DNA from: Spelaeicoccus albus
Lineage (GTDB): Bacteria > Actinomycetota > Actinomycetes > Actinomycetales > Brevibacteriaceae
Direction of reading: 5' to 3'
Assembly (NCBI RefSeq): GCF_013409065.1
Contig: NZ_JACBZP010000001.1
Span: forward strand, 3,854,518-3,918,517
DNA length: 64,000 nucleotides
Below, in pieces: positions 1 to 64,000 of the stretch. The notes below the pieces were generated by a model that did not search any database, was not told the DNA's origin, and worked only from the letters and a program-made list of their open reading frames with translations. Both the position numbers and the translations under genes were made by a program. Each line of letters begins with the position of its first letter. Position 1 is the first letter of the stretch.

Positions 1-2
1 AG

Positions 3-428
3 ACGGGCGCCGACGCCGGGCAAATCCTGCCGCTGGCCATCGGCTACTCGGCAGTCGCGTTGACGGTTATTTTCATGTGCGTGGCGGTCTCGTCGCTCTA
101 TCTGACCGAAAAGCAGCTCTACGCACTGTCCGATTCAACCGCGCTGGCCGCCGCCGATTCGTTCCGCCCCGACGTCACCGGCGGACCCAAGGTCGTCTTG
201 ACCGACGACGGCGTGCGCAGCGCGGCCCGCGATTACCTCACCCGCATCGACGCCTCCGACAGTTTCGACGATCTACGCGTCGGAGGGGCGACCGGGTCGC
301 CGGACGGACACGGCGCGCGTGTCATTCTCGTGGCAACCTGGCATCCGCCGCTCTTGTCGGTGTTCGTCCCCGGCGGAGTCTCCATCGACGTCACGTCGAT
401 AGCACGCGGCGGCCTGCGTCTGGACTGA
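3..428 (+). CDS. Tad/Flp pilus-type TadE/TadG-like protein, 5' end outside window
   Basis: The reading frame is already open at the left edge and ends with TGA at 426-428, so only the C-terminal part of at least 141 codons is seen. The visible part starts with a hydrophobic stretch (ILPLAIGYSAVALTVIFMCV) followed by a helix ending in DSTALAAADSF. This is the layout of the single N-terminal membrane helix of TadE/TadG-like pilus-assembly proteins, where a hydrophobic helix is followed by an Ala-rich amphipathic segment. The rest (about 75 residues) would be outside the membrane. A TTG at 60 is only an internal codon, because the hydrophobic segment begins before it. The preceding genes of a tad locus cannot be seen, so the family call rests on the helix pattern alone. 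Confidence 0.6.
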   Translation, partial: TGADAGQILPLAIGYSAVALTVIFMCVAVSSLYLTEKQLYALSDSTALAAADSFRPDVTGGPKVVLTDDGVRSAARDYLTRIDASDSFDDLRVGGATGSPDGHGARVILVATWHPPLLSVFVPGGVSIDVTSIARGGLRLD

Positions 429-465
429 CCGTTGCTTGACGGCACACGCTCGACCGGCCGCCGAG

Positions 466-525
466 TTATCCACATTTCGGCGCCGGCCCCTGTCGTTCGC
501 CGTGCGGACTTTCTACTCTCACCCC
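466..525 (+). promoter_or_regulatory. candidate leaderless promoter with TTATCCACA motif
   Basis: TTATCCACA (466-474), which matches the DnaA-box consensus, begins exactly 60 nt before the ATG at 526. A -10-like TACTCT (514-519) ends 6 nt before that ATG, and no Shine-Dalgarno sequence is visible. This fits a leaderless transcript starting at the A of the ATG. The same spacing recurs before the gene at 59296. Confidence 0.4.
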
Positions 526-3500
526 ATGACGGACGAACCCGGATGGTTGCGGCTCTCGGTGCGGGCCCACGGCACCGAGACGGATGTCGCAGTCCGGCCC
601 GCCGCGGACACGGCCGACGACGCCGATCGCCGCGCCGAGATCCGCCGCGTCCTCGATCTGCCCGCCGCACCGGCATTGCACGGCCCGCTGCAGGAGGGCG
701 CGGTATTGACCGACGAACCCGATCCGGTCGAGGACGCCGAAATCGTCCTGGTCGTCGAATCCGGCCCGGATTGCGGTCGAATAGTGCCGGTGCCCGGACG
801 CCGCATTACTATCGGGCGCGCCGATGACAACACGGTAGTGATCGCCGATCCGGCCGTGTCCCGGCACCAGTTGAACGCCGAATATCGCCAGTCGGGATTG
901 CTCGTCTCGTCCGTGGCGCGCACCAATCCCCCGCTTGTCGACGGCCGACCGGCCGAGCTCCCGCTGTCGCTTTCGATCGGCCGGCTGCTGACCATCGGCC
1001 GCACCGGCATCCGGGTCGCCGCGGCCGGCCGCGCGTCCGCGGAGCGGCAGGACGGGGCCTCGCACCCGGCTCCGCCGTCGCGCACGGTGCTCGACGTGCC
1101 GGAGTCGCCGGATCCGCCTCGCCCGCGGTCGCTGTCGATCGCGGCCATCGTGATTCCGATCATCGTCGCCGGCGTACTGGTCGCTGTCACGCACTCGGCC
1201 ATCTACCTGACCTTTTGCGCGTTCGGGCCGATGACAGCCATTGCCTCGTACATCTCGGACAAACGCACGGGCAAGCGCCGCTCGCGCAAGGACCAACGCG
1301 AGTATCGAACCGCGCTGGCCCGGTTCGACGAGTCGCTTGCCCGCACCTTGGCGGACGAGGCCGCTGCCCTGGAAGCGCTCTACCCGAGTCCGGCTAAGAT
1401 CCGGCCGGCCGGGTTCTCGGTGCGCCTCGGCACCGCCGACATTCCGTCCGGTATCGAATTGCGCGGCCGCCACGGCGGCGTCCCGACCTTGCCGAATGCG
1501 CCGGCCGGCCTCGAACTGCTGCCGGCCGAACGCGCCTCGCCGCACGGGCCGGAGCAGCCCGAGCGGCCGGTCAATGCGCTGCGCGGGCAGCCGACCGACG
1601 TGACGATCGCCCTGAGCGGCGCGGACGCCGTCCCGCTGGCGCGGAGCATCACGGCGCAGCTGTGTGCCGGCAACGGCCCGGCGGATCTCCGCGTAGTGCT
1701 GGCCGATCCGGACGACGCCGAGTGGGCATGGACTCGTTGGCTTCCGCACCGCGGCCCGACGGCAGCTGATGCCGGGACGGTGCTCGTGGTCGGCAACTCG
1801 CTCGGCGGGGCGAATTATCCGGCTCTTTCCGGGCGAATAATCCGGCTCGCGCCCCATGCGGTCGGCACCGAACCGGCCGTGATCAGCCGCGGCGACGGGA
1901 CGGGGCGACCCGGCCCCGGGTGGACCGGTCGGAGACCGGACGGCGACATACTGCTCGACCTGATCTCGTCGGTGACTGCGGAAACCTGGGCGAGGCGCCT
2001 CGCCGCATCGGGGCGCACCGCGGCGGGCCCGCGTGGCCCCGGTACCCCGGAGGACGAGCGTGTCGTCGATTCGCCGGGGACCGCGACGTCCACCGAACCC
2101 GTAGACACCGCGTCGCATCCGCACAGTCCGCTCGCGACAGGCACTTTCCTTCCCGACCGTCTCGACCTGGCCCGTCTCATACCCATGACCGAGAGCGCGC
2201 TGGCCCGGAGGTGGGCACGGCGTGCGCCGACGACGTCCGCCGTCATCGGCCGGACCGCAGCGGGCCCGCTCTCGATCGACCTGGCCCGCGACGGGCCGCA
2301 TCTGATGCTCGCCGGCACAACCGGGGCGGGCAAATCCGAGCTGCTGCAGACCTTGATTTTCTCCCTGGCCGCCGTCAACGATCCGCGCGACCTGCATTTC
2401 GTGCTCTTCGACTTCAAGGGCGGGTCCGGGCTGCGGCACTGCGCCGGCCTGCCGCACACGGCCGGCACCGTCACCGATCTGGACGAGCATCTGGCCGTGC
2501 GCGCATTCACGTCGCTGCAGGCCGAGTTGCGACGTCGCGAGCGCGCCTTCGCGCGCGCCGGCGTCGCCGACTTCGACGATTTCCGTGCCGCCGGGGACAC
2601 GTCCACGGCACGGCTTGTCATAGTAATCGACGAATTCCGGGTCCTTGCCGAGGAACGACCCGAACTCCTGGCGGCGATCGTGCGCACCGTGTGCGTGGGC
2701 CGCTCGCTCGGCGTGCACCTGGTGCTCGCCACCCAGCGGCCGGCCGGCATCGTCAGCGCCGATATGCAGGCGAACATCAATGCGCGGATCAGTCTGCGCG
2801 TGCGGGACGCCGCCGATTCCCGCGAGGTCATCGAGGCCCCCGACGCCGCTCGGGTCAGCGCGGCAACACCGGGCCGGGCCTTCATGCGCGCCGGCGGCGA
2901 CCGCCTCATTGAATTTCAGGCCGCGCAAACGCTCGTCGGCCCGGAGGGGGCGTCGTCCGAGCCCCGCGACGATCGGCGCGTGCGCGTGCTCTCGTCGACC
3001 GATCCGCTGTGGCGGCACGCCGACCGGGCACGCCCGGCCGCGATATCGGACAACGCTGTGCCGGTCGACCCCGACGCATTCACCCGGGCGGCCGGATCGT
3101 TCCGCGGGGCGGGTTCGCCGTGGCTGCCGCCGCTGCCCGCCGTAGTCGCAGGCAGTGATCTGCCGAGCATGGAAGTTCCGCCGGCGTCGGTACCGCTCGG
3201 GCTGGGCGACGAGCCGGCAACGGCCTCGCGCAGCGCGATTGTCTGGTCGCCGGAATCGGACGGCAACCTGATGCTCATCGGCACGACCAGATCCGGGCGC
3301 TCGCAGACCATCGCGACGGCGCTGGCGACGCTGACCGGCCGTGCCGGTGCGTCGCTGTACGTGCTCGACGCGGCCAACCGGCACGGGCCCATCGACACAG
3401 CGCGTAGCGTGGGTGCGCGGGTGACGCCGGCCGAGCCGGACAGGGCCGCCCGCGTCATCGACCGGCTACAGCGTGAGATGGCCGAACGGACGTTCCGGCC

Positions 3501-4566
3501 CGCCGGGCAGCCTCCCATCGTGCTGGTCATCGATGGGTGGGAGGCGTGGGCGCCGATCCTGGAAGGATACGGGCCGGGCACGGCGATGGACGGCGTGACG
3601 GCGATTTCCAGGTCCGGCCCCAGTGCCGGCGTGTACGTCCTTGTCGCAGGCGACCGGCCATTGGCCATGTCCCGTCTCGGCACGACCATCAGCAATAAGA
3701 TCCTGCTCCGCCAGTCCGATCGGGCCGACCTGGGACTGTTGGGCGTACCGCGCTCGGCCATTCCGTCCTTCATGCCGCCGGGCCGTGGTTTGGCGTTCGG
3801 CAGTTTCGCAGGCCGCCGGGTCGACGCACTAGAGCTCCAGCTGGTCCTAGGCGGGGGCGCGCCGCCGGACGGCCCCGACGAGAATGCACCGGCCGGCGCG
3901 CCCGGCGGCCGCCGAACGGGCCGGCGAGCCGATTGCGGCCACGAGCCGCCGTTCGTCGTCCGGAGATTGCCCGGCGCCGTCGACTTGAGCGAACTCGATC
4001 CGCCGACCGCGACGCGCATCCCGCTGGGTCTGGGCGGCGACGACGCGGCAACTGTCAGCTGGCACACCGACCGCCACTTCCTTGTCGCCGGCCCGCCCGG
4101 TTCGGGCCGGTCGACGGCCCTGACCGTCATCGCCGAGCAGTGCCGGCGCGCCGGGGTCCCGGTGTATCGGCCCCAGCACGTTTGCCCGTCGGAGCCGGAC
4201 CCGACGGGCGGCCCGCCCGGTGGGGATGACCCGCGGCTGGCGCTCGTCGACGATTTGGACACGCTGACGCCGGAGTGCGAGCGCGATCTGGCCGACCTGG
4301 TCGGCGACGGTCGACTCTCGGTGGCGGCGGCCGGGTCGACGGATCGGCTGGCCTCGGCCTTCACCGGGCTCGCGGCGATGGTGAAGGCGGGCCGGCACGG
4401 CGTCCTGCTGTCGCCGTGCCGTCCGATGGACGGCGAGGTCTTCGGCGTGCGCATCGTCGGATCTGCCGGTCCGTCGCCGGGCCGGGGCCTGTTCTTCGAC
4501 GCGGCCGGTCCGATCCCGGTAGTGCTTGCTCGCCCGTGCCGGACCGACCGATCCGGGCTAAGCTGA
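526..4566 (+). CDS. FHA-domain FtsK/SpoIIIE (EssC/EccC-like) multi-ATPase membrane protein
   Basis: A protein of 1346 residues when started at ATG 526. An in-frame TTG at 436 would add 30 residues but has no ribosome site. Domains in order: an FHA domain at about residues 75-165 (IGRADDNTVV, SRHQLNAEY); two adjacent membrane helices at about 203-244; then three FtsK-type ATPase modules. Module 1 has an intact Walker A (GTTGAGKSE, G597, catalytic K603) and Walker B (LVIVIDEF, D702 E703). Modules 2 and 3 have altered P-loops (GTTRSGRS from 919, GPPGSGRS from 1189) with Arg where Lys is expected, so they probably bind nucleotide weakly or act structurally. This order matches EssC/YukB of type VII secretion. 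No WXG100 or other ESX gene is visible, and the upstream neighbour looks like a Tad-pilus gene. It is probably a translocation motor, but its substrate is unknown. Confidence 0.85.
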   Translation: MTDEPGWLRLSVRAHGTETDVAVRPAADTADDADRRAEIRRVLDLPAAPALHGPLQEGAVLTDEPDPVEDAEIVLVVESGPDCGRIVPVPGRRITIGRADDNTVVIADPAVSRHQLNAEYRQSGLLVSSVARTNPPLVDGRPAELPLSLSIGRLLTIGRTGIRVAAAGRASAERQDGASHPAPPSRTVLDVPESPDPPRPRSLSIAAIVIPIIVAGVLVAVTHSAIYLTFCAFGPMTAIASYISDKRTGKRRSRKDQREYRTALARFDESLARTLADEAAALEALYPSPAKIRPAGFSVRLGTADIPSGIELRGRHGGVPTLPNAPAGLELLPAERASPHGPEQPERPVNALRGQPTDVTIALSGADAVPLARSITAQLCAGNGPADLRVVLADPDDAEWAWTRWLPHRGPTAADAGTVLVVGNSLGGANYPALSGRIIRLAPHAVGTEPAVISRGDGTGRPGPGWTGRRPDGDILLDLISSVTAETWARRLAASGRTAAGPRGPGTPEDERVVDSPGTATSTEPVDTASHPHSPLATGTFLPDRLDLARLIPMTESALARRWARRAPTTSAVIGRTAAGPLSIDLARDGPHLMLAGTTGAGKSELLQTLIFSLAAVNDPRDLHFVLFDFKGGSGLRHCAGLPHTAGTVTDLDEHLAVRAFTSLQAELRRRERAFARAGVADFDDFRAAGDTSTARLVIVIDEFRVLAEERPELLAAIVRTVCVGRSLGVHLVLATQRPAGIVSADMQANINARISLRVRDAADSREVIEAPDAARVSAATPGRAFMRAGGDRLIEFQAAQTLVGPEGASSEPRDDRRVRVLSSTDPLWRHADRARPAAISDNAVPVDPDAFTRAAGSFRGAGSPWLPPLPAVVAGSDLPSMEVPPASVPLGLGDEPATASRSAIVWSPESDGNLMLIGTTRSGRSQTIATALATLTGRAGASLYVLDAANRHGPIDTARSVGARVTPAEPDRAARVIDRLQREMAERTFRPAGQPPIVLVIDGWEAWAPILEGYGPGTAMDGVTAISRSGPSAGVYVLVAGDRPLAMSRLGTTISNKILLRQSDRADLGLLGVPRSAIPSFMPPGRGLAFGSFAGRRVDALELQLVLGGGAPPDGPDENAPAGAPGGRRTGRRADCGHEPPFVVRRLPGAVDLSELDPPTATRIPLGLGGDDAATVSWHTDRHFLVAGPPGSGRSTALTVIAEQCRRAGVPVYRPQHVCPSEPDPTGGPPGGDDPRLALVDDLDTLTPECERDLADLVGDGRLSVAAAGSTDRLASAFTGLAAMVKAGRHGVLLSPCRPMDGEVFGVRIVGSAGPSPGRGLFFDAAGPIPVVLARPCRTDRSGLS

Positions 4567-4593
4567 ATCGCACGAGGTAAAGAGTGGGCAGCC

Positions 4594-5424
4594 ATGTCGA
4601 CAGCAGTGATCACGGGAGCAGGCAGCGGCATCGGGTTGGCCACCGCCCGGGCCCTGGCGGAAGCGGGCTGGCACGTGATGGCAACCGCCCGCCGTCCGGA
4701 TTCGGCCAAAGCATTGCAGGACCTCGCCGGCGAACTGTCCGCCGTGGAACTGCGGACGCTCGACGTCACCGACGACGAGTCGGTCGACTCGTGCATCCGG
4801 TCGGTATACGCCGACCGGGGCAGCATCGAGTTGCTCGTCAATAACGCCGGCGCGGGCCACCGGGGCACGTTGGAGCAACTCTCGCTGGAGGAATTGTCCC
4901 AGTCGATGGAGCTCAACTTCTTCGGAGCGGCCCGCGTCACCAAGGCAGTGCTGCCGGCGATGCGAGAAGCGCGGGCCGGCCGGGTCATCACCGTGACGAG
5001 TTTGAACGGCGTTGTCGCCTTGCCGTTCAGCGATGCGTACAACGCCGCCAAGTTCGCGGTCGAGGGGCTCATGGAAGGCTTGGCGACGGTGATGCGCGAG
5101 TTCGGCGTGTCAGTGTCCCTGGTGGAGCCGGGCCCCGTGCGAACGGCGTTCTTCGCCAACGTCGGCGGGCACGCCGGCAACATCCCCGCAAGCGACCCGT
5201 ACCGAGAACTCATTGACAGGTTCAACGCACGGATCTCGGCCATGGGAGCCGGCGGCCAGTCAGCGGAATCGGTCGCGGACGTGATCTGCCGAATCGCTGC
5301 GGACCCGTCGCCGGCACTGCGCTATCAATCGTCGGACGAGGCACGGAACATCGCCGCACAAAAGCTTGCCGACCCGGATGGCCGGACCGTCCTGTCCGCT
5401 ACCGGGGCATTGCTCCGTCCGTGA
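4594..5424 (+). CDS. SDR-family NAD(P)-dependent oxidoreductase
   Basis: 276 residues with a complete classical short-chain dehydrogenase pattern: the nucleotide-binding TGAGSGIG at residues 7-14, NNAG at 83-86, and the catalytic triad S136, Y149, K153 in the usual S-x12-YxxxK arrangement. It should be a cytoplasmic single-domain enzyme acting on an alcohol or ketone; the substrate cannot be read from sequence. It starts 27 nt after the EssC-like gene on the same strand. Its last 27 codons and stop lie inside the first copy of a 156-bp tandem duplication, so a second untranslated copy of its 3' end follows at 5498-5580. Confidence 0.9.
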   Translation: MSTAVITGAGSGIGLATARALAEAGWHVMATARRPDSAKALQDLAGELSAVELRTLDVTDDESVDSCIRSVYADRGSIELLVNNAGAGHRGTLEQLSLEELSQSMELNFFGAARVTKAVLPAMREARAGRVITVTSLNGVVALPFSDAYNAAKFAVEGLMEGLATVMREFGVSVSLVEPGPVRTAFFANVGGHAGNIPASDPYRELIDRFNARISAMGAGGQSAESVADVICRIAADPSPALRYQSSDEARNIAAQKLADPDGRTVLSATGALLRP

Positions 5425-5653
5425 CGGCCGGCTCGAACCGCGCACCCGCCGGTCCGGCTAGTACATGCGGCCGGACGAGCCGTCGCCCGAGTGCAGACAC
5501 GGAACATCGCCGCACAAAAGCTTGCCGACCCGGATGGCCGGACCGTCCTGTCCGCTACCGGGGCATTGCTCCGTCCGTGACGGCCGGCTCGAACCGCGCA
5601 CCCGCCGGTCCGGCTAGTACATGCGGCCGGACGAGCCGTCGCCCGAGTGCAGA
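5342..5653. repeat. perfect 156-bp tandem duplication over two convergent 3' ends
   Basis: Bases 5342-5497 and 5498-5653 are identical as far as I can compare them. Each copy holds the last codons and TGA of the SDR gene and, on the other strand, the last codons and TAG of the small membrane protein gene. Only the first SDR end and the second membrane-protein end are used, so both proteins stay intact and the duplication is about the only material between them. The lack of any difference implies a recent event or an assembly artefact. Confidence 0.95.
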
Positions 5654-6072
5654 TCGGACGCCTTTTTGCTCGTTGCCGCGATGACGCCGGGCATGAACAA
5701 GCCCACGCAGATCACCACGGCCGGAATCATCAGCGCGACGCCGACGGCCGGTCGGCCGTCCAGCGCCGTCGGAATCGCGACCGTCAACGTCAGCAGCTGC
5801 CACATGACGACGGCGGCTCGGGGCCAGTGCAGCCCTAGCAGCAAGGCCCGCCCGGCCAGTGCGAGACCGCCGGCGAGAACCAGCACCAACACGGTCAAGG
5901 CGATGCCCGACCCCAGCTCCGCAGGCGGGCCGGTCAACACATCGACTATCAACACCGCGGCGGCCGCCACCAACATCGCCGCCTCGGCGAACACCAAAAC
6001 GATGACGACGACAAGCGCGCCGGGGCGCCGTGCGGGCGCCGGGTCGCCGTCGGAGGAGTCGGGCACAGTCAT
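5614..6072 (-). CDS. small multi-pass membrane protein, function unknown
   Basis: 152 residues. A short polar N-terminus rich in Asp/Pro (residues 1-16) is followed by four hydrophobic segments (about 18-45, 55-78, 83-100, 104-128) and a polar C-terminal tail. No catalytic motif is recognisable. It lies 7 nt downstream of the adenosine deaminase stop on the same strand, so it is probably the last gene of the nucleoside salvage transcript. It could be a short integral membrane accessory protein; I do not recognise a family. Its last 13 codons are duplicated at 5458-5497. Confidence 0.7.
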   Translation of the reverse strand: MTVPDSSDGDPAPARRPGALVVVIVLVFAEAAMLVAAAAVLIVDVLTGPPAELGSGIALTVLVLVLAGGLALAGRALLLGLHWPRAAVVMWQLLTLTVAIPTALDGRPAVGVALMIPAVVICVGLFMPGVIAATSKKASDLHSGDGSSGRMY

Positions 6073-6079
6073 GCGCGCG

Positions 6080-7183
6080 TCAGCTGACCCGTTCGTATCC
6101 GGGCAGCACTATGTCGTCGAGCAGGCCGAGCCGCGAATCGAAGTCCAGGAACGACGATTCGAGCGCGTTCACGCTCACCCACATCAGATCGTCGGTGTCC
6201 CAGCCTGCCTCGTCCACGAGACGTCTCATCTCGCGGGTCATCGACGTTCCGGACATGAGCCGGTTGTCCGGATTGACGGTGATATTGAACCCACGCGATT
6301 TCAGCCAATTGATGGGGTGGTCGGCGATCGACGTCGCCGCACCGGTCTGCAGGTTTGACGACGGGCACAGCTCGAGCGGCACCTGCTGGTCGAGAACCCA
6401 CGCGCTCAAGCGGCCGAGCTTCGGATCGGCGTCGGAAATCTCGCTGTCCTCCAGCAGTCGGACGCCGTGCCCGATCCGCTGCGCATGGCACAGCTGCAAC
6501 GCTTCCCAAATGCTTTCCGGTCCGGCCGCTTCCCCGGCATGGATGGTGACCGGGAAGTTCTCGCGGTGCAGCAGGTCGAACGCGGCCTGGTGGCGGGACG
6601 GCGGGAATCCGGCCTCGGCGCCGGCGATGTCGAACCCGGCCACGCCGTTGTCCCGGTGTCGCAGCGCCAACCGGGCGATCTCTTCGCTCCTATCGGCGTG
6701 CCGCATGGCAGTGACGATCTGGCGGGCCATGATGGTCTTGCCCTCCAGCGCGGCGGCCGCAATGCCGTCGTCCAGCCCTGCCTGCACGGCCTCGACCGTC
6801 TCGTCAAGCGTCAGGCCGTCGGCTGTGTGCTGCTCCGGCGCCCACCGCGCTTCGGCGTACACCACGCCGTCCGCCACTTGATCGAGCACCCATTCCCTGG
6901 CCACGCGCTGCAGTCCGCCGGACGTTTGCATCACGGCGGTCGTGTGCTCGAACGGCGCCAGATAGCGCACCAGGTCGCCCGAATCGCAGGATTCCTGAAA
7001 CCAGGCGCGCAGCCCGTCGGCGTCCGCCGCCGGTAAATCGTGGCCGATCTCGTCCGCCAGTTCCACGATGGTTTGCGGCCGCAAGCCGCCGTCCAAGTGG
7101 TCGTGCAGCGAGCATTTGGGGAGGGACAGCAGCGGGTCGTGCGGGGCGACGCCGTACGGGACGGGGAACAACTCGGTAGTCAC
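6080..7183 (-). CDS. add: adenosine deaminase
   Basis: 367 residues, started at GTG 7183, which follows a GAAGGTGAAGAA ribosome site. It converts (deoxy)adenosine to (deoxy)inosine in purine salvage. The zinc and catalytic residues are in place: HDH at 27-29, HAGE at 215-218 with the catalytic Glu218, H239 in the QRIGHGV motif, and an Asp near 306 in [10 protein letters not shown]. The length is normal for the family. It follows thymidine phosphorylase after a 70-nt gap that contains a -10-like TAGAAT (minus strand, 7213-7218), so it may also have its own promoter. Its place behind nucleoside transport genes supports nucleosides, rather than adenine, as substrate. Confidence 0.95.
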
Positions 7184-7253
7184 TTCTTCACCTTCGTTGG
7201 ATAGACAGTGTCATTCTATGCGTGCCCGGCCGTCGGACGACGCTCGGCCGCGT

Positions 7254-8552
7254 TCACGCGACGCGGCCGAGGATCAGTGGTATCGGCGAGGCGGGAGTCT
7301 CGGAATACGTCACGGATCCGTTCAACGATTCGCGGGCCCGGGAAAATGTCTCGGGGGTGTCCGAGTGCAGCGTCATCAACCGGTCCCCGGCCGTCACCCG
7401 GTCGCCGGGTTTGGCATGAAGCGTGATGCCGGCGGCCGCCTGCACGTCGTCCTCCTTGCGGGCCCGGCCGGCGCCGAGCCGCCAGGCGGCAGTGCCGACC
7501 GCGAGCGCGTCCAGACGTTCGATCACGCCGCCTCGTTCGGCAACGACCACGTCGGTCTCTCGCGCGGCCGGCAATGCGGCGTCCGGATCTCCGCCTTGGC
7601 CCGCGATCATGCGCCGCCACGTGTCCATGGCTCGCCCATCGGCCAGCGCATTGGCCGGGTCGACGCCGCTCACGCCTGCCGCTTCCAGCATCTCGACCGC
7701 CAGCGCGACGGTGAGCTCGACGACGTCGGACGGCCCGCCGCCGGCCAGCACCTCCTGCGCTTCGGCCACTTCGACGGCGTTGCCGACGGCGCGCCCCAGC
7801 GGCGTCGACATGTCCGTCAGCAACGCGACCGTGGCGACCCCGGCGTCCCTGCCCAAGTCGACCATGGTGCGCGCAAGCGCTGCCGCGTCGTCCCGGGTCT
7901 TCATGAACGCACCGGAGCCGACTTTGACGTCGAGCACCAGCGCCCCGGTGCCCTCGGCGATCTTCTTGCTCATGATGGACGACGCAATGAGCGGCAGGCA
8001 GTCGACGGTGCCGGTGACGTCGCGCAGGGCATAGAGTTTGCGGTCGGCCGGCGCCAGATCGGCTCCCGCCGCGCAGACGACCGCGCCGACGTCCTCGAGC
8101 TGCGTCGTCATCGCGGCACTCGTCAGGTCGGCCCGCCACCCGGGGATCGATTCGAGCTTGTCCAGGGTGCCGCCGGTGTGCCCGAGACCACGGCCGGACA
8201 GCTGCGGCACGGCCACGCCGTACGACGCGACAAGCGGCCCCAACGGCAACGTGATCTTGTCGCCCACTCCTCCGGTCGAGTGCTTATCGGCGGTGGGCAG
8301 CGGCTTGCCGTCCCGGCGCAGCGATCCGAAGTCGAGGCGGCTGCCGGACCGGATCATGGCGCCGGTCCACCCGGAGATCTCGGCCGCGTTCATGCCGCGC
8401 AGGAAGATGCTCATGAGCAGCGCCGACATCTGCTCTTCGGCGACGGCGCCGCGCGTGTAGGCGTCAATGACCCAATCGATCATGGCCGGGTCCAGCGAGC
8501 CGCCGTCGCGCTTGGTGCGGATGACGTCGACCGCGTCGAATTTCTCACTCAT
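7254..8552 (-). CDS. deoA: thymidine (pyrimidine-nucleoside) phosphorylase
   Basis: 432 residues from ATG 8552; a longer open frame upstream has no family similarity and overlaps cdd. It catalyses phosphorolysis of thymidine/deoxyuridine to base and deoxyribose-1-phosphate. The family signature LSGRGLGHTGGTLDKLES and the phosphate-binding loop KHSTGGVGDK are clear, and the C-terminal domain has the usual all-beta/alpha layout. The start overlaps the cdd stop by 8 nt, which suggests translational coupling. Together with cdd it turns imported cytidine/deoxycytidine into uracil and sugar phosphate. Confidence 0.95.
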   Translation of the reverse strand: MSEKFDAVDVIRTKRDGGSLDPAMIDWVIDAYTRGAVAEEQMSALLMSIFLRGMNAAEISGWTGAMIRSGSRLDFGSLRRDGKPLPTADKHSTGGVGDKITLPLGPLVASYGVAVPQLSGRGLGHTGGTLDKLESIPGWRADLTSAAMTTQLEDVGAVVCAAGADLAPADRKLYALRDVTGTVDCLPLIASSIMSKKIAEGTGALVLDVKVGSGAFMKTRDDAAALARTMVDLGRDAGVATVALLTDMSTPLGRAVGNAVEVAEAQEVLAGGGPSDVVELTVALAVEMLEAAGVSGVDPANALADGRAMDTWRRMIAGQGGDPDAALPAARETDVVVAERGGVIERLDALAVGTAAWRLGAGRARKEDDVQAAAGITLHAKPGDRVTAGDRLMTLHSDTPETFSRARESLNGSVTYSETPASPIPLILGRVA

Positions 8553-8970
8553 GCCGGGCCCCTTTACTGTCCGGATTGCCCCGTTGGCGAAGGTCCACGG
8601 CGCCGAACGCGTCCGGCAGCAGGCCCTCCATGGTGGTGGTGCCCGCGACCGTGCGGACGGCGAAATCGGGGGCGGCATGCTCGGCGAGCAGCTGCCGGCA
8701 TCGCCCGCACGGCATCAGGATTTCGCCGCGGCCGTCAACGCACACGAATTGTTCGAGCATTCCGCCGCCGCCGCGCACCAGTTCGGAGATCAGACCGCAT
8801 TCGGCGCAGAGCGTGACGCCGTACGCGGCGTTCTCCACATTGCAACCGGAGACGATCCGTCCGTCCGACACCAGCGCGGCGGCGCCGACCGGATAGTTCG
8901 AATACGGTGCGTACGCGTGCTCCATCGCTTCGTGGGCGGCGTCGATCAACCTCTGCCACCGGACGTCCAT
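8545..8970 (-). CDS. cdd: cytidine deaminase
   Basis: 141 residues from ATG 8970, the usual size of the homotetrameric class. It deaminates cytidine and deoxycytidine. The zinc site is visible as CAE in NAAYGVTLCAEC, with the catalytic Glu, plus PCGRCRQ; the substrate-binding CNVENAAYG motif precedes it. It lies 7 nt downstream of the second permease and overlaps deoA, so all are one transcript. Confidence 0.95.
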   Translation of the reverse strand: MDVRWQRLIDAAHEAMEHAYAPYSNYPVGAAALVSDGRIVSGCNVENAAYGVTLCAECGLISELVRGGGGMLEQFVCVDGRGEILMPCGRCRQLLAEHAAPDFAVRTVAGTTTMEGLLPDAFGAVDLRQRGNPDSKGARHE

Positions 8971-8977
8971 CAGGGCC

Positions 8978-10276
8978 CTAGCCTTTCGTGTACGGTTCGC
9001 CGGATGCGGCCGGCGGCCGGGATTTGCCGACCAGGCCGGCCACCGCGAAGATCGTCGCCAGGTACGGCGCCATCTGCAAAAACTCGCTCGGCAACGGCGT
9101 GCGCAGGATCCCCAGGATGTTCTGCAGGTTGTCGGCGAAGCCGAACAGCAACGCGGCCGAGAAGGCGCCGACCGGGTTCCACCTGCCGAAGATGACTGCG
9201 GCAAGCGCGATGTACCCCTTGCCGGCAGTCATCTCCTTGTCGAAGGGAATGTTCGATCCGAGGGTGAAGAAGGCGCCGCCGATTCCCGCGACGACCCCGG
9301 ACAGCAGCACGTTGAAATAGCGCGTGCGATTGACCTTGACCCCGAGCGTGTCGGCGGCCTGCGGATGTTCGCCCACGGCGCGCACCCGCAAACCCCACCG
9401 GGTTTTGAACAGCGCGACGTTCAAGACGATCACGACGACGTACATCATGTACACCATCACCGTCTGGTCGAACACGATGGGCCCGATCACCGGGATATCG
9501 CCGAGCAATGGGATCTTGAGGGACCCGAACCCGGTCGGATTGTTGAATTTGTCGCCGTTGTCGGCAAGCACCTGGCTGTACAGAAAGCTCGTCAGCCCGA
9601 GCACCAGCACGTTGACCACAACGCCCACAATGATCTGGTTGACGGCGTATTTGATGGTGAACACGGCAAGCAGCGCCGACACTGCAACGCCCGCCGCGAC
9701 GGCGGCCAGCAGGCCCACCCAGTTGTTGTTCGTGATGGTGGCGACGACCGCGGACAAGAACGCGCCGGCAAGCAGCTGGCCTTCGATGGCGATATTGACC
9801 ACGCCGGACCGTTCGCACAGGATGCCTGCCATCGATCCGAACACGAGGGGCACGGCCAGGATGAGGGAGCCTTGGATCAGCGAGACGAACGAGATCTGTT
9901 TGCCGGCAATTGCCCACACCAGGAAGGCCAATACCCACGCGACGCCGAACACATACGGCAGCACGACGGGCACCGTCTTGTGGCGAATCGTCGCGACAAG
10001 CGAGTATCCGGCGATGACCAGGCACACAATGCCCAGGGCAACGGCCGTCAACTTCGACGGCACGCCGAGCGGGGAGAACTGGAAGAAGTCCGACGACTCG
10101 GACAGCCCGAATGTCGAGTGCTGGTCCCCCGGGCTCGTCAGTCCGAAGAGGATGAGCGCGGCCAGACCGAGGACGGCGTACACGATCGGGGCGCGCAGCG
10201 AGCGGGTCGACTCGGTGCGCGCCGTCTCGCTGAGCGGCGCGTCCGGGGTCGGCTCGGTGACGGTCTCGTTCGTCAT
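8978..10276 (-). CDS. nucleoside ABC transporter permease (second subunit)
   Basis: 432 residues from ATG 10276, which overlaps the stop of the first permease (ATGA). The soluble N-terminus (about 30 residues) is followed by about ten hydrophobic segments. The sequence GSMAGILCERSGVVNIAIEG is the coupling-region hallmark of the branched-chain-type permeases that work with BMP-family binding proteins, and GRWNPVGAF is also typical. It forms the membrane channel with the product of 10273-11508. Its location ahead of cdd and deoA indicates nucleosides as cargo. Confidence 0.9.
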   Translation of the reverse strand: MTNETVTEPTPDAPLSETARTESTRSLRAPIVYAVLGLAALILFGLTSPGDQHSTFGLSESSDFFQFSPLGVPSKLTAVALGIVCLVIAGYSLVATIRHKTVPVVLPYVFGVAWVLAFLVWAIAGKQISFVSLIQGSLILAVPLVFGSMAGILCERSGVVNIAIEGQLLAGAFLSAVVATITNNNWVGLLAAVAAGVAVSALLAVFTIKYAVNQIIVGVVVNVLVLGLTSFLYSQVLADNGDKFNNPTGFGSLKIPLLGDIPVIGPIVFDQTVMVYMMYVVVIVLNVALFKTRWGLRVRAVGEHPQAADTLGVKVNRTRYFNVLLSGVVAGIGGAFFTLGSNIPFDKEMTAGKGYIALAAVIFGRWNPVGAFSAALLFGFADNLQNILGILRTPLPSEFLQMAPYLATIFAVAGLVGKSRPPAASGEPYTKG

Positions 10277-11508
10277 GCCCGTGCCTCCTTCGAAGCTTTG
10301 AGGTGGAAGATGGTGCGCACCAGGGGCGGCGCTGCGATGAACAACACCACGAGGGCCTGCACCACCTGCACGATGTCGATGTCCGTGCCGGTCTGCGCCT
10401 GCATGACGACGCCGCCGGCCTTCAAAGCACCGAACAGCAGCCCGGCCAGCACCGTGCCGACCGGTTTGGACCTGCCGAGCAGCGCGACCGTGATGGCATC
10501 GAACCCGATCGACCCGGAGATTCCGGTCGTCAGGGTCTGCTGGGTGCCGAGGACCTCGGTGGCACCGGCCAGCCCCGCCAGCGCACCCGCGATCATCATC
10601 ACCGAAATGTAGCTGCGTTCGACGCTCATGCCGGCAGTACGAGCGGCCGCCGGGTTGAAGCCGACGGCGCGGTAGGTGAAGCCGACGGTCGACTTGTTCA
10701 GCAGCCACCAGACAATCGCGGCGGCCACGAGCGCCAAGACGATCCCGAAGTTCGTCAAATGCGGCGACGACTGGCCGAAGAACCGGTAGAGCAGCGCGTT
10801 CGGCTCGATGATCCGGCCGATCGGGTCGGTGCGTCCGGGCCTGCGGAACACGCTTGTCGTCAGCAGGTAGGCCACAAGGAACAATGCGACGTTGTTGAGC
10901 ATGATCGTGACGATCACCTCGTGCGCGCCGGTCTTGGCTTTCAGATATCCGGCGATCCCCGCCCAGAGAGCACCGCCGACCAGGCCGGCGATCACCGCCA
11001 CGCCGACCTGCACGACCGGCGGCATGTGAAGGTTGCCGCCAATATAAGCAGCAAAGACGGCGCCCAGGATGATCTGGCCTTGCGCGCCGATATTGAACAG
11101 TCCGGCCTGGAACGCCAACGCCACGCCGAGCCCCGCGGCGATCAGCGGTGTGGCGTACGTGAGCGTGTCGGCCAGCGGTTCCAGGGCACGCAGCACCGTA
11201 TAGTCGCTGAAGTTGATGACTGAACCCTGGAACAGTGCCGCGTACGCGCCGCCGACGGAGTCGCCGATGGCCGCGAACGTGTCCCCCGGCCTGGCGAAGA
11301 AGTATTTCGCCGCCGCCGTCACGTCGTCGTCGGACGCCGCGATGAGCACCGCGCCGATGGCCAGGGCAAGCACTATCGACAACAGCGTCAGGGTGGCCGA
11401 GCCGCCCTTCAGCTCCCGCAGGAAGGTGGCACCGAAGGTGTTCTTGTCGGTCTTCCGCGCCGTCTCGGTCTTCTTGTCCGGCGCGTCGTCGGTTTTCTGA
11501 TCGTTCAC
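10273..11508 (-). CDS. nucleoside ABC transporter permease (first subunit)
   Basis: 411 residues from GTG 11508, which overlaps the ATPase stop (GTGA). A charged N-terminal tail (KKTETARKTDK) of about 30 residues is followed by a first helix near 40-60 and a further eight to nine hydrophobic segments. The coupling motif FQAGLFNIGAQGQIILGA and GFNPAAARTAGM are typical of this permease class (NupB/YufP-like). It pairs with the second permease and the double ATPase. Confidence 0.9.
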   Translation of the reverse strand: MNDQKTDDAPDKKTETARKTDKNTFGATFLRELKGGSATLTLLSIVLALAIGAVLIAASDDDVTAAAKYFFARPGDTFAAIGDSVGGAYAALFQGSVINFSDYTVLRALEPLADTLTYATPLIAAGLGVALAFQAGLFNIGAQGQIILGAVFAAYIGGNLHMPPVVQVGVAVIAGLVGGALWAGIAGYLKAKTGAHEVIVTIMLNNVALFLVAYLLTTSVFRRPGRTDPIGRIIEPNALLYRFFGQSSPHLTNFGIVLALVAAAIVWWLLNKSTVGFTYRAVGFNPAAARTAGMSVERSYISVMMIAGALAGLAGATEVLGTQQTLTTGISGSIGFDAITVALLGRSKPVGTVLAGLLFGALKAGGVVMQAQTGTDIDIVQVVQALVVLFIAAPPLVRTIFHLKASKEARA

Positions 11509-13079
11509 AGCACACCTCCGCCGATCTCGTCGGCCGATGTGGACGTCGCCGGGCGGTTCCGCACGCTTTCCTCGGCCTGTTCGACGCTGGCGCCGGCCAT
11601 CATCAGGCCGAGAACGTCGCGATCGACGTCACCATTGACGATGCCGACGATCTTGCCGCGGTACATGACGGCGATCCGGTCGGCCAGCGCGAGCACTTCA
11701 TCCAGCTCCGTCGACACGATCACGACGGGCGTGCCGCGGTCGCGTTCGGCAATCAGGCGCTTGTGCAAGAATTCGATCGATCCGACGTCGACACCGCGGG
11801 TCGGCTGCGAGGCAAGGAACAGTTTCAACGAGCGTGACAGCTCACGGGCCATCACGACTTTTTGCTGATTACCGCCCGAGAGTTGACCGGCCGAAGCGTT
11901 CGGTCCGGGCGCGCGAATGTCGAATTCCTTGATCCGCTCGCCCGCGTTCGCTGCGACCTTCTTCCCCTTCAAGGCGATCCCGGACGCGAATTCGGGAGTG
12001 CGGATGCGATCCAGCACGAGATTGTCCGCAATCGACATCTGACCGACGAGGCCGTCCTCGCTGCGGTCCTCCGGCACGAAACCGACGCCGGATGCCAGCA
12101 CCTTGGCCGGTGACAGGCCGAGCAGCTCCTTGCCGTCGAGCACGATCGACCCGCGGTGATGCGAACGCAGCCCCAGAATGGCTTCGCTCAGTTCGGTCTG
12201 CCCGTTACCCTGGACGCCGGCGACCGCCAGGATCTCGCCGCCGCGCACGGACATGCTCAAATCGTCGACGACGACGGTGCCCGAGTCGTCGACGATGGTG
12301 AGCCCTTTAACGGTGAATTCTCCGGGACGCACTTCGGGGGCGTTCTTTGACACGCGCAAGCTCACCGACCTGCCCACCATCATGGCGGCCAGCGCCGCTT
12401 CGTCCTCATCGGCGTCGGCTTGTCCGACCACTGCGCCGAGCCGGATCACCGTGATCGTGTGGGCGATGGCACGCACTTCTCGCAGCTTGTGCGTGATGAA
12501 CACGATGGACGTGCCGGAGTCGGCAAGCTGACGCATGATGTCGATGAGCTCGTCGGTTTCCTGCGGCGTGAGTACGGCCGTCGGCTCGTCGAGGATGAGC
12601 ACCCGGGCGTCGCGAACGAGCGCCTTGATGATCTCGACGCGCTGCTGAACGCCGACGGGCAGATCTTCGATGAGGGCATCCGGATCGACGTTGAAGTTGT
12701 ACCTGTCGGAGATCTCCCGGACCTTCTTCCGGGCGGCGGCCAGGTCGAGAAACCCGCCACCCCTGACCGGCTCGTTGCCCAAGATGACGTTCTCGGCAAC
12801 GGTGAACACGGGTATGAGCATGAAGTGCTGGTGCACCATGCCGATCCCGGCGGCCATGGCATCGCCGGGCCCGCCGAACGACACGGGCTTGCCGTCGACG
12901 AGGATCTGCCCGCCGTCCGGCTGGTACAGGCCGTACAGCACGTTCATCAGCGTCGATTTGCCGGCGCCGTTTTCGCCGAGCAGGCAGTGGATCTCGCCGG
13001 GCTCCACAGTCACGTCGATGTGATCGTTGGCCACCAGGCTGCCAAAACGTTTGGTGATGCCCTTGAGTTCGAGTTTCAT
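11505..13079 (-). CDS. nucleoside ABC transporter ATPase, two fused domains
   Basis: 524 residues with two ABC domains in one chain. Domain 1 (about 1-235) has Walker A GENGAGKST, the Q-loop segment GMVHQHF, a degenerate signature LPVGVQQRVEI and Walker B VLILDEPTAVL. Domain 2 (about 255-510) has an altered P-loop (VQGNGQTEL), a canonical signature LSGGNQQKV and ASQPTRGVD in place of Walker B. This asymmetry is normal for the RbsA/YufO family, so only one site is expected to hydrolyse ATP efficiently. The C-terminal 25 residues are low-complexity. It follows the binding-protein gene after a hairpin. Confidence 0.93.
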   Translation of the reverse strand: MKLELKGITKRFGSLVANDHIDVTVEPGEIHCLLGENGAGKSTLMNVLYGLYQPDGGQILVDGKPVSFGGPGDAMAAGIGMVHQHFMLIPVFTVAENVILGNEPVRGGGFLDLAAARKKVREISDRYNFNVDPDALIEDLPVGVQQRVEIIKALVRDARVLILDEPTAVLTPQETDELIDIMRQLADSGTSIVFITHKLREVRAIAHTITVIRLGAVVGQADADEDEAALAAMMVGRSVSLRVSKNAPEVRPGEFTVKGLTIVDDSGTVVVDDLSMSVRGGEILAVAGVQGNGQTELSEAILGLRSHHRGSIVLDGKELLGLSPAKVLASGVGFVPEDRSEDGLVGQMSIADNLVLDRIRTPEFASGIALKGKKVAANAGERIKEFDIRAPGPNASAGQLSGGNQQKVVMARELSRSLKLFLASQPTRGVDVGSIEFLHKRLIAERDRGTPVVIVSTELDEVLALADRIAVMYRGKIVGIVNGDVDRDVLGLMMAGASVEQAEESVRNRPATSTSADEIGGGVL

Positions 13080-13136
13080 GCCGCTGTCACACGCTTCAAG
13101 TCGCGCGTCATAGTGAGTTCTTTCTTTCGTGACGTC

Positions 13137-13175
13137 GGTGCGGCCGGGGAGGCCGTTGCCCTCCCCGGCCGCACC
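13137..13175 (-). terminator. hairpin between binding protein and ABC ATPase genes
   Basis: A 16-bp perfect GC-rich stem (arms 13137-13152 and 13160-13175, 7-nt loop) lies just after the BMP gene stop. There is no U-tract, so it more likely lowers read-through or protects the 3' end, giving more binding protein than transporter, than acts as a full terminator. Confidence 0.7.
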
Positions 13176-13182
13176 GGGTCGA

Positions 13183-14262
13183 TCAGGACTTCGGAGTCGA
13201 AGGCGAGGTGACCTTCAACGAGCCGTCCTCGATCTTCTTTGTCAACGACTTGATCTCGCTCTTCGTCTCCGAGCTGATCTTGCTCGACCAATCGTGGTAC
13301 GGAGCCAGTCCGACGCCGCCGTTCTTCAGCGTGCCGACGTACGGCTCATTGCTGAACTTGCCGTTGGCCGTGGCCTTCAGCACGGACTCGACGGAGTTGC
13401 CGATCTGCTTTTCCACGCTGGTGATCAACAGCGGGCGGTACTTCTTGTCCAGTGACTTGTATCCGTCGGAATCGACCCACATGAGGTGGGTCCCCTTGTG
13501 GGCCAGCGCCGCAGCTGCCGCTCCGGCCCCGACCGGCCCGGCCACCGGCAGGATCACGTCGGCGCCCTGACTGATCAGGTTCTTCGTCACGGTCTTGCCC
13601 TTGGACGCATCGGTGAAGTCGCCGGTGAACGTGCCGTCCTGCTTCTTGACGTTCCAGCCGATGGTCTTGACGTTCTTGTGCTTGGCCTTGTTGTAGTAAT
13701 TGACGCCCTTGACGAAGCCGTCCATGTAAATCGTCACGGACGGGATCTTCTGGCCGCCGAACGTTCCGACAGTGCCCGTTTTGGATTCGGCCGCGGCCAG
13801 GTATCCGCCGAGGAACGCGGCCTGCACCGTGTCGAATTCGATGGGCTTGACGTTCTTCAACGGCGTCTTCAGCGTTGTGTCGATCAGCGCGAATTTGCTC
13901 TTCGGATTGGCTTTGGCTGCCTTTTCGGTGGCACTGGCCAGCAGGTAGCCGACGGTGACGGTCAAGTCGCAGCCCTGGTTGACCATTTGCGTCACGTTCG
14001 GCGTGAAGTCGGCCTCGGAGTTCGATTCCGCGGTCTTCGTCTTCGTCACGATGCCGTCCTTCTTGGACTGCATCAGGCCGTCGTAACCGGCCTGGTTGAA
14101 GGACTGGTCGTTGAAGCCGCCCGAGTCGGACACCATGCATCCGAGGAAGTCGTTGCCGCCGCCGGCCTCTTTGCCGCTCGATTTATCGGGGGCCTCGCCG
14201 CACGCCGTCAGCATCATTGCCACCGACGCGAGAATGGCGACCGCCCTCACTTGTTTTTTCAC
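13183..14262 (-). CDS. BMP-family nucleoside-binding lipoprotein
   Basis: 359 residues from GTG 14262, chosen because GGAGGA lies about 10 nt upstream and because it gives a clean lipoprotein signal: a KKQVR n-region, a hydrophobic run and the lipobox LTAC with C21. The mature protein has the BMP (PnrA-like) fold sequence: MVSDSGGFNDQSFNQAGYDG near the start, VGYLLASATEKAAKANP, and a VDSDGYK segment. It would be anchored outside the membrane and deliver nucleosides to the downstream ABC transporter. It is the first gene of the salvage operon, and the 14263-14483 gap must hold its promoter. Confidence 0.92.
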   Translation of the reverse strand: MKKQVRAVAILASVAMMLTACGEAPDKSSGKEAGGGNDFLGCMVSDSGGFNDQSFNQAGYDGLMQSKKDGIVTKTKTAESNSEADFTPNVTQMVNQGCDLTVTVGYLLASATEKAAKANPKSKFALIDTTLKTPLKNVKPIEFDTVQAAFLGGYLAAAESKTGTVGTFGGQKIPSVTIYMDGFVKGVNYYNKAKHKNVKTIGWNVKKQDGTFTGDFTDASKGKTVTKNLISQGADVILPVAGPVGAGAAAAALAHKGTHLMWVDSDGYKSLDKKYRPLLITSVEKQIGNSVESVLKATANGKFSNEPYVGTLKNGGVGLAPYHDWSSKISSETKSEIKSLTKKIEDGSLKVTSPSTPKS

Positions 14263-14483
14263 AGTTCGTTGTCCTCCAGAAGTTTGCCTTCGCTCAGGCA
14301 ACGCGAGAGGCAAGGATGTGTATGAAGCGCGGCCCAATCTATCGTAGTTCCGCAAGGAGTGGATACCTCCGTGGCGAAATCGTGATGTTCGGCGGTCCCT
14401 CCCGCAAAACGCGGCGCGCCGTATAGCCCGCGCCGTCATGACGGGGCGTTCCTGGCGCGGCGACGCGTTTTGCGGCCCGGTGG

Positions 14484-15695
14484 CTACTGCAGGGCGCTCA
14501 GCGCGGCGGCCGTGAGCGTGCGGATGCCGAATTCGAGGGTGCGCTCGTCGGCGTCGAAGTCGCCCTGATGGATGTCGAAGGTGCGCCCGCCCGGCGTCCG
14601 GGTTCCCAGTCGGGCCATGGCGCCGGGCACGCGCGTCAGGTACCAGGCGAAGTCCTCGCCGCCCATCGACTGCGGCGTCAATTGCACGCTGCCGGCGCCG
14701 AGTTCGGAGCGGGCCGCGTTTTCCAACAGCGTCGCTTCGTCCTCCGTGTTCACGACCGGCGGGACGCCGCGTTTATGGTCGAGTTCGACCTCGACGCCGT
14801 ACGGCCCGGCCACCTGCTCGACGATCTGCGGCAACAGTTCGGCAGCCTGATGCCAGCCGTCCACATCGAGACAACGCAGTGTGCCGGAGATGCTCCCGAT
14901 GCCGGGGACGACGTTCGGCGCCACCCCCGAGCTGATCATCCCCCACACGAGCGAGACTGCATGCCGGGCGTCAATGCGGCGTTGCAGCACGGACGGCACT
15001 TGCGAGGCCACCTGCGCCAGCGCGTAGACGAGGTCCTGGGTCAAATGCGGCCGGGACGTGTGGCCCCCGGTACCGCGCAGGACGACGCGCACCGTGTCCC
15101 CGGCCGCAGTGATGGCGCCGATCCGGCAGCCGATGCGGCCGACGTCCACGTTCGGATCGCAATGCAGCGCAAGCGCGCGCGGCACGCCGTCCAGCGTTCC
15201 TTGTTCGATCACGCCGAGCGCACCGCCCGGCGTGACCTCTTCGGCGGGCTGGAAAATGAATCGCACGCGGCCGCCGAGGTCGCCCGCGCGCTTGCGGATG
15301 TCCTCGAGGAGCAAAGCGCTGCCCAGCACGGACGTCGTGTGGTAGTCATGACCGCACGCATGCGAGACGCCCGGATTGGTCGAACGGAAGCGTTCACCGG
15401 TCAGGTCCTGCAGCGGCAGCGCGTCGATGTCTCCGCGGATCGCAAGGACGATCGGCCCGTCGCCGACGTCCACGAAAGCGCCGGTGCCCTTCAGCGCGAC
15501 GGGGTCCAGACCGGCGGTTTCCAGAGCCTCGACGACCCTTGCCGTGGTGCGATGTTCGGAGTTGGACAATTCGGGGTGACGGTGCAGATCCCTGCGGAAG
15601 TCCAGCAATTCGGCGTGTCGGGGCGCGAGGACATCGGCGATCTTGGGCAATTGCGGCCGTGCGGCGGCCGTGGTGCCGGCGGACTGTGCGCTCAC
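14484..15695 (-). CDS. M20-family metal-dependent amidohydrolase
   Basis: 403 residues from GTG 15695. It has the M20D (IAA-amino acid hydrolase/carboxypeptidase-like) pattern: RRDLHRHPELSNSE near residue 35, GDIDALP, the metal-binding HACGHDYHTT, QPAEE with the catalytic Glu, the HTSRPH dimerisation-domain loop and MGGEDFAWY near the C-terminus. It should hydrolyse an N-acyl or peptide amide bond in the cytoplasm; the substrate is unknown. It is a separate unit: a 221-nt gap separates it from the BMP gene and a REP-like palindrome lies upstream. Confidence 0.9.
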   Translation of the reverse strand: MSAQSAGTTAAARPQLPKIADVLAPRHAELLDFRRDLHRHPELSNSEHRTTARVVEALETAGLDPVALKGTGAFVDVGDGPIVLAIRGDIDALPLQDLTGERFRSTNPGVSHACGHDYHTTSVLGSALLLEDIRKRAGDLGGRVRFIFQPAEEVTPGGALGVIEQGTLDGVPRALALHCDPNVDVGRIGCRIGAITAAGDTVRVVLRGTGGHTSRPHLTQDLVYALAQVASQVPSVLQRRIDARHAVSLVWGMISSGVAPNVVPGIGSISGTLRCLDVDGWHQAAELLPQIVEQVAGPYGVEVELDHKRGVPPVVNTEDEATLLENAARSELGAGSVQLTPQSMGGEDFAWYLTRVPGAMARLGTRTPGGRTFDIHQGDFDADERTLEFGIRTLTAAALSALQ

Positions 15696-15781
15696 GACCT
15701 CAGATTACGATACGTTGCGGCCGTCGCGGCAGCGCATGTCACATTTCGACATCCTGGGCCAGTGCTCCGCCGCCCCGCCCT

Positions 15782-15875
15782 CGCCGAGTGGTGGCGAATG
15801 GCTGCGAAATCGGCGATTTCGCAGCCATTCGCCACCACTCGGCGGAAGGGGAGAGCCATTCGCCACCACTCGGCG
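15782..15875. repeat. REP-like palindrome with an extra half-site
   Basis: 15782-15844 is a perfect palindrome with 31-nt arms around one central base (15813). It is followed at 15854-15875 by a lone copy of the outer 22 nt of the right arm. The outer half begins CGCCGAGTGGTGGCGAAT, and the inner part is GCGAAATCG and its complement. It lies between the amidohydrolase start and the end of the mannose-1-phosphate guanylyltransferase gene. Related copies are at 28869 and 49425. Confidence 0.9.
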
Positions 15876-15954
15876 ACGCGGTTCCAGGGCGACGGGCGAG
15901 TTCGGCGGATTGAGGCCGGGCGGGACGGCGGATTGAGGCCGGGCGGGACGGCGG

Positions 15955-17112
15955 TCAGAGCAGATCCGTGCGCCCTTGAGCTTTGAGTTCTTCGACGATG
16001 TCCTTCACCGACTGCGCCCGGGCACGAGTGGTGACGAGGAGTGCATCGGGCGTGTCGACGACGACGACGTCCTCGACACCGACCAGCGCCACCAGCCGTT
16101 TTTGGTCCGACACCACGACGCCGGACGCGTCCGTCGACACCACCTCGGCCCCTTCGCCGACGACGGTGACCGCGCTGGCCTCGCCCGGAACCGGCTGGCG
16201 CAGCCGGGATACCGACGCGAAATCTCCCACGTCGTCCCACCCGAAGTCGCCCGGGACCACGGCCACGGCACCCGCGGCAGCCGCAGGCTCGGCCACCGCG
16301 TAGTCGATGGCGATTTTCGGAAGGCCGGGCCACACGCGGGCCAACACGTCGTCCCATGCCTCGGTGCCCCAGGCGCCGGCGATCTCCTCGAGTCCGGCGT
16401 AGAGGTCGGGTTGGCTGACCTCCAGCTGGCCCAGCAATGCGTCGGCGCGAGCCACGAACATGCCGGCATTCCAGCGGTAGCGTCCGGTGGTCATGTATTG
16501 CCGGGCCGTATCGGCGTCCGGCTTTTCGACGAACGCCCTTGCTCGCCGGGCGAACGGTGCGCCCGGGCGGCCCAGCAGATCGCCCACCTCGATATAGCCG
16601 TACCCGGTGGCCGGCTGCGTCGGCGTGATCCCGACGGTGACGATATCGCCGTCCACTGCCGCATCGAGCGCTTGTTGGACGACGTCGCGGAAGCCGTACG
16701 GATTGGTGATCGAGTGGTCGGCGTGGAACGAACCGACTATGGCGTCGGGATCGGATTGCACAATGACGAAAGCGGCCAGGCAAATCGCCGCAGCCGATTC
16801 CTTCGGCTCGGGCTCGGCCAGCAGATGGCGGGCCGGCAGATCCGGCAGCTGACGCCGGACGGCGTCGGCGTGGGCGTGTCCGGTGACCACGATGATGCGG
16901 TCGGCATCGACGAGAGGCTCCACCCTGTCCCACGTGGCTTGCAGCAGCGACCTGCCGGTGCCCAAGAGGTCGTGCAGGAACTTCGGCGATCCGGCCCGGC
17001 TCCGCGGCCAGAGCCGCGTGCCCGAGCCGCCGGCCGGGATGATTGCGTGGAAATGCGCCAGCGCCGGATGTTGACGCCACGATGACATTTGCTCACTCAA
17101 TTGGTCGGTCAT
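15955..17112 (-). CDS. manC: mannose-1-phosphate guanylyltransferase
   Basis: 385 residues from ATG 17112. It makes GDP-mannose from mannose-1-phosphate and GTP, feeding glycan and mannolipid synthesis. The nucleotidyltransferase signature AGGSGTRLWPRSR with the following SPKF is complete at residues 27-45; VGSFHADHSI, the FVEKPD motif and NAGMFV are also present. The length matches the stand-alone bacterial enzyme with a short C-terminal beta-helix region; the isomerase domain of bifunctional enzymes is absent. It is divergent from sdhC with a 287-nt gap. The mannosyl donor could be used by glycosyltransferases elsewhere; no mannosyltransferase adjoins it. Confidence 0.88.
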   Translation of the reverse strand: MTDQLSEQMSSWRQHPALAHFHAIIPAGGSGTRLWPRSRAGSPKFLHDLLGTGRSLLQATWDRVEPLVDADRIIVVTGHAHADAVRRQLPDLPARHLLAEPEPKESAAAICLAAFVIVQSDPDAIVGSFHADHSITNPYGFRDVVQQALDAAVDGDIVTVGITPTQPATGYGYIEVGDLLGRPGAPFARRARAFVEKPDADTARQYMTTGRYRWNAGMFVARADALLGQLEVSQPDLYAGLEEIAGAWGTEAWDDVLARVWPGLPKIAIDYAVAEPAAAAGAVAVVPGDFGWDDVGDFASVSRLRQPVPGEASAVTVVGEGAEVVSTDASGVVVSDQKRLVALVGVEDVVVVDTPDALLVTTRARAQSVKDIVEELKAQGRTDLL

Positions 17113-17399
17113 GGCACCTCACCCTAGTCCAGCTTTCGCGCCGGATGCGCCCTTTCACCCGGCGAATTCACCCTATTTACGCAAAGTTTTCATCCCGAAA
17201 ATCGGCCGCCATCTGCACGGATAAGCCGATTGCCAGGAAATACGCAAGAATCGATGAGATTTTCCACACCTGGGCCATGCCGGTGGTCGGAACGGTCCGT
17301 TCGGTCATTACAGTGGATAGGTAAGACGTCGCAGGCGCCGGGAAAGTTCCCGGCCGTTCGCGGCATGGTGGCTGAAATGATTTCGATGGAGGAAGGTCC

Positions 17400-17777
17400 G
17401 TGCCGAAAGCATCGACGGGCACTCTCTACCGGGGCCATGAGGGAATGTGGTCATGGGTTGCTCATCGAGTAACCGGTGTCGGAATTTTCTTCTTCCTCTT
17501 GGTTCACGTGTTAGATACTTCGCTTGTTCGCGTATCGCCCGAGGCGTACAACGCCGTAATTGGAACGTACAAGACGCCGATCATGGGACTGGGTGAATGC
17601 GCGCTGGTCGCGGCCATCGTGTTCCATGCGTTCAACGGCCTGCGCATTATCGCCGTTGACTTTTGGAAGGGTGCGACGAAACACCAGCGGCTGTTGCTCT
17701 GGATCGTCTTGGCACTGTGGGTCGTGACGATGGCGGGCTTCCTGCCGCGTCAGCTGATGAACGTGTTCGGGGGTTAG
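17400..17777 (+). CDS. sdhC: succinate dehydrogenase cytochrome b556 subunit
   Basis: 125 residues from GTG 17400, 5 nt after GGAGGAAGG. Three membrane helices (about 23-43, 60-82, 98-118) and the N-terminal TLYRGHEGMWSW followed by HRVTG are typical. The His in VFHAFNGLRI is the likely haem ligand. First gene of sdhCDAB. The 287-nt upstream gap shared with manC is comparatively AT-rich and should hold the promoter, which I cannot place with confidence. Confidence 0.93.
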   Translation: MPKASTGTLYRGHEGMWSWVAHRVTGVGIFFFLLVHVLDTSLVRVSPEAYNAVIGTYKTPIMGLGECALVAAIVFHAFNGLRIIAVDFWKGATKHQRLLLWIVLALWVVTMAGFLPRQLMNVFGG

Positions 17778-17781
17778 GGTC

Positions 17782-18234
17782 ATGAGCGCACCAGTTATCG
17801 CCACGCCGCGCAGCGGGTACGACAGGCACAAGTCCACGCGCAACAAATTCGAAATGCTCGCCTGGGTCTTCATGCGCCTGTCCGGCGTCGTCCTCGTCGT
17901 GCTGATCTTCGGCCACCTCTACGTCAACCTGATGGTCGGCAAGGGCGTCCATGCCATCGACTTCGGATTCGTCGCCGGCAAGTGGGCCAACCCGTTCTGG
18001 CAGATCTGGGATCTGTTGATGCTGTGGCTGGCCATGCTGCACGGCACCAACGGCATCCGCACCATCATCAACGACTACGCCGAGCGGGACACGGCACGGC
18101 TTTGGCTCAAGGGATTCTTGTACTTGGCCGCCATGATCATCGTGGTGCTCGGCACCCTGGTGATCTTCACGTTCAGCCCCTGCCCGCACGGCGCCGCGGC
18201 TGATCTGCTCCCCTCGATCTGCCAGGCGCACTAG
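17782..18234 (+). CDS. sdhD: succinate dehydrogenase membrane anchor subunit
   Basis: 150 residues, three membrane helices (about 28-52, 70-95, 110-135). FGHLYVN in helix 1 and [14 protein letters not shown] in helix 2 carry the His and quinone-site residues expected of the anchor. It starts 4 nt after sdhC and ends 8 nt before sdhA. Confidence 0.92.
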
Positions 18235-18242
18235 GAGATTCA

Positions 18243-20003
18243 ATGCAGGTTCATCATTATGACGTCGTCATCGTCGGCGCCGGGGGCGCCGGCATGCGCG
18301 CCGCCCTCGAATCGGGCGACCGGGCGCGGACGGCGGTGCTGACCAAGCTGTACCCGACGCGGTCGCACACCGGCGCGGCCCAAGGCGGCATGTGCGCCGC
18401 CTTGGCGAACGTCGAAGAAGACAATTGGGAATGGCACACGTTCGACACGGTCAAGGGCGGCGACTACGTTGTCGATCAGGACGCCGCGGAGATCATGGCC
18501 AAAGAAGCCATCGACGCCGTGCTCGATCTGGAAAAGATGGGGCTGCCGTTCAACCGCACCCCGGAAGGCAAGATCGACCAACGCCGATTTGGCGGGCACA
18601 CCCGCGATCACGGCAAGTCGGCAGTGCGCCGCTCGTGCTACGCGGCCGACCGCACCGGCCACATGATCCTTCAGACGCTCTACCAACAGTGCGTCAAGCG
18701 CGAGGTCGAGTTCTACAACGAGTTCTACGTGCTCGACCTGATCATGACCGAAGTGGACGGACACAAGCGTCCGGCCGGCGTCGTCGCCTACGAACTGGCC
18801 ACGGGCGAATTGCACACGTTCCAGGCCAAGTCGGTCATCTTCGCCACGGGCGGCGCCGGCAAGGTGTTCAAGACCACTTCGAACGCGCATACGCTCACCG
18901 GTGACGGCATGGGTGTCGTGTTCCGGCACGGTATTCCGCTCGAGGACATGGAGTTCGTGCAGTTCCACCCGACGGGACTTGCCGGCCTCGGCATCCTGCT
19001 GTCCGAAGCGGCGCGCGGCGAAGGCGGCATCCTGCGCAATTCCGAGGGCGAACGCTTCATGGAACGCTACGCCCCCACCATCAAGGACCTGGCCCCGCGC
19101 GACATCGTCGCCCGGTCAATGGCCAACGAGGTACGCGAGGGCCGCGGTTGCGGACCGAACAAGGATTACGTCCTGCTCGACCTGACGCACCTGGAGCCGG
19201 CGCATATCGATGCCAAGCTGCCGGACATCACCGAGTTCGCCCGCACCTACCTGGGCGTGGAGCCGTACACCGAGCCGGTGCCGGTGTTCCCCACCTGCCA
19301 CTACGTGATGGGCGGCGTACCGACCAATATCTCGGCCGAAGTGCTCGCCGACAACGATCACAAGGTTCCGGGCCTCTACGCGGCCGGCGAAGTGGCGTGC
19401 GTCAGCGTGCACGGCGCCAACCGGCTCGGCACCAACTCGCTGCTCGATATCAACGTGTTCGGCAAGCGTGCCGGAATTGCGGCGGCCGAATACGCCAATT
19501 CGGTCGATTTCGTCGAGCTCCCCGAATCGCCGGAAACGTTCACGTCCGAACTTCTCGAGGGGCTCTTGAGCGGACAGGGCACCGAACGGGTGGCTGCGAT
19601 CCGCAAGGACCTGCAGGAGACCATGGACACCAATATGCAGGTGTTCCGCACCAAGGAATCCATGCAACGCGCCCTTGACGACATCGAGGCGCTGCGCGAG
19701 CGGTACAAGAACATCGTCGTCCAGGACAAGGGCAAGCGCTTCAACCTGGATCTCCTCGAGGCCGTCGAGTTGAACTTCCTCCTGCAGATCGCCGAGGTGA
19801 TGACCGCCGGCGCCATGCACCGCAAGGAATCGCGCGGCGGCCACTTCCGCGAGGACTTCGAAAAACGCGACGACGAAAACTACATGCACCACACGATGGC
19901 CTACCGGGACCCCGACGCCACATCGGAGGGAATACCGGGCATCCGGCTCGAAACCAAGCCGGTGGTCGTCACCCGTTACCAGCCGATGGAGCGTAAGTAC
20001 TGA
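18243..20003 (+). CDS. sdhA: succinate dehydrogenase flavoprotein subunit
   Basis: 586 residues. The FAD-binding Rossmann motif [12 protein letters not shown] is at the N-terminus and [10 protein letters not shown] carries the His for covalent FAD attachment. The substrate site shows QFHPTGL, and [12 protein letters not shown] is in the capping region. It oxidises succinate to fumarate on the cytoplasmic face and passes electrons to SdhB. The stop overlaps the sdhB start by one base. Confidence 0.97.
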
Positions 20004-20797
20004 TGAGTTCCGATTCACCGCAGCCGGCCGAGCCGGCGTCCAAGATAGACCTCCCCGCGTCCGTCGGCGGCAGCGGAGGCGAGATTCCCACGTTCGACGT
20101 CACGCTGCGCATTGCGCGGTTCATCCCGGAAACGGATTCCGAGCCGCACTACGAGGACTACCAAGTGACGATGCAAGGCACCGACCGCGTGCTCGACGCC
20201 CTGCACAAGATCAAATGGGAGATCGACGGATCACTGTCCTTCCGCCGCTCGTGCGCGCACGGCGTGTGCGGATCGGACGCCATGCGCATCAACGGTCGGA
20301 ACCGGCTCGCCTGCAAGACGCTGCTCAAGGACATCGACTTGAATAAGCCGATCACCGTGGAGGCCATCAAGGGTCTGCCGCTGGAAAAGGACCTCATCGT
20401 CGACATGGAGCCGTTCTTCCAGTCGTACCGCGAGATCATGCCGTTCCTCGTCACGTCCGGCCACGAGCCGACGCGCGAACGCATCCAGTCGGCCGAAGAA
20501 CGCCAACGCTTCGACGACACCACGAAGTGCATTTTGTGCGCGGCTTGTACTTCGTCGTGCCCCGTGTTCTGGACCGACGGGCAGTACTTCGGCCCGGCCG
20601 CCATCGTGAACGCGCACCGGTTCATCTTCGACTCCCGCGACGAGGCCTCCGACATGCGCTTGGAGATCCTCAACGACAAGGAAGGCGTCTGGCGGTGCCG
20701 GACGACGTTCAACTGCACCGAAGCGTGCCCGCGCGGCATCCAGGTGACCAAGGCGATCTCCGAAGTCAAGCAAGCAATATTGAGCCGTTCGTTCTAA
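20003..20797 (+). CDS. sdhB: succinate dehydrogenase iron-sulfur subunit
   Basis: 264 residues, with a Pro/Ser-rich N-terminal extension of about 30 residues. The [2Fe-2S] ligands are in SCAHGVCGSDAM and the following RLAC, and the [4Fe-4S]/[3Fe-4S] ligands in CILCAACTSSCP and CTEACPRGIQV. It links SdhA to the membrane quinone site. Last gene of the operon. Confidence 0.97.
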   Translation: MSSDSPQPAEPASKIDLPASVGGSGGEIPTFDVTLRIARFIPETDSEPHYEDYQVTMQGTDRVLDALHKIKWEIDGSLSFRRSCAHGVCGSDAMRINGRNRLACKTLLKDIDLNKPITVEAIKGLPLEKDLIVDMEPFFQSYREIMPFLVTSGHEPTRERIQSAEERQRFDDTTKCILCAACTSSCPVFWTDGQYFGPAAIVNAHRFIFDSRDEASDMRLEILNDKEGVWRCRTTFNCTEACPRGIQVTKAISEVKQAILSRSF

Positions 20798-20978
20798 CTC
20801 GTACGACTGAAAAAAGAAGCCGCACTCCGGGCGCGCCGCCCGGCACGCCAGCTCCTGCGCCGTCATCGGGCACCCCGGTGGCGGCGCAGTGACGTGTCGT
20901 GCAGGGATCGGGGCGCACAGGGGCGTGCGGCCGCGGCGCGTGACGGCGCGCCGTACTCGACACGGTAGATTGGCGCTC

Positions 20979-21503
20979 ATGGCCCCTACCCATGCGGCAC
21001 TGTTGCGCGGCATCAACGTCGGCGGCCACGCCCGCGTGCCGATGGCGGACCTGCGTGCCCTGGCGACCGGGCTGGGCCTGAACGACGTCCGGACGATCGG
21101 CACGAGCGGGAACCTGTTGTTCTCCGGCGGCAACGAGGCGACTGCCCGCGACGTGGAGCGGGCGCTGTCCGCAGCGGTCGGGTTCACTCCCCCGGTGATA
21201 GTCCGTTCATTGACGCGGCTTGTGGACGTCGCTTCCGCGGCCCGACGCGAATTTCCGGACGCCGAGCCCCAAATGCTCGTCGGGATCTTCCTGTCCGAGC
21301 CGACGGCCGCCGACCCGGCCGTCGCCTTCTCCGAATATCCGGAAGACGTCCGGGCCGCCGGGGACGACCTCATTGCCGACTACGTGAACGGGCAGGCACG
21401 CAGTAAGCTCGGGGCCGATCGGCTGGAGCGGATCCTCGGGGTGGCTGCGGTCACGGTCCGCAACATCAATACGATAGAAAAGCTCGCCGGTTACACGACA
21501 TAA
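20979..21503 (+). CDS. DUF1697-family protein
   Basis: 174 residues from ATG 20979. The family start [19 protein letters not shown] is clear, followed by [12 protein letters not shown]. The function of DUF1697 proteins is unknown. A -10-like TAGATT (20966-20971) ends 7 nt before the ATG with no Shine-Dalgarno sequence, and TGACGG lies about 19 nt further upstream, so a leaderless transcript is likely. An in-frame upstream extension (from 20889) is Arg-rich and unlikely to be translated. pgi follows after 16 nt. Confidence 0.85.
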
Positions 21504-21519
21504 AAAGGGGTACTTCGGC

Positions 21520-23153
<1,634 letters not shown>

Positions 23154-23157
<4 letters not shown>

Positions 23158-24743
23158 GCGTCCTCGTCGCGCCTCGCAAGGGCGGCGCGCAGCAGCAGTT
23201 CCACGATGAGCTTGTCGTCGCCCGTCACGTCCAGGCCGGTGATGGCGGCCGCACGGCGGACGCGATGGCGCACGGTGTTCACGTGCACGCCTCGATGCTC
23301 GGCGGCCGCCGCAAACCCGCCCATCCGGAGAAAGTCCAGCACCGACTCGGCCGCGTCCGGGTCGGCCCGGACCAACTCGTCGATACCCGGATGGGTGAAT
23401 TCCGGGTCGGCGCGCAGCCGGCCCAGTAAACGCGCCAGCAGGATTTCACTTGAGCGGGCCAGTGAGTCCCGCACCGGATCGCCGTCGTCCGGCAGCGCCA
23501 GCGCCGAGACGGCCAGCGCATACGACTGCAGCACCTCCCCGACCGGTCGGATGCCGCCGATGCCGGCAACAACGCGGGCGGCAAACGCGCGGCGCAGGTG
23601 CGCGGCTACGGCCCGGACGGCCCCGGCCATCCACTCGGTGTCGCCGTCGCCGGCCTTCACCAGGCCGATGACGATTTGTCCATCCCGCTCCGTGAGCATG
23701 ACCGTCTTACGGGACGAGGCGGCCCGGACGGCCAGCTCGTTGATCGCTGCCGAGCGTACCAGGCCGGCGCTTCCCCATTCGACGCCGTCCGGGACCGCCT
23801 CGATGACGCCGATGAGCAGCCGCGAAGCCGGGGGGACGCCGGCGATCCGTGCCAGGTCGACGTCACCGCCGTCCAGCGCGTCGGCCAAGGCATCGTCGTA
23901 TACCAACGACGACGCCGCTCGTCCGGTCCAGCCGGCTGCCATCAACGCGCCGATGAGCCGCACCGCGCCGAGCATTGCCGGTTCGGATCCCGGTGCCGGC
24001 GTCCCCTGCACCCACACGGTCCCCAGATAGGTGCCCGAGTGCCGCACGCCCACCGCGGTGCGGGCCTTGATGCCCAATTCCGGGTGCTCGGCCACGTGCA
24101 CGATTGCCTGGCCGGATCGGAGACTGTCGTACACGCCGAGTGCCGCCAGCCGGTCGAGGTAGGCGCGCGGACCTTGCCGCCCGAGGATCGACAAACGTCT
24201 CAAGTCGTCGACTTCGTCGCCGGAGCTCGAGTACGCCAGGACCGCCGAACCGGCATCTTCGATGCTCACCGGTCCGCCGCAGATCCGCGCAACGGTCTCG
24301 GCAAGCGTGAACAGGTCGATGCTCGGGGCGTCCGAGGCCGGCGCGGCGCCGACGAGATCCGCGGCCAACGCCTCGAGACGGTGCCACGGCAGGTCCGGGT
24401 GGACGCCGAGCAGGGCGGTTCGGGAGTCCGCCGCGGCGACGTCGAGGCGTGCCAGCTCGCCGGGCGTACCCTTGACGGCTATCGCGGCCGGTCCGGCGTC
24501 CGCCAAGGCTGTGATGGCCGGTGCGGCGTCCCGTCCCCGGACGCCGACCAGCAGGACCAGCACGCCGTCCGCGCGCTCCAGCCGGTCGCCGGGTTCGGCA
24601 ATCGCCACGGACGTGACGAACGGATCCGAGTCGACGGTGAACCGGCGGTGGATGAGCCGCTCCCCCAGTGCGTCGACGAGCCGACTGAGCGGGACGCCGT
24701 CCGCGGCCCGGCCATCCGGCACGGCCCCGGAAGAGCGCCTCAC
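23154..24743 (-). CDS. PucR-family transcriptional regulator
   Basis: 529 residues from GTG 24743, which overlaps the stop of the YihY gene (GTGA). The N-terminal region (about 1-130) resembles the PucR sensing domain, the middle a GGDEF-like CdaR region, and the C-terminus is the PucR helix-turn-helix ([17 protein letters not shown] near 490). Such proteins often regulate purine or amino-acid catabolism. The target is not evident here: neighbours are pgi (convergent) and yihY (same strand). Its coupling to the membrane gene suggests co-expression. Confidence 0.85.
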
Positions 24744-25900
24744 GGACCGTCACGCCGGAAGACGGCCAGCGCACGGCGACACGCCCGCACCGCTGCGGCG
24801 CCGCCGAGCACGCCCCCGGCTCCGATCAGCACACCGGTGGCCGTTGCGGCCCGGTGTGCTCCCTTGCGGCCGGGCAGCGGGCCGCGGCCGTCGTTCAGTT
24901 CTTGCTCCGCCAGCTCACGCGCCCTTTCGAACACGTGGCCGTCGGAAAAGCGCAACGTCGTCCAGGAGGCTGCCAAGAGGATCACACGGCCGAGCAGGTT
25001 GAACCAGATCAACAGGCCCACCAACGTCGCTCCGGAGGCCAGCAGCGGATTCGAGGTGGCCTTGCCGAGCAGCGCCGACCCGAAATATTTGATCACGCTG
25101 AACCCGATCCCGGCGATCAGCGCGCCTTCCCAGGCCAATCTGTTCAGGACCCGCAGCCGGCCGACGAACCGGAACAAGGCATACGCCACGAGCGTGTCGA
25201 GGGCCAGGGCGATTGCCAGCGACAGCACCACCACCCCGGCGTTGGCCCACGCCGAGTCAATACCGAGCGTTTGCAACGCCGACTTGGCGAACCCCGTCAC
25301 GAACGACGAGGCCGCGGAAAGCAGGACGACGATGCCGAGCACGACCATGACGACTATCTGATACACCTTGCCCAGCAACGCGTTGCCGCCGGCGACCGGG
25401 CGGAGCGCGACGGCGCGGATGCCTTGGCTGAGTGCGTTCATCCACCCGGTTGCCGTCAGCAGCAGCGACACGCCGCCGATGACGACGCCCAAGGTCAGGC
25501 CGGACGTGTTCATGCCGTTCTTTTGCGAAAGCATTCCCGAGTCGCCGAGGCCGGGCAGGGATTTGCCGATCTCGTCGAACACGCGCTGGCGCAGGTCCGG
25601 ATTGTCGCGCAGCACGAACCCGAACACGCTGATTGCCACTGCGAGCATGGCAAAGACGGAGAACAGGCCGAAATAGCCGATCGATGCGGCGAATTGGTTG
25701 CCGCGGCATCCCGAATAATGCCGGTAGGCCCGCACGGGCAGCCAAGTTTCGATAGTCGCCATGCGCTTCTTCAGCGGGCTCGCCCCCGGGTCGGCGTTGA
25801 CGCGATTGGCGCGCAGGGTGAGCGCGGCCAGGTCGACGGCCGGCGGCCGGGTCTGGGGAGGGGCGGTATCCAGGTCTGCGGTCAGGTCGGTCGAGGGCAT
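24740..25900 (-). CDS. YihY/BrkB-family inner membrane protein
   Basis: 386 residues from ATG 25900. A GTG two codons upstream (25906) is the alternative. About six hydrophobic segments and the family sequences NQFAASIGYFGLFSVFAML, GWMNALSQGIRAV and WFNLLGRVILLAASW are seen. The role is unproven; the family name "ribonuclease BN" is known to be wrong. A -10-like TAGACT on the minus strand (25908-25913) ends 7 nt before the ATG, which suggests a leaderless mRNA. Residues after 330 form a soluble, basic tail with one more hydrophobic stretch. Confidence 0.85.
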   Translation of the reverse strand: MPSTDLTADLDTAPPQTRPPAVDLAALTLRANRVNADPGASPLKKRMATIETWLPVRAYRHYSGCRGNQFAASIGYFGLFSVFAMLAVAISVFGFVLRDNPDLRQRVFDEIGKSLPGLGDSGMLSQKNGMNTSGLTLGVVIGGVSLLLTATGWMNALSQGIRAVALRPVAGGNALLGKVYQIVVMVVLGIVVLLSAASSFVTGFAKSALQTLGIDSAWANAGVVVLSLAIALALDTLVAYALFRFVGRLRVLNRLAWEGALIAGIGFSVIKYFGSALLGKATSNPLLASGATLVGLLIWFNLLGRVILLAASWTTLRFSDGHVFERARELAEQELNDGRGPLPGRKGAHRAATATGVLIGAGGVLGGAAAVRACRRALAVFRRDGP

Positions 25901-25958
25901 GCCCACCAGTCTAGGTCGCCGGATGCCTCCCGCCGGGGAATTTCGCGGCGCCGGGCCG

Positions 25959-26480
25959 TTAGGGCCCGAAGTCGAAGCTGCGGGTCAACCGCCACTGGCC
26001 GTCGTCGTCGTGCCGGTACGCGCCGAATCCGTGCGCCATGAACGTCAATTCGTAGTCGGACAACGACGCCTCGGCCACGTCAAGCTGTTCATCGGTCAGA
26101 TTGTGGGCGACCGTCACGTGCGGGTGGTACGGGAACGACAGTTCGATGTCGAGCGGCCCGGTCCGGATGGCGGTCGACAAGGTTTGACAGTCGGCGATTC
26201 CGCGGGCCATCGCGACGAACACCACTGGCGATACCGGGCGGAAGGTTCCGGTCCCGCGCAGCCCCACGATGAACGGCGAATAGTTGTCCGCGATCGCCGC
26301 CAGCATGTCCATCACCGGATTCCAGTCGGCTTCGGCCACGGGTGTGGGCGGCAACAGGGTGACGTGCGTGGGAATACTGTCAGCCTGCGGATCGCCGAAT
26401 GATCGACGCCATTCCTGTAATCGCCCGCCATAGGGCTTGGGAATGTGCAGCGCAACGCCGAGCGTGCGTGTTGCGGTCAT
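25959..26480 (-). CDS. 2'-5' RNA ligase/LigT-like 2H phosphoesterase
   Basis: 173 residues with the two HxTx motifs that define the 2H phosphoesterase family: THVTLLPP near residue 38 and HPHVTVAH near 119. They place two His and two Thr in one active site for 2',3'- or 2',5'-phosphodiester chemistry. GGGGGAAT precedes the ATG at 26480. It is 36 nt downstream of the PfkB kinase and may share its transcript. The substrate is unknown. Confidence 0.85.
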   Translation of the reverse strand: MTATRTLGVALHIPKPYGGRLQEWRRSFGDPQADSIPTHVTLLPPTPVAEADWNPVMDMLAAIADNYSPFIVGLRGTGTFRPVSPVVFVAMARGIADCQTLSTAIRTGPLDIELSFPYHPHVTVAHNLTDEQLDVAEASLSDYELTFMAHGFGAYRHDDDGQWRLTRSFDFGP

Positions 26481-26516
26481 GATTCCCCCATAGGGGCATC
26501 TTATCGCGACGTCCGA

Positions 26517-27413
26517 TCACGGCGTCCGGAGCGTTGCGCCCATGTGCCGGCAGGTGGCGGCCGCAACTCTCATGGCGTCGTCAAGCAGCGATTGCCAGTC
26601 CCGGCCCGCCAGCGGACGCCGTTCGTCGACGGCGCCGCGCATGACACCGGCAAGGACCGAGGCAAGTGTTGCGTCGCCCGCGCCCATGGTGTCGACGATC
26701 GGGCCGGGCAGCGTCGCGATCGGACTGGTGAACTCGACCCCGCCGGGCAGCACGATCCGTCCTCCGGCGCGGCCTTCGGTCAGCAGAACTGCCTGCGTCC
26801 GCCCCGATTCCAGCACGCCGGCAGCGACGTCGCCGGCATCACGTCCGTACATCAATGCGGCGTCCTCGTCGCTGAATTTGACGATATCGGCCAGGGCCGC
26901 GATCTTTTCAAACCCGCGACGGAAGGCCGGCACATCCGTCATCAGCACGGGTCTGGGGTTCGGGTCAACTGCGACAAGTCCGCGTGTCCGGCCGAGAAGA
27001 TCCGCCAACTGGCTTGCCTGGTCGGCGTTGTCCAGCGGGAAACAGTTGACGGCCACGACGCCGGCGTGCGCGGCGGCGTCACGCAGCTCATTTCCGAAGT
27101 AGAACGCGCGCTCGCGCACCGCGGCGTTGAATTCGTAGCGCGGTTCGCTCTCGGTGCGGTCGGAGACGGCGATACCGGTGCCGTGGGGGCCGCGAGTGGC
27201 GATCAGGCCGGTGCCGTGCCCCTCCAGGAAGCTGCCGAGCGTGCGGCCGTCGGCATCGTCGCCGACGATCCCGGCCAGTGTCGTGGGCAGGCCGAGGATG
27301 CTCATGCCGACGGCCAGGTTGAGGGCAGCGCCGCCCGGATGCCGGCCAACGACCGTGTCGGTGCGTACTTCGTCAATCAGCGCGTCCCCGATCGCCAACG
27401 CTCTCCTGGTCAT
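26517..27413 (-). CDS. PfkB-family sugar kinase (fructokinase-like)
   Basis: 298 residues. GGAALNLAVGMSILG at the N-terminus is the sugar-site motif, and DTMGAGDATLASVLAG near 240 holds the catalytic Asp and anion hole of the ribokinase/PfkB family. KFSDEDAALMYG lies between them. Fructose or a related sugar is the likely substrate, but family members overlap. It lies 13 nt after exonuclease III on the same strand. Confidence 0.88.
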   Translation of the reverse strand: MTRRALAIGDALIDEVRTDTVVGRHPGGAALNLAVGMSILGLPTTLAGIVGDDADGRTLGSFLEGHGTGLIATRGPHGTGIAVSDRTESEPRYEFNAAVRERAFYFGNELRDAAAHAGVVAVNCFPLDNADQASQLADLLGRTRGLVAVDPNPRPVLMTDVPAFRRGFEKIAALADIVKFSDEDAALMYGRDAGDVAAGVLESGRTQAVLLTEGRAGGRIVLPGGVEFTSPIATLPGPIVDTMGAGDATLASVLAGVMRGAVDERRPLAGRDWQSLLDDAMRVAAATCRHMGATLRTP

Positions 27414-27426
27414 CGCGGCACGCCCA

Positions 27427-28221
27427 TCACAGATCGTAGTCGACTATCAGCGGCGCATGGTCGCTCCAGCGTTCGGCGTACGACGGCGCACGGTCCACGG
27501 ACACGTCGACGGCCAGCTCGGCGAGTTCCGGAGTGGCCATTTGGTAGTCGATGCGCCAGCCGGTGTCGTTGTCGAATGCCTGACCGCGCATCGACCACCA
27601 CGTGTACGGGCCGTCGACCTGGCCGGCGTGCCGCCTGGCCACGTCGACCCAGCCCAGTTCGCCGAAGAACTTGTCGAAGTAGGCGCGTTCTTCCGGTAAG
27701 AATCCCGCCTTCTTGGTGTTGCCCTTCCAGTTCTTGATGTCGAGCTTGGTGTGGCCGACGTTCAGATCGCCGACCACCAGCGCGTATCCGCCGGCCGAGC
27801 GCAGCTGCCCGAGGCGCACCGTCAGGGCATCGAGGAACCGGTACTTGTCGTCCTGCTTCTCGGTGCCGGCCTCGCCCGAATGCACATAGGCGCTGACGAC
27901 CGTCAGATTCTTGTCACCGATGCGGAAATCGGATTCGACCCATCGCCCGGACGTGTCGAAGTACGAGTCGCCGATTCCGATCCGGCTTTCTTCCATCGCT
28001 TTTTTTGATGCAAGTGCCACGCCGGCCCGGCCCTTGGCCTCGGCGGCCGTATGCGCCACGTGGAATCCGGCACCTTCGAGCAGCTCGTGAGCAATCTCAT
28101 CGGGCGCGCGCACCTCTTGCAGTGCGAGGATGTCGGGATCGCGTCGATCGATCCATGCCGGCATCCCCTTTCTCCAGGAGGCTCGGACGCCGTTGACGTT
28201 GACGGAGGCGATTCGCAGCAT
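27427..28221 (-). CDS. xthA: exodeoxyribonuclease III / AP endonuclease
   Basis: 264 residues from ATG 28221, preceded by GGGA 5 nt upstream; ATG 28230 would add three residues. It cuts DNA 5' of abasic sites and trims 3' ends in base excision repair. Motifs in order: RIASVNVNGVRA with the metal-binding Asn, ILALQEVRA with the catalytic Glu, VSAYVHSGE, VVGDLNVGH, RIDYQMAT and WSDHAPLIVDY with the catalytic His. First gene of a small unit with the PfkB kinase. Confidence 0.95.
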   Translation of the reverse strand: MLRIASVNVNGVRASWRKGMPAWIDRRDPDILALQEVRAPDEIAHELLEGAGFHVAHTAAEAKGRAGVALASKKAMEESRIGIGDSYFDTSGRWVESDFRIGDKNLTVVSAYVHSGEAGTEKQDDKYRFLDALTVRLGQLRSAGGYALVVGDLNVGHTKLDIKNWKGNTKKAGFLPEERAYFDKFFGELGWVDVARRHAGQVDGPYTWWSMRGQAFDNDTGWRIDYQMATPELAELAVDVSVDRAPSYAERWSDHAPLIVDYDL

Positions 28222-28373
28222 GATTCCCATCCTGCCATAGGCATCGAATCTGTCACGAAGTATGTGAATACGTGCCCCGGTGCACCATAATCGAAGTATC
28301 CAGGCTTTACTGGAATGACGACTATCCCTGAAGAGATCCTTCATAGGATTGAAGCGACACAAGGCGGTGAAGT

Positions 28374-28847
28374 ATGGCTGACGGCGACATTTCAATCGTC
28401 CCCTTGGACGAGGTCGATGGTCAGGATCTGCGCGACTTCCTGATTTCGGCGCAAAGCGAGTTCTGGGACGGCAAGGATCTCAGCGAACAGCATCAACCCG
28501 TGTGGTTCCGGCAATTCGCCCATGACGGCCTGATTGCCCGGCGCGGCAGCGAAACGGTCGGCTACCTGCTCGGCTCGGTGCCGGCGAACGGGCACGCGTA
28601 CATCCATCTGGTCGCCACGAAATCCTCGGCGCGCGGCTCCGGTATCGGCCGAAGCCTCTACGGTGAATTCGCCAGCAAGGCCGAAGCCGAGGGCGCCACC
28701 AGCATCCAGGCCACCACCGTGCCCGACAACGCCTCCTCGATCGCGTTCCACTCGGCGATGGGGTACCGCGCCGAACTCGTCAGCGACTATGCCGGCCCCG
28801 GCCAGGACAGGGTGCTGTTCGAGTTGTCGCTCGATTCGACCGACTGA
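28374..28847 (+). CDS. GNAT-family N-acetyltransferase
   Basis: 157 residues. The acetyl-CoA binding loop is ARGSGIGRSLYGEF near residue 87, followed by ATTVPDNASSIAFHSAMGY, a standard GNAT C-terminal half. The substrate is unknown. A GGTGAAG site precedes the ATG. It is divergent from exonuclease III with a 152-nt gap and ends at a REP-like hairpin that faces folD. Confidence 0.88.
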   Translation: MADGDISIVPLDEVDGQDLRDFLISAQSEFWDGKDLSEQHQPVWFRQFAHDGLIARRGSETVGYLLGSVPANGHAYIHLVATKSSARGSGIGRSLYGEFASKAEAEGATSIQATTVPDNASSIAFHSAMGYRAELVSDYAGPGQDRVLFELSLDSTD

Positions 28848-28868
28848 CGCCGGCGCCGTCCCTTACCG

Positions 28869-28925
28869 CGAGTGGCGGCGAATGGTTGCAAAATCGTTGA
28901 TTTTGCGACCGTTCGCCGCCACTCG
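28869..28925. repeat. diverged REP-like palindrome between convergent genes
   Basis: Arms of about 27 nt pair around 28897. They are like those of the 15.8-kb copy but carry several substitutions (GAGTGGCGGCGAATGGTT), and the mismatched positions would mostly still pair as G-U in RNA. It sits between the stop codons of the GNAT gene and folD, so it could serve as a bidirectional terminator, although no U-tract follows. Confidence 0.8.
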
Positions 28926-28948
28926 ACGCATACGGTGGCGCGGGAGCG

Positions 28949-29830
28949 TCAGTTGAGGGAACGTTCGGCGGCGTCGACCACGTTGGCCAGCAAAAGCGCG
29001 CGGGTCATTGGCCCGACCCCGCCCGGGTTCGGCGAACGCCAGGCTGCCACGTCCTGGACGTCCGGCGCCACATCGCCGACGATTTTCGACTTGCCGGTCT
29101 CCGGATCGGTCCGCCTGCTGACTCCGACGTCCAGGACGACGACGCCGGGCTTGACGTTGCCGGCGTGCACGATGCCCGGCGACCCGGCCGCGGCCACGAT
29201 GATGTCGGCGCGGCGCAGGTGCGCGTCAAGGTCACGGGTGCCGGTGTGCGTGAGCGTGACGGTGGCATTGTATTCGCGGCGCGTGAGCAGCGTGCCGATC
29301 GATCGGCCCACCGTGATGCCGCGGCCGAGGACGACGACGTCGCGGCCGGCCAGTTCGATGTCGTAGCGACGCAACAGCTCGATGATGCCGCGCGGCGTGC
29401 ACGGCAGCGGCGTGGTCAGCGGGCCGTTCACGTTGAGCATGAGGCTGCCGAGATTCACCGGGTGCAGACCGTCGGCGTCCTTGGCCGGGTCGATACGGGA
29501 CAGGACGGCGTCCTGATCGATGTGCGCCGGCAGCGGCAATTGGACGATATAGCCGGTGCAGTCCGGATCGGCGTTCAACTCGTCGATGGCGTCCAAGACG
29601 GTCTCTTGCGCGACGTCGTCGGCAAAATGCCGGCGGATGGACGCAATGCCGACTTCGGCGCAGTCCTTGTGCTTGCCGTTGACGTACCATGTCGAGCCCG
29701 GATCGTCGCCGACCAGGACCGTGCCGAGACCCGGCCGGACGCCCGCGGCCTTCAACGCGGCCACCCGCTCGGTCAGCTCGGCCTTGATGGCGGCCGCCGT
29801 CGCCTTGCCGTCGAGGATGTCTGCGGTCAT
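28949..29830 (-). CDS. folD: methylenetetrahydrofolate dehydrogenase / cyclohydrolase
   Basis: 293 residues from ATG 29830, 8 nt after GGAGAAG; a GTG nine nt upstream is less likely. It interconverts methylene-, methenyl- and 10-formyl-tetrahydrofolate. The catalytic Lys is in [21 protein letters not shown] and [14 protein letters not shown] mark the cofactor domain, and [13 protein letters not shown] is near the C-terminus. A short leader ORF ends 2 nt before the start, and a ZTP riboswitch lies further upstream, so expression should rise when the folate-stress signal ZTP accumulates. Confidence 0.96.
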
Positions 29831-29832
29831 GG

Positions 29833-29943
29833 TTACCACTTCTCCGATCCCGGGTGGAGTTCGGTTTGCGCTACCGGGTTGGCTGCGCGGGTCGATTTCA
29901 CGGTCGGCGCTGCGATCGACGGTGCGTGGGGCGGATTGGTCAT
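29833..29943 (-). CDS. 36-residue leader ORF upstream of folD
   Basis: ATG 29943 follows a strong ribosome site (GGAGGAG, about 9 nt upstream), and the TAA at 29833-29835 is 2 nt from the folD ATG. The folD Shine-Dalgarno sequence lies inside its last codons. The peptide starts [18 protein letters not shown] and has no recognisable motif or membrane segment. It lies between the riboswitch and folD, so riboswitch control of its translation could be passed to folD by coupling. It could also be an unstructured leader without a protein product. Confidence 0.45.
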
Positions 29944-30010
29944 CGGGGCGTTTCTCCTCCGGGCGGTCGGTCGTGGGCTGTCATCGTGTGGATGACGGAG
30001 ATCCTTCATC

Positions 30011-30089
30011 GGCCCAGGCGAACGACAGATGAATCCAACCTTGCCGCTCCTCGATGGTGATCCATCCAAACGCCGGTCGCGACGGCAAC
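30011..30089 (-). promoter_or_regulatory. ZTP (pfl-motif) riboswitch upstream of folD
   Basis: Read on the minus strand, the order of conserved parts matches the ZTP class. The P1 5' strand TTGCCG runs into CGCGACCGGCG (30088-30071). A P2 hairpin follows with GATGG and CCATC (30066-30053). Then comes GAGGAGCGGCAA, which closes P1 (30052-30041), a linker, and the hallmark 3' segment TCGCCTGGGC (30021-30012) that forms the P3 pseudoknot. The class senses ZTP/ZMP, which builds up when 10-formyl-folate is short, and is known upstream of folD. Downstream, GATGA/TCATC and GTCATC/GATGAC can form alternative hairpins, and the ribosome site GGAGGAG of the leader ORF lies just beyond. There is no U-tract, so translational control is more likely than termination. 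Confidence 0.85.
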
Positions 30090-30142
30090 AGTCTAGCAAC
30101 CGCCACGGCAGCGCTGCTACGACCTGTCGATACCATGAAGCG

Positions 30143-31006
30143 ATGAACTCACCCGACCGGATGCAGCACCAACGAGTCCTGCGAATTTCATGCCCCGATC
30201 GTCCCGGCATCGTGCACGCCGTCACCGGCGTTCTGGCCGGCGCCGGGGCCAATATCACCGAATCGCAGCAGTTCGGCAACGCGGATTCCGAGCACTTCTT
30301 TCTCCGGTTGCAGTTCAGCGGCGGCCCGTCCTCGGAGGACCTCGCCCGGGCGCTCCGCCAGGTGGAGGCCGAGTTCGGCATGGACGTGGCGCTCGACACC
30401 GTCGGGCGGCCGGTGCGAACGATCATCATGGTGTCGAAGGCCGGGCATTGCCTGAACGATCTGCTGTATCGGCAAGGGGCCGGGCAGCTGCCCATCGAGG
30501 TGGCGGCAGTCGTCGGCAACCACCCCGATCTGGCCCCGCTTGCCGAGTTCTACGGCGTGGATTTCGTGCACGTGCCCGTCACTGAGGGCACAAAGGCCGA
30601 AGCCGAGCGGCGCATCACCGGCTTGGTCGAAAGCCTGAACGTCGAGCTCGTCGTGTTGGCCAGGTACATGCAGATCCTGTCGCCCGAGCTATGCCGGCGC
30701 CTGCATGGGCGGGTGATCAATATCCACCACTCGTTCCTGCCGAGCTTCAAGGGCGCCAAGCCGTATCACCAGGCGCACGCGCGCGGCGTCAAACTGATCG
30801 GCGCGACGGCGCATTACGTCACGCCGGATTTGGACGAGGGCCCGATCATTGAACAAGACGTTGCGCGCGTCACGCACCAGTTCCGCACCTCCGACCTCGT
30901 CTCGCTCGGCCAAGAGATCGAAGCACGCACGCTCAGTCATGCCGTGCGGTGGCATGCCGAGGGCCGCGTACTGCTCGACGGTGACCGGACGGTCGTCTTC
31001 CGCTGA
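30143..31006 (+). CDS. purU: formyltetrahydrofolate deformylase
   Basis: 287 residues from ATG 30143. It hydrolyses 10-formyl-tetrahydrofolate to formate and tetrahydrofolate. An N-terminal ACT domain (about 8-85, SCPDRPGIVHAVTGVL) is followed by the formyltransferase fold with NIHHSFLPSFKG (catalytic Asn and His) and GATAHYVTPDLDEGPII (catalytic Asp). A -10-like TACCAT ends 6 nt before the ATG, which fits a leaderless transcript. It is divergent from folD, so both enzymes of the formyl-folate pool lie side by side and the riboswitch is in their shared gap. Confidence 0.95.
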   Translation: MNSPDRMQHQRVLRISCPDRPGIVHAVTGVLAGAGANITESQQFGNADSEHFFLRLQFSGGPSSEDLARALRQVEAEFGMDVALDTVGRPVRTIIMVSKAGHCLNDLLYRQGAGQLPIEVAAVVGNHPDLAPLAEFYGVDFVHVPVTEGTKAEAERRITGLVESLNVELVVLARYMQILSPELCRRLHGRVINIHHSFLPSFKGAKPYHQAHARGVKLIGATAHYVTPDLDEGPIIEQDVARVTHQFRTSDLVSLGQEIEARTLSHAVRWHAEGRVLLDGDRTVVFR

Positions 31007-31066
31007 CTCGCGGCCGGTCCCGCGTGCGCTCGGCTCCCCCGCCCCGCGGAACGGCCGGTGCGGCGG

Positions 31067-31717
31067 CTAGATCGTCCAGACGACCGGACTGTTGTAATAC
31101 TTCCCGCCGAGTTGTCCGCGAAAAATGACCTTGGCCAGCGGGTGGCCGCGCTTCGACACCGCCACCCGGCACGTGACGTATTTACGTCCGGGCTTCAACG
31201 CCTGCGGAACGGCATGCCCCGTGCAGGGCGCAAAGTGGGGCAAGGGTGCCGTCTGCATCATTTCGGCGCCATTGGACTCTTCCGGCACAAAACCCTGCAT
31301 GACTTCGGCCATCGGCCGCGCGGCGTCCTTCCCGACGTTCGTCACAGTCAACGTGACATAGGTCGGCACCATCCGCGAATCGCCGAACTCGGGCTGGTCG
31401 AGCAGCAGTTCACGCTTGCCCTTGCGCGATGTGATGGTCACGCGCAGCACAGACCCCCCGGCGGCGATGACTGCCGCCTTGCCGGCGGTCTGCGAAGTTC
31501 CCGGCCGGACGGCGTCCGGAACGTTGGCCGCGTGCGTCGGTGCCCCGGACGGCGTGTCCGTTGCCGTGGGGCCGCCCCGAGCGCTGCCGGATTGAGTGTC
31601 CGTGCCGGCAGGAGTCTCGGGGCCGTTTGCGTGTTGACCGCCCGCGCAGGAGGCCAACGCCAGCGCCGCGGCGATCATCATGCCGGCCCGGACGCGCAGG
31701 AGGCGCCCGCACATCAT
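31067..31717 (-). CDS. putative lipoprotein, function unknown
   Basis: 216 residues from ATG 31717 (or the adjacent ATG 31714), with GAGG about 9 nt upstream. The signal is lipoprotein-like: RLLRVR, a hydrophobic run and the lipobox LASC with C24. A Thr/Pro/Gly/Ala-rich linker (about 25-80) leads to a beta-rich domain with TYVTLTVTNVGKDAARP near 125, similar in style to DUF4352 Ig-like domains. Two Cys in the domain could form a disulfide. A much longer open frame upstream only reads rplQ in another frame. It lies 40 nt after rplQ, and its start codon is inside the hairpin that follows that gene. Confidence 0.75.
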   Translation of the reverse strand: MMCGRLLRVRAGMMIAAALALASCAGGQHANGPETPAGTDTQSGSARGGPTATDTPSGAPTHAANVPDAVRPGTSQTAGKAAVIAAGGSVLRVTITSRKGKRELLLDQPEFGDSRMVPTYVTLTVTNVGKDAARPMAEVMQGFVPEESNGAEMMQTAPLPHFAPCTGHAVPQALKPGRKYVTCRVAVSKRGHPLAKVIFRGQLGGKYYNSPVVWTI

Positions 31718-31730
31718 GTGCGGGCGCCTC
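31700..31730 (-). terminator. strong hairpin after rplQ, overlapping the lipoprotein start codon
   Basis: A perfect 14-bp GC-rich stem (31700-31713 with 31717-31730) with a TCA loop. It follows the rplQ stop by 27 nt, as expected for the end of the alpha operon, but has no U-tract. The two in-frame ATGs of the lipoprotein gene lie in its loop and stem. Confidence 0.65.
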
Positions 31731-31757
31731 GGAGCGTTTCGGGCTCTCACGGCCTCG

Positions 31758-32357
31758 TTACGCGTCGTCCTTGGACGACGCGTCGCCGTCTTCGTCGGAC
31801 TCGGCAGCCGGGGTCTCGGCGGCCTCGTCAGCCGGAGCCTCTTCGGACTCGGCAGCCGGAGCCTCTTCGGCCTCGTCAACCGGAGCCTCTTCGGACTCGG
31901 CGGCTTCGGACTCGTCGACCGGTTGTGCCGGAGCCTCGTCCTTGGCGCTGCGCTTGGTCGCGGCCTCGGCTTCGGCAACCGTCGCCTTCTTGGCGCTCAG
32001 TGGCTCGAGCACGAGTTCCACAACGGCCATCGGCGCCTTGTCGCCCTTCCGCGGCCCGATCTTCGTGATCCGGGTGTATCCGCCGTCACGATTCGCGACC
32101 GCCGGAGCGATTTCGGTGAACAGCACGTGCACGATGCCCTGATCCGAGATGCGGCTGAGCACGCGACGCCGGCTGGCCAGATCGCCGCGTTTGGCGAACG
32201 TGATCATGCGCTCGGCGACGGGGCGCAGGCGCTTGGCCTTCGTCACGGTCGTGGTGATCTGCTTGTGTTCGAACAGCTGGCCGGCCAGGTTGTTCAGCAG
32301 CAGGCGCTCATGCGCCGGGCCGCCCCCGAGACGCGGTCCCTTGCTAGGCGTAGGCAT
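31758..32357 (-). CDS. rplQ: 50S ribosomal protein L17
   Basis: 199 residues. The first 120 are a normal L17 ([20 protein letters not shown], then [20 protein letters not shown]). The remaining 75 or so form an acidic Ala/Glu/Pro tail made partly of 8-residue repeats, longer than the core family needs but known in actinomycetes. Last gene of the alpha operon, 24 nt after rpoA. Confidence 0.97.
31807..31902. repeat. 24-bp tandem repeats coding the acidic L17 tail
   Basis: Four imperfect 24-bp units (31807, 31831, 31855, 31879), each reading like GCCGGAGCCTCTTCGGAC on the plus strand. They encode repeated octapeptides of the type [16 protein letters not shown]. The unit is a multiple of three, so copy-number change would keep the frame. 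Confidence 0.8.
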
Positions 32358-32381
32358 TCTTCTCGTATCTCCTTTGAGTTC

Positions 32382-33401
32382 TTAGAGCTGCTCGTCTTCG
32401 GCGAAGGCGAGATCGTCGTCTTCGTCATCGGCAGCTGCAGCGGCGGCGGCCGGGTCGAATCCGGGAGGGCTGTCCTTGAGCTGCAGGCCGAGTTCGGCCA
32501 GCTTCTGCTTGACCTCGTCGATGGACTTCGCACCAAAGTTGCGGATGTCCATCAAATCGGCTTCGCTTCGTGCCACCAGCTCGCCCACCGTGTGGATGCC
32601 TTCGCGCTTGAGGCAGTTGTAAGACCGAACCGTCAGGTCCAGATCCTCGATGGCCAGGGCCAGATCGGCCGCAAGCGCGGCGTCCACCGGCGACGGTCCG
32701 ATGTCGATGCCTTCGGCTTCAACGTTGAGCTCGCGGGCCAGGCCGAACAGTTCGGTCAACGTCTTGCCGGCCGAGGCGACGGCGTCGCGCGCGGCGATGG
32801 CCGGCTTCGTCTCGACGTCCAGCACCAGCCGATCAAAGTCGGTGCGCTGTTCGACACGAGTGGCCTCGACCTTGTAGGTGACCTTGAGAACCGGCGAGTA
32901 GATCGAGTCGACCGGGATCCGGCCGATCTCCGAGTCGACGTTCTTGTTCTGGACGGCGGAGACGTAGCCGCGTCCGCGCTCGATGGTCAATTCGAGTTCG
33001 AGCTTGCCCTTGGAGTTCAAGGTCGCGATGTGCAGATCGGTGTTGAAGATCTCGACACCCGCCGGCGCCGTGATGTCCGCAGCCGTGACGACGCCCGGGC
33101 CCTGCTTACGCAGATAGGCCACGACCGGCTCGTCATGTTCGGAGCTGACGACGAGTGACTTCAGGTTCAGGATGAATTCGGTGACGTCTTCCTTCACTCC
33201 CGGGACCGTCGTGAATTCGTGCAACACGCCATCCACCCGGATGCTGGTGACCGCGGCACCCGGAATCGACGAGAGCAGTGTACGACGCAGGGAGTTACCC
33301 AGCGTATAGCCGAAGCCCGGCTCCAGCGGTTCGATGACGAACCGTGAACGATGGGCGGAAACGACCTCTTCAGTTAGCGTGGGACGCTGTGCAATGAGCA
33401 C
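32382..33401 (-). CDS. rpoA: RNA polymerase alpha subunit
   Basis: 339 residues. The N-terminal assembly domain (about 1-230) includes [21 protein letters not shown] linker leads to the C-terminal domain with [19 protein letters not shown] and [16 protein letters not shown], the helix-hairpin-helix that contacts UP elements and activators. An acidic tail ends the protein. It is preceded by a 137-nt gap after rpsK that contains a GCGAGAAC/GTTCTCGC hairpin near 33450-33475. Confidence 0.98.
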
Positions 33402-33538
33402 GTGGGTTTCCTTTCAGCGAGCATCCGCCATATGACGCTTCGCAGGGCGAGAACCGCATGACGCCGTTCTCGCTGATATCCCGAGCCGAGCGTCGGTCTA
33501 CCCGGCCGGGTGTGGAGCTTTTGTGGTGTCTGAGTGCC

Positions 33539-33943
33539 TTAGACGCGACGGCGCTTCGGCGGCCGGCAGCCATTGTGCGGGGTCGGGGTGACGTCTTGAA
33601 TGGAGCCAACCTCGAGACCGGTGGCCTGCAGCGACCGGATCGCCGTTTCGCGGCCCGATCCCGGGCCTTTGACGAACACGTCGACCTTGCGCATGCCGTG
33701 CTCTTGGGCGCGACGGGCAGCCGATTCCGCCGCCATCTGCGCGGCGAACGGCGTCGACTTGCGCGAGCCCTTGAAGCCGACCTCGCCGGCCGAAGCCCAC
33801 GAGATCACGGCACCGGCAGGGTCGGTGATCGAAACGATTGTGTTGTTGAACGTGCTCTTGATATGTGCCTGACCGGCGGCAACGTTCTTTTTGTCCTTGC
33901 GGCGGGGCTTGCGTACCCCTGCGGCGCGTGACTTGGGAGGCAT
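33539..33943 (-). CDS. rpsK: 30S ribosomal protein S11
   Basis: 134 residues with a basic N-terminal tail ([17 protein letters not shown]). The family core [18 protein letters not shown] and the C-terminal [20 protein letters not shown] are complete. Part of the platform of the 30S subunit. 54 nt after rpsM. Confidence 0.98.
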
Positions 33944-33997
33944 ATCTGTTAATTCTCCTGATGATCGAAAGCCGCACCCGCGGCTTGATGGGCTGCT

Positions 33998-34372
33998 TTA
34001 CTTGGCCTTCTTCTTACCGGCCACGGTGCGCTTGGGGCCCTTGCGGGTACGCGCGTTGTTTTTGGTGTGCTGTCCGCGAACCGGCAGACCGCGACGGTGG
34101 CGCAGGCCCTGATAGCAGCCGATCTCAACCTTGCGGCGGATGTCCGCGGCGACCTCGCGCCGCAGATCGCCTTCGACCTGGAATGTTGCTTCGATGAAGT
34201 CGCGGAGCTGGACAAGCTCGGCGTCCGTGAGGTCTTTCACGCGCGTGTCCGGGCTGATCCCGGTCGACTCGAGAGTCTGCACAGCGCGTGTGTGTCCCAC
34301 ACCGTAAATGTATGTCAGGGCGACCTCAACCCGCTTTTCGCGCGGGAGGTCGACTCCGGCAAGTCGTGCCAT
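33998..34372 (-). CDS. rpsM: 30S ribosomal protein S13
   Basis: 124 residues. [20 protein letters not shown] at the N-terminus, a helix-two-turn-helix region, and the tail [15 protein letters not shown] followed by KKAK reaching toward the tRNAs. It follows rpmJ after 153 nt. That gap can fold a hairpin in which CGGAGG and CGGGG pair with CCTCCG and CCCCG. Confidence 0.98.
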
Positions 34373-34525
34373 TGGTGGTACTCCAATTTCTTTTGCGGAG
34401 GTGTTCGGGGCAATCCTGATCCGCTAGTGCGGTCCCCGGCCTCCGTTCCGGGGGTGTCGTCCTTGTCGACGTGTCGCCAAGGGGGCGAGGATTGCGGCGG
34501 TGTGGTCTGACTGAGAAGTCGGTGA

Positions 34526-34639
34526 TCAGCCTTGACGCTGCTTGTGGCGAACGTTGTCGCAAATCACCATGACCCGGCCGTTACGCCGGATCACTTTGCA
34601 CTTCTCGCAGATCTTCTTGACGCTGGGCTTAACCTTCAT
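34526..34639 (-). CDS. rpmJ: 50S ribosomal protein L36
   Basis: 37 residues, starting [21 protein letters not shown] 34639 is chosen over the adjacent ATG 34642 because the GGA of AAGGA is then about 6 nt away and the family starts at MKV. C11, C14, C27 and the following His form the zinc ribbon, so this is the zinc-binding (C+) form. Located between infA and rpsM as in other actinomycetes. Confidence 0.96.
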
Positions 34640-34711
34640 CATTTTCCTTCACCTCGGCGATGCACCGTTCGGCACAGCGCCCGAGGATAGACAGATCTCG
34701 TGTACGTGGTC

Positions 34712-34933
34712 TTACTTGTAGCGGTAGACGATGCGGCCGCGGGTGAGATCGTACGGGCTCAACTCGACAACGACGCGGTCCTCCGGAAGGATCCGGATGT
34801 AGTGCTGGCGCATCTTGCCCGAAATGTGAGCGAGGACCTTGTGGCCGTTGCTCAGCTCAACGCGGAACATCGCGTTGGGCAAGGCTTCGACAACACTGCC
34901 CTCAATCTCTATGACCCCTTCTTTTTTGGCCAT
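34712..34933 (-). CDS. infA: translation initiation factor IF-1
   Basis: 73 residues, one OB fold: [33 protein letters not shown] and [15 protein letters not shown]. It binds the ribosomal A site during initiation. The mRNA leader is long (see 34934-35252). Confidence 0.98.
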
Positions 34934-35252
34934 AATCTCGCGCTAACCTCTTCACTCCCGCCGTAGCGGGTTATCGCTTGACGCCCGGTAATCCCTGACG
35001 GCGAGCGCGAATAGTCGTGCTCGATAGCAGCGGATCGAAGGGCGATGTACAAGACGTGGCGATATTCGCACGGCGCAGTCCCTTTCCGATCCTTGATCGG
35101 AAATCCGCCTGGACGCGGAACTTCACGGCACGCAAATATCGACACACAACCGCTTGTCTACGATACGCTAAACGGCTGGGTTCTTCCAATCGGCCGCCGC
35201 GTCCGTTCGCCGACGGCTGAGCGCAGCAGTTGACGCCGGACGACGCGTGCGG
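34934..35252 (-). promoter_or_regulatory. 319-nt intergenic region with candidate infA promoter
   Basis: No gene is seen between the MFS stop and infA. On the minus strand TTGGAA (35189-35184) and TATCGT (35165-35160) are separated by 18 nt and could be the -35 and -10 boxes. Transcription would start near 35153, leaving a leader of about 220 nt. The leader ends with a small CCCGC/GCGGG hairpin about 40 nt before infA. Confidence 0.4.
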
Positions 35253-36464
35253 CTATTTCGCGGATTCGTCGCCGGTCGGGGCCCCGTACTTGGGAATCCA
35301 CAGCGCCAGCAGCCATCCCGATGCTATCCCGGCCGCCCCGACGACGGCCAGCGCTCCGCCCAGCCCCAGGACCGCGGCAATACCCGACAACGCCAGCGGT
35401 CCGCCGGCGTTGCCGCCGTCGGCCAATAACCGCCAAGCGCCCAGAAACGCGGCTCGGTCGGCGGCCGGCGATACGTCGGTGCCCAGCGTCATGACGAGCC
35501 CGGCCGCGATCCCGTTGCCGACTCCCATGGCCAGCGCGACCGCCGTCAACCCGGCGAAATTCGACGTCCACTGCATGATCACGAGCGACACTGCCAGCAC
35601 CACAACCGACGGGACGGCGACCCAGGCCCGTCCGTATTTGTCCATGATCTTGCCGGCCGGATAAAACAACAGCATGTCGACCGCGCCGGAGAACCCGAAG
35701 ATCAGCGCGGTCGACTGCGAGTCGAGGCCGATATGAGCGCTCCACAGCGGGATCGCCACCTGCCGGCAGGCCCGTACGGCCGCGACGAGCAAAGTGCACA
35801 TGCCCAGCGTGGCGAGCACCGTGCGATAGTTGCCGATCATTGTCCACACGCTTGTGGGACGCCGTCCGGCCGGCCCCTCGGCGCGTGCCGTGTCCGATGC
35901 GAGTTTCGGCGCGCACAAGAGCGCGATGCCGGCAATCACGGACGCCGCCAGATCCACCCAGTACGCTCCGACCGTACCGAGCACGCCGATTGCGCCGGCC
36001 GCGACGAACGGTCCCACGAACATGCCGATCCGCTGGGCGCCGCCAAGCGTCGACATGGCCCGTGCGCGCATCCACAACGGCACGGCGTCCGCAACGAACG
36101 ATTGCCGGGCCAGCGCCCACACCGCCCCCGACATGCCCGTCGCGCCGATCGCCACGCACAGCTGCCACAGATCGGTCGCGTATATGCACGTGAGCAGGGC
36201 CGCCACGTCGAGGGCGACCGCCAAAAGCATGGCCCGCCGTTCCCCGATGCGTGCCACCATTGCCCCGACCGGAAGGTCGGCCACGATCTTGCCCACGCCG
36301 ATCAGCGCCATGGCGAAACCAGCCAGCGCAACCGATGCTCCGAGCGTCTGAGCCGAATGAGCAATGACCGGCAGGATGGCTCCCTGGCCGATCCCGTACA
36401 AGGCCGCCGGCACGTACGCCGGAAGGACGAGCGGGCGCAAGTATCCGGCCGGCGACTCAGTCAC
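35253..36464 (-). CDS. MFS transporter inserted in the ribosomal cluster
   Basis: 403 residues from GTG 36464 with GAGGATGAGG upstream. Twelve hydrophobic segments are expected, arranged as two halves; GERRAMLLAVALDVAALL and the DKYGRAW loop correspond to the MFS loop 2-3 and 8-9 motifs. The substrate is unknown; efflux of a small drug-like compound is a common role. It lies 33 nt after map on the same strand, in the position where map and infA normally adjoin, so it is probably cotranscribed with secY-adk-map. Confidence 0.88.
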   Translation of the reverse strand: MTESPAGYLRPLVLPAYVPAALYGIGQGAILPVIAHSAQTLGASVALAGFAMALIGVGKIVADLPVGAMVARIGERRAMLLAVALDVAALLTCIYATDLWQLCVAIGATGMSGAVWALARQSFVADAVPLWMRARAMSTLGGAQRIGMFVGPFVAAGAIGVLGTVGAYWVDLAASVIAGIALLCAPKLASDTARAEGPAGRRPTSVWTMIGNYRTVLATLGMCTLLVAAVRACRQVAIPLWSAHIGLDSQSTALIFGFSGAVDMLLFYPAGKIMDKYGRAWVAVPSVVVLAVSLVIMQWTSNFAGLTAVALAMGVGNGIAAGLVMTLGTDVSPAADRAAFLGAWRLLADGGNAGGPLALSGIAAVLGLGGALAVVGAAGIASGWLLALWIPKYGAPTGDESAK

Positions 36465-36497
36465 GCCTCATCCTCTCGTCCCCCGTTCCGCGCGGGG

Positions 36498-37316
36498 CTA
36501 GAGCGGGGCCGCGTCCACGCCGTGCTTGGCCAATTCCTCGGCTCCCCCGTCGGGTGCCGTGAGTACCCAGAGTCCGCCGGAGTGCACCGCAACAGTATGT
36601 TCGAAGTGCGCTGCCCGGGCGCCGTCCTCGGTCACGACCGTCCAGTCGTCGTCCAGCACGCGAGTGTCGATGGAACCGGAAACGATCATCGGCTCGATGG
36701 CCAGGCACATGCCCGGCCGGACGGCGGGGCCGCGATGCGCGGTTGAATAGTTCAGGACGTCGGGCGGCTGATGCATGGCAGTGCCGATGCCGTGTCCGAC
36801 GTAATCTTCCAAGATGCCCAGCTGCGGTGCGCGTGACGTCATGTACGCGTCGATGGCGTCTCCCACCTCGCCGACGTGCCGGGCGGTGGCCAGCGCGGCA
36901 ATTCCCGCCCACAGGGCGCCCGACGTCGCATCGGCGAGCTCCCGATCGGCAGACGTTTCCGGCGGAATCACCGTGGAGAACGCAGAGTCGCCGTGCCACC
37001 CGTCGACGATCGCTCCGCCGTCGACGCTGACCAGATCGCCGGCTTCAAGCACCCGGTCGCCGGGGATGCCGTGCACGACCTCGTCGTTGACCGATACGCA
37101 CACGGTGGCCGGATAGCCGTAGTAGCCCAAAAAGTTCGAGGTGGCGCCGGCGTCCGCTAACGCTGCAGCGGCCGCCGCGTCCACGTCGGACGTGGTCGCG
37201 CCCGGCCGGATCGCCCGGCGTGCTGCGTCCAGAGCCGCTGCAGTGACAAGTCCGGCCCGGCGCATCCGGCGGATGTCGTCGTCGGACTTGTACTCGATCT
37301 TCGGCCGCGAGAACAC
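36498..37316 (-). CDS. map: methionine aminopeptidase, type I
   Basis: 272 residues from GTG 37316. It removes the initiator Met from new proteins. Metal ligands are recognisable in LVSVDGGAIVDGWHGDSAF (two Asp), YVGHGIGTAMHQPP (His), LAIEPMI (Glu) and AHFEHTVAV (Glu). It starts 5 nt after adk; the ribosome site is weak, so coupling is likely. Confidence 0.96.
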   Translation of the reverse strand: MFSRPKIEYKSDDDIRRMRRAGLVTAAALDAARRAIRPGATTSDVDAAAAAALADAGATSNFLGYYGYPATVCVSVNDEVVHGIPGDRVLEAGDLVSVDGGAIVDGWHGDSAFSTVIPPETSADRELADATSGALWAGIAALATARHVGEVGDAIDAYMTSRAPQLGILEDYVGHGIGTAMHQPPDVLNYSTAHRGPAVRPGMCLAIEPMIVSGSIDTRVLDDDWTVVTEDGARAAHFEHTVAVHSGGLWVLTAPDGGAEELAKHGVDAAPL

Positions 37317-37321
37317 GTGTG

Positions 37322-37900
37322 CTACGCCGGCTTGCCGTCAAGGGCGGCAAGCACGCGTTCGGTGACGTCCTCGACGTCACCGAGTCCGTTGACTTCGAGG
37401 AGCAGTCCGCGCCGCTCGTATTCGCGGGTCAGCGGCGCCGTCTGTTCGTAGTAGACGTCGAGGCGATGCCTGATCACGTCTTCGGTGTCGTCACTGCGGC
37501 CCTGTTCACGGGCGCGGGCCAGCAAGCGGGAGACGACCTCGTCCGTGTCCGCCTGCAGTTCGACGACGGCGCTGAGGCCGGTATTTTGCGCGCCGAGGAT
37601 CTTGTCCAGTTCGTCGACCTGCGGGCTCGTCCTCGGATAGCCGTCGAGGAGGAACCCGTCCCGGACGTCGTCCGCGGCCAGCCTGTCGGCAACCATGTCA
37701 TTGGTGACGTCGTCCGGAACGTACTCGCCGGCGTCCATATACGACTTGGCCGTGAGTCCGAGCGGCGTCTCATCTTTCACGTTCGCTCGAAAGATGTCGC
37801 CTGTCGAGATGGCCGGGACGCCCCGTTTCACGGAGATCCGGGCGGCCTGCGTGCCTTTGCCTGCACCGGGCGGGCCGATCAAGAGGATCCGGTCGGTCAT
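37322..37900 (-). CDS. adk: adenylate kinase
   Basis: 192 residues. The P-loop GPPGAGKGTQA is at residues 9-19, followed by STGDIFRANV, FLLDGYPRT and the LID region. The LID is the short form without zinc Cys, so the protein is shorter than the 214-residue E. coli enzyme, as usual in actinomycetes. It balances ATP, ADP and AMP. 48 nt after secY. Confidence 0.97.
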   Translation of the reverse strand: MTDRILLIGPPGAGKGTQAARISVKRGVPAISTGDIFRANVKDETPLGLTAKSYMDAGEYVPDDVTNDMVADRLAADDVRDGFLLDGYPRTSPQVDELDKILGAQNTGLSAVVELQADTDEVVSRLLARAREQGRSDDTEDVIRHRLDVYYEQTAPLTREYERRGLLLEVNGLGDVEDVTERVLAALDGKPA

Positions 37901-37948
37901 CGTCTATGCCTGCTTTCTCGTAAATAATGATGCCGCGGGCTTAACGGC

Positions 37949-39250
37949 TTACCGCAACAACCCTTCGTAATGACGTTGCTGCAGCTGGGCATCGATCTGC
38001 TTCACGGTTTCCAGTCCAACGCCGACGACGATGAGAATCGACGTGCCGCCGAACGGGAAATTCTGGTTGGCGTTGATCAGCACGAGCGCGATCAACGGAA
38101 TCAACGCGACAAGGCCCAAGTAGAGCGAACCCGGAAGCGTGATGCGAGTGAGCACATAGCTCAGATACTGCTCGGTCGGCCGTCCGGCGCGGATGCCCGG
38201 GATGAAGCCGCCGTACTTCTTCATGTTGTCGGCGACTTCCTCCGGGTTGAAGGTGATCGCCACATAGAAGAACGTGAAGAACAAGGTCAGCAGGAAGTAG
38301 ATGATCATATAAATCGGATTGTCGCCGCGGACCAAGTGTCCCGAGATCCACTGCACCCACCCCGATTTCGGGTCGCCGAACTGCGAGATCAGCGACGGCA
38401 GATACAGCAGTGACGAGGCGAAGATGACGGGGATGACGCCGGCCATGTTCACCTTGATCGGAATATAGGTCGACGTGCCGCCGAACATTCTGCGGCCGAC
38501 CATGCGCTTGGCGTATTGCACGGGGATCCGGCGCTGGGATTGCTCCACGAACACGATGGCCGCCACGATGAACAGACCCAGGATCATCACGATGACGAAG
38601 CGGTCCCAGCCCTGCGACTTCAAGATCGAGCCGAACGCGGACGGGAAGCGGGCTGCGATTGCCGTGAAGATGAGCAACGACATACCGTTGCCGACGCCGT
38701 GCTCGGTGACTTGCTCGGCCAGCCACATGACCATGCCGGTTCCGGCCGTCAACGTGATGATGAGCAGTCCGATGCCGATCCAGGAATCATCAGTGAGCAG
38801 ATTGTTGCAGCCCTGGACGTTGCCGAACAGCGCGCCCGAGCGAACCGTGGCCACGAGGGTCGTCGCATGCAGCACGCCGAGGCCGATGGTCAGGTAGCGG
38901 GTGTACTGCGTCAGTTTGCCCTGGCCGGCCGCGCCTTCCTTGTGCAGCTCTTCGAACCGCGGGATCACGACACGCAGCAACTGCGTGATGATGCTGGCCG
39001 TGATGTACGGAATGATGCCGAGCGCGAAGATCGACAGCTGCAGCAGCGCTCCGCCGCTGAACAAATTGACGAGTCCGAATACCCCGGAGTTCAACTGCGG
39101 CGACGACACGCACGCCTGAACCTTCGTGTAATCGACGCCGGGTGCCGGAATATAAGACCCCAGGCGGAATACTACGATTATCGCAAGCGTGAACAGCAGC
39201 TTGCGGCGTAGGTCGGGCGTACGGAACGCCCGAGCAATAGCGCTGATCAA
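37949..39250 (-). CDS. secY: preprotein translocase subunit SecY
   Basis: 433 residues from TTG 39250, chosen because AGGAGG lies 4 nt upstream and the N-terminus (LISAIARAFRTPDLRRKLLF) matches the family. A longer frame upstream to 39391 would start beside the hairpin and has no family similarity. Ten membrane helices are expected; GLVNLFSGGALLQLSIFALG forms the plug region. It is the channel of the Sec secretion system. On the minus strand TTCGCA and GATAAC, 17 nt apart in the 39251-39396 gap, might be its promoter. Confidence 0.97.
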   Translation of the reverse strand: MISAIARAFRTPDLRRKLLFTLAIIVVFRLGSYIPAPGVDYTKVQACVSSPQLNSGVFGLVNLFSGGALLQLSIFALGIIPYITASIITQLLRVVIPRFEELHKEGAAGQGKLTQYTRYLTIGLGVLHATTLVATVRSGALFGNVQGCNNLLTDDSWIGIGLLIITLTAGTGMVMWLAEQVTEHGVGNGMSLLIFTAIAARFPSAFGSILKSQGWDRFVIVMILGLFIVAAIVFVEQSQRRIPVQYAKRMVGRRMFGGTSTYIPIKVNMAGVIPVIFASSLLYLPSLISQFGDPKSGWVQWISGHLVRGDNPIYMIIYFLLTLFFTFFYVAITFNPEEVADNMKKYGGFIPGIRAGRPTEQYLSYVLTRITLPGSLYLGLVALIPLIALVLINANQNFPFGGTSILIVVGVGLETVKQIDAQLQQRHYEGLLR

Positions 39251-39396
39251 GCATCCTCCTGATGATTGGTCAAAAGCGGCCGGGGCGGTGGAACGCTCGC
39301 CCGACGGATTCGATGACGATGAGGGCCACAGTAAACTGCGGCCGAAATGCAGGTTATCAGCATGCGCGGTACGCGTGCGAACCGATGGCATGCGGT

Positions 39397-39457
39397 ACCG
39401 TCAAACGCCTTTGGGCAGGCAACCGGGAGCGGTTGCCTGCCCAAAGCGTTTGACGGT
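39397..39457 (-). terminator. 27-bp hairpin between rplO and secY
   Basis: Two stacked stems: ACCGTCAAACG (39397-39407) pairs with 39447-39457, and CTTTGGGCAGGCAACC (39409-39424) pairs with 39431-39446. There is one bulged base (39408) and a GGGAGC loop. It begins 13 nt after the rplO stop. No U-tract follows, so it may be an actinomycete-type terminator or an RNA processing site that separates ribosomal genes from secY-adk-map. Confidence 0.75.
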
Positions 39458-39470
39458 CGATAATGGTGAC

Positions 39471-39932
39471 TTAAAGACGCGTGACGGTGCCGCCGGCGCC
39501 TTCGATCTTTTCAACTGCTTTGCCGGAGAACGCGTTCGCGCTCACCTCGAGCTTGACCGACACCTCGCCGGTGCCAAGCACCTTGACGGGCTGGTTCGGG
39601 CGAACCGCGCCCTTGGCGACGAGATCGTCGATGCTCACGCTGCCGCCGTCCGGGTACAGCGCGGACAATTTGTCCAGATTGACGACCTGGAAGGTCACCT
39701 TGGACGGGTTCTTGAATCCACGAAGTTTCGGCAGGCGCATGTGCAGCGGCGTCTGTCCGCCTTCAAAGCCGTGCGGCACCTGGTAGCGGGCATGTGTGCC
39801 CTTGGTGCCGCGTCCTGCCGTCTTGCCCTTGGACGCCTCGCCGCGACCCACGCGGGTCTTGGCGGTCTTCGAGCCGGGCGCCGGACGAAGGTGGTGGACC
39901 TTCAATACGCTCTCGGGATTTGCCACGATCAA
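39471..39932 (-). CDS. rplO: 50S ribosomal protein L15
   Basis: 153 residues. [20 protein letters not shown] and [15 protein letters not shown] form the basic N-terminal arm, and GGTVTRL ends the globular C-terminal domain. Its start overlaps the rpmD stop by 4 nt. Last ribosomal gene before the hairpin and secY. Confidence 0.98.
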
Positions 39933-40111
39933 TCCACCTCTTCCCAGGTGACGAGGTGGCGAACCATCTGCACCATGCCCCGGAATTCGGGCCGGTCGTC
40001 CTTGACGACCGTCTGCCCGATTCGCTTGAGGCCAAGGCTGCGCAGCGTGTCCCGCTGGCTCTTGGTGCCACCGATTTCCGATTTAACTTGAGTGACCTGC
40101 AGCTTTGCCAT
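39929..40111 (-). CDS. rpmD: 50S ribosomal protein L30
   Basis: 60 residues, the usual size: [20 protein letters not shown] and [20 protein letters not shown]. It overlaps rpsE by 1 nt and rplO by 4 nt, indicating tight translational coupling. Confidence 0.97.
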
Positions 40112-40770
40112 CAGACTCCACCCTCGTTCGCGGCGCGAAGCATCGATGCCGGCGTGACCTCGTCGATCGGCATGCCGCGGCGTGCCGCAACCTGCTCGGG
40201 CCGTTCGAGGCCGCGCAGGGCCTTGATGGTTGCGCGCACGATGTTGATCTGGTTTTCCGAGCCGAGTGACTTCGTCAGCACGTCATGGATGCCGGCGCAG
40301 TCGAGGACGGCGCGGACCGGACCGCCGGCGATCACGCCGGTGCCCGGGGCGGCCGGACGCATCAGGACGACGCCCGCGGCGTCCTCACCCTGAATCGGGT
40401 GCGGAATCGTCTTGCGGATGCGCGGGACGCGGAAGAAGTTCTTCTTCGCCTCCTCGACGCCCTTGGCGATCGCAGCCGGAACCTCTTTGGCCTTGCCGTA
40501 ACCGACGCCGACCATTCCGTCGCCGTCGCCCACCACGACAAGCGCAGTGAAGCTGAACCGACGTCCGCCCTTGACGACCTTGGCGACACGGTTGATCGTG
40601 ACGACATGTTCGACGAACTGGTTCTTGTCCTGCCCCTGTCCGCGGCGGCCGCCTTCACGGCCCTTACCGCGACCGCGCGACGAACCGGACCGATCGGTCT
40701 TTGCCGATCCCTCGGCCGCCTTCTCGGCGTTCGTATCGGTCACCTGCTGCTCCTTAGCTTCTTCACTCAC
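40111..40770 (-). CDS. rpsE: 30S ribosomal protein S5
   Basis: 219 residues. The S5 core ([40 protein letters not shown]) is preceded by an unusually long charged N-terminal extension of about 50 residues rich in Arg/Gly ([15 protein letters not shown]). S5 helps decoding accuracy. The start overlaps the rplR stop by 4 nt (GTGA). Confidence 0.98.
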
Positions 40771-41147
40771 AGGGCAAGTCCCCCTTCGCGAGCTCCGTCG
40801 GCCACTGCAGCCACCCGGCCGTGATATGCGTTGCCGCCACGGTCGAACACGACTGCCTCGATGCCGGCGTCTTTGGCACGGCGAGCAACGAGCTCGCCGA
40901 CCTGCTTGGCCTTATCGGTCTTTTCCGCCGAGCTGACGCGCAGATCCGCTTCCAAGGTGGAGGCGCTGGCCAGCGTGTGCCCGGACTGATCGTCGACGAC
41001 CTGCGCCACCATGTGGCGCGAGGACCGGCTGACGACCAGACGCGGACGCTCCGCGGTTCCGGAAATGTGTTTGCGGACTCGGGCGTGACGACGCACGCGC
41101 GCCGCCGAGCTGCCCTTACCGTAGCTCTTCTTCTTGGCGAAGGCCAT
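40767..41147 (-). CDS. rplR: 50S ribosomal protein L18
   Basis: 126 residues: [39 protein letters not shown] and the C-terminal [19 protein letters not shown] that binds 5S rRNA. 3 nt after rplF. Confidence 0.98.
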
Positions 41148-41150
41148 CGT

Positions 41151-41687
41151 TTACTTACCAGCCTTTCCGACCTTGCGGCGAACGACTTCGCCGGCGTAGC
41201 GCACGCCCTTGCCCTTGTACGGGTCGGGCCTGCGCAGCTTGCGGATATTCGCAGCGACCTCGCCGACCTGCTGCTTGTCGATCCCCGAGACGGTGACCTT
41301 GTTATTGCCTTCGACCGCGAAGCTGATGCCCTCGGGCGGCGATACCGCGACCGAGTGGCTGTACCCCAACGAGAACTCCAGGTCGGAGCCCTTCGCCAGC
41401 ACGCGGTAGCCGGTGCCGACGATTTCCAGCTTCTTGCTGAATCCGTTGGTGACGCCCTCGATCAAGTTGGCGATCATGGTGCGACTCAGGCCGTGCAGCG
41501 AACGCGACTCGCGTTCGTCGTTCGGCCGGGCGACGGTGATCTCGCCGTCTTCTTGCTGCACGGTGATGGGGCTGGCCACTGTGTGGCTCAGCTCGCCCTT
41601 CGGGCCTTTCACGGCCACTCGAGAGCCATCGATGGTGACTTCGACGCCGGAGGGAACCGGAATCGGCAGTCTGCCGATGCGCGACAT
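41151..41687 (-). CDS. rplF: 50S ribosomal protein L6
   Basis: 178 residues, two repeated alpha/beta domains. [20 protein letters not shown] at the start and [19 protein letters not shown] near the end are the family hallmarks. It lies beside L10/L11 at the factor-binding region. 14 nt after rpsH. Confidence 0.98.
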
Positions 41688-41701
41688 TTAGTTTTCCCCC
41701 T

Positions 41702-42100
41702 TTACCAGATGTAGGCGAGGACTTCCCCACCCACACCTTTCTTGGCGGCCTGCCGGTCAGTCAGCAGTCCGGACGACGTGGACAAAATTGCAATTCCGAG
41801 CCCGCCGAGCACTCGCGGCAGGTTCGTTGATTTGGCGTACACCCGAAGGCCCGGCTTCGACACGCGGCGGATGCCGGCAATCGAACGTTCCCGGTTCGGG
41901 CCGAATTTCAGGTCGAGCGAAAGCTTCTTGCCGACCTCGGCATCCTCGACCTGCCAGCCGGAGATGTACCCCTCGGCCTTCAGGATGTCGGCGATACGCG
42001 ACTTGAGCTTGCTGTACGGCATCGCTACATCGTCGTGGTATGCCGAGTTGGCATTGCGCAGACGCGTAAGCATGTCTGCGACAGGATCTGTCATTGTCAT
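41702..42100 (-). CDS. rpsH: 30S ribosomal protein S8
   Basis: 132 residues: [20 protein letters not shown] at the start and [20 protein letters not shown] near the end. It binds the central domain of 16S rRNA. The 76 nt upstream, where rpsN often lies, hold only a hairpin. Confidence 0.98.
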
Positions 42101-42135
42101 GGGCTCGTGCCCCTCCTCGTTACGGTTTCCGCACC

Positions 42136-42152
42136 GCCGGCGCGACGCCGGC
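42136..42152 (-). other. short hairpin in the rplE-rpsH gap (no rpsN)
   Basis: GCCGGC (42136-42141) pairs with GCCGGC (42147-42152) around a 5-nt loop, and the flanking CCG/CGG runs could extend or compete with it. The whole gap is 42101-42176 and is too short for the S14 gene usually found here. Confidence 0.45.
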
Positions 42153-42176
42153 TTCGGCGGACCTGCAACGTAGTAG

Positions 42177-42755
42177 TTAGTTGGTCTTGAACGGGAAGCC
42201 GAGGTGGCGAAGCAGCGCGCGGCCTTCGTCGTCGGTCGTGGCGGTGGTCACGACCGTGATGTCCATACCGCGGACCCGGTCGATCTCATCCTGGTTGATC
42301 TCATGGAACATCGACTGCTCGGACAGACCGAACGTGTAGTTGCCATGTCCGTCGAACTGCCGGTCCGACAGTCCGCGGAAGTCACGGATGCGCGGCAGAG
42401 CCAGGCTCGTGACGCGATCGAGGAATTCCCACATGCGGTTGCCGCGCAGCGTGGCGTGCGCGCCGATCGGCTGTCCTTCACGCAGCTTGAACTGCGCGAT
42501 GGACTTGCGGGCCGCGGTGACCTGCGGCTTCTGGCCGGTGATCAGGGTGAGGTCCTTGATGGCACCTTCGATGACCTTGGAGTCCCGGGCGGCGTCGCCG
42601 ACGCCCATGTTGACCACTACCTTGGTCAGGCCGGGCACCTGCATGACGTTGCCGTACTGGAACTCGTCCTGGAGCTTGGCGATGATCTCGCTGCGGTAAC
42701 GCTGTTTTAATCGCGGCGCCGCGGCCGTGCCGGCGGCTACTGTCTCTGTACTCAT
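42177..42755 (-). CDS. rplE: 50S ribosomal protein L5
   Basis: 192 residues with a short Ala/Thr-rich N-terminal extension. [39 protein letters not shown] and [20 protein letters not shown] are diagnostic. It binds 5S rRNA and the P-site tRNA. 5 nt after rplX. Confidence 0.98.
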
Positions 42756-42760
42756 GTCTG

Positions 42761-43123
42761 CTAGATGTCCTTACCGGAGCGCTTCGAGACGCGAACACGC
42801 ACGGTGCGCGAACGTCCGTCACGCTCGATCGTTTCGGTGCGGTATCCGACGCGGGTGGGCTTCTTGTCCGACGGGTCGACCAGTGCGACGTTGGACACGT
42901 GCACGGGGGCCTCGTGGATCTCGATTCCGCCGCCCGAGCCGTTACCCGAGGCGCCGACCTTCTTGTGTTTCTGCACCCGGTTCACGCCTTCGACGAGCAC
43001 GCGATTCCGGTCGGGGTAGACCTCGAGAACCTTGCCCTGCTTGCCGCGGTCTCCGCCGCGTTCCGGTTTGGCGCCGGCGATGACCTGAACCAGGTCGCCT
43101 TTTTTGATATTGATCTTCGCCAT
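42761..43123 (-). CDS. rplX: 50S ribosomal protein L24
   Basis: 120 residues. The KOW motif is at the N-terminus ([40 protein letters not shown]). A Gly/Ser loop ([10 protein letters not shown]) lies in the middle and a basic tail at the end. An early assembly protein. 2 nt after rplN. Confidence 0.97.
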
Positions 43124-43125
43124 GG

Positions 43126-43494
43126 TTAGAGCACCTCCGGAGCCAGCGAGATGATCTTCATGAACTTTTTGTCGCGCAGTTCGCGGCCGACCGGCCCGAA
43201 GATGCGCGTACCGCGCGGGTCGCCATCCGTCTTCAAGATGACTGCGGCGTTCTCGTCGAACCGGATGTACGAGCCGTCCTTGCGGCGGCGTTCCTTCACG
43301 GTTCGGACGATGACGGCCTTGACGACATCGCCCTTTTTGACGTTGCCGCCGGGAATGGCGTCCTTGACGGTGGCCACAATGGTGTCGCCGATACCGGCGT
43401 AACGTCGACCCGAGCCGCCGAGCACACGGATTGTCAAGATCTCCTTGGCACCCGTGTTGTCGGCGACCTTGAGTCGCGACTCCTGCTGAATCAC
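43126..43494 (-). CDS. rplN: 50S ribosomal protein L14
   Basis: 122 residues from GTG 43494: [20 protein letters not shown] and [20 protein letters not shown] are exact family blocks. It is the first gene behind the candidate spc promoter at 43522-43549, as in the E. coli spc operon. Confidence 0.98.
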
Positions 43495-43521
43495 TGCCCT
43501 ACTCCTGTCGTCGCGCCGGTT

Positions 43522-43549
43522 CTCATATCGAGCCTGACGGAACGGTCAA
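43522..43549 (-). promoter_or_regulatory. candidate spc promoter before rplN
   Basis: On the minus strand TTGACC (43549-43544) and TATGAG (43527-43522) are 16 nt apart, in a 109-nt gap between rpsQ and rplN in an otherwise tightly packed cluster. This is the classical boundary between the S10 and spc operons. Confidence 0.6.
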
Positions 43550-43603
43550 TGTGGAAAACTTCTCGCTCACCGCGGACGGACGAGCGCTGAAGAAAATTGT
43601 CTG

Positions 43604-43936
43604 TCACTTCGCCTTTTCGACGATCTCGACCAGACGCCACCGCTTGGTAGCCGACACCGGTCGGGTTTCGGTGATGACGACCAAGTCGCCCACACCTGCC
43701 GTGTTGGCTTCGTCGTGGACCTTCACCTTGTTGGTCTGACGAATGATCTTGCCGTACAAGCGGTGCTTGACGCGGTCTTCAACGGCCACGACTATCGTCT
43801 TGTCCATCTTGTCGGACACGACGTAGCCCCGGCGCGTTTTGCGGATCGGCCGCTCGTGCACGGCGCCTGACTGCACGTCCTCGGTGCTCACGGTGCTCTC
43901 CTGCTCTGGCGTTGAAATCTCTGCCACTCTCCTCAC
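43604..43936 (-). CDS. rpsQ: 30S ribosomal protein S17
   Basis: 110 residues with an acidic N-terminal extension of about 30. The OB-fold core is [20 protein letters not shown], then [20 protein letters not shown] and [19 protein letters not shown] 43936 overlaps the rpmC stop (GTGA). Confidence 0.97.
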
Positions 43937-44178
43937 GCGCCTTTCTCAGGCGACTGGCGGATAGCAAGCTCCCGCTCACGGATGATCGTGTAGATGCGCG
44001 CGATATCGCGGCGGACGGCGCGCAGCCGGCCGTGGCTCTCCAGCTGGCCGGTGGCCGACTGGAAACGGAGGTTGAACAGTTCCTCCTTGGCCTTGCGCAG
44101 TTCCTCGACAAGACGATCGTCCGAGAAACCGTCAAGCGCGGCCACGTTCAAGTCCTTGGACCCGATAGCCATGCTCAC
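43933..44178 (-). CDS. rpmC: 50S ribosomal protein L29
   Basis: 81 residues from GTG 44178, which overlaps the rplP stop; ATG 44172 two codons later is an alternative. Two helices: [20 protein letters not shown] and [20 protein letters not shown]. It lies at the tunnel exit near L23. Confidence 0.97.
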
Positions 44179-44591
44179 TCACCACCCTCACGCCGCACAA
44201 TGCGGGCCTTCAGCGGAAGCTTGTGGACGGCCAGGCGCAGGGCCTCGCGTGCCACTTCTTCCGAAACCCCGGCCAGTTCGAAAAGTACTCGGCCGGGTTT
44301 GACGTTTGCCACCCACCATTCGGGGGAGCCCTTGCCGGACCCCATGCGGGTTTCGGCGGGCTTTTTGGTAATCGGGCGGTCGGGGTAGATGTTGATCCAC
44401 ACCTTTCCGCCACGCTTGATATAGCGAGTCATTGCGATACGCGCGGCCTCGATCTGCCGGTTCGTCACATACGCCGGCTCGAGAGCCTGGATACCGTATT
44501 CACCGAACGCGATCGACGTCCCGCCCTTGGCAACACCCCGACGTGACGGGTGGTGCTGCTTGCGGTGCTTCACTCGACGAGGGATCAGCAT
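44175..44591 (-). CDS. rplP: 50S ribosomal protein L16
   Basis: 138 residues: [20 protein letters not shown] at the start, [20 protein letters not shown], and the P-site loop [20 protein letters not shown]. Important for tRNA positioning. It overlaps rpsC by 1 nt and rpmC by 4 nt. Confidence 0.98.
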
Positions 44592-45406
44592 TAGCCCTCC
44601 GCTCCATTCTCAGTCTTGTCGGCGGCAGCAGCGGGCGCCTCGGCGGGTGCCGACTGCTCGGACTGGCGGCCGCGCGGGCCACCGGCGTTGCCGCGTCCAC
44701 GGCCGCGCGGGGCTCCGCCGCCGCGGCCGCGCGAGGGGCTGGCTGCCTGCTCGGCGGCCAGTTCCTTATCGGTCTTGTCGCCCTTGTAGATCCACACCTT
44801 CACGCCGATCCGGCCGAATGTGGTGCGGGCCTCGTAGAAGCCGTAGTCGATATTGGCGCGCAGCGTGTGCAGCGGCACCCGGCCTTCGCGGTAGAACTCC
44901 GACCGGCTCATCTCGGCGCCGCCGAGGCGACCCGAGCACTGCACCCGGATGCCCTGGGCACCGGCGCGCTGCGCGGTCTGCATTCCTTTGCGCATGGCGC
45001 GGCGGAATGCCACGCGCGAGCTCAGCTGCTCGGCAATGCCCTGGGCCACGAGCTGCGCATTGGTCTCGGCGTTCTTCACCTCGAGGATGTTCAGCTGCAC
45101 CTGCTTCTTGGTGAGCTTTTCGAGCTCACCGCGAATCCGGTCGGCTTCCGCGCCGCGGCGTCCGATGACGATGCCCGGACGCGCCGTGTGGATGTCCACT
45201 CGAACACGGTCGCGCGTGCGTTCGATGTTGACCTTCGAGATGCCGGCACGTTCCATGCCCTTGTTCATCAGTGCGCGAATCTTGACGTCTTCACCGACGT
45301 AATCGCGGTAACGCTGACCCACTTTGGTCGAGTCGGCGTACCACTTCGACTTGTGGTCGGTCGTGATGCCGAGTCGGAACCCGTTGGGGTTGATCTTCTG
45401 TCCCAC
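44591..45406 (-). CDS. rpsC: 30S ribosomal protein S3
   Basis: 271 residues. The KH domain contains [20 protein letters not shown], and the C-terminal S3 domain contains [21 protein letters not shown] tail of about 55 residues rich in Gly/Arg then Ala/Glu ([20 protein letters not shown]) is longer than in E. coli. Part of the mRNA entry channel helicase. It overlaps rplV by 1 nt. Confidence 0.98.
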
Positions 45407-45798
45407 TAGCGGGCACTCCCCTTCTTCTTGACTGTGCCGGCGCGGTACTCGTCCGGAGTGCCGAGCACCACTGTGATGTGGCTCGTGCGCTTGTTGATCC
45501 GGAACGCCCGCCCCTGTGCACGGGGTCGGAACCGCTTCATGGTCGGTCCTTCGTCCACGTACGCCGACGTGATGACCAGGTCGTCTTCGATGAATGGCTC
45601 ACCGAGCTGATCGGCCTTCACGCGGGCGTTCGCGATTCCGGAGGCAACCAATTTGTAGAGAGGTTCGGAGACGTCCTGCTGTGCAAACTTCAGCACCGCC
45701 AGAGCCTCGGTCGCCGCTGTCCCACGAATGAGGTCGACGACGCGCCGGGCCTTCTGGGGCGTGACACGGAGGTACCGTGCCTTCGCCGTGGCTTCCAT
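45406..45798 (-). CDS. rplV: 50S ribosomal protein L22
   Basis: 130 residues: [20 protein letters not shown] at the start, and the hairpin end [20 protein letters not shown] that reaches the exit tunnel (the macrolide-resistance hot spot). 62 nt after rpsS. Confidence 0.98.
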
Positions 45799-45860
45799 CG
45801 CTGTCCTGCCTTTTCTTTAAAAAATTGTCGGCTGTGATCGTTGCGGGATATCCGCCGCGG

Positions 45861-46142
45861 TTAGCGGCGGCGGCCCTTACGGTCGTCTTTTTCGTGGCCG
45901 CGGAAAGTCCGCGTCGGCGCGAATTCGCCGAGCTTGTGCCCGACCATCGCTTCGGTGACGAAGACCGGCACGTGCTTACGTCCGTCGTGCACGGCGATCG
46001 TGTGACCGAGGAAATCGGGCACGATCATCGAGCGCCGGGACCACGTCTTGATGACATTCTTGGTCCCCTTTTCGTTTTGGGCGGCGACCTTCTTGAACAG
46101 GTGCTCGTCCACGAAGGGGCCCTTCTTTAAGCTACGAGGCAT
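45861..46142 (-). CDS. rpsS: 30S ribosomal protein S19
   Basis: 93 residues: [18 protein letters not shown] and the family signature [20 protein letters not shown]. It contacts S13 in the 30S head. 18 nt after rplB. Confidence 0.98.
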
Positions 46143-46160
46143 GTGTATTCAGGCTCCCTA

Positions 46161-46997
46161 TCAACGCTTCTTACCGGTACGACGGCGACGCACGATGAGC
46201 TTGTCGCTTTCTTTCTTCGGACGACGGGTGCGTCCTTCGGCCTGGCCCCAGGGGCTGACCGGGTGCCGGCCGCCGGAGCTCTTGCCTTCGCCACCGCCAT
46301 GCGGGTGGTCGATCGGGTTCATGACCACGCCGCGGACGACGGGGCGCTTGCCCTTCCACCGCATACGGCCGGCCTTGCCCCAGCTGATGTTCGACTGCTC
46401 GGCGTTGCCGACCTCGCCGATGGTGGCGCGGCAGCGGACGTCCACGTTGCGAATTTCGCCGGACGGCATGCGCAGCTGCGCATACGGGCCGTACTTCGCC
46501 ACGAGCTGGACGCTCGAGCCGGCGGACCGGGCGATCTTGGCTCCGCCGCCGGGGCGCAACTCGACGGCGTGCACAACCGTGCCAACCGGGACGTTGCGCA
46601 TCGACAGGCTGTTGCCCGGCTTGATGTCGGCACCGGGGCCGGCTTCGACGCGGTCGCCCTGCTTCATCTTGGTCGGCGCGAGGATGTAACGCTTCTCGCC
46701 GTCCGCGTAATGCAGCAGCGCGATGCGCGCGGTGCGGTTCGGATCGTATTCAATGTGCGCGACGGTCGCCGGAACGCCGTCCTTGTCATGCCGACGGAAG
46801 TCGATGACGCGGTACTGACGCTTGTGTCCGCCGCCTTGATGGCGGGTCGTGATGCGGCCGCCGCTGTTGCGGCCGCCGTTCTTCGACAGCGGACGCAGCA
46901 GCGACTTCTCCGGCGTCGACCGGGTCAGCTCGACGAAGTCGGCGACCGACGAGCCACGACGGCCCGGTGTCGTCGGCTTGTGCTTACGGATTCCCAT
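46161..46997 (-). CDS. rplB: 50S ribosomal protein L2
   Basis: 278 residues: [19 protein letters not shown] near residue 60 and the near-active-site loop [20 protein letters not shown] with the conserved His, followed by [15 protein letters not shown]. Needed for peptidyl transfer and subunit joining. 33 nt after rplW. Confidence 0.99.
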
Positions 46998-47030
46998 GTG
47001 AGTCTCAGTCCTTAGATTCTTATGCCGGTG

Positions 47031-47336
47031 CTAGCTGCCGACCGGCCCGCCGAAGATATCGATCGAGCCTTCCTTCAAGGCGACGATGGCGCGCTTGGTG
47101 TCCTTGCGCTTGCCCCAGCCGTAGCGGGTGCGCTGGCGCTTGCCGACGCGGTTCGCCGTGTTCACGGAGGCGACCTTCACGCTGAAGATCTTTTCCACTG
47201 CCAGCTTGATCTCGGTCTTGTTCGAGCGCGGGTCGACGAGGAAGGTGTATTTTCCTTCGTCGATCAGGCCGTAGCTCTTTTCCGAGACGACCGGCGCGAT
47301 GATGACGTCGCGCGGATCTTTTTGTACGTCGCTCAC
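47031..47336 (-). CDS. rplW: 50S ribosomal protein L23
   Basis: 101 residues: [20 protein letters not shown] and [20 protein letters not shown]. It forms the docking site for trigger factor and SRP at the tunnel exit. Start overlaps rplD by 4 nt. Confidence 0.98.
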
Positions 47337-48067
47337 TTGGCGTCCTCCTCAGTGCTGGTTGACTCGAGGTCGGCAGCGCCCTGATCGACGTCCGACGCGC
47401 GTCCCACGGCCGAGGCCGACTTGCCCTTGGGCGGGCCCGCCAGGAACGTGTCCAACGCGGCCTTGGTGAACACGACGTCGTCCGAAATCAGCACGTCGTA
47501 CGTGTTGAGCTGTCCGGGCGTGAGCACGTGCACCTCGGGAATGTTGCGAACCGACAACCAGGTCAACTGGTCGTCGCGGTTCACGACGACGAGTTTGTGG
47601 CTGCGCGGGCTCAGCGCGTTCAACGCGGCAACTGCCGCCTTCGTCGACGGCTTGTCGCCTTCGACGAGCGCGCTGACCACGAACACGCGTTCCAGGCGGG
47701 CCCGATCGGACAGGGCACCGCGAAGCGCGGCGGCCTTCATCTTCTTCGGGGTGCGCTTGGTGTAGTCGCGCGGCTGCGGGCCGTGCACGATGCCGCCACC
47801 GGCGTACTGCGGTGCGCGGATCGAGCCCTGGCGCGCGTTGCCGGTGCCCTTTTGCTTGTATGGCTTCTTGCCGCCGCCGCGAACTGCGGAGCGGTTCTTG
47901 GTCTGGTGCGTCCCCTGGCGGGCGGCGGCCAGCTGGCCGACGACAACCTGGTGGATCAGCGGAACGTTGGTCTGCACGGCGAAGACCTCAGCCGGCAGGT
48001 CGACGGTGCCGTTTTTCTTACCGGCGGCGTCGAGGACGTCCACTGCGAAGGATTCTGCGGTAGGCAT
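47333..48067 (-). CDS. rplD: 50S ribosomal protein L4
   Basis: 244 residues. The tunnel loop is [20 protein letters not shown] followed by [15 protein letters not shown]. An extra Ala/Asp/Glu-rich tail of about 25 residues follows the core. In E. coli L4 represses the S10 operon; whether that holds here cannot be seen. 5 nt after rplC. Confidence 0.98.
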
Positions 48068-48072
48068 TACTT

Positions 48073-48753
48073 TCAGCCCTCCTTCACTGAGGTGCGGACC
48101 AGAACGACAGCGCCCTTGGGGCCGGGAACGGCGCCCTTGATGAGCAGCAGACCCTTATCGGCGTCCACGGCGTGCACTGTCAGGTTCTGGGTCGTCTGGC
48201 GGACGGCGCCCATCCGGCCGGCCATGCGCAGGCCCTTGAAGACGCGACCCGGCGTCGAAGCGCCGCCGATCGAGCCCGGCTTGCGGTGGTTGCGGTGCGA
48301 GCCGTGCGAGGCCCCCACGCCATGGAAGCCGTGACGCTTCATGACGCCGGCGGTGCCTTTGCCCTTGGTCTTGGCAGTGACGTCGACCTTGGTGCCGGCT
48401 TCAAAGATGTCGGCGCCGAGTTCCTGGCCCACTTCGTACTCGGTGGCGTCCGCAGTGCGGAGCTCGACGAGGTGACGGCGCGGCGTGACGCCGGCCTTTT
48501 CGAAATGGCCGGACAGCGGCTTGGTCACCTTGCGCGGGTCGATCTGGCCGAACGCCAGCTGGATCGAAGGATAACCTTCGCTCTCTTCCTGGCGGATCTG
48601 CGTGACGACGTTGGCGCCGGCGGCGACGACCGTGACCGGGACGAGACGGTTCTCGTCGTCCCAGACCTGCGTCATGCCGACCTTGGTGCCGAGCAGGCCC
48701 TTGATGTTGCGCACCTGGACGAGCGGCTTTGAACGTGTATTAGGAGTAGACAT
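48073..48753 (-). CDS. rplC: 50S ribosomal protein L3
   Basis: 226 residues: [20 protein letters not shown] and the central extension [35 protein letters not shown] that reaches the peptidyl-transferase centre. 18 nt after rpsJ. Confidence 0.98.
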
Positions 48754-48771
48754 TTTTGTTTAAAGCACTCC

Positions 48772-49080
48772 CTACAGCTTGATTTCGATATTGACGTCAT
48801 CGGCCAGGTCGAGACGCATGAGCGAATCGACCGCCTTCGGCGTCGGATCGATGATGTCGATGAGGCGCTTGTGCGTACGCATTTCGAAGTGCTCGCGGCT
48901 GTCCTTGTACTTGTGCGGCGAGCGGATAACGCAGTACACGTTCTTTTCCGTCGGCAGCGGCACCGGCCCTACAACCGTTGCACCAGCACGGGTGACAGTG
49001 TCGACGATTTTGCGCGCCGCACTGTCGATAACCGCGTGGTCGTACGACTTGAGCCGGATGCGGATCTTCTGTCCCGCCAT
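48772..49080 (-). CDS. rpsJ: 30S ribosomal protein S10
   Basis: 102 residues: [20 protein letters not shown] and the NusE/NusG-binding loop region [20 protein letters not shown]. It also acts as NusE in antitermination. First gene of the S10 operon; a 536-nt gap precedes it. Confidence 0.98.
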
Positions 49081-49424
49081 GGCGTCGATTGACTCTCTTC
49101 CTTGTCTTTCCGGCCATCAAACCGCATCCGGGTCGGATACGGTTCTGTGCCGGCATGTCTTAAGCTCCGCCTCCGACCCCCGAGGTCGGGTGTGTCGCAG
49201 GCGGCGCGTGAGCATCGTCCGATCATTTTCAACCGATTCGATGCCGTCTCGCTCCGGTTCCTCGTCCCGCCCCGGAGATCCGGTCGCCTGTCGGCGTCCG
49301 GCATGCAACATCGGGAGCGGTGATTCCCCGTCGTCGGCGGGCATAGCACACCCGCTGGTGACGACAACTTGTCCATCGTGCCATAGCCGCTCCCCCAGCG
49401 CAAATTGGCGCCTTCCAGCCCGCC
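49081..49424 (-). promoter_or_regulatory. S10 operon leader and candidate promoter
   Basis: No gene is seen. On the minus strand TTGTCG (49367-49362) and TATGCC (49345-49340) are 16 nt apart and could be the S10 promoter, giving a leader of roughly 250 nt. The leader holds two hairpins: CCGACC/GGTCGG near 49179-49195, and ACCGTATCCG with CGGATGCGGT near 49121-49143. I see no close copy of the E. coli L4-binding structure. Confidence 0.45.
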
Positions 49425-49551
49425 CGCCGAGTGGTGGCGAATGGCTACCCGGCCCCGCCGAGTGGTGGCGAATGGCTACCCGGCCCCGCCGAGTGGTGGC
49501 GAATGGCTGCGAAATCGCCGATTTCGCAGCCATTCGCCACCACTCGGCGGG
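49425..49551. repeat. REP-like array: two half-sites plus full palindrome
   Basis: Two left half-sites (CGCCGAGTGGTGGCGAAT..., starting 49425 and 49456) are spaced exactly 31 bp apart. They lead into a third at 49487 that is part of a full palindrome, 49485-49551, with 33-nt arms around base 49518. The half-sites are separated by the linker ACCCGGCCC. It lies between the tuf terminator and the S10 promoter region. Confidence 0.9.
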
Positions 49552-49572
49552 CGGACAACGGGACGAGGACAC

Positions 49573-49610
49573 AAAAAGGGCCCCGGGGATTGCTCCCCGG
49601 GGCCCTTTTT
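49573..49610. terminator. bidirectional rho-independent terminator after tuf
   Basis: A perfect 17-bp stem whose arms begin with A5 and end with T5 (49573-49589 with 49594-49610, TTGC loop). The T-run on either strand follows the GC stem, so it works in both directions. It starts 7 nt after the tuf stop and is the clearest factor-independent terminator in the window. Confidence 0.93.
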
Positions 49611-49616
49611 CAGGTG

Positions 49617-50810
49617 TTACTTGTTGATCTTCGTCACGCGGCCGGCGCCGACGGTGCGGCCACCTTCACGAATGGCGAAGCGCAAGCCCTCTTCCATGGC
49701 GATCGGCTGAATCAGCTGAACGCTCATGTCGGTGTTGTCGCCCGGCATGACCATCTCGGTGCCTTCCGGCAACGTGATGACGCCGGTGACGTCCGTGGTA
49801 CGGAAGTAGAACTGCGGACGGTAGTTCGAGTAGAACGGGTTGTGGCGTCCACCCTCGTCCTTGCTCAGGATGTAGACCTGGCCCTCGAATTCCGTGTGCG
49901 GAGTGATCGAGTTCGGCTTGACGATGACCTGGCCGCGCTCGACGTCCTCGCGCTTGGTGCCGCGAAGCAGCAGGCCGACGTTCTCTCCGGCGCGGGCGTC
50001 GGGGAGCGTCTTGCGGAACATCTCGATGGCCGTGACCGTCGTCTTGGTCGACTTTTCCTTGATGCCGACCATTTCGATCTCGTCGTTCGGCTTCAGGACG
50101 CCGCGCTCGACACGGCCGGTCACGACGGTGCCGCGGCCGGTGATCGTGAAGACGTCTTCGACGGGCATCAGGAACGGCTTGTCGATATCGCGCTCCGGCT
50201 CCGGGATGCTGTCATCCACGGCGTGCATGAGTTCGACGATGGACTGCGTCCACTTCTCGTCGCCCTCGAGCGCCTTCAGTGCCGACACGCGCACGACCGG
50301 AGCATTGTCTCCGTCGAAGTCCTGCGAGCTGAGCAGATCGCGAACCTCGAACTCGACGAGCTCGAGGAGCTCTTCGTCATCGACCATGTCCGACTTGTTC
50401 AACGCCACCACGATGTACGGCACGCCGACCTGGCGGGCCAGCAGCACGTGCTCGCGGGTCTGCGGCATCGGGCCATCGGTAGCGGCGACCACCAGGATCG
50501 CGCCGTCCATCTGGGCGGCACCGGTGATCATGTTCTTGATGTAGTCGGCGTGACCGGGGGCGTCGACGTGCGCATAGTGACGCTTCTCGGTCTGGTACTC
50601 CACGTGGGAGATGTTGATGGTGATGCCGCGCTGCTTTTCTTCAGGGGCATTGTCGATCGCGTCGAATGCCGAAGCATCGTTGAGATCGGGGTACTCGTCG
50701 TGCAACACCTTGGTGATAGCAGCGGTCAGCGTCGTCTTACCGTGGTCGACGTGACCGATCGTGCCGATGTTGACGTGCGGCTTAGTCCGATCGAACTGCG
50801 CCTTTGCCAC
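49617..50810 (-). CDS. tuf: elongation factor Tu
   Basis: 397 residues from GTG 50810 with GAGGAGGA upstream. GTP-binding motifs: GHVDHGKTT (18-26 region), [13 protein letters not shown] and SALKALEG; domains 2 and 3 are complete ([26 protein letters not shown]). It delivers aminoacyl-tRNA to the ribosome. It follows fusA after a 98-nt gap and ends at a strong terminator. Confidence 0.99.
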
Positions 50811-50908
50811 TGGGGTCCTCCTCGTGGGTGCCGTAGGGAATGTTCATCCCTACTGGTCGTTTGGTTTTAGATATTTGCTCTTGCGAGTTTAAGGGTTGAA
50901 AGCTCTCG

Positions 50909-53011
50909 CTATTCGCCCCGGGTCTTCTGAATGATCTCCTCGGCAACAGCCTTGGGGACTTCGGAATAGCTTTCGAACTGCATGGAGTACACCGCGCGTC
51001 CCTGGGTCTTCGACCGCAGGTCACCAATGTATCCGAACATTTCCGAGAGCGGAACATGGGCCCGGACGACTTTCACGCCCGAAGCGTCTTCCATGGACTG
51101 GATCTGTCCGCGCCGTGCGTTGATATCGCCGATGACGTCGCCCATGTATTCCTCGGGCGTACGCACCTCGACGTCCATCAACGGCTCGAGCAGAACCGGG
51201 TTCGCGCGCTTGACGGCGTCCTTGAGCACCATCGAGCCGGCGATCTTGAATGCCATCTCCGAGGAGTCGACATCGTGGTACTGGCCGTCCAGCAGGATGG
51301 CCTTGATGCCCACCAGCGGATAGCCGGCCAGCACGCCGAGTTGCATGGCGTCTTGGATACCGGCGTCCACGCTCGGGATGTACTCGCGCGGGATACGACC
51401 GCCCGTGACCTTGTTCTCGAACTCGTAGATTGTGTCGGTCGTGACCTCGAGCGGCTCGATCGACACCTGCACCTTGGCGAACTGACCCGATCCACCCGTC
51501 TGCTTCTTGTGGGTGTAATCGATCTTGTCGACGGTCTTGCGAATCGTCTCGCGGTATGCCACCTGCGGCTTGCCGACGTTCGCCTCGACCTTGAACTCAC
51601 GCTTCATCCGGTCGACGAGAATGTCCAAGTGCAGCTCACCCATGCCGCCGATCTCGGTCTGGCCGGTGTCTTCGTTCAAGCTGACCGTGAACGTGGGGTC
51701 TTCTTCGGCGAGCTTTTGAATGGCGACCGAGAGCTTTTCCTGGTCGCTCTTCGTCTTCGGCTCGATGGCCACGAAGATCACGGGCTCGGGGAACGTCATC
51801 GACTCGAGCACCACCGGGTGCTCCGGGTTGCACAGCGTGTCGCCCGTTGTCGTGTTCTTCAGGCCGATCACCGCGTAGATGTGCCCGGCGTGGATGTCCT
51901 CGACCGGGTTCTCCTTATTGGAGTGCATCTGGAACAGCTTGCCGATGCGCTCCTTTTTGTTCTTCGTCGAGTTGAGCACCTGGGCCCCGCTGTTGAGGTG
52001 ACCCGAATAGACGCGCACATAGGTCAATTTGCCGAAGAACGGGTGAGTGACGACCTTGAAGGCCAGGGCCGCGAACGGCTCTTCCTTGCTGGGCTTACGC
52101 TCGATGATCTTTTCCGGATCGTTGATGTCGTGGCCCTGGACGCTCGGGACGTCCAACGGCGACGGCAGGTAGTCGATCACGGCGTCCAGCATCGGCTGCA
52201 CGCCCTTGTTCTTGAAAGCCGAGCCGCAGAACACCGGGTATGCTTCCGAGCGGACGACGAGCTGACGGATGCCGTCCTTGATCTCGTCGAGGGAGAACTC
52301 TTCGCCGCCGAGATACTTCTCCAGCATCTCGTCATTGGCTTCGGCGACCTGCTCGACGAGCTTTGCCCGGTATTCCTCGGCCTTCGCCTGCAGATCGGCC
52401 GGGATTTCCTCGGTGGTGTACTCGGCGCCCATCTTGGTCTCGCCGCGCCACATCATCGCTTTCATGGTGAGCAGGTCGACGACGCCTTCGAAATCGCTTT
52501 CGGCGCCGATCGGCAACTGCATGACGAGCGGCGTGGCCTTGAGCCGGTCGACGATCGTCTGCACCGTGTAGTAGAAGTCGGCGCCGAGCTTGTCCATCTT
52601 GTTGACGAAGCAAATGCGCGGCACGTTGTACTTGTCGGCCTGACGCCACACGGTCTCCGACTGCGGCTCGACGCCTTCTTTTCCGTCGAACACTGCGACG
52701 GCGCCGTCGAGCACGCGCAGGCTGCGCTCCACCTCAACGGTGAAATCGACGTGCCCGGGCGTGTCGATGATGTTGATCTGGTTGTCTTTCCAGAAGCAGG
52801 TGGTAGCAGCCGAGGTGATGGTGATACCTCGCTCTTGCTCCTGCGCCATCCAGTCCATCGTCGACGCACCGTCGTGGGTCTCGCCGATCTTGTGGTTGAT
52901 TCCGGTGTAGTACAGAATCCGCTCGGTGGTGGTGGTCTTACCGGCATCGATATGAGCCATGATGCCGATATTGCGGACCTTCTTCAGGTCGTTGAGCACA
53001 TCAAGTGCCAC
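50909..53011 (-). CDS. fusA: elongation factor G
   Basis: 700 residues from GTG 53011, preceded by GAGAGAGAGA; this start gives the family N-terminus [21 protein letters not shown]1 [10 protein letters not shown]3 DTPGHVDF and G4 NKMDKLG are intact, and domain IV holds the GGSGQFAKV loop. It catalyses ribosome translocation. 67 nt after rpsG. Confidence 0.99.
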
Positions 53012-53078
53012 GGTGTCTCTCTCTCGCTTCGTGTTGGGAAGCAACGGTGGCGGGCTGAGCGGCCCGTCGGCGCTGCGT

Positions 53079-53549
53079 TTACCAGCGGTAGTGTGCGAAG
53101 GCCCTGTTGGACTCGGCCATCTTGTGGGTGTCCTCGCGGCGCTTCACAGCGGCTCCCAGGCCGTTGGAGGCGTCCAGGATCTCGTTCTGCAGGCGCTCGG
53201 TCATCGTCTTCTCGCGACGCTGACGCGCATAGCCGACAAGCCAGCGCAGAGCCAGCGTCGTCGAACGGGTTCCGCGGACCTCGACCGGCACCTGGTAGGT
53301 GGCGCCGCCGACTCGGCGGGAGCGGACCTCGAGGGCCGGCTTCACATTGTCGAGGGCCTTCTTCAAGGCGACGACCGGATCGGTGCCGGTCTTTTCGCGA
53401 GCACCTTCCATGGCGCCGTACACGATGCGCTCGGCGGTCGAGCGTTTGCCGTCAAGCAGGATCTTGTTGATCAGTTGGGTGACCAGCGGCGACTTGTAGA
53501 CCGGGTCGACCACGAGCGGCCGCGTGGGGGCCGGGCCTTTGCGGGGCAT
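53079..53549 (-). CDS. rpsG: 30S ribosomal protein S7
   Basis: 156 residues, the usual size: [40 protein letters not shown] and the C-terminal [20 protein letters not shown]. Nucleates the 30S head. Overlaps the rpsL stop by 1 nt. Confidence 0.99.
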
Positions 53550-53923
53550 TACTTCTTCTCCATCTTCGCGCCGTACTTGCTGCGTCCCTGCTTGCGTCCC
53601 TTGACGCCCTGCGTGTCGAGCGAGCCTCGGACGATCTTGTAGCGGACGCCGGGGAGGTCCTTCACACGGCCGCCGCGGACGAGCACGATCGAGTGCTCCT
53701 GCAGGTTGTGTCCTTCGCCCGGAATGTAGGCGGTCACTTCGATCTGACTGCTCAGTCGCACGCGCGCAACCTTGCGCAATGCCGAGTTCGGCTTCTTAGG
53801 CGTCGTGGTGTACACACGCGTGCACACGCCGCGGCGCTGGGGGCTCCCCTTGAGAGCCGGGGTCGTGGACTTCCCCGACTTGTCCTGCCGGCCCTTTCGG
53901 ACCAGCTGCTGGATCGTTGGCAC
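53549..53923 (-). CDS. rpsL: 30S ribosomal protein S12
   Basis: 124 residues from GTG 53923 (GGAGA upstream). [19 protein letters not shown] starts the protein. The streptomycin-resistance positions lie in [18 protein letters not shown] (Lys of TPKKPN) and in the [16 protein letters not shown] loop, and both read as wild type. First gene of the str operon. Confidence 0.99.
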
Positions 53924-54233
53924 TAATATGTCTCCGTTGCTTCTCGATGTTGCGATGGTCTTGCCGCGCGCAGCACGACAAGTCCTCACCTTGCTAGTGG
54001 AACGTGAAGCTATGTGTTCCGTTTCGACTGGTCGGCGCCCTCATGGTCGTCGCCGGACTGTCAGCCGCTGCTCGCCGAATACCGATACCCGGCCATGCGC
54101 GCAACCGCGCGGGCCTTCCAAAGTTACGCACGCGAACTTGCCCGGTTGTACGCGGGCATCAACTAATCTACCTGGTCGACGGTAAGCGGTCAAAATGCAA
54201 GGCTACAATACCCGGCCCGGCGTCCGGAGTCCA
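53924..54233 (-). promoter_or_regulatory. str operon promoter and leader
   Basis: No gene in these 310 nt. On the minus strand TTGACC (54193-54188) and TAGATT (54170-54165) are exactly 17 nt apart, the best sigma-70-type promoter in the window. Transcription should start near 54158, leaving a leader of about 235 nt before rpsL. The leader is rich in GC stems but I cannot assign a known regulatory RNA. Confidence 0.7.
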
Positions 54234-56372
54234 TCATTTCGTCAGATCGAAGATGCTCACGCCGTCGACCGTTTGCTCTGAGTAGTGCGCTTTCACCCAC
54301 GACGTGATTCGGGACGACGGGCCCGTCGACTGTCCGCCGCCCATACCGCCGCCCGCAATGAAGTAGTGGATCTTGCCGGCAGCGACGTCCGCCTTGAATT
54401 CCGCAAGGGTGGGCGACGGATCCGTTCCGTTGAAGCCGCCGATCGGCATGACCGGCAGTTCGGTTGCCAGTTGATATCCGGCCGCGCTGTTGGCGCCAAT
54501 CGTTGCCGCGACCCACGTGTAGTCGCCGGAATCGGCGTCGAGCAGCTGGGTGAGCTTCTTGCCCGGCGTGCTGCCGTTCAAGAGCCCGCCGCCCGAGCCG
54601 TTGCCGGCGCCCGCGGCGTTGCCCCGACCGGGACCGCCACGCATGCCGCCCTGTGTCGAGCCCTGTGAGCCCCGTGAGCCCTGTGCCATGGCGGGCGGTG
54701 TGCCGTGCGGGGGGCTCTGCCCGGGACCGCGCTGCTGCGAACCCTGCTGCGGGGCCCCGTTCCCAGGGCCTCCCGGCGGCTGACCGATGGCGCCGCGCTT
54801 GCCGCCCGCAGTTCCGGGCGCACCGCCGCCCGCCGGACCGCCTCCCGGTCCGCCGCCGAAGCCTGTCGCCGTCGGGCCGGCGCTGACTATCGACCCGCTG
54901 TGTCCGGTGGATGCGGTCTGCAGCGTGTAGGCGAACGGGCCGGCGAGCGCCGTCACCAGCGCAAGAGAGGCGGCAAGTCGCTCACGACGTCGCATCGAAG
55001 CGCCGTTCCGCAGTCTCCGCAGCGTCGCAATCAGTTCGAGAAGGATCGCCGCAGCGATGCCCCCGACCAGGATGACGATGCGCAGCCAGGGATACCAGTC
55101 CGGCGTCCGGCCCAAGAGAACGAATTCCCACACGGCCGTTCCGGCGGTCGCCGGCGCGAGTACGGTCATCACCCAGCCCCGCGAACGATTGCGCCACAGC
55201 AGCACCGTGCCCAGCCCGACCACTGCCGCCAGCGCCGGAGCCAAGGCCACCATGTAGTACGGGTGGATGATTCCGGACATCAGACTGAAGGTGAGTCCGG
55301 TGACGACGAGCCACAGTCCCCAGGCGATCAACGCTGCCCGATACACGTCGGTGCGCCGGGCACGGCCCAGCACGACGAGGCCGGCCGCGAGCACTGCCAG
55401 CGCGGCGGGCAACAGCCAGGAGATCTGGCCGCCCATTTCGGAACCGAACAGCCTGCCGATTCCCGGCGTTCCCCACATGCCGCCGGCTCCCCCCGTGCCG
55501 CCGCCCCCGACGCTGCCCGTCTCATTGCCGGTCAGACGGCCGAATCCGTTGTAGCCGAACGTGAGTTCCAGTATCGAGTTGTGTTGCGAACCGCCGATGT
55601 ACGGCCGATCGGACGCCGGGGTGAGCTGCACGGCCGCGACCCACCATCCGGCGGACACGACAATTGCGGCGGCAGCGCCGAGAAGATGACGGATACGGGC
55701 CCACCAACCATGCGGCGCGCATGCGGCGTACACGGCGACGAGTGCCGGGAGGATCAAGAACACTTGCAGCTGCTTGGTCAGGAAGCCGAACCCGATCAGG
55801 ACGCCGGCCAGGAGGATCCAGCGAGCGCGTCCGGTACGAACGGCGCGCAGGGTCAGCGCGGTGGCCCCGGTCATGAGCAGAACCAACAGTGCGTCGGGGT
55901 TGTTGAATCGGAACATGAGAGCTGCCACCGGCGTCAGTGCCAGGACGAGTCCGGCCAGGAGCCCCGCACACGAGGCGGCGGCACGGCCGAGTCGCCGGAT
56001 CGCCGTCCGGCGCACCGACGCGTAAAGAACGCCGACCGTGGCGACGCCCATCAGTGCCTGCGGCACAAGGATCGACCACGACGAAAGGCCGAATGCGCGC
56101 ACCGACAGCGCCATCACCCACAGGCTTGCCGGCGGCTTGTCGACAGTGATGGATCCCGCGGCGTCGGATGCGCCGAAGAAGAACGCCTTCCATGACTCGC
56201 TGCCGGCTTGCACTGCTGCCGAATAGAACGAGTTCGCCCAGCCGGACGCCGAGCGGCCGACTAGGTACAGTGCAGCGGTCCCGGCCAGGAGCACCAGCAG
56301 CGCCGGCGAGTCCCAACGAAATTTTCTTGATGCGGTTCGACGCCGTGCGGGAGCGGAAGTCGCAGTGGTCAT
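54234..56372 (-). CDS. ArnT/PMT-like lipid-linked sugar glycosyltransferase
   Basis: 712 residues from ATG 56372. A GT-C fold membrane enzyme. The first luminal loop carries the family Asp in VDKPPASLWVM (D78), NNPDALLVLL follows, and GIIHPYYMVALAPAL is the HPYY motif of YkcB-like proteins. About 11-13 membrane helices fill residues 20-500. A Gly/Pro/Gln-rich linker (about 510-610) leads to an outer C-terminal domain (LLDADSGDYTWVAATIGANS). It probably moves a sugar from a polyprenyl-phosphate carrier to an acceptor outside the membrane. It overlaps the upstream glycosyltransferase (ATGA), which likely makes that carrier-linked sugar. Confidence 0.88.
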   Translation of the reverse strand: MTTATSAPARRRTASRKFRWDSPALLVLLAGTAALYLVGRSASGWANSFYSAAVQAGSESWKAFFFGASDAAGSITVDKPPASLWVMALSVRAFGLSSWSILVPQALMGVATVGVLYASVRRTAIRRLGRAAASCAGLLAGLVLALTPVAALMFRFNNPDALLVLLMTGATALTLRAVRTGRARWILLAGVLIGFGFLTKQLQVFLILPALVAVYAACAPHGWWARIRHLLGAAAAIVVSAGWWVAAVQLTPASDRPYIGGSQHNSILELTFGYNGFGRLTGNETGSVGGGGTGGAGGMWGTPGIGRLFGSEMGGQISWLLPAALAVLAAGLVVLGRARRTDVYRAALIAWGLWLVVTGLTFSLMSGIIHPYYMVALAPALAAVVGLGTVLLWRNRSRGWVMTVLAPATAGTAVWEFVLLGRTPDWYPWLRIVILVGGIAAAILLELIATLRRLRNGASMRRRERLAASLALVTALAGPFAYTLQTASTGHSGSIVSAGPTATGFGGGPGGGPAGGGAPGTAGGKRGAIGQPPGGPGNGAPQQGSQQRGPGQSPPHGTPPAMAQGSRGSQGSTQGGMRGGPGRGNAAGAGNGSGGGLLNGSTPGKKLTQLLDADSGDYTWVAATIGANSAAGYQLATELPVMPIGGFNGTDPSPTLAEFKADVAAGKIHYFIAGGGMGGGQSTGPSSRITSWVKAHYSEQTVDGVSIFDLTK

Positions 56373-57688
56373 GATTGGCGTCCTTTGCAGGTCAGCGGGT
56401 GGTCGTCGACCGGCTGACGGTTCAACGGCGGCCGGCTCGGAGGGTCGGTTGCGACGGCGAGTCGAGAGCCTTCGCGAGGTCCGAACACCCAGAAGTGCAG
56501 GAGCAGGAAGCGGATGGCCGTGGCAGCGATATTCGCCGCTACGAGGGCGCCGAGCTCTGTGGCCCGCCCGGCGTCCGGCGCCTCGGTGTGCAAGGCCGCC
56601 AAGGCACCGGACGTCAACGCCCATCCCAGGCCGAAGACGATGAGGCCCCGGCCCTGATGGCGAGCGGCCCCGGCTCTGCCTCGGACGCCGAAGGTCACGC
56701 GCCTGTTGGCGGCGGTATTGGCGATCGCCGTAATGACAAGCGCCGCGAAGTTCGCCGTTTGCGCGCCCAGCGCGGGCGCGAGCAGAAGAAACAGCAACGC
56801 GAACGCGGCCGTGCTGAGAACCCCGATGAGCCCAAAACTCATGATTTGGTGTGGAAGCCGGTGTGCGCCGGCCGGACGGCGTCCGGAGCCGGGGAACGCC
56901 GCATCGTCCGCTATTTCCCGAAGCGGATAGCCGCCGCGCACCCGGGTGCCGATCATCCGGACCACGCCGCGCAGATCCTCCCGGGCGGTGGCGACGATGT
57001 CGACCGAGCTGTCCGGGTCGTCGATCCAGTCAACGGGTATTTCGTGGATCCGCATCCCCGCCCATTCGGCAAGAGTCAACAGCTCGGTATCGAAGAACCA
57101 TCCCACGTCGGAGACAAACGGCAGCAGGGCACGTGCCGTATCGCGCCGGACCGCTTTGAAGCCGCACTGAGCGTCGGAATATCGGATGTCGAGCGCCGTT
57201 TTGAGAATGGTGTTGTACCCGCGCGATATGAATTCGCGTTTCAGGCCGCGTTGTACGCGTGCGCCGTGGGCAAGTCTGCTGCCGATGCTGATATCGGAAT
57301 GTCCGGAGGCCAAGGCAGCAAGGGCGGGCGCCAATGCGGTGAGGTCGGTGGAGAGATCGACGTCCATATAGGCGCATATGTCCGCGTCGGAGGTCTGCCA
57401 GGCCGTTTTCAGCGCTCGCCCCCGGCCCTTGCGATTCAAGCGCAAGTAGCTCACGTCGTCGAAGCGCTCCGCCAAGCGGCGGGAAATGGCAGGCGTCCGG
57501 TCGGTGCTGGCGTTGTCGACGATGATGATGCGGACCCGGTACGGCAAATCGCGGCTGGCCCTGCGCAGTCGCATGGCCGCAGCTTCCACGGCAGCTTGCT
57601 CGTTGAAGACCGGGAGCGCGATGTCGACTGTGACCGCCCGGTCGCTGACCGTGTCGCCGGATCTGCCGGCCGCCTGAGAATCCGTCAT
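56369..57688 (-). CDS. GT2 polyprenyl-phosphate glycosyltransferase fused to GtrA domain
   Basis: 439 residues. The cytoplasmic GT2 domain (about 18-270) is DPM1/GtrB-like: ALPVFNEQAAVE, DNASTDRTPAIS, AYMDVDLSTDL with the DxD motif, and YSDAQCGFKAVRRD. Residues about 285-415 form a GtrA-like four-helix membrane domain (FGLIGVLSTAAFALLFLLL, ANTAANRRVTFG). It should load a sugar on polyprenyl phosphate, with GtrA as candidate flippase. Operon with the ArnT-like enzyme; the 246-nt gap upstream separates it from pfkA. Confidence 0.9.
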   Translation of the reverse strand: MTDSQAAGRSGDTVSDRAVTVDIALPVFNEQAAVEAAAMRLRRASRDLPYRVRIIIVDNASTDRTPAISRRLAERFDDVSYLRLNRKGRGRALKTAWQTSDADICAYMDVDLSTDLTALAPALAALASGHSDISIGSRLAHGARVQRGLKREFISRGYNTILKTALDIRYSDAQCGFKAVRRDTARALLPFVSDVGWFFDTELLTLAEWAGMRIHEIPVDWIDDPDSSVDIVATAREDLRGVVRMIGTRVRGGYPLREIADDAAFPGSGRRPAGAHRLPHQIMSFGLIGVLSTAAFALLFLLLAPALGAQTANFAALVITAIANTAANRRVTFGVRGRAGAARHQGRGLIVFGLGWALTSGALAALHTEAPDAGRATELGALVAANIAATAIRFLLLHFWVFGPREGSRLAVATDPPSRPPLNRQPVDDHPLTCKGRQS

Positions 57689-57934
57689 TGCCCAAGCGTG
57701 TCGAGCGTGGCTATGCCGATACTTTGATCGGCCATTGACTGCCCTGTGGGGCGAAAATTCGCAGCCGGCGCACAGCTTTTCCGTGTGGCTCGAGGCCGGG
57801 TCTCAACTTCTCCCATCGTGCCCGGTGGGCACGTCGGCGGCCGAGGGGACGGTTATTTGCCGCCGTTCCGAGCAGCTGAGCCGCCGTCGACGGCGGTGGG
57901 CTGCCGGGCCGTCATCGATAAATCGGCGCCCCGG

Positions 57935-58960
57935 CTAGCCGAAGAGAATCGCCGCTTCGTCGTAACGGTGTTGCGGCACTGTCTTCAGCACATCGGTGGC
58001 ATCGGCGAACGGCACGTGGACGATCTCGGTGCCGTTCAACGCCACCATCGTCCCCCACACGCCGCCCACGACCGAATCGATGGCCGCCATTCCGAGCCGG
58101 GTGGCCAGGATCCGATCGTATGCGGTGGGCACACCGCCACGCTGCAAGTGACCGAGCGTAGCGCAGCGGGTCTCAATACCCGTGCGCGCCTCGATTTCCG
58201 GCGCCAGTTGCTCGCCGATCCCGCCAAGACGCGGACGCCCGAAGGTGTCGAGCCCGCGTTCGGCATGCGGATGTTCGTGGCCGGCCGGGATGAACCCTTC
58301 GGCGACGACGACGACCGGGGCCCGGCCGCGGTCGTTCGCCTCGTGCACCCATTCGGAGATCTGGTCGAGGGACGCCGGCTGTTCCGGTATCAAAATGGCG
58401 TGCGCCCCGGAGGCCATGCCCGCATGGAGGGCTATCCAGCCAACGTGACGGCCCATAACCTCGACCACCATGCAGCGGTGATGCGATTCCGCAGTGGTGC
58501 GCAGCCGGTCAATGGCTTCGGTGGCGATGGAGACTGCCGTGTCGAACCCGAAGGTGTAATCCGTTGCCGACAGGTCGTTGTCGATGGTCTTCGGCACGCC
58601 GACGATGTTCAAGCCCTCATCCGACAGTCGCCGAGCGGCGGTCAGCGTGCCTTCTCCCCCGATGGCAATGACCGCATCGATGTCGAGCCGTGCCAGCGTG
58701 GCCTTGATCGATTCGGTTCCGCCATTACCGTCGAACGGGTTCGTGCGTGATGTGCCCAGAATCGTGCCGCCAACCTTCGACAATCCCCTGACGTCGCGTT
58801 GCTCCAAGTCGAAAACGTCACCCTCGACTAGGCCTCGCCAGCCGTCGCGGATTCCGGCGAAATGCTGGCCGTAAATCCGCACGCCTTTCAACACGGCACC
58901 GCGAATGACGGCGTTCAATCCCGGGCAGTCGCCTCCGGACGTCAGTATTCCGATCTTCAA
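57935..58960 (-). CDS. pfkA: 6-phosphofructokinase
   Basis: 341 residues from TTG 58960, 9 nt after AGGAG. ILTSGGDCPGLNAVIRG starts the protein; GGEGT is at 101-105, PKTIDNDL at 123-130 with the catalytic Asp, and VEVMGRHVGW follows. Gly104 is the residue of ATP-dependent enzymes, but Lys124 is typical of pyrophosphate-dependent or mixed groups, so the phosphoryl donor is not settled by sequence. It commits fructose-6-phosphate to glycolysis. A palindromic operator candidate lies about 55 nt upstream of the start codon. Confidence 0.95.
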   Translation of the reverse strand: MKIGILTSGGDCPGLNAVIRGAVLKGVRIYGQHFAGIRDGWRGLVEGDVFDLEQRDVRGLSKVGGTILGTSRTNPFDGNGGTESIKATLARLDIDAVIAIGGEGTLTAARRLSDEGLNIVGVPKTIDNDLSATDYTFGFDTAVSIATEAIDRLRTTAESHHRCMVVEVMGRHVGWIALHAGMASGAHAILIPEQPASLDQISEWVHEANDRGRAPVVVVAEGFIPAGHEHPHAERGLDTFGRPRLGGIGEQLAPEIEARTGIETRCATLGHLQRGGVPTAYDRILATRLGMAAIDSVVGGVWGTMVALNGTEIVHVPFADATDVLKTVPQHRYDEAAILFG

Positions 58961-58972
58961 AGAGTCAATCTC

Positions 58973-59002
58973 CTATTTTTGCGGCACCTACTTTTGCGGC
59001 AC
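58973..59002. repeat. 15-bp tandem repeat in the pfkA leader
   Basis: CTATTTTTGCGGCAC (58973-58987) and CTACTTTTGCGGCAC (58988-59002) differ at one base. They lie next to the pfkA ribosome site, between it and the palindrome at 59014. Confidence 0.8.
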
Positions 59003-59013
59003 GTCGAATGAAA

Positions 59014-59034
59014 AGTTACGACAGTGTCGTAACT
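59014..59034. promoter_or_regulatory. 21-nt perfect palindrome, candidate operator of pfkA
   Basis: AGTTACGACA and its reverse complement flank a single central base (59024). Its size and spacing fit an operator for a dimeric TetR-type repressor. On the minus strand it overlaps promoter-like TAACTT, so binding should repress pfkA. No regulator gene is adjacent. Confidence 0.6.
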
Positions 59035-59082
59035 CACCACCGATCATAGAGGTAGCGGCCGTCCGTGCGCGCACCGCCCGCG

Positions 59083-59139
59083 GGGCGGTTTGTCACCCGC
59101 GAGGCGGCAAATTCGACACCGTGGGCAACCAACTACCCC
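59083..59139. repeat. 57-bp element copy C (3 x 19 bp, diverged)
   Basis: Three consecutive 19-nt units. The first, GGGCGGTTTGTCACCCGCG, matches the units at 60360; the second is diverged; the third ends AACTACCCC like the closing unit of the other copies. It lies upstream of the AbiEi-like gene. The remainder of 58961-59295 holds the pfkA promoter region and the promoter-like motif of the next gene. Confidence 0.6.
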
Positions 59140-59235
59140 GCGTGCTGCCGTGTCCGTTCCGTTTGCCCGCAGACCGGGCAGATTGACCGCCGGCGGCATT
59201 GATGCTCTCGTCCACAGCCGCCTGGCGGATCCGAG

Positions 59236-59295
59236 TTATGCACAGATTTCAGTTCGGCGGTGGTCGAGCGGCGTCCGACAGGTCATTGTTGGCCC
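59236..59295 (+). promoter_or_regulatory. candidate leaderless promoter with TTATGCACA motif
   Basis: TTATGCACA (59236-59244) begins exactly 60 nt before the ATG at 59296. A -10-like CATTGT (59284-59289) ends 6 nt before it, and no ribosome site is seen. The arrangement is the same as at 466-525. Confidence 0.4.
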
Positions 59296-60309
59296 ATGGA
59301 ACTTCCGGCAGACGTCAACCACTTTGCACTGACGAACAATGGGGTGGTCACGGGCCATCAGCTCGAGTCGTTCGGGCTCGGCCGGGAACGACAAGCACAG
59401 CTTGCCGCGGCCGGCGTTTTGCACCGACTGATCCGGGGTGTCTACACTCCTCGCGCGATTTGGGATGACGCCTGCGCACGGCGAAACGGTTCGACGTTGC
59501 TGAAGATTCGCGCGGTTTCCGCCCACAAACTCGGGTCGCCGCATCCCGCCGGCGCGATCAGCCATTTCTCGGCGGCCCTCGCGTGGGACCTGCCTCTCCT
59601 TCGAACCCGCAGCGACGTGCATATCGTCCGGCCCAGTTGCCGTGGCGGGCGTTCATCGGACGGAATCGTGAGCCATCATTCCGATCTTGACGAGGGCGCC
59701 GTCGAACTCGAACACGGCGTGGTCGCGACACGGCTGGACCGGACCGTGGCCGACGCCTGCGCATCGACAACTTTCACCGAGGCAGTAGTCATCGCCGATG
59801 CTGCTCTGGCACGACTAGTCGGCAATACCCGATTGCAGCCGCACGCCGTGGACCTCGCACAAGAGCCGATACGCGGCCGCCTTCTCGCCCTCGTCGACAA
59901 GCGTCGCCCGCGCGGCGCCGCCACCGCCCGGAAGGCAATTGAATTCGCTGACTGCCGCACGGAGTCTCCGGCCGAGTCCAGGGCCCGGATAATCTTCTCC
60001 GGGATGCCGTTGCCCCCACCGATTCCCCAGCTGGAAGTCCGAACCGATCGTGCACGACGCTACCCGGACTTCGCGTTCGCCCAACTCGGAGTGCTCGTGG
60101 AGGTTGACGGATTCGTAAAAGTCCGCGATCCATTGACAAAGGATGCGGCCCGTGCCGTGGAAAACGAACGCCTGCGCCATATCGAACTTCAGGAAGCCGG
60201 CTGGGAAATCGTTCGCCTCTCCTGGGCCGATCTCGCCAATCCGCAAATCGTGCTGACAAGGGTTCTCAAAGCCGCCGCACGGGCAAAGCGTCGGGGAATC
60301 CTGGTCTGA
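59296..60309 (+). CDS. AbiEi-like N-terminal domain + DUF559/Vsr-like endonuclease fold
   Basis: 337 residues from ATG 59296. Residues about 8-65 look like the winged-helix of type IV toxin-antitoxin AbiEi antitoxins (VVTGHQLESFGLGRERQAQL, then LHRLIRGVYTP). Residues about 225-315 look like the DUF559/Vsr PD-(D/E)XK fold: E227 in PAESRAR, D258 in YPDFAF, E269 and D271 in VEVDG, then LQEAGWEIVRLSWADL. The acidic residues are kept, so nuclease activity is possible. No AbiEii toxin gene adjoins it. Proteins of this plan are common in Micrococcales; their function is unproven. It is bracketed by 57-bp elements at 59083 and 60360. Confidence 0.78.
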   Translation: MELPADVNHFALTNNGVVTGHQLESFGLGRERQAQLAAAGVLHRLIRGVYTPRAIWDDACARRNGSTLLKIRAVSAHKLGSPHPAGAISHFSAALAWDLPLLRTRSDVHIVRPSCRGGRSSDGIVSHHSDLDEGAVELEHGVVATRLDRTVADACASTTFTEAVVIADAALARLVGNTRLQPHAVDLAQEPIRGRLLALVDKRRPRGAATARKAIEFADCRTESPAESRARIIFSGMPLPPPIPQLEVRTDRARRYPDFAFAQLGVLVEVDGFVKVRDPLTKDAARAVENERLRHIELQEAGWEIVRLSWADLANPQIVLTRVLKAAARAKRRGILV

Positions 60310-60359
60310 TACACCGACCCGATCGCGGCGCGTCGGGCGGAATCCGGCCGCCAACCGCG

Positions 60360-60433
60360 GGGTGGCTTGTCATCCACGGGGTGGCTTGTCATCCACGGGG
60401 TGATAACTACTACCCCACAACGGGCAAACAACC
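60360..60433. repeat. 57-bp element copy A (3 x 19 bp) plus 17-nt tail
   Basis: Two identical 19-nt units GGGTGGCTTGTCATCCACG (60360-60378, 60379-60397) are followed by GGGTGATAACTACTACCCC (60398-60416) and the tail ACAACGGGCAAACAACC (60417-60433). It lies 50 nt from the stop codons of both flanking convergent genes. Confidence 0.9.
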
Positions 60434-60482
60434 CCGCGCCGACCCCTCTGCCGGTACCCGCAGCGGACCGACGAACTATCGA

Positions 60483-61226
60483 CTATTGTGCAACGAGCTC
60501 AATTTCGAACCCGGCAGAATTTTCCCAATAGGCAGCGTACGTCCGTGGGCCGCCGGCGTGTGGGTATTTCTCGGCGAACAACGGTGCCCAGCCGTGCAGC
60601 GGTGCGGCCTCGTTCAGTTTGTCGAGGCGTTCCCGGCTACTCACGCCGAAAGCGAGATGGTTCAGCCCCGGCCGCATCCGATCGTGGGGTTGTCGTGCGA
60701 TGTCCGGCGACGTTTCCAAAACTATGTAGGTGCCACCCAAGCGGTAGCTCACGCCGTTCGTCCATTCGGCATCGACGGAGTATCCCAGCTCATTCAGCAC
60801 CCAGGCCCAAGGGGCGCCATCGCGTTCGAAGTCCTCGAGCCACAACTCGACGTGATGCAGCTTCCCTTCCACCGGCGCCTGCCGCAGCACGTCGCGCCGG
60901 AGCCGCAGCCCGGCTTCCACGACCGGAAGATGCGGCACGGAATCCAGCTCATCCAACGACACCCAACGCGGCAAGCACTCCACGCCGTCAATGACCTCGG
61001 CACGAAGTTCACCTGCCGCGGCCTCGACCTCGAACATCAAACGAAGCGAATGTTTGACGGCTCCGCCGACATCGCGGGCGAACGTATCGGTGCCGAGCAG
61101 TCTGCCTGGTCGTATCGTCAATCCGGTCTCTTCAAAAAATTCTCGGACGACGGCATCTTCGGGTGCTTCGCCCGGCTCGATTCCCCCACCCGGGAGTGCC
61201 AATTCATCGGCGACGGTCGCGGCCAT
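60483..61226 (-). CDS. NUDIX hydrolase-VOC domain fusion, probably 5'-truncated
   Basis: 247 residues. The NUDIX box is complete: GGGIEPGEAPEDAVVREF with EETGL (G-x5-E-x7-REFxEExGL), residues 13-35. But only about 10 residues precede it, where family members have 30-45 forming the first strands, so the N-terminus seems lost. Residues about 120-247 form a vicinal-oxygen-chelate (glyoxalase-like) domain: LHHVELWLEDFE, NHLAFGVSSRE and ENSAGFEIELVA. The ATG lies at the edge of repeat copy B. The protein could be a remnant or could have been restarted by the repeat. The substrate is unknown. Confidence 0.7.
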   Translation of the reverse strand: MAATVADELALPGGGIEPGEAPEDAVVREFFEETGLTIRPGRLLGTDTFARDVGGAVKHSLRLMFEVEAAAGELRAEVIDGVECLPRWVSLDELDSVPHLPVVEAGLRLRRDVLRQAPVEGKLHHVELWLEDFERDGAPWAWVLNELGYSVDAEWTNGVSYRLGGTYIVLETSPDIARQPHDRMRPGLNHLAFGVSSRERLDKLNEAAPLHGWAPLFAEKYPHAGGPRTYAAYWENSAGFEIELVAQ

Positions 61227-61286
61227 CCGTGGGGTGACTTGTCATTCGCGGGGTGATAACTAGTACCCCATAACGGACAAACAACC
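61224..61286. repeat. 57-bp element copy B, joined to the NUDIX start codon
   Basis: One unit GGGTGACTTGTCATTCGCG (61232-61250), the closing unit GGGTGATAACTAGTACCCC (61251-61269) and the 17-nt tail (61270-61286, two changes from copy A). The CATCCGTG at 61224-61231 matches the end of a further unit, and its CAT is the ATG of the NUDIX gene on the minus strand. Confidence 0.85.
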
Positions 61287-61305
61287 TCGCGAGACGGCCG
61301 GCAAC

Positions 61306-61349
61306 GACGAGTGGCCCCGGCACGTTGACACGTGCCGGGGCCACTCGTC
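61306..61349 (-). terminator. rpoC terminator hairpin
   Basis: A perfect 19-bp stem (61306-61324 with 61331-61349) and a 6-nt loop, 12 nt after the rpoC stop. No U-tract, as with other hairpins in this window. Confidence 0.8.
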
Positions 61350-61361
61350 ACTGCCGGGGCG

Positions 61362-64000
61362 TTAGCGGTAATCGCCCAGGTCGTAGTCCTCCAACGGGAT
61401 GGCTGCGCCGGCGTCGACGCTTCCACCCAGTGTCGGGTAGCCGAAATCGGCGTACGACGACGAGTTGAACAGTTCGGCCTTCGCCTCTTCGGTCGGTTCG
61501 ATCTCGATATCGCGGTACCGCGGAAGTCCGGTACCGGCCGGGATGAGCTTGCCGAGGATGACGTTCTCCTTCAGGCCGAGCAACGGATCGGACTTGCCTT
61601 CCATTGCCGCCTCGGTGAGAACGCGGGTCGTCTCCTGGAAGGAGGCGGCCGACAGCCACGATTCAGTGGCCAGCGAGGCCTTCGTGATGCCCATCAGCTC
61701 GTCACGACCGGAGGCGGGCTGGCCGCCCTCGGCGAGAACGCGACGGTTCTCCGACTCGTACCGCGGACGTTCGGCCAGCTCGCCCGGCAACAGGTTCGTG
61801 TCGCCCGACTCGATGACCGTCACGCGCCGCAGCATCTGCCGCACGATGACCTCGATGTGCTTGTCGTGAATGCCGACGCCCTGGCTCCGGTACACGTTCT
61901 GCACCTCGTCCACCAGGAACTTCTGCACGGCACGACGGCTCAGGATGCGTAGCACCTGCTTCGGATCCGCAGCGCCCTGCACCAGCTTTTCGCCGGCATC
62001 GACGTGGTCGCCGTCGGACACCAAGAGCCGAGCACGCCGGCCGACCGGGTGCGGAATTTCTTCCGATCCGTCGTCCGGAGTGACGATGACCTGGCGCGTC
62101 TTGCCGGAATCGTCGATGGTGACGCGGCCGGCCGACTCCGAGATGGGCGAAACACCCTTCGGAGTGCGGGCTTCGAACAGCTCGGTGACGCGCGGCAGGC
62201 CCTGCGTGATGTCGCCGCCGTCCGCAGCAACACCGCCGGTGTGGAACGTACGCATGGTCAGCTGGGTTCCGGGCTCGCCGATCGACTGTGCCGCAACCGT
62301 ACCGATGGCCTCGCCGATGTCGACGAGTTTGCCGGTGGCCAGCGAGCGGCCGTAGCACAGCGCGCAGGTCCCGACCTTTGACGCGCACGTCAGCACCGAG
62401 CGAACCTTGACGGTCTTCACGCCGAGCGAGATCAGCTTGTCGATCAGCACATCGCCGACGTCGTCGCCCGGGGTCGCGACGAGTTCGCCGTTCACCTCGA
62501 TGTCCGCGGCCAACGTACGGCCGTACACGCTCGACTCGACGTTCTCGTCGCGCAACAGCTTCCCGTCGATCCCCTCTTCGGCGATCGGCAGTTCCAGTCC
62601 GCGTGCCGTTCCGCAGTCGTGCTCGCGCACGATCACGTCCTGGCTGACGTCCACCAAGCGACGCGTCAGGTAACCGGAGTCGGCCGTACGCAACGCGGTG
62701 TCGGCCAGTCCCTTACGGGCACCGTGGCTGGCAATGAAGTACTCGAGCACGCTCAAGCCTTCACGGTAGTTCGACTTGATCGGGCGGGGAATGATCTCGC
62801 CCTTCGGGTTCGTCACGAGACCGCGCATGCCGGCCAGCTGACGGACCTGCATCCAGTTACCGGAGGCGCCCGAGTTGACGAGGCGCATCACCGAGTTGTC
62901 CTCGTCGAAGTTGCCTTCCATCCGGTCGGCGACCTCTTCGGTGGCGGCGGTCCACAGTTTGACCAGCGATTCACGCCGCTCTTCATCGAGGATGAAGCCG
63001 TTTTCGAAGTCCGACTGGATTTTCGTGGCCTTCGCCTCGTACTCGGCGAGAATCTCCGGCTTGGACGCCGGCGACACGACATCCGACATGGCGACCGTGA
63101 CACCCGAGCGGGTGGCCCAGTGGAAACCGGCGGCCTTGAAGTTGTCCAGCGCCTGGGCAACGTCGACCTTCGGATACCGTTCGGCCAGGTCGTTGACGAT
63201 GCTGGACAGCCGCTTCTTGTCGGCGGTCGCTTCCACGTACGGGTAGTCCTCGGGCAGCGTCTCGTTGAAGATGGCCCGGCCCAAGGTGGTGTCCACCGTG
63301 ACCGGCGCGCCTTCTTCGAAACCCTCGGGAGCTTCCCAGCCCGCGGGCGGCACGAAGCCGTCAACGCGGATCTTCACCCGGGAGCCGAGTTCGATATCGC
63401 CGCGGTCGAACGCCATGATGGCCTCCGCCATGGACGAGAACGCCGAGCCTTCGCCTTCCGCGCCATCCTTTGCGCTCGTCAGGTGGTACAGGCCGATGAT
63501 CATGTCCTGGCTGGGCATGGTGACCGGACGGCCGTCCGACGGCTTGAGGATGTTGTTGCTCGAGAGCATCAGCACGCGCGCCTCGGCCTGAGCCTCGGTC
63601 GACAGCGGCAGGTGCACGGCCATCTGGTCACCGTCGAAGTCGGCGTTGAACGCCGAGCACACGAGCGGGTGAATTTGAATGGCCTTGCCTTCAACGAGTT
63701 GCGGTTCGAAGGCCTGGATGCCGAGACGGTGCAGCGTCGGCGCACGGTTGAGCAGCACGGGGTGTTCGGTGATGACCTCTTCGAGGACGTCCCACACCGG
63801 TCCGCGCTGACGTTCGACCATCCGCTTGGCGCTCTTGATGTTCTGCGCGTGGTTCAAATCCACGAGACGCTTCATCACGAACGGCTTGAACAGCTCCAGC
63901 GCCATGGCCTTCGGCAGGCCGCACTGGTGCAGTTTCAGCTGCGGGCCGACAACGATGACGCTACGGCCCGAGTAGTCGACGCGCTTGCCGAGCAGGTTCT
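61362..64000 (-). CDS. rpoC: RNA polymerase beta' subunit, 5' part outside window
   Basis: The frame stays open to the right edge and reads [19 protein letters not shown] there, so about 880 C-terminal residues are seen. The catalytic [16 protein letters not shown] with the three Mg-binding Asp is present. Bridge-helix/trigger-loop sequence ([19 protein letters not shown], then [16 protein letters not shown]) and the second zinc cluster ([15 protein letters not shown]) follow. The protein ends normally before a hairpin. rpoB should lie beyond the window. Confidence 0.98.

Follow-up and report, generated by a model that had tools for sequence, protein, structure and literature searches.

A ZMP/ZTP riboswitch upstream of folD in Spelaeicoccus albus and a probable relic of glyA between them

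The stretch of Spelaeicoccus albus DNA analyzed here (64,000 nt; hereafter, the window) carries a ZMP/ZTP riboswitch aptamer upstream of folD, on the same strand (Table 1). Between the two, glyA is absent, and a 36-codon open reading frame (ORF) lies in its place. This ORF is very probably what is left of glyA, with the start site and the end still recognizable and the middle gone or decayed. We consider it likely that the ancestral arrangement was ZTP riboswitch, glyA, folD, that glyA was deleted internally, and that the switch now drives folD through the remaining stub and re-initiation of translation. The riboswitch class is well known and its occurrence at this gene is no surprise, the evolutionary twist being a modest one; the relic of glyA is the one part that deserves a second look.

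Table 1. Features of the riboswitch-folD region (window coordinates; for paired elements, the two strands of the helix are separated by a slash)
Feature	Position	Strand	Basis or remark
ZMP/ZTP riboswitch aptamer, RF01750	30005-30090	-	cmscan; helix limits by eye from sequence and alignment
Aptamer P1	30083-30079/30047-30043	-	GUCGC/GCGGC, ~5 pairs
Aptamer P2	30066-30062/30057-30053	-	GAUGG/CCAUC
Aptamer P3	30033-30024/30014-30005	-	nine pairs and one U.C mismatch
Aptamer pseudoknot	30074-30071/30020-30017	-	GGCG with CGCC (P3 loop); sequence and cmscan alignment
Probable -10 box TAGACT	30090-30095	-	TGC before it (extended -10); predicted +1 near 30083, the first P1 base
Linker, aptamer to ribosome site	29961-30004	-	hairpin GUCAUC-cacac-GAUGAC; CUCCG able to pair with the Shine-Dalgarno; putative role
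Shine-Dalgarno GGAGGAG, probably left over from the ribosome site of glyA	29954-29960	-	start-site pattern
36-codon ORF, probable glyA relic	29833-29943	-	GlyA-like C terminus; stop 2 nt before folD ATG
Last eight glyA-like codons and stop	29833-29859	-	hold the probable folD Shine-Dalgarno GGAG, 29845-29842
folD, methylenetetrahydrofolate dehydrogenase/cyclohydrolase	28949-29830	-	NCBIfam NF010789.1, 465.7 bits (cut-off 401)
purU, formyltetrahydrofolate deformylase, divergent	30143-31006	+	TIGR00655, 319.6 bits (cut-off 285.95); start codon uncertain

The initial annotation had proposed a ZTP riboswitch in the gap between folD and purU, since the blocks of the ZTP/pfl motif occur there in order. 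All of these blocks are indeed present on the minus strand (GACCGGCG, the P2 hairpin, GAGGAGCGGC, and UCGCCUGGGC), as is the conserved CGCCUGGGC (30020-30012, by sequence and cmscan alignment). The covariance model, which had been named as the check, bears out the call: with Rfam cmscan, the match to RF01750 scores 48.6 bits against a gathering score of 39 and covers the model end to end (1-86 of 86; E = 7.1e-5 for the 64-kb window), the ends first given, 30089 and 30011, falling 1 and 6 nt short of it. It is the sole match at the gathering threshold among the 4227 Rfam families scanned over the window, and the whole genome (4.03 Mb in a single contig) has no other ZTP match. The genes found downstream of this class have been listed, and the association known, since 2010 (PMC2864571), and folD fits the class as a gene of purine and formyl-THF metabolism. 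We have practically no doubt that this is a ZMP/ZTP riboswitch aptamer, and an ordinary-looking one. The long P1 of the Rfam consensus (10 pairs) is absent, the outer pairs being nonstandard, so that about five pairs are left; the model as scored needs no outer P1 pairs. This shortened helix, together with a score only ~10 bits above the gathering score, might indicate a vestigial aptamer that lost binding and was kept by chance after the loss of glyA. We judge this very unlikely, given that the core blocks are intact, that aptamers of intact operons in the same family score much the same (48.8 bits in genome G003 and 50.8 in G002), and that the short P1 has an explanation in the promoter, whose -10 box sits where the outer P1 would be in most of the aptamers examined.

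This explanation comes from a pattern-based survey that yielded 91 distinct aptamers having 22 nt of upstream sequence each, not counting the one in the window; the pattern misses some Rfam matches (e.g., locus L008). In 87 of the 91, the hexamer TANNNT falls in the slot from 17 to 5 nt upstream of the base that opens P1, versus 26 of 1582 control slots (overlapping, 35-190 nt upstream). It starts at -12 or -13 in 74 of the aptamers, and in 39 it is preceded by TG one base before. The TAGACT box of the window ends 7 positions ahead of the base at which P1 begins. A generic sigma-70 scan called no promoter at the aptamer, TAGACT included. Transcription probably starts at P1, so that the transcript would begin with the aptamer itself. 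With a -10 box at the aptamer edge, the outer consensus P1 would therefore be unable to form, and its poor pairing in the window would follow because that stretch would be promoter DNA and not RNA. Given the -10 box at the edge of most aptamers examined, their transcripts, too, probably begin directly with the ZTP aptamer, which is helpful for the design of probing constructs.

The main peculiarity of the locus, namely the loss of glyA between the aptamer and folD with a 36-codon relic left behind, was missed in the initial annotation, and it becomes visible when comparing the window with related genomes. We searched for ZTP aptamers in the genomes of 50 of 80 folD loci and obtained 49 matches, of which five were unplaced; the 44 placed matches comprise 39 in the folD locus, three outside it, and two for which no aptamer can be read at the mapped position and which probably belong to a different contig. 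In all of the 39 folD loci (38 genomes) with an aptamer on the folD strand, glyA lies between the aptamer and folD, its product being 73%-82% identical to the GlyA of L013. Across the order, 270 of 396 genomes have a ZTP match at E ≤ 0.001 (260 above the cut-off), and within the same family, 4 of 60 do, including the genome of the window; searches over more than 40 genomes used stricter filters, and weak ZTP matches are lost in such counts. We also inspected 60 order-level matches, one per genome and taken from the high-scoring end of those listed, hence not a random sample. Here the next gene is glyA in 44, a PurH-like ORF in 14 (a label from reading the sequences, with a Pfam MGS-like domain in the two tested), a PurE-like ORF in one, and another gene in one. 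A folD match stands behind glyA in 42 of the 44, although in six of these it is only 45%-46% identical. Nowhere among these 99 loci (39 folD loci and 60 order-level matches) does folD directly follow the aptamer. In many of the relatives, the glyA stop and the folD start are adjacent or overlapping.

Two genomes of the same family, G003 (locus L013) and G002 (L010), show the full order of ZTP aptamer, glyA start (GGAGACGCCC..GTGAG), glyA end, and folD, and theirs are the FolD starts most similar to that of the window (81%-83% over ~50 residues). A plasmid tblastn search with FolD gave distant homologues only (best, 67%). The genes rplQ and rpoA lie near folD in the window (31758-33401, minus strand), and in G002 (L194), ORFs that we read as rplQ and rpoA come just before ZTP-glyA-folD; their presence beside both loci supports that these correspond to the same ancestral place. 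Other arrangements occur in the order. In one ~2-Mb genome (G456, locus L152), the ZTP aptamer precedes an ORF read as a membrane transporter, and in another of ~2 Mb (G185, locus L186), a PurE-like gene with an AIRC domain. No ZTP match was obtained in 6 of the 50 genomes searched for the folD loci, under a filter that loses weak matches; all six are Brevibacterium. These loci (L025, L028, L049, L058, L059, and L075) resemble a loss in the reverse direction, as purU and glyA-folD are kept, and all six have a -10-like TTAGCAT box upstream of glyA.

Both ends of the 36-codon ORF point to glyA. A single pattern covers its start site, GGAGAAACGCCCCGATGA, and those of glyA in L010 and L013. This pattern (GGAGAN{0,2}CGCCCNNRTGA), which was composed after the sequences had been viewed, matches once in the window (29957-29940, minus strand) and never in 100 shuffles, and among 102 loci its only occurrences are this very site (in L001, the locus of this genome) and the sites where glyA begins in L010 and L013. 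The end of the stub, LHPGSEKW-stop, resembles GlyA ends such as LYPGLEEW-stop and LYEGLEQY-stop. Among the 1702 stops of the window with eight open codons before them (all frames), that of the stub alone reaches its GlyA-end score; in the loci, the score is reached by 10 of 17677 stops, consisting of nine true GlyA ends, unannotated, and the L001 site. When the 59 nt before folD are compared with 18 glyA ends, the mean score is above those of all 500 shuffles, and the best single match is reached by two of the 500. By the same comparison, the stub shows no recognizable likeness to glyA in its 5' coding part (85 of 500 shuffles are as good on average, and 199 of 500 by best match). An in-frame deletion is thus indistinguishable from a deletion followed by decay. 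A frame-shifted, DPEI-like reading in this 5' part was considered and dropped. By our guess, which is not a computed value, an ORF open from the old start to the old stop could arise by chance in roughly one case in five.

A conserved upstream ORF under a riboswitch is known in Mycobacterium tuberculosis (the Mbox system; PMC12810186), and in line with this the 36 codons might encode a functional small regulatory peptide rather than derive from a gene. We hold this to be very improbable, for the end of the ORF is GlyA-like and stands where relatives have glyA, a Pfam search of the ORF gave no match, and the genus is represented by one genome alone. Selection on the start site and on the folD Shine-Dalgarno and stop would explain the persistence of the relic of glyA without any role for a peptide: the start site would be kept because it is the one that the riboswitch would govern, and the last glyA codons because they carry the probable Shine-Dalgarno of folD and a stop 2 nt before its ATG.

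The genome encodes a single SHMT, in a gcvT-glyA-sdaA operon (L103, G000:C1:1761764-1763041) at which the genome-wide RF01750 search found no ZTP aptamer. We built a tree of 31 of the 130 extracted SHMT rows, including 24 folD-linked ones. In it, the SHMT of this genome joins the second SHMT found in genomes of its family (100/100) and stands away from the 24 folD-linked rows. The same-family rows L010 and L016 fall beside Brevibacterium rows (99/95 and 98/84), which points to Brevibacteriaceae as the probable family. G002 and G003 have the folD-linked copy only, and many others add a second copy, 75%-79% identical. A loss of the ZTP-preceded glyA after redundancy with a second SHMT would fit these observations. 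Nevertheless, neither gcvT nor sdaA is found within 1.5 kb on either side in any of the 29 second-copy SHMT loci of the same family that were checked. The present gcvT-glyA-sdaA operon is therefore not common to them, and this counts against a simple shared history of the SHMT copies.

How would the switch act on folD today? ZTP riboswitches are regarded as ON switches, in that terminators overlap the 3' part of many of them and the ligand is expected to raise expression (Weinberg 2010, PMC2864571). The window has in common with the class a full-length model match and a folate one-carbon gene downstream, but differs from its relatives in that the first gene, glyA, is cut to a stub with folD alone left, and from the class in that no intrinsic terminator is seen on the folD strand (scan of the minus strand of 29700-30400; a terminator-like site is found on the plus strand at 29842-29859). 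We consider ZTP control of folD highly likely. Starting from a ZTP riboswitch before a glyA-folD operon, an internal deletion in glyA, with the second SHMT elsewhere doing the work, would have left the riboswitch, the ribosome site and start codon of glyA, and its last eight codons with the stop. When 10-formyl-THF runs short, ZTP or ZMP rises and would bind the aptamer, and the bound aptamer, if it acts in the direction expected of the class, would raise expression by way of the old glyA start. Having read the stub, ribosomes would terminate 2 nt ahead of the folD start codon and begin again there by re-initiation; translation of the stub may also keep Rho off the leader.

We looked for a structural basis of the switch by folding and found none. 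The Shine-Dalgarno of the stub is unpaired with a probability of 0.36 when the aptamer is imposed and 0.41 without it (a weak test), and the means over 33 relatives are 0.44 and 0.45, with three gaining and six losing more than 0.1. Sequestration of the Shine-Dalgarno was rejected as the mode of switching, since folding with and without the aptamer is alike in the window and, on average, in relatives. An anti-P3 strand, as in terminator-type ZTP switches, was also rejected: over 50 loci including the window, complementarity is no higher than in shuffles (z = 0.6 in the window; mean z = 0.21). The free fold of leader and stub is no more stable than that of shuffles (z = 0.23).

These results bear on whether the stub takes part in regulation at all. 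It might be a dead scar, with the switch acting on the folD mRNA level only (e.g., through the access of Rho to the leader) and folD being translated independently from its own Shine-Dalgarno, the GGAG near the end of the stub. The negative folding tests and the lack of an intrinsic terminator in the scanned region agree with this, as does the precedent of an M. tuberculosis riboswitch paired with Rho-dependent termination, in an organism where intrinsic terminators are called rare (PMC12810186). On the other hand, both the glyA start site and the stop-start spacing have been kept, as coupling would require, and the Shine-Dalgarno GGAGGAG of the stub is strong (duplex energy with the 16S tail, -9.5). 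We regard a dead scar as rather unlikely, but as the most serious of the alternatives. As to the coupling of the switch to folD through the stub, we put its chances at about even. The full hand-over, in which the first gene was deleted, its two regulatory ends were fused into a landing-pad ORF, and ZTP control passed to folD alone, is offered tentatively, at a little under an even chance.

The layout has a parallel in the B12 switch of M. tuberculosis upstream of uPPE2 and PPE2, where the riboswitch-controlled upstream ORF (uORF) serves as a landing pad and termination-reinitiation was shown (PMC11260477). As there, the window contains a riboswitch, a short ORF with its own Shine-Dalgarno, and a stop beside the start of the real gene, here with a 2-nt gap. 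The M. tuberculosis system differs in its ligand (B12), in being an OFF switch, and in the overlap of stop and start. In the portion of that report considered here, the uORF is not described as the relic of a gene, and reinitiation was shown there, whereas in the window we infer it. In the same species, Mbox-Rv1805A-pe20 combines a riboswitch on a small upstream ORF with Rho-dependent termination (PMC12810186); it is similar as a case of a riboswitch acting on a small upstream ORF in an actinobacterium and differs in belonging to the Mg2+ class, and in that its ORF encodes a conserved peptide and is not a deletion scar. A riboswitch over a gene relic was named in none of the titles and abstract openings covered by our literature search, subscription papers being outside it.

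The calls of folD and purU made at the outset were right, each gene being matched by its NCBIfam equivalog model. It had further been suggested that the two sides of formyl-folate balance come together in this single gap. This holds for the position of the two genes; nothing shows ZTP control of purU. The claim is only positional because the aptamer is on the folD transcript and purU is read from the other strand. A divergent purU less than 500 nt away is seen in 12 of 45 ZTP-glyA loci (found by pattern, with 1 kb of upstream sequence; L193 and L194 were dropped from the count as repeats of L013 and L010).

If the stub does couple the switch to folD, the first gene of an operon can vanish while its control signal is retained. 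This would suggest one origin for the short ORFs behind actinobacterial riboswitches, and the hand-over, if true, would be a way for riboswitch-controlled uORFs to come about. In Spelaeicoccus albus, it would mean that the supply of FolD has been uncoupled from the supply of GlyA under the ZTP signal.
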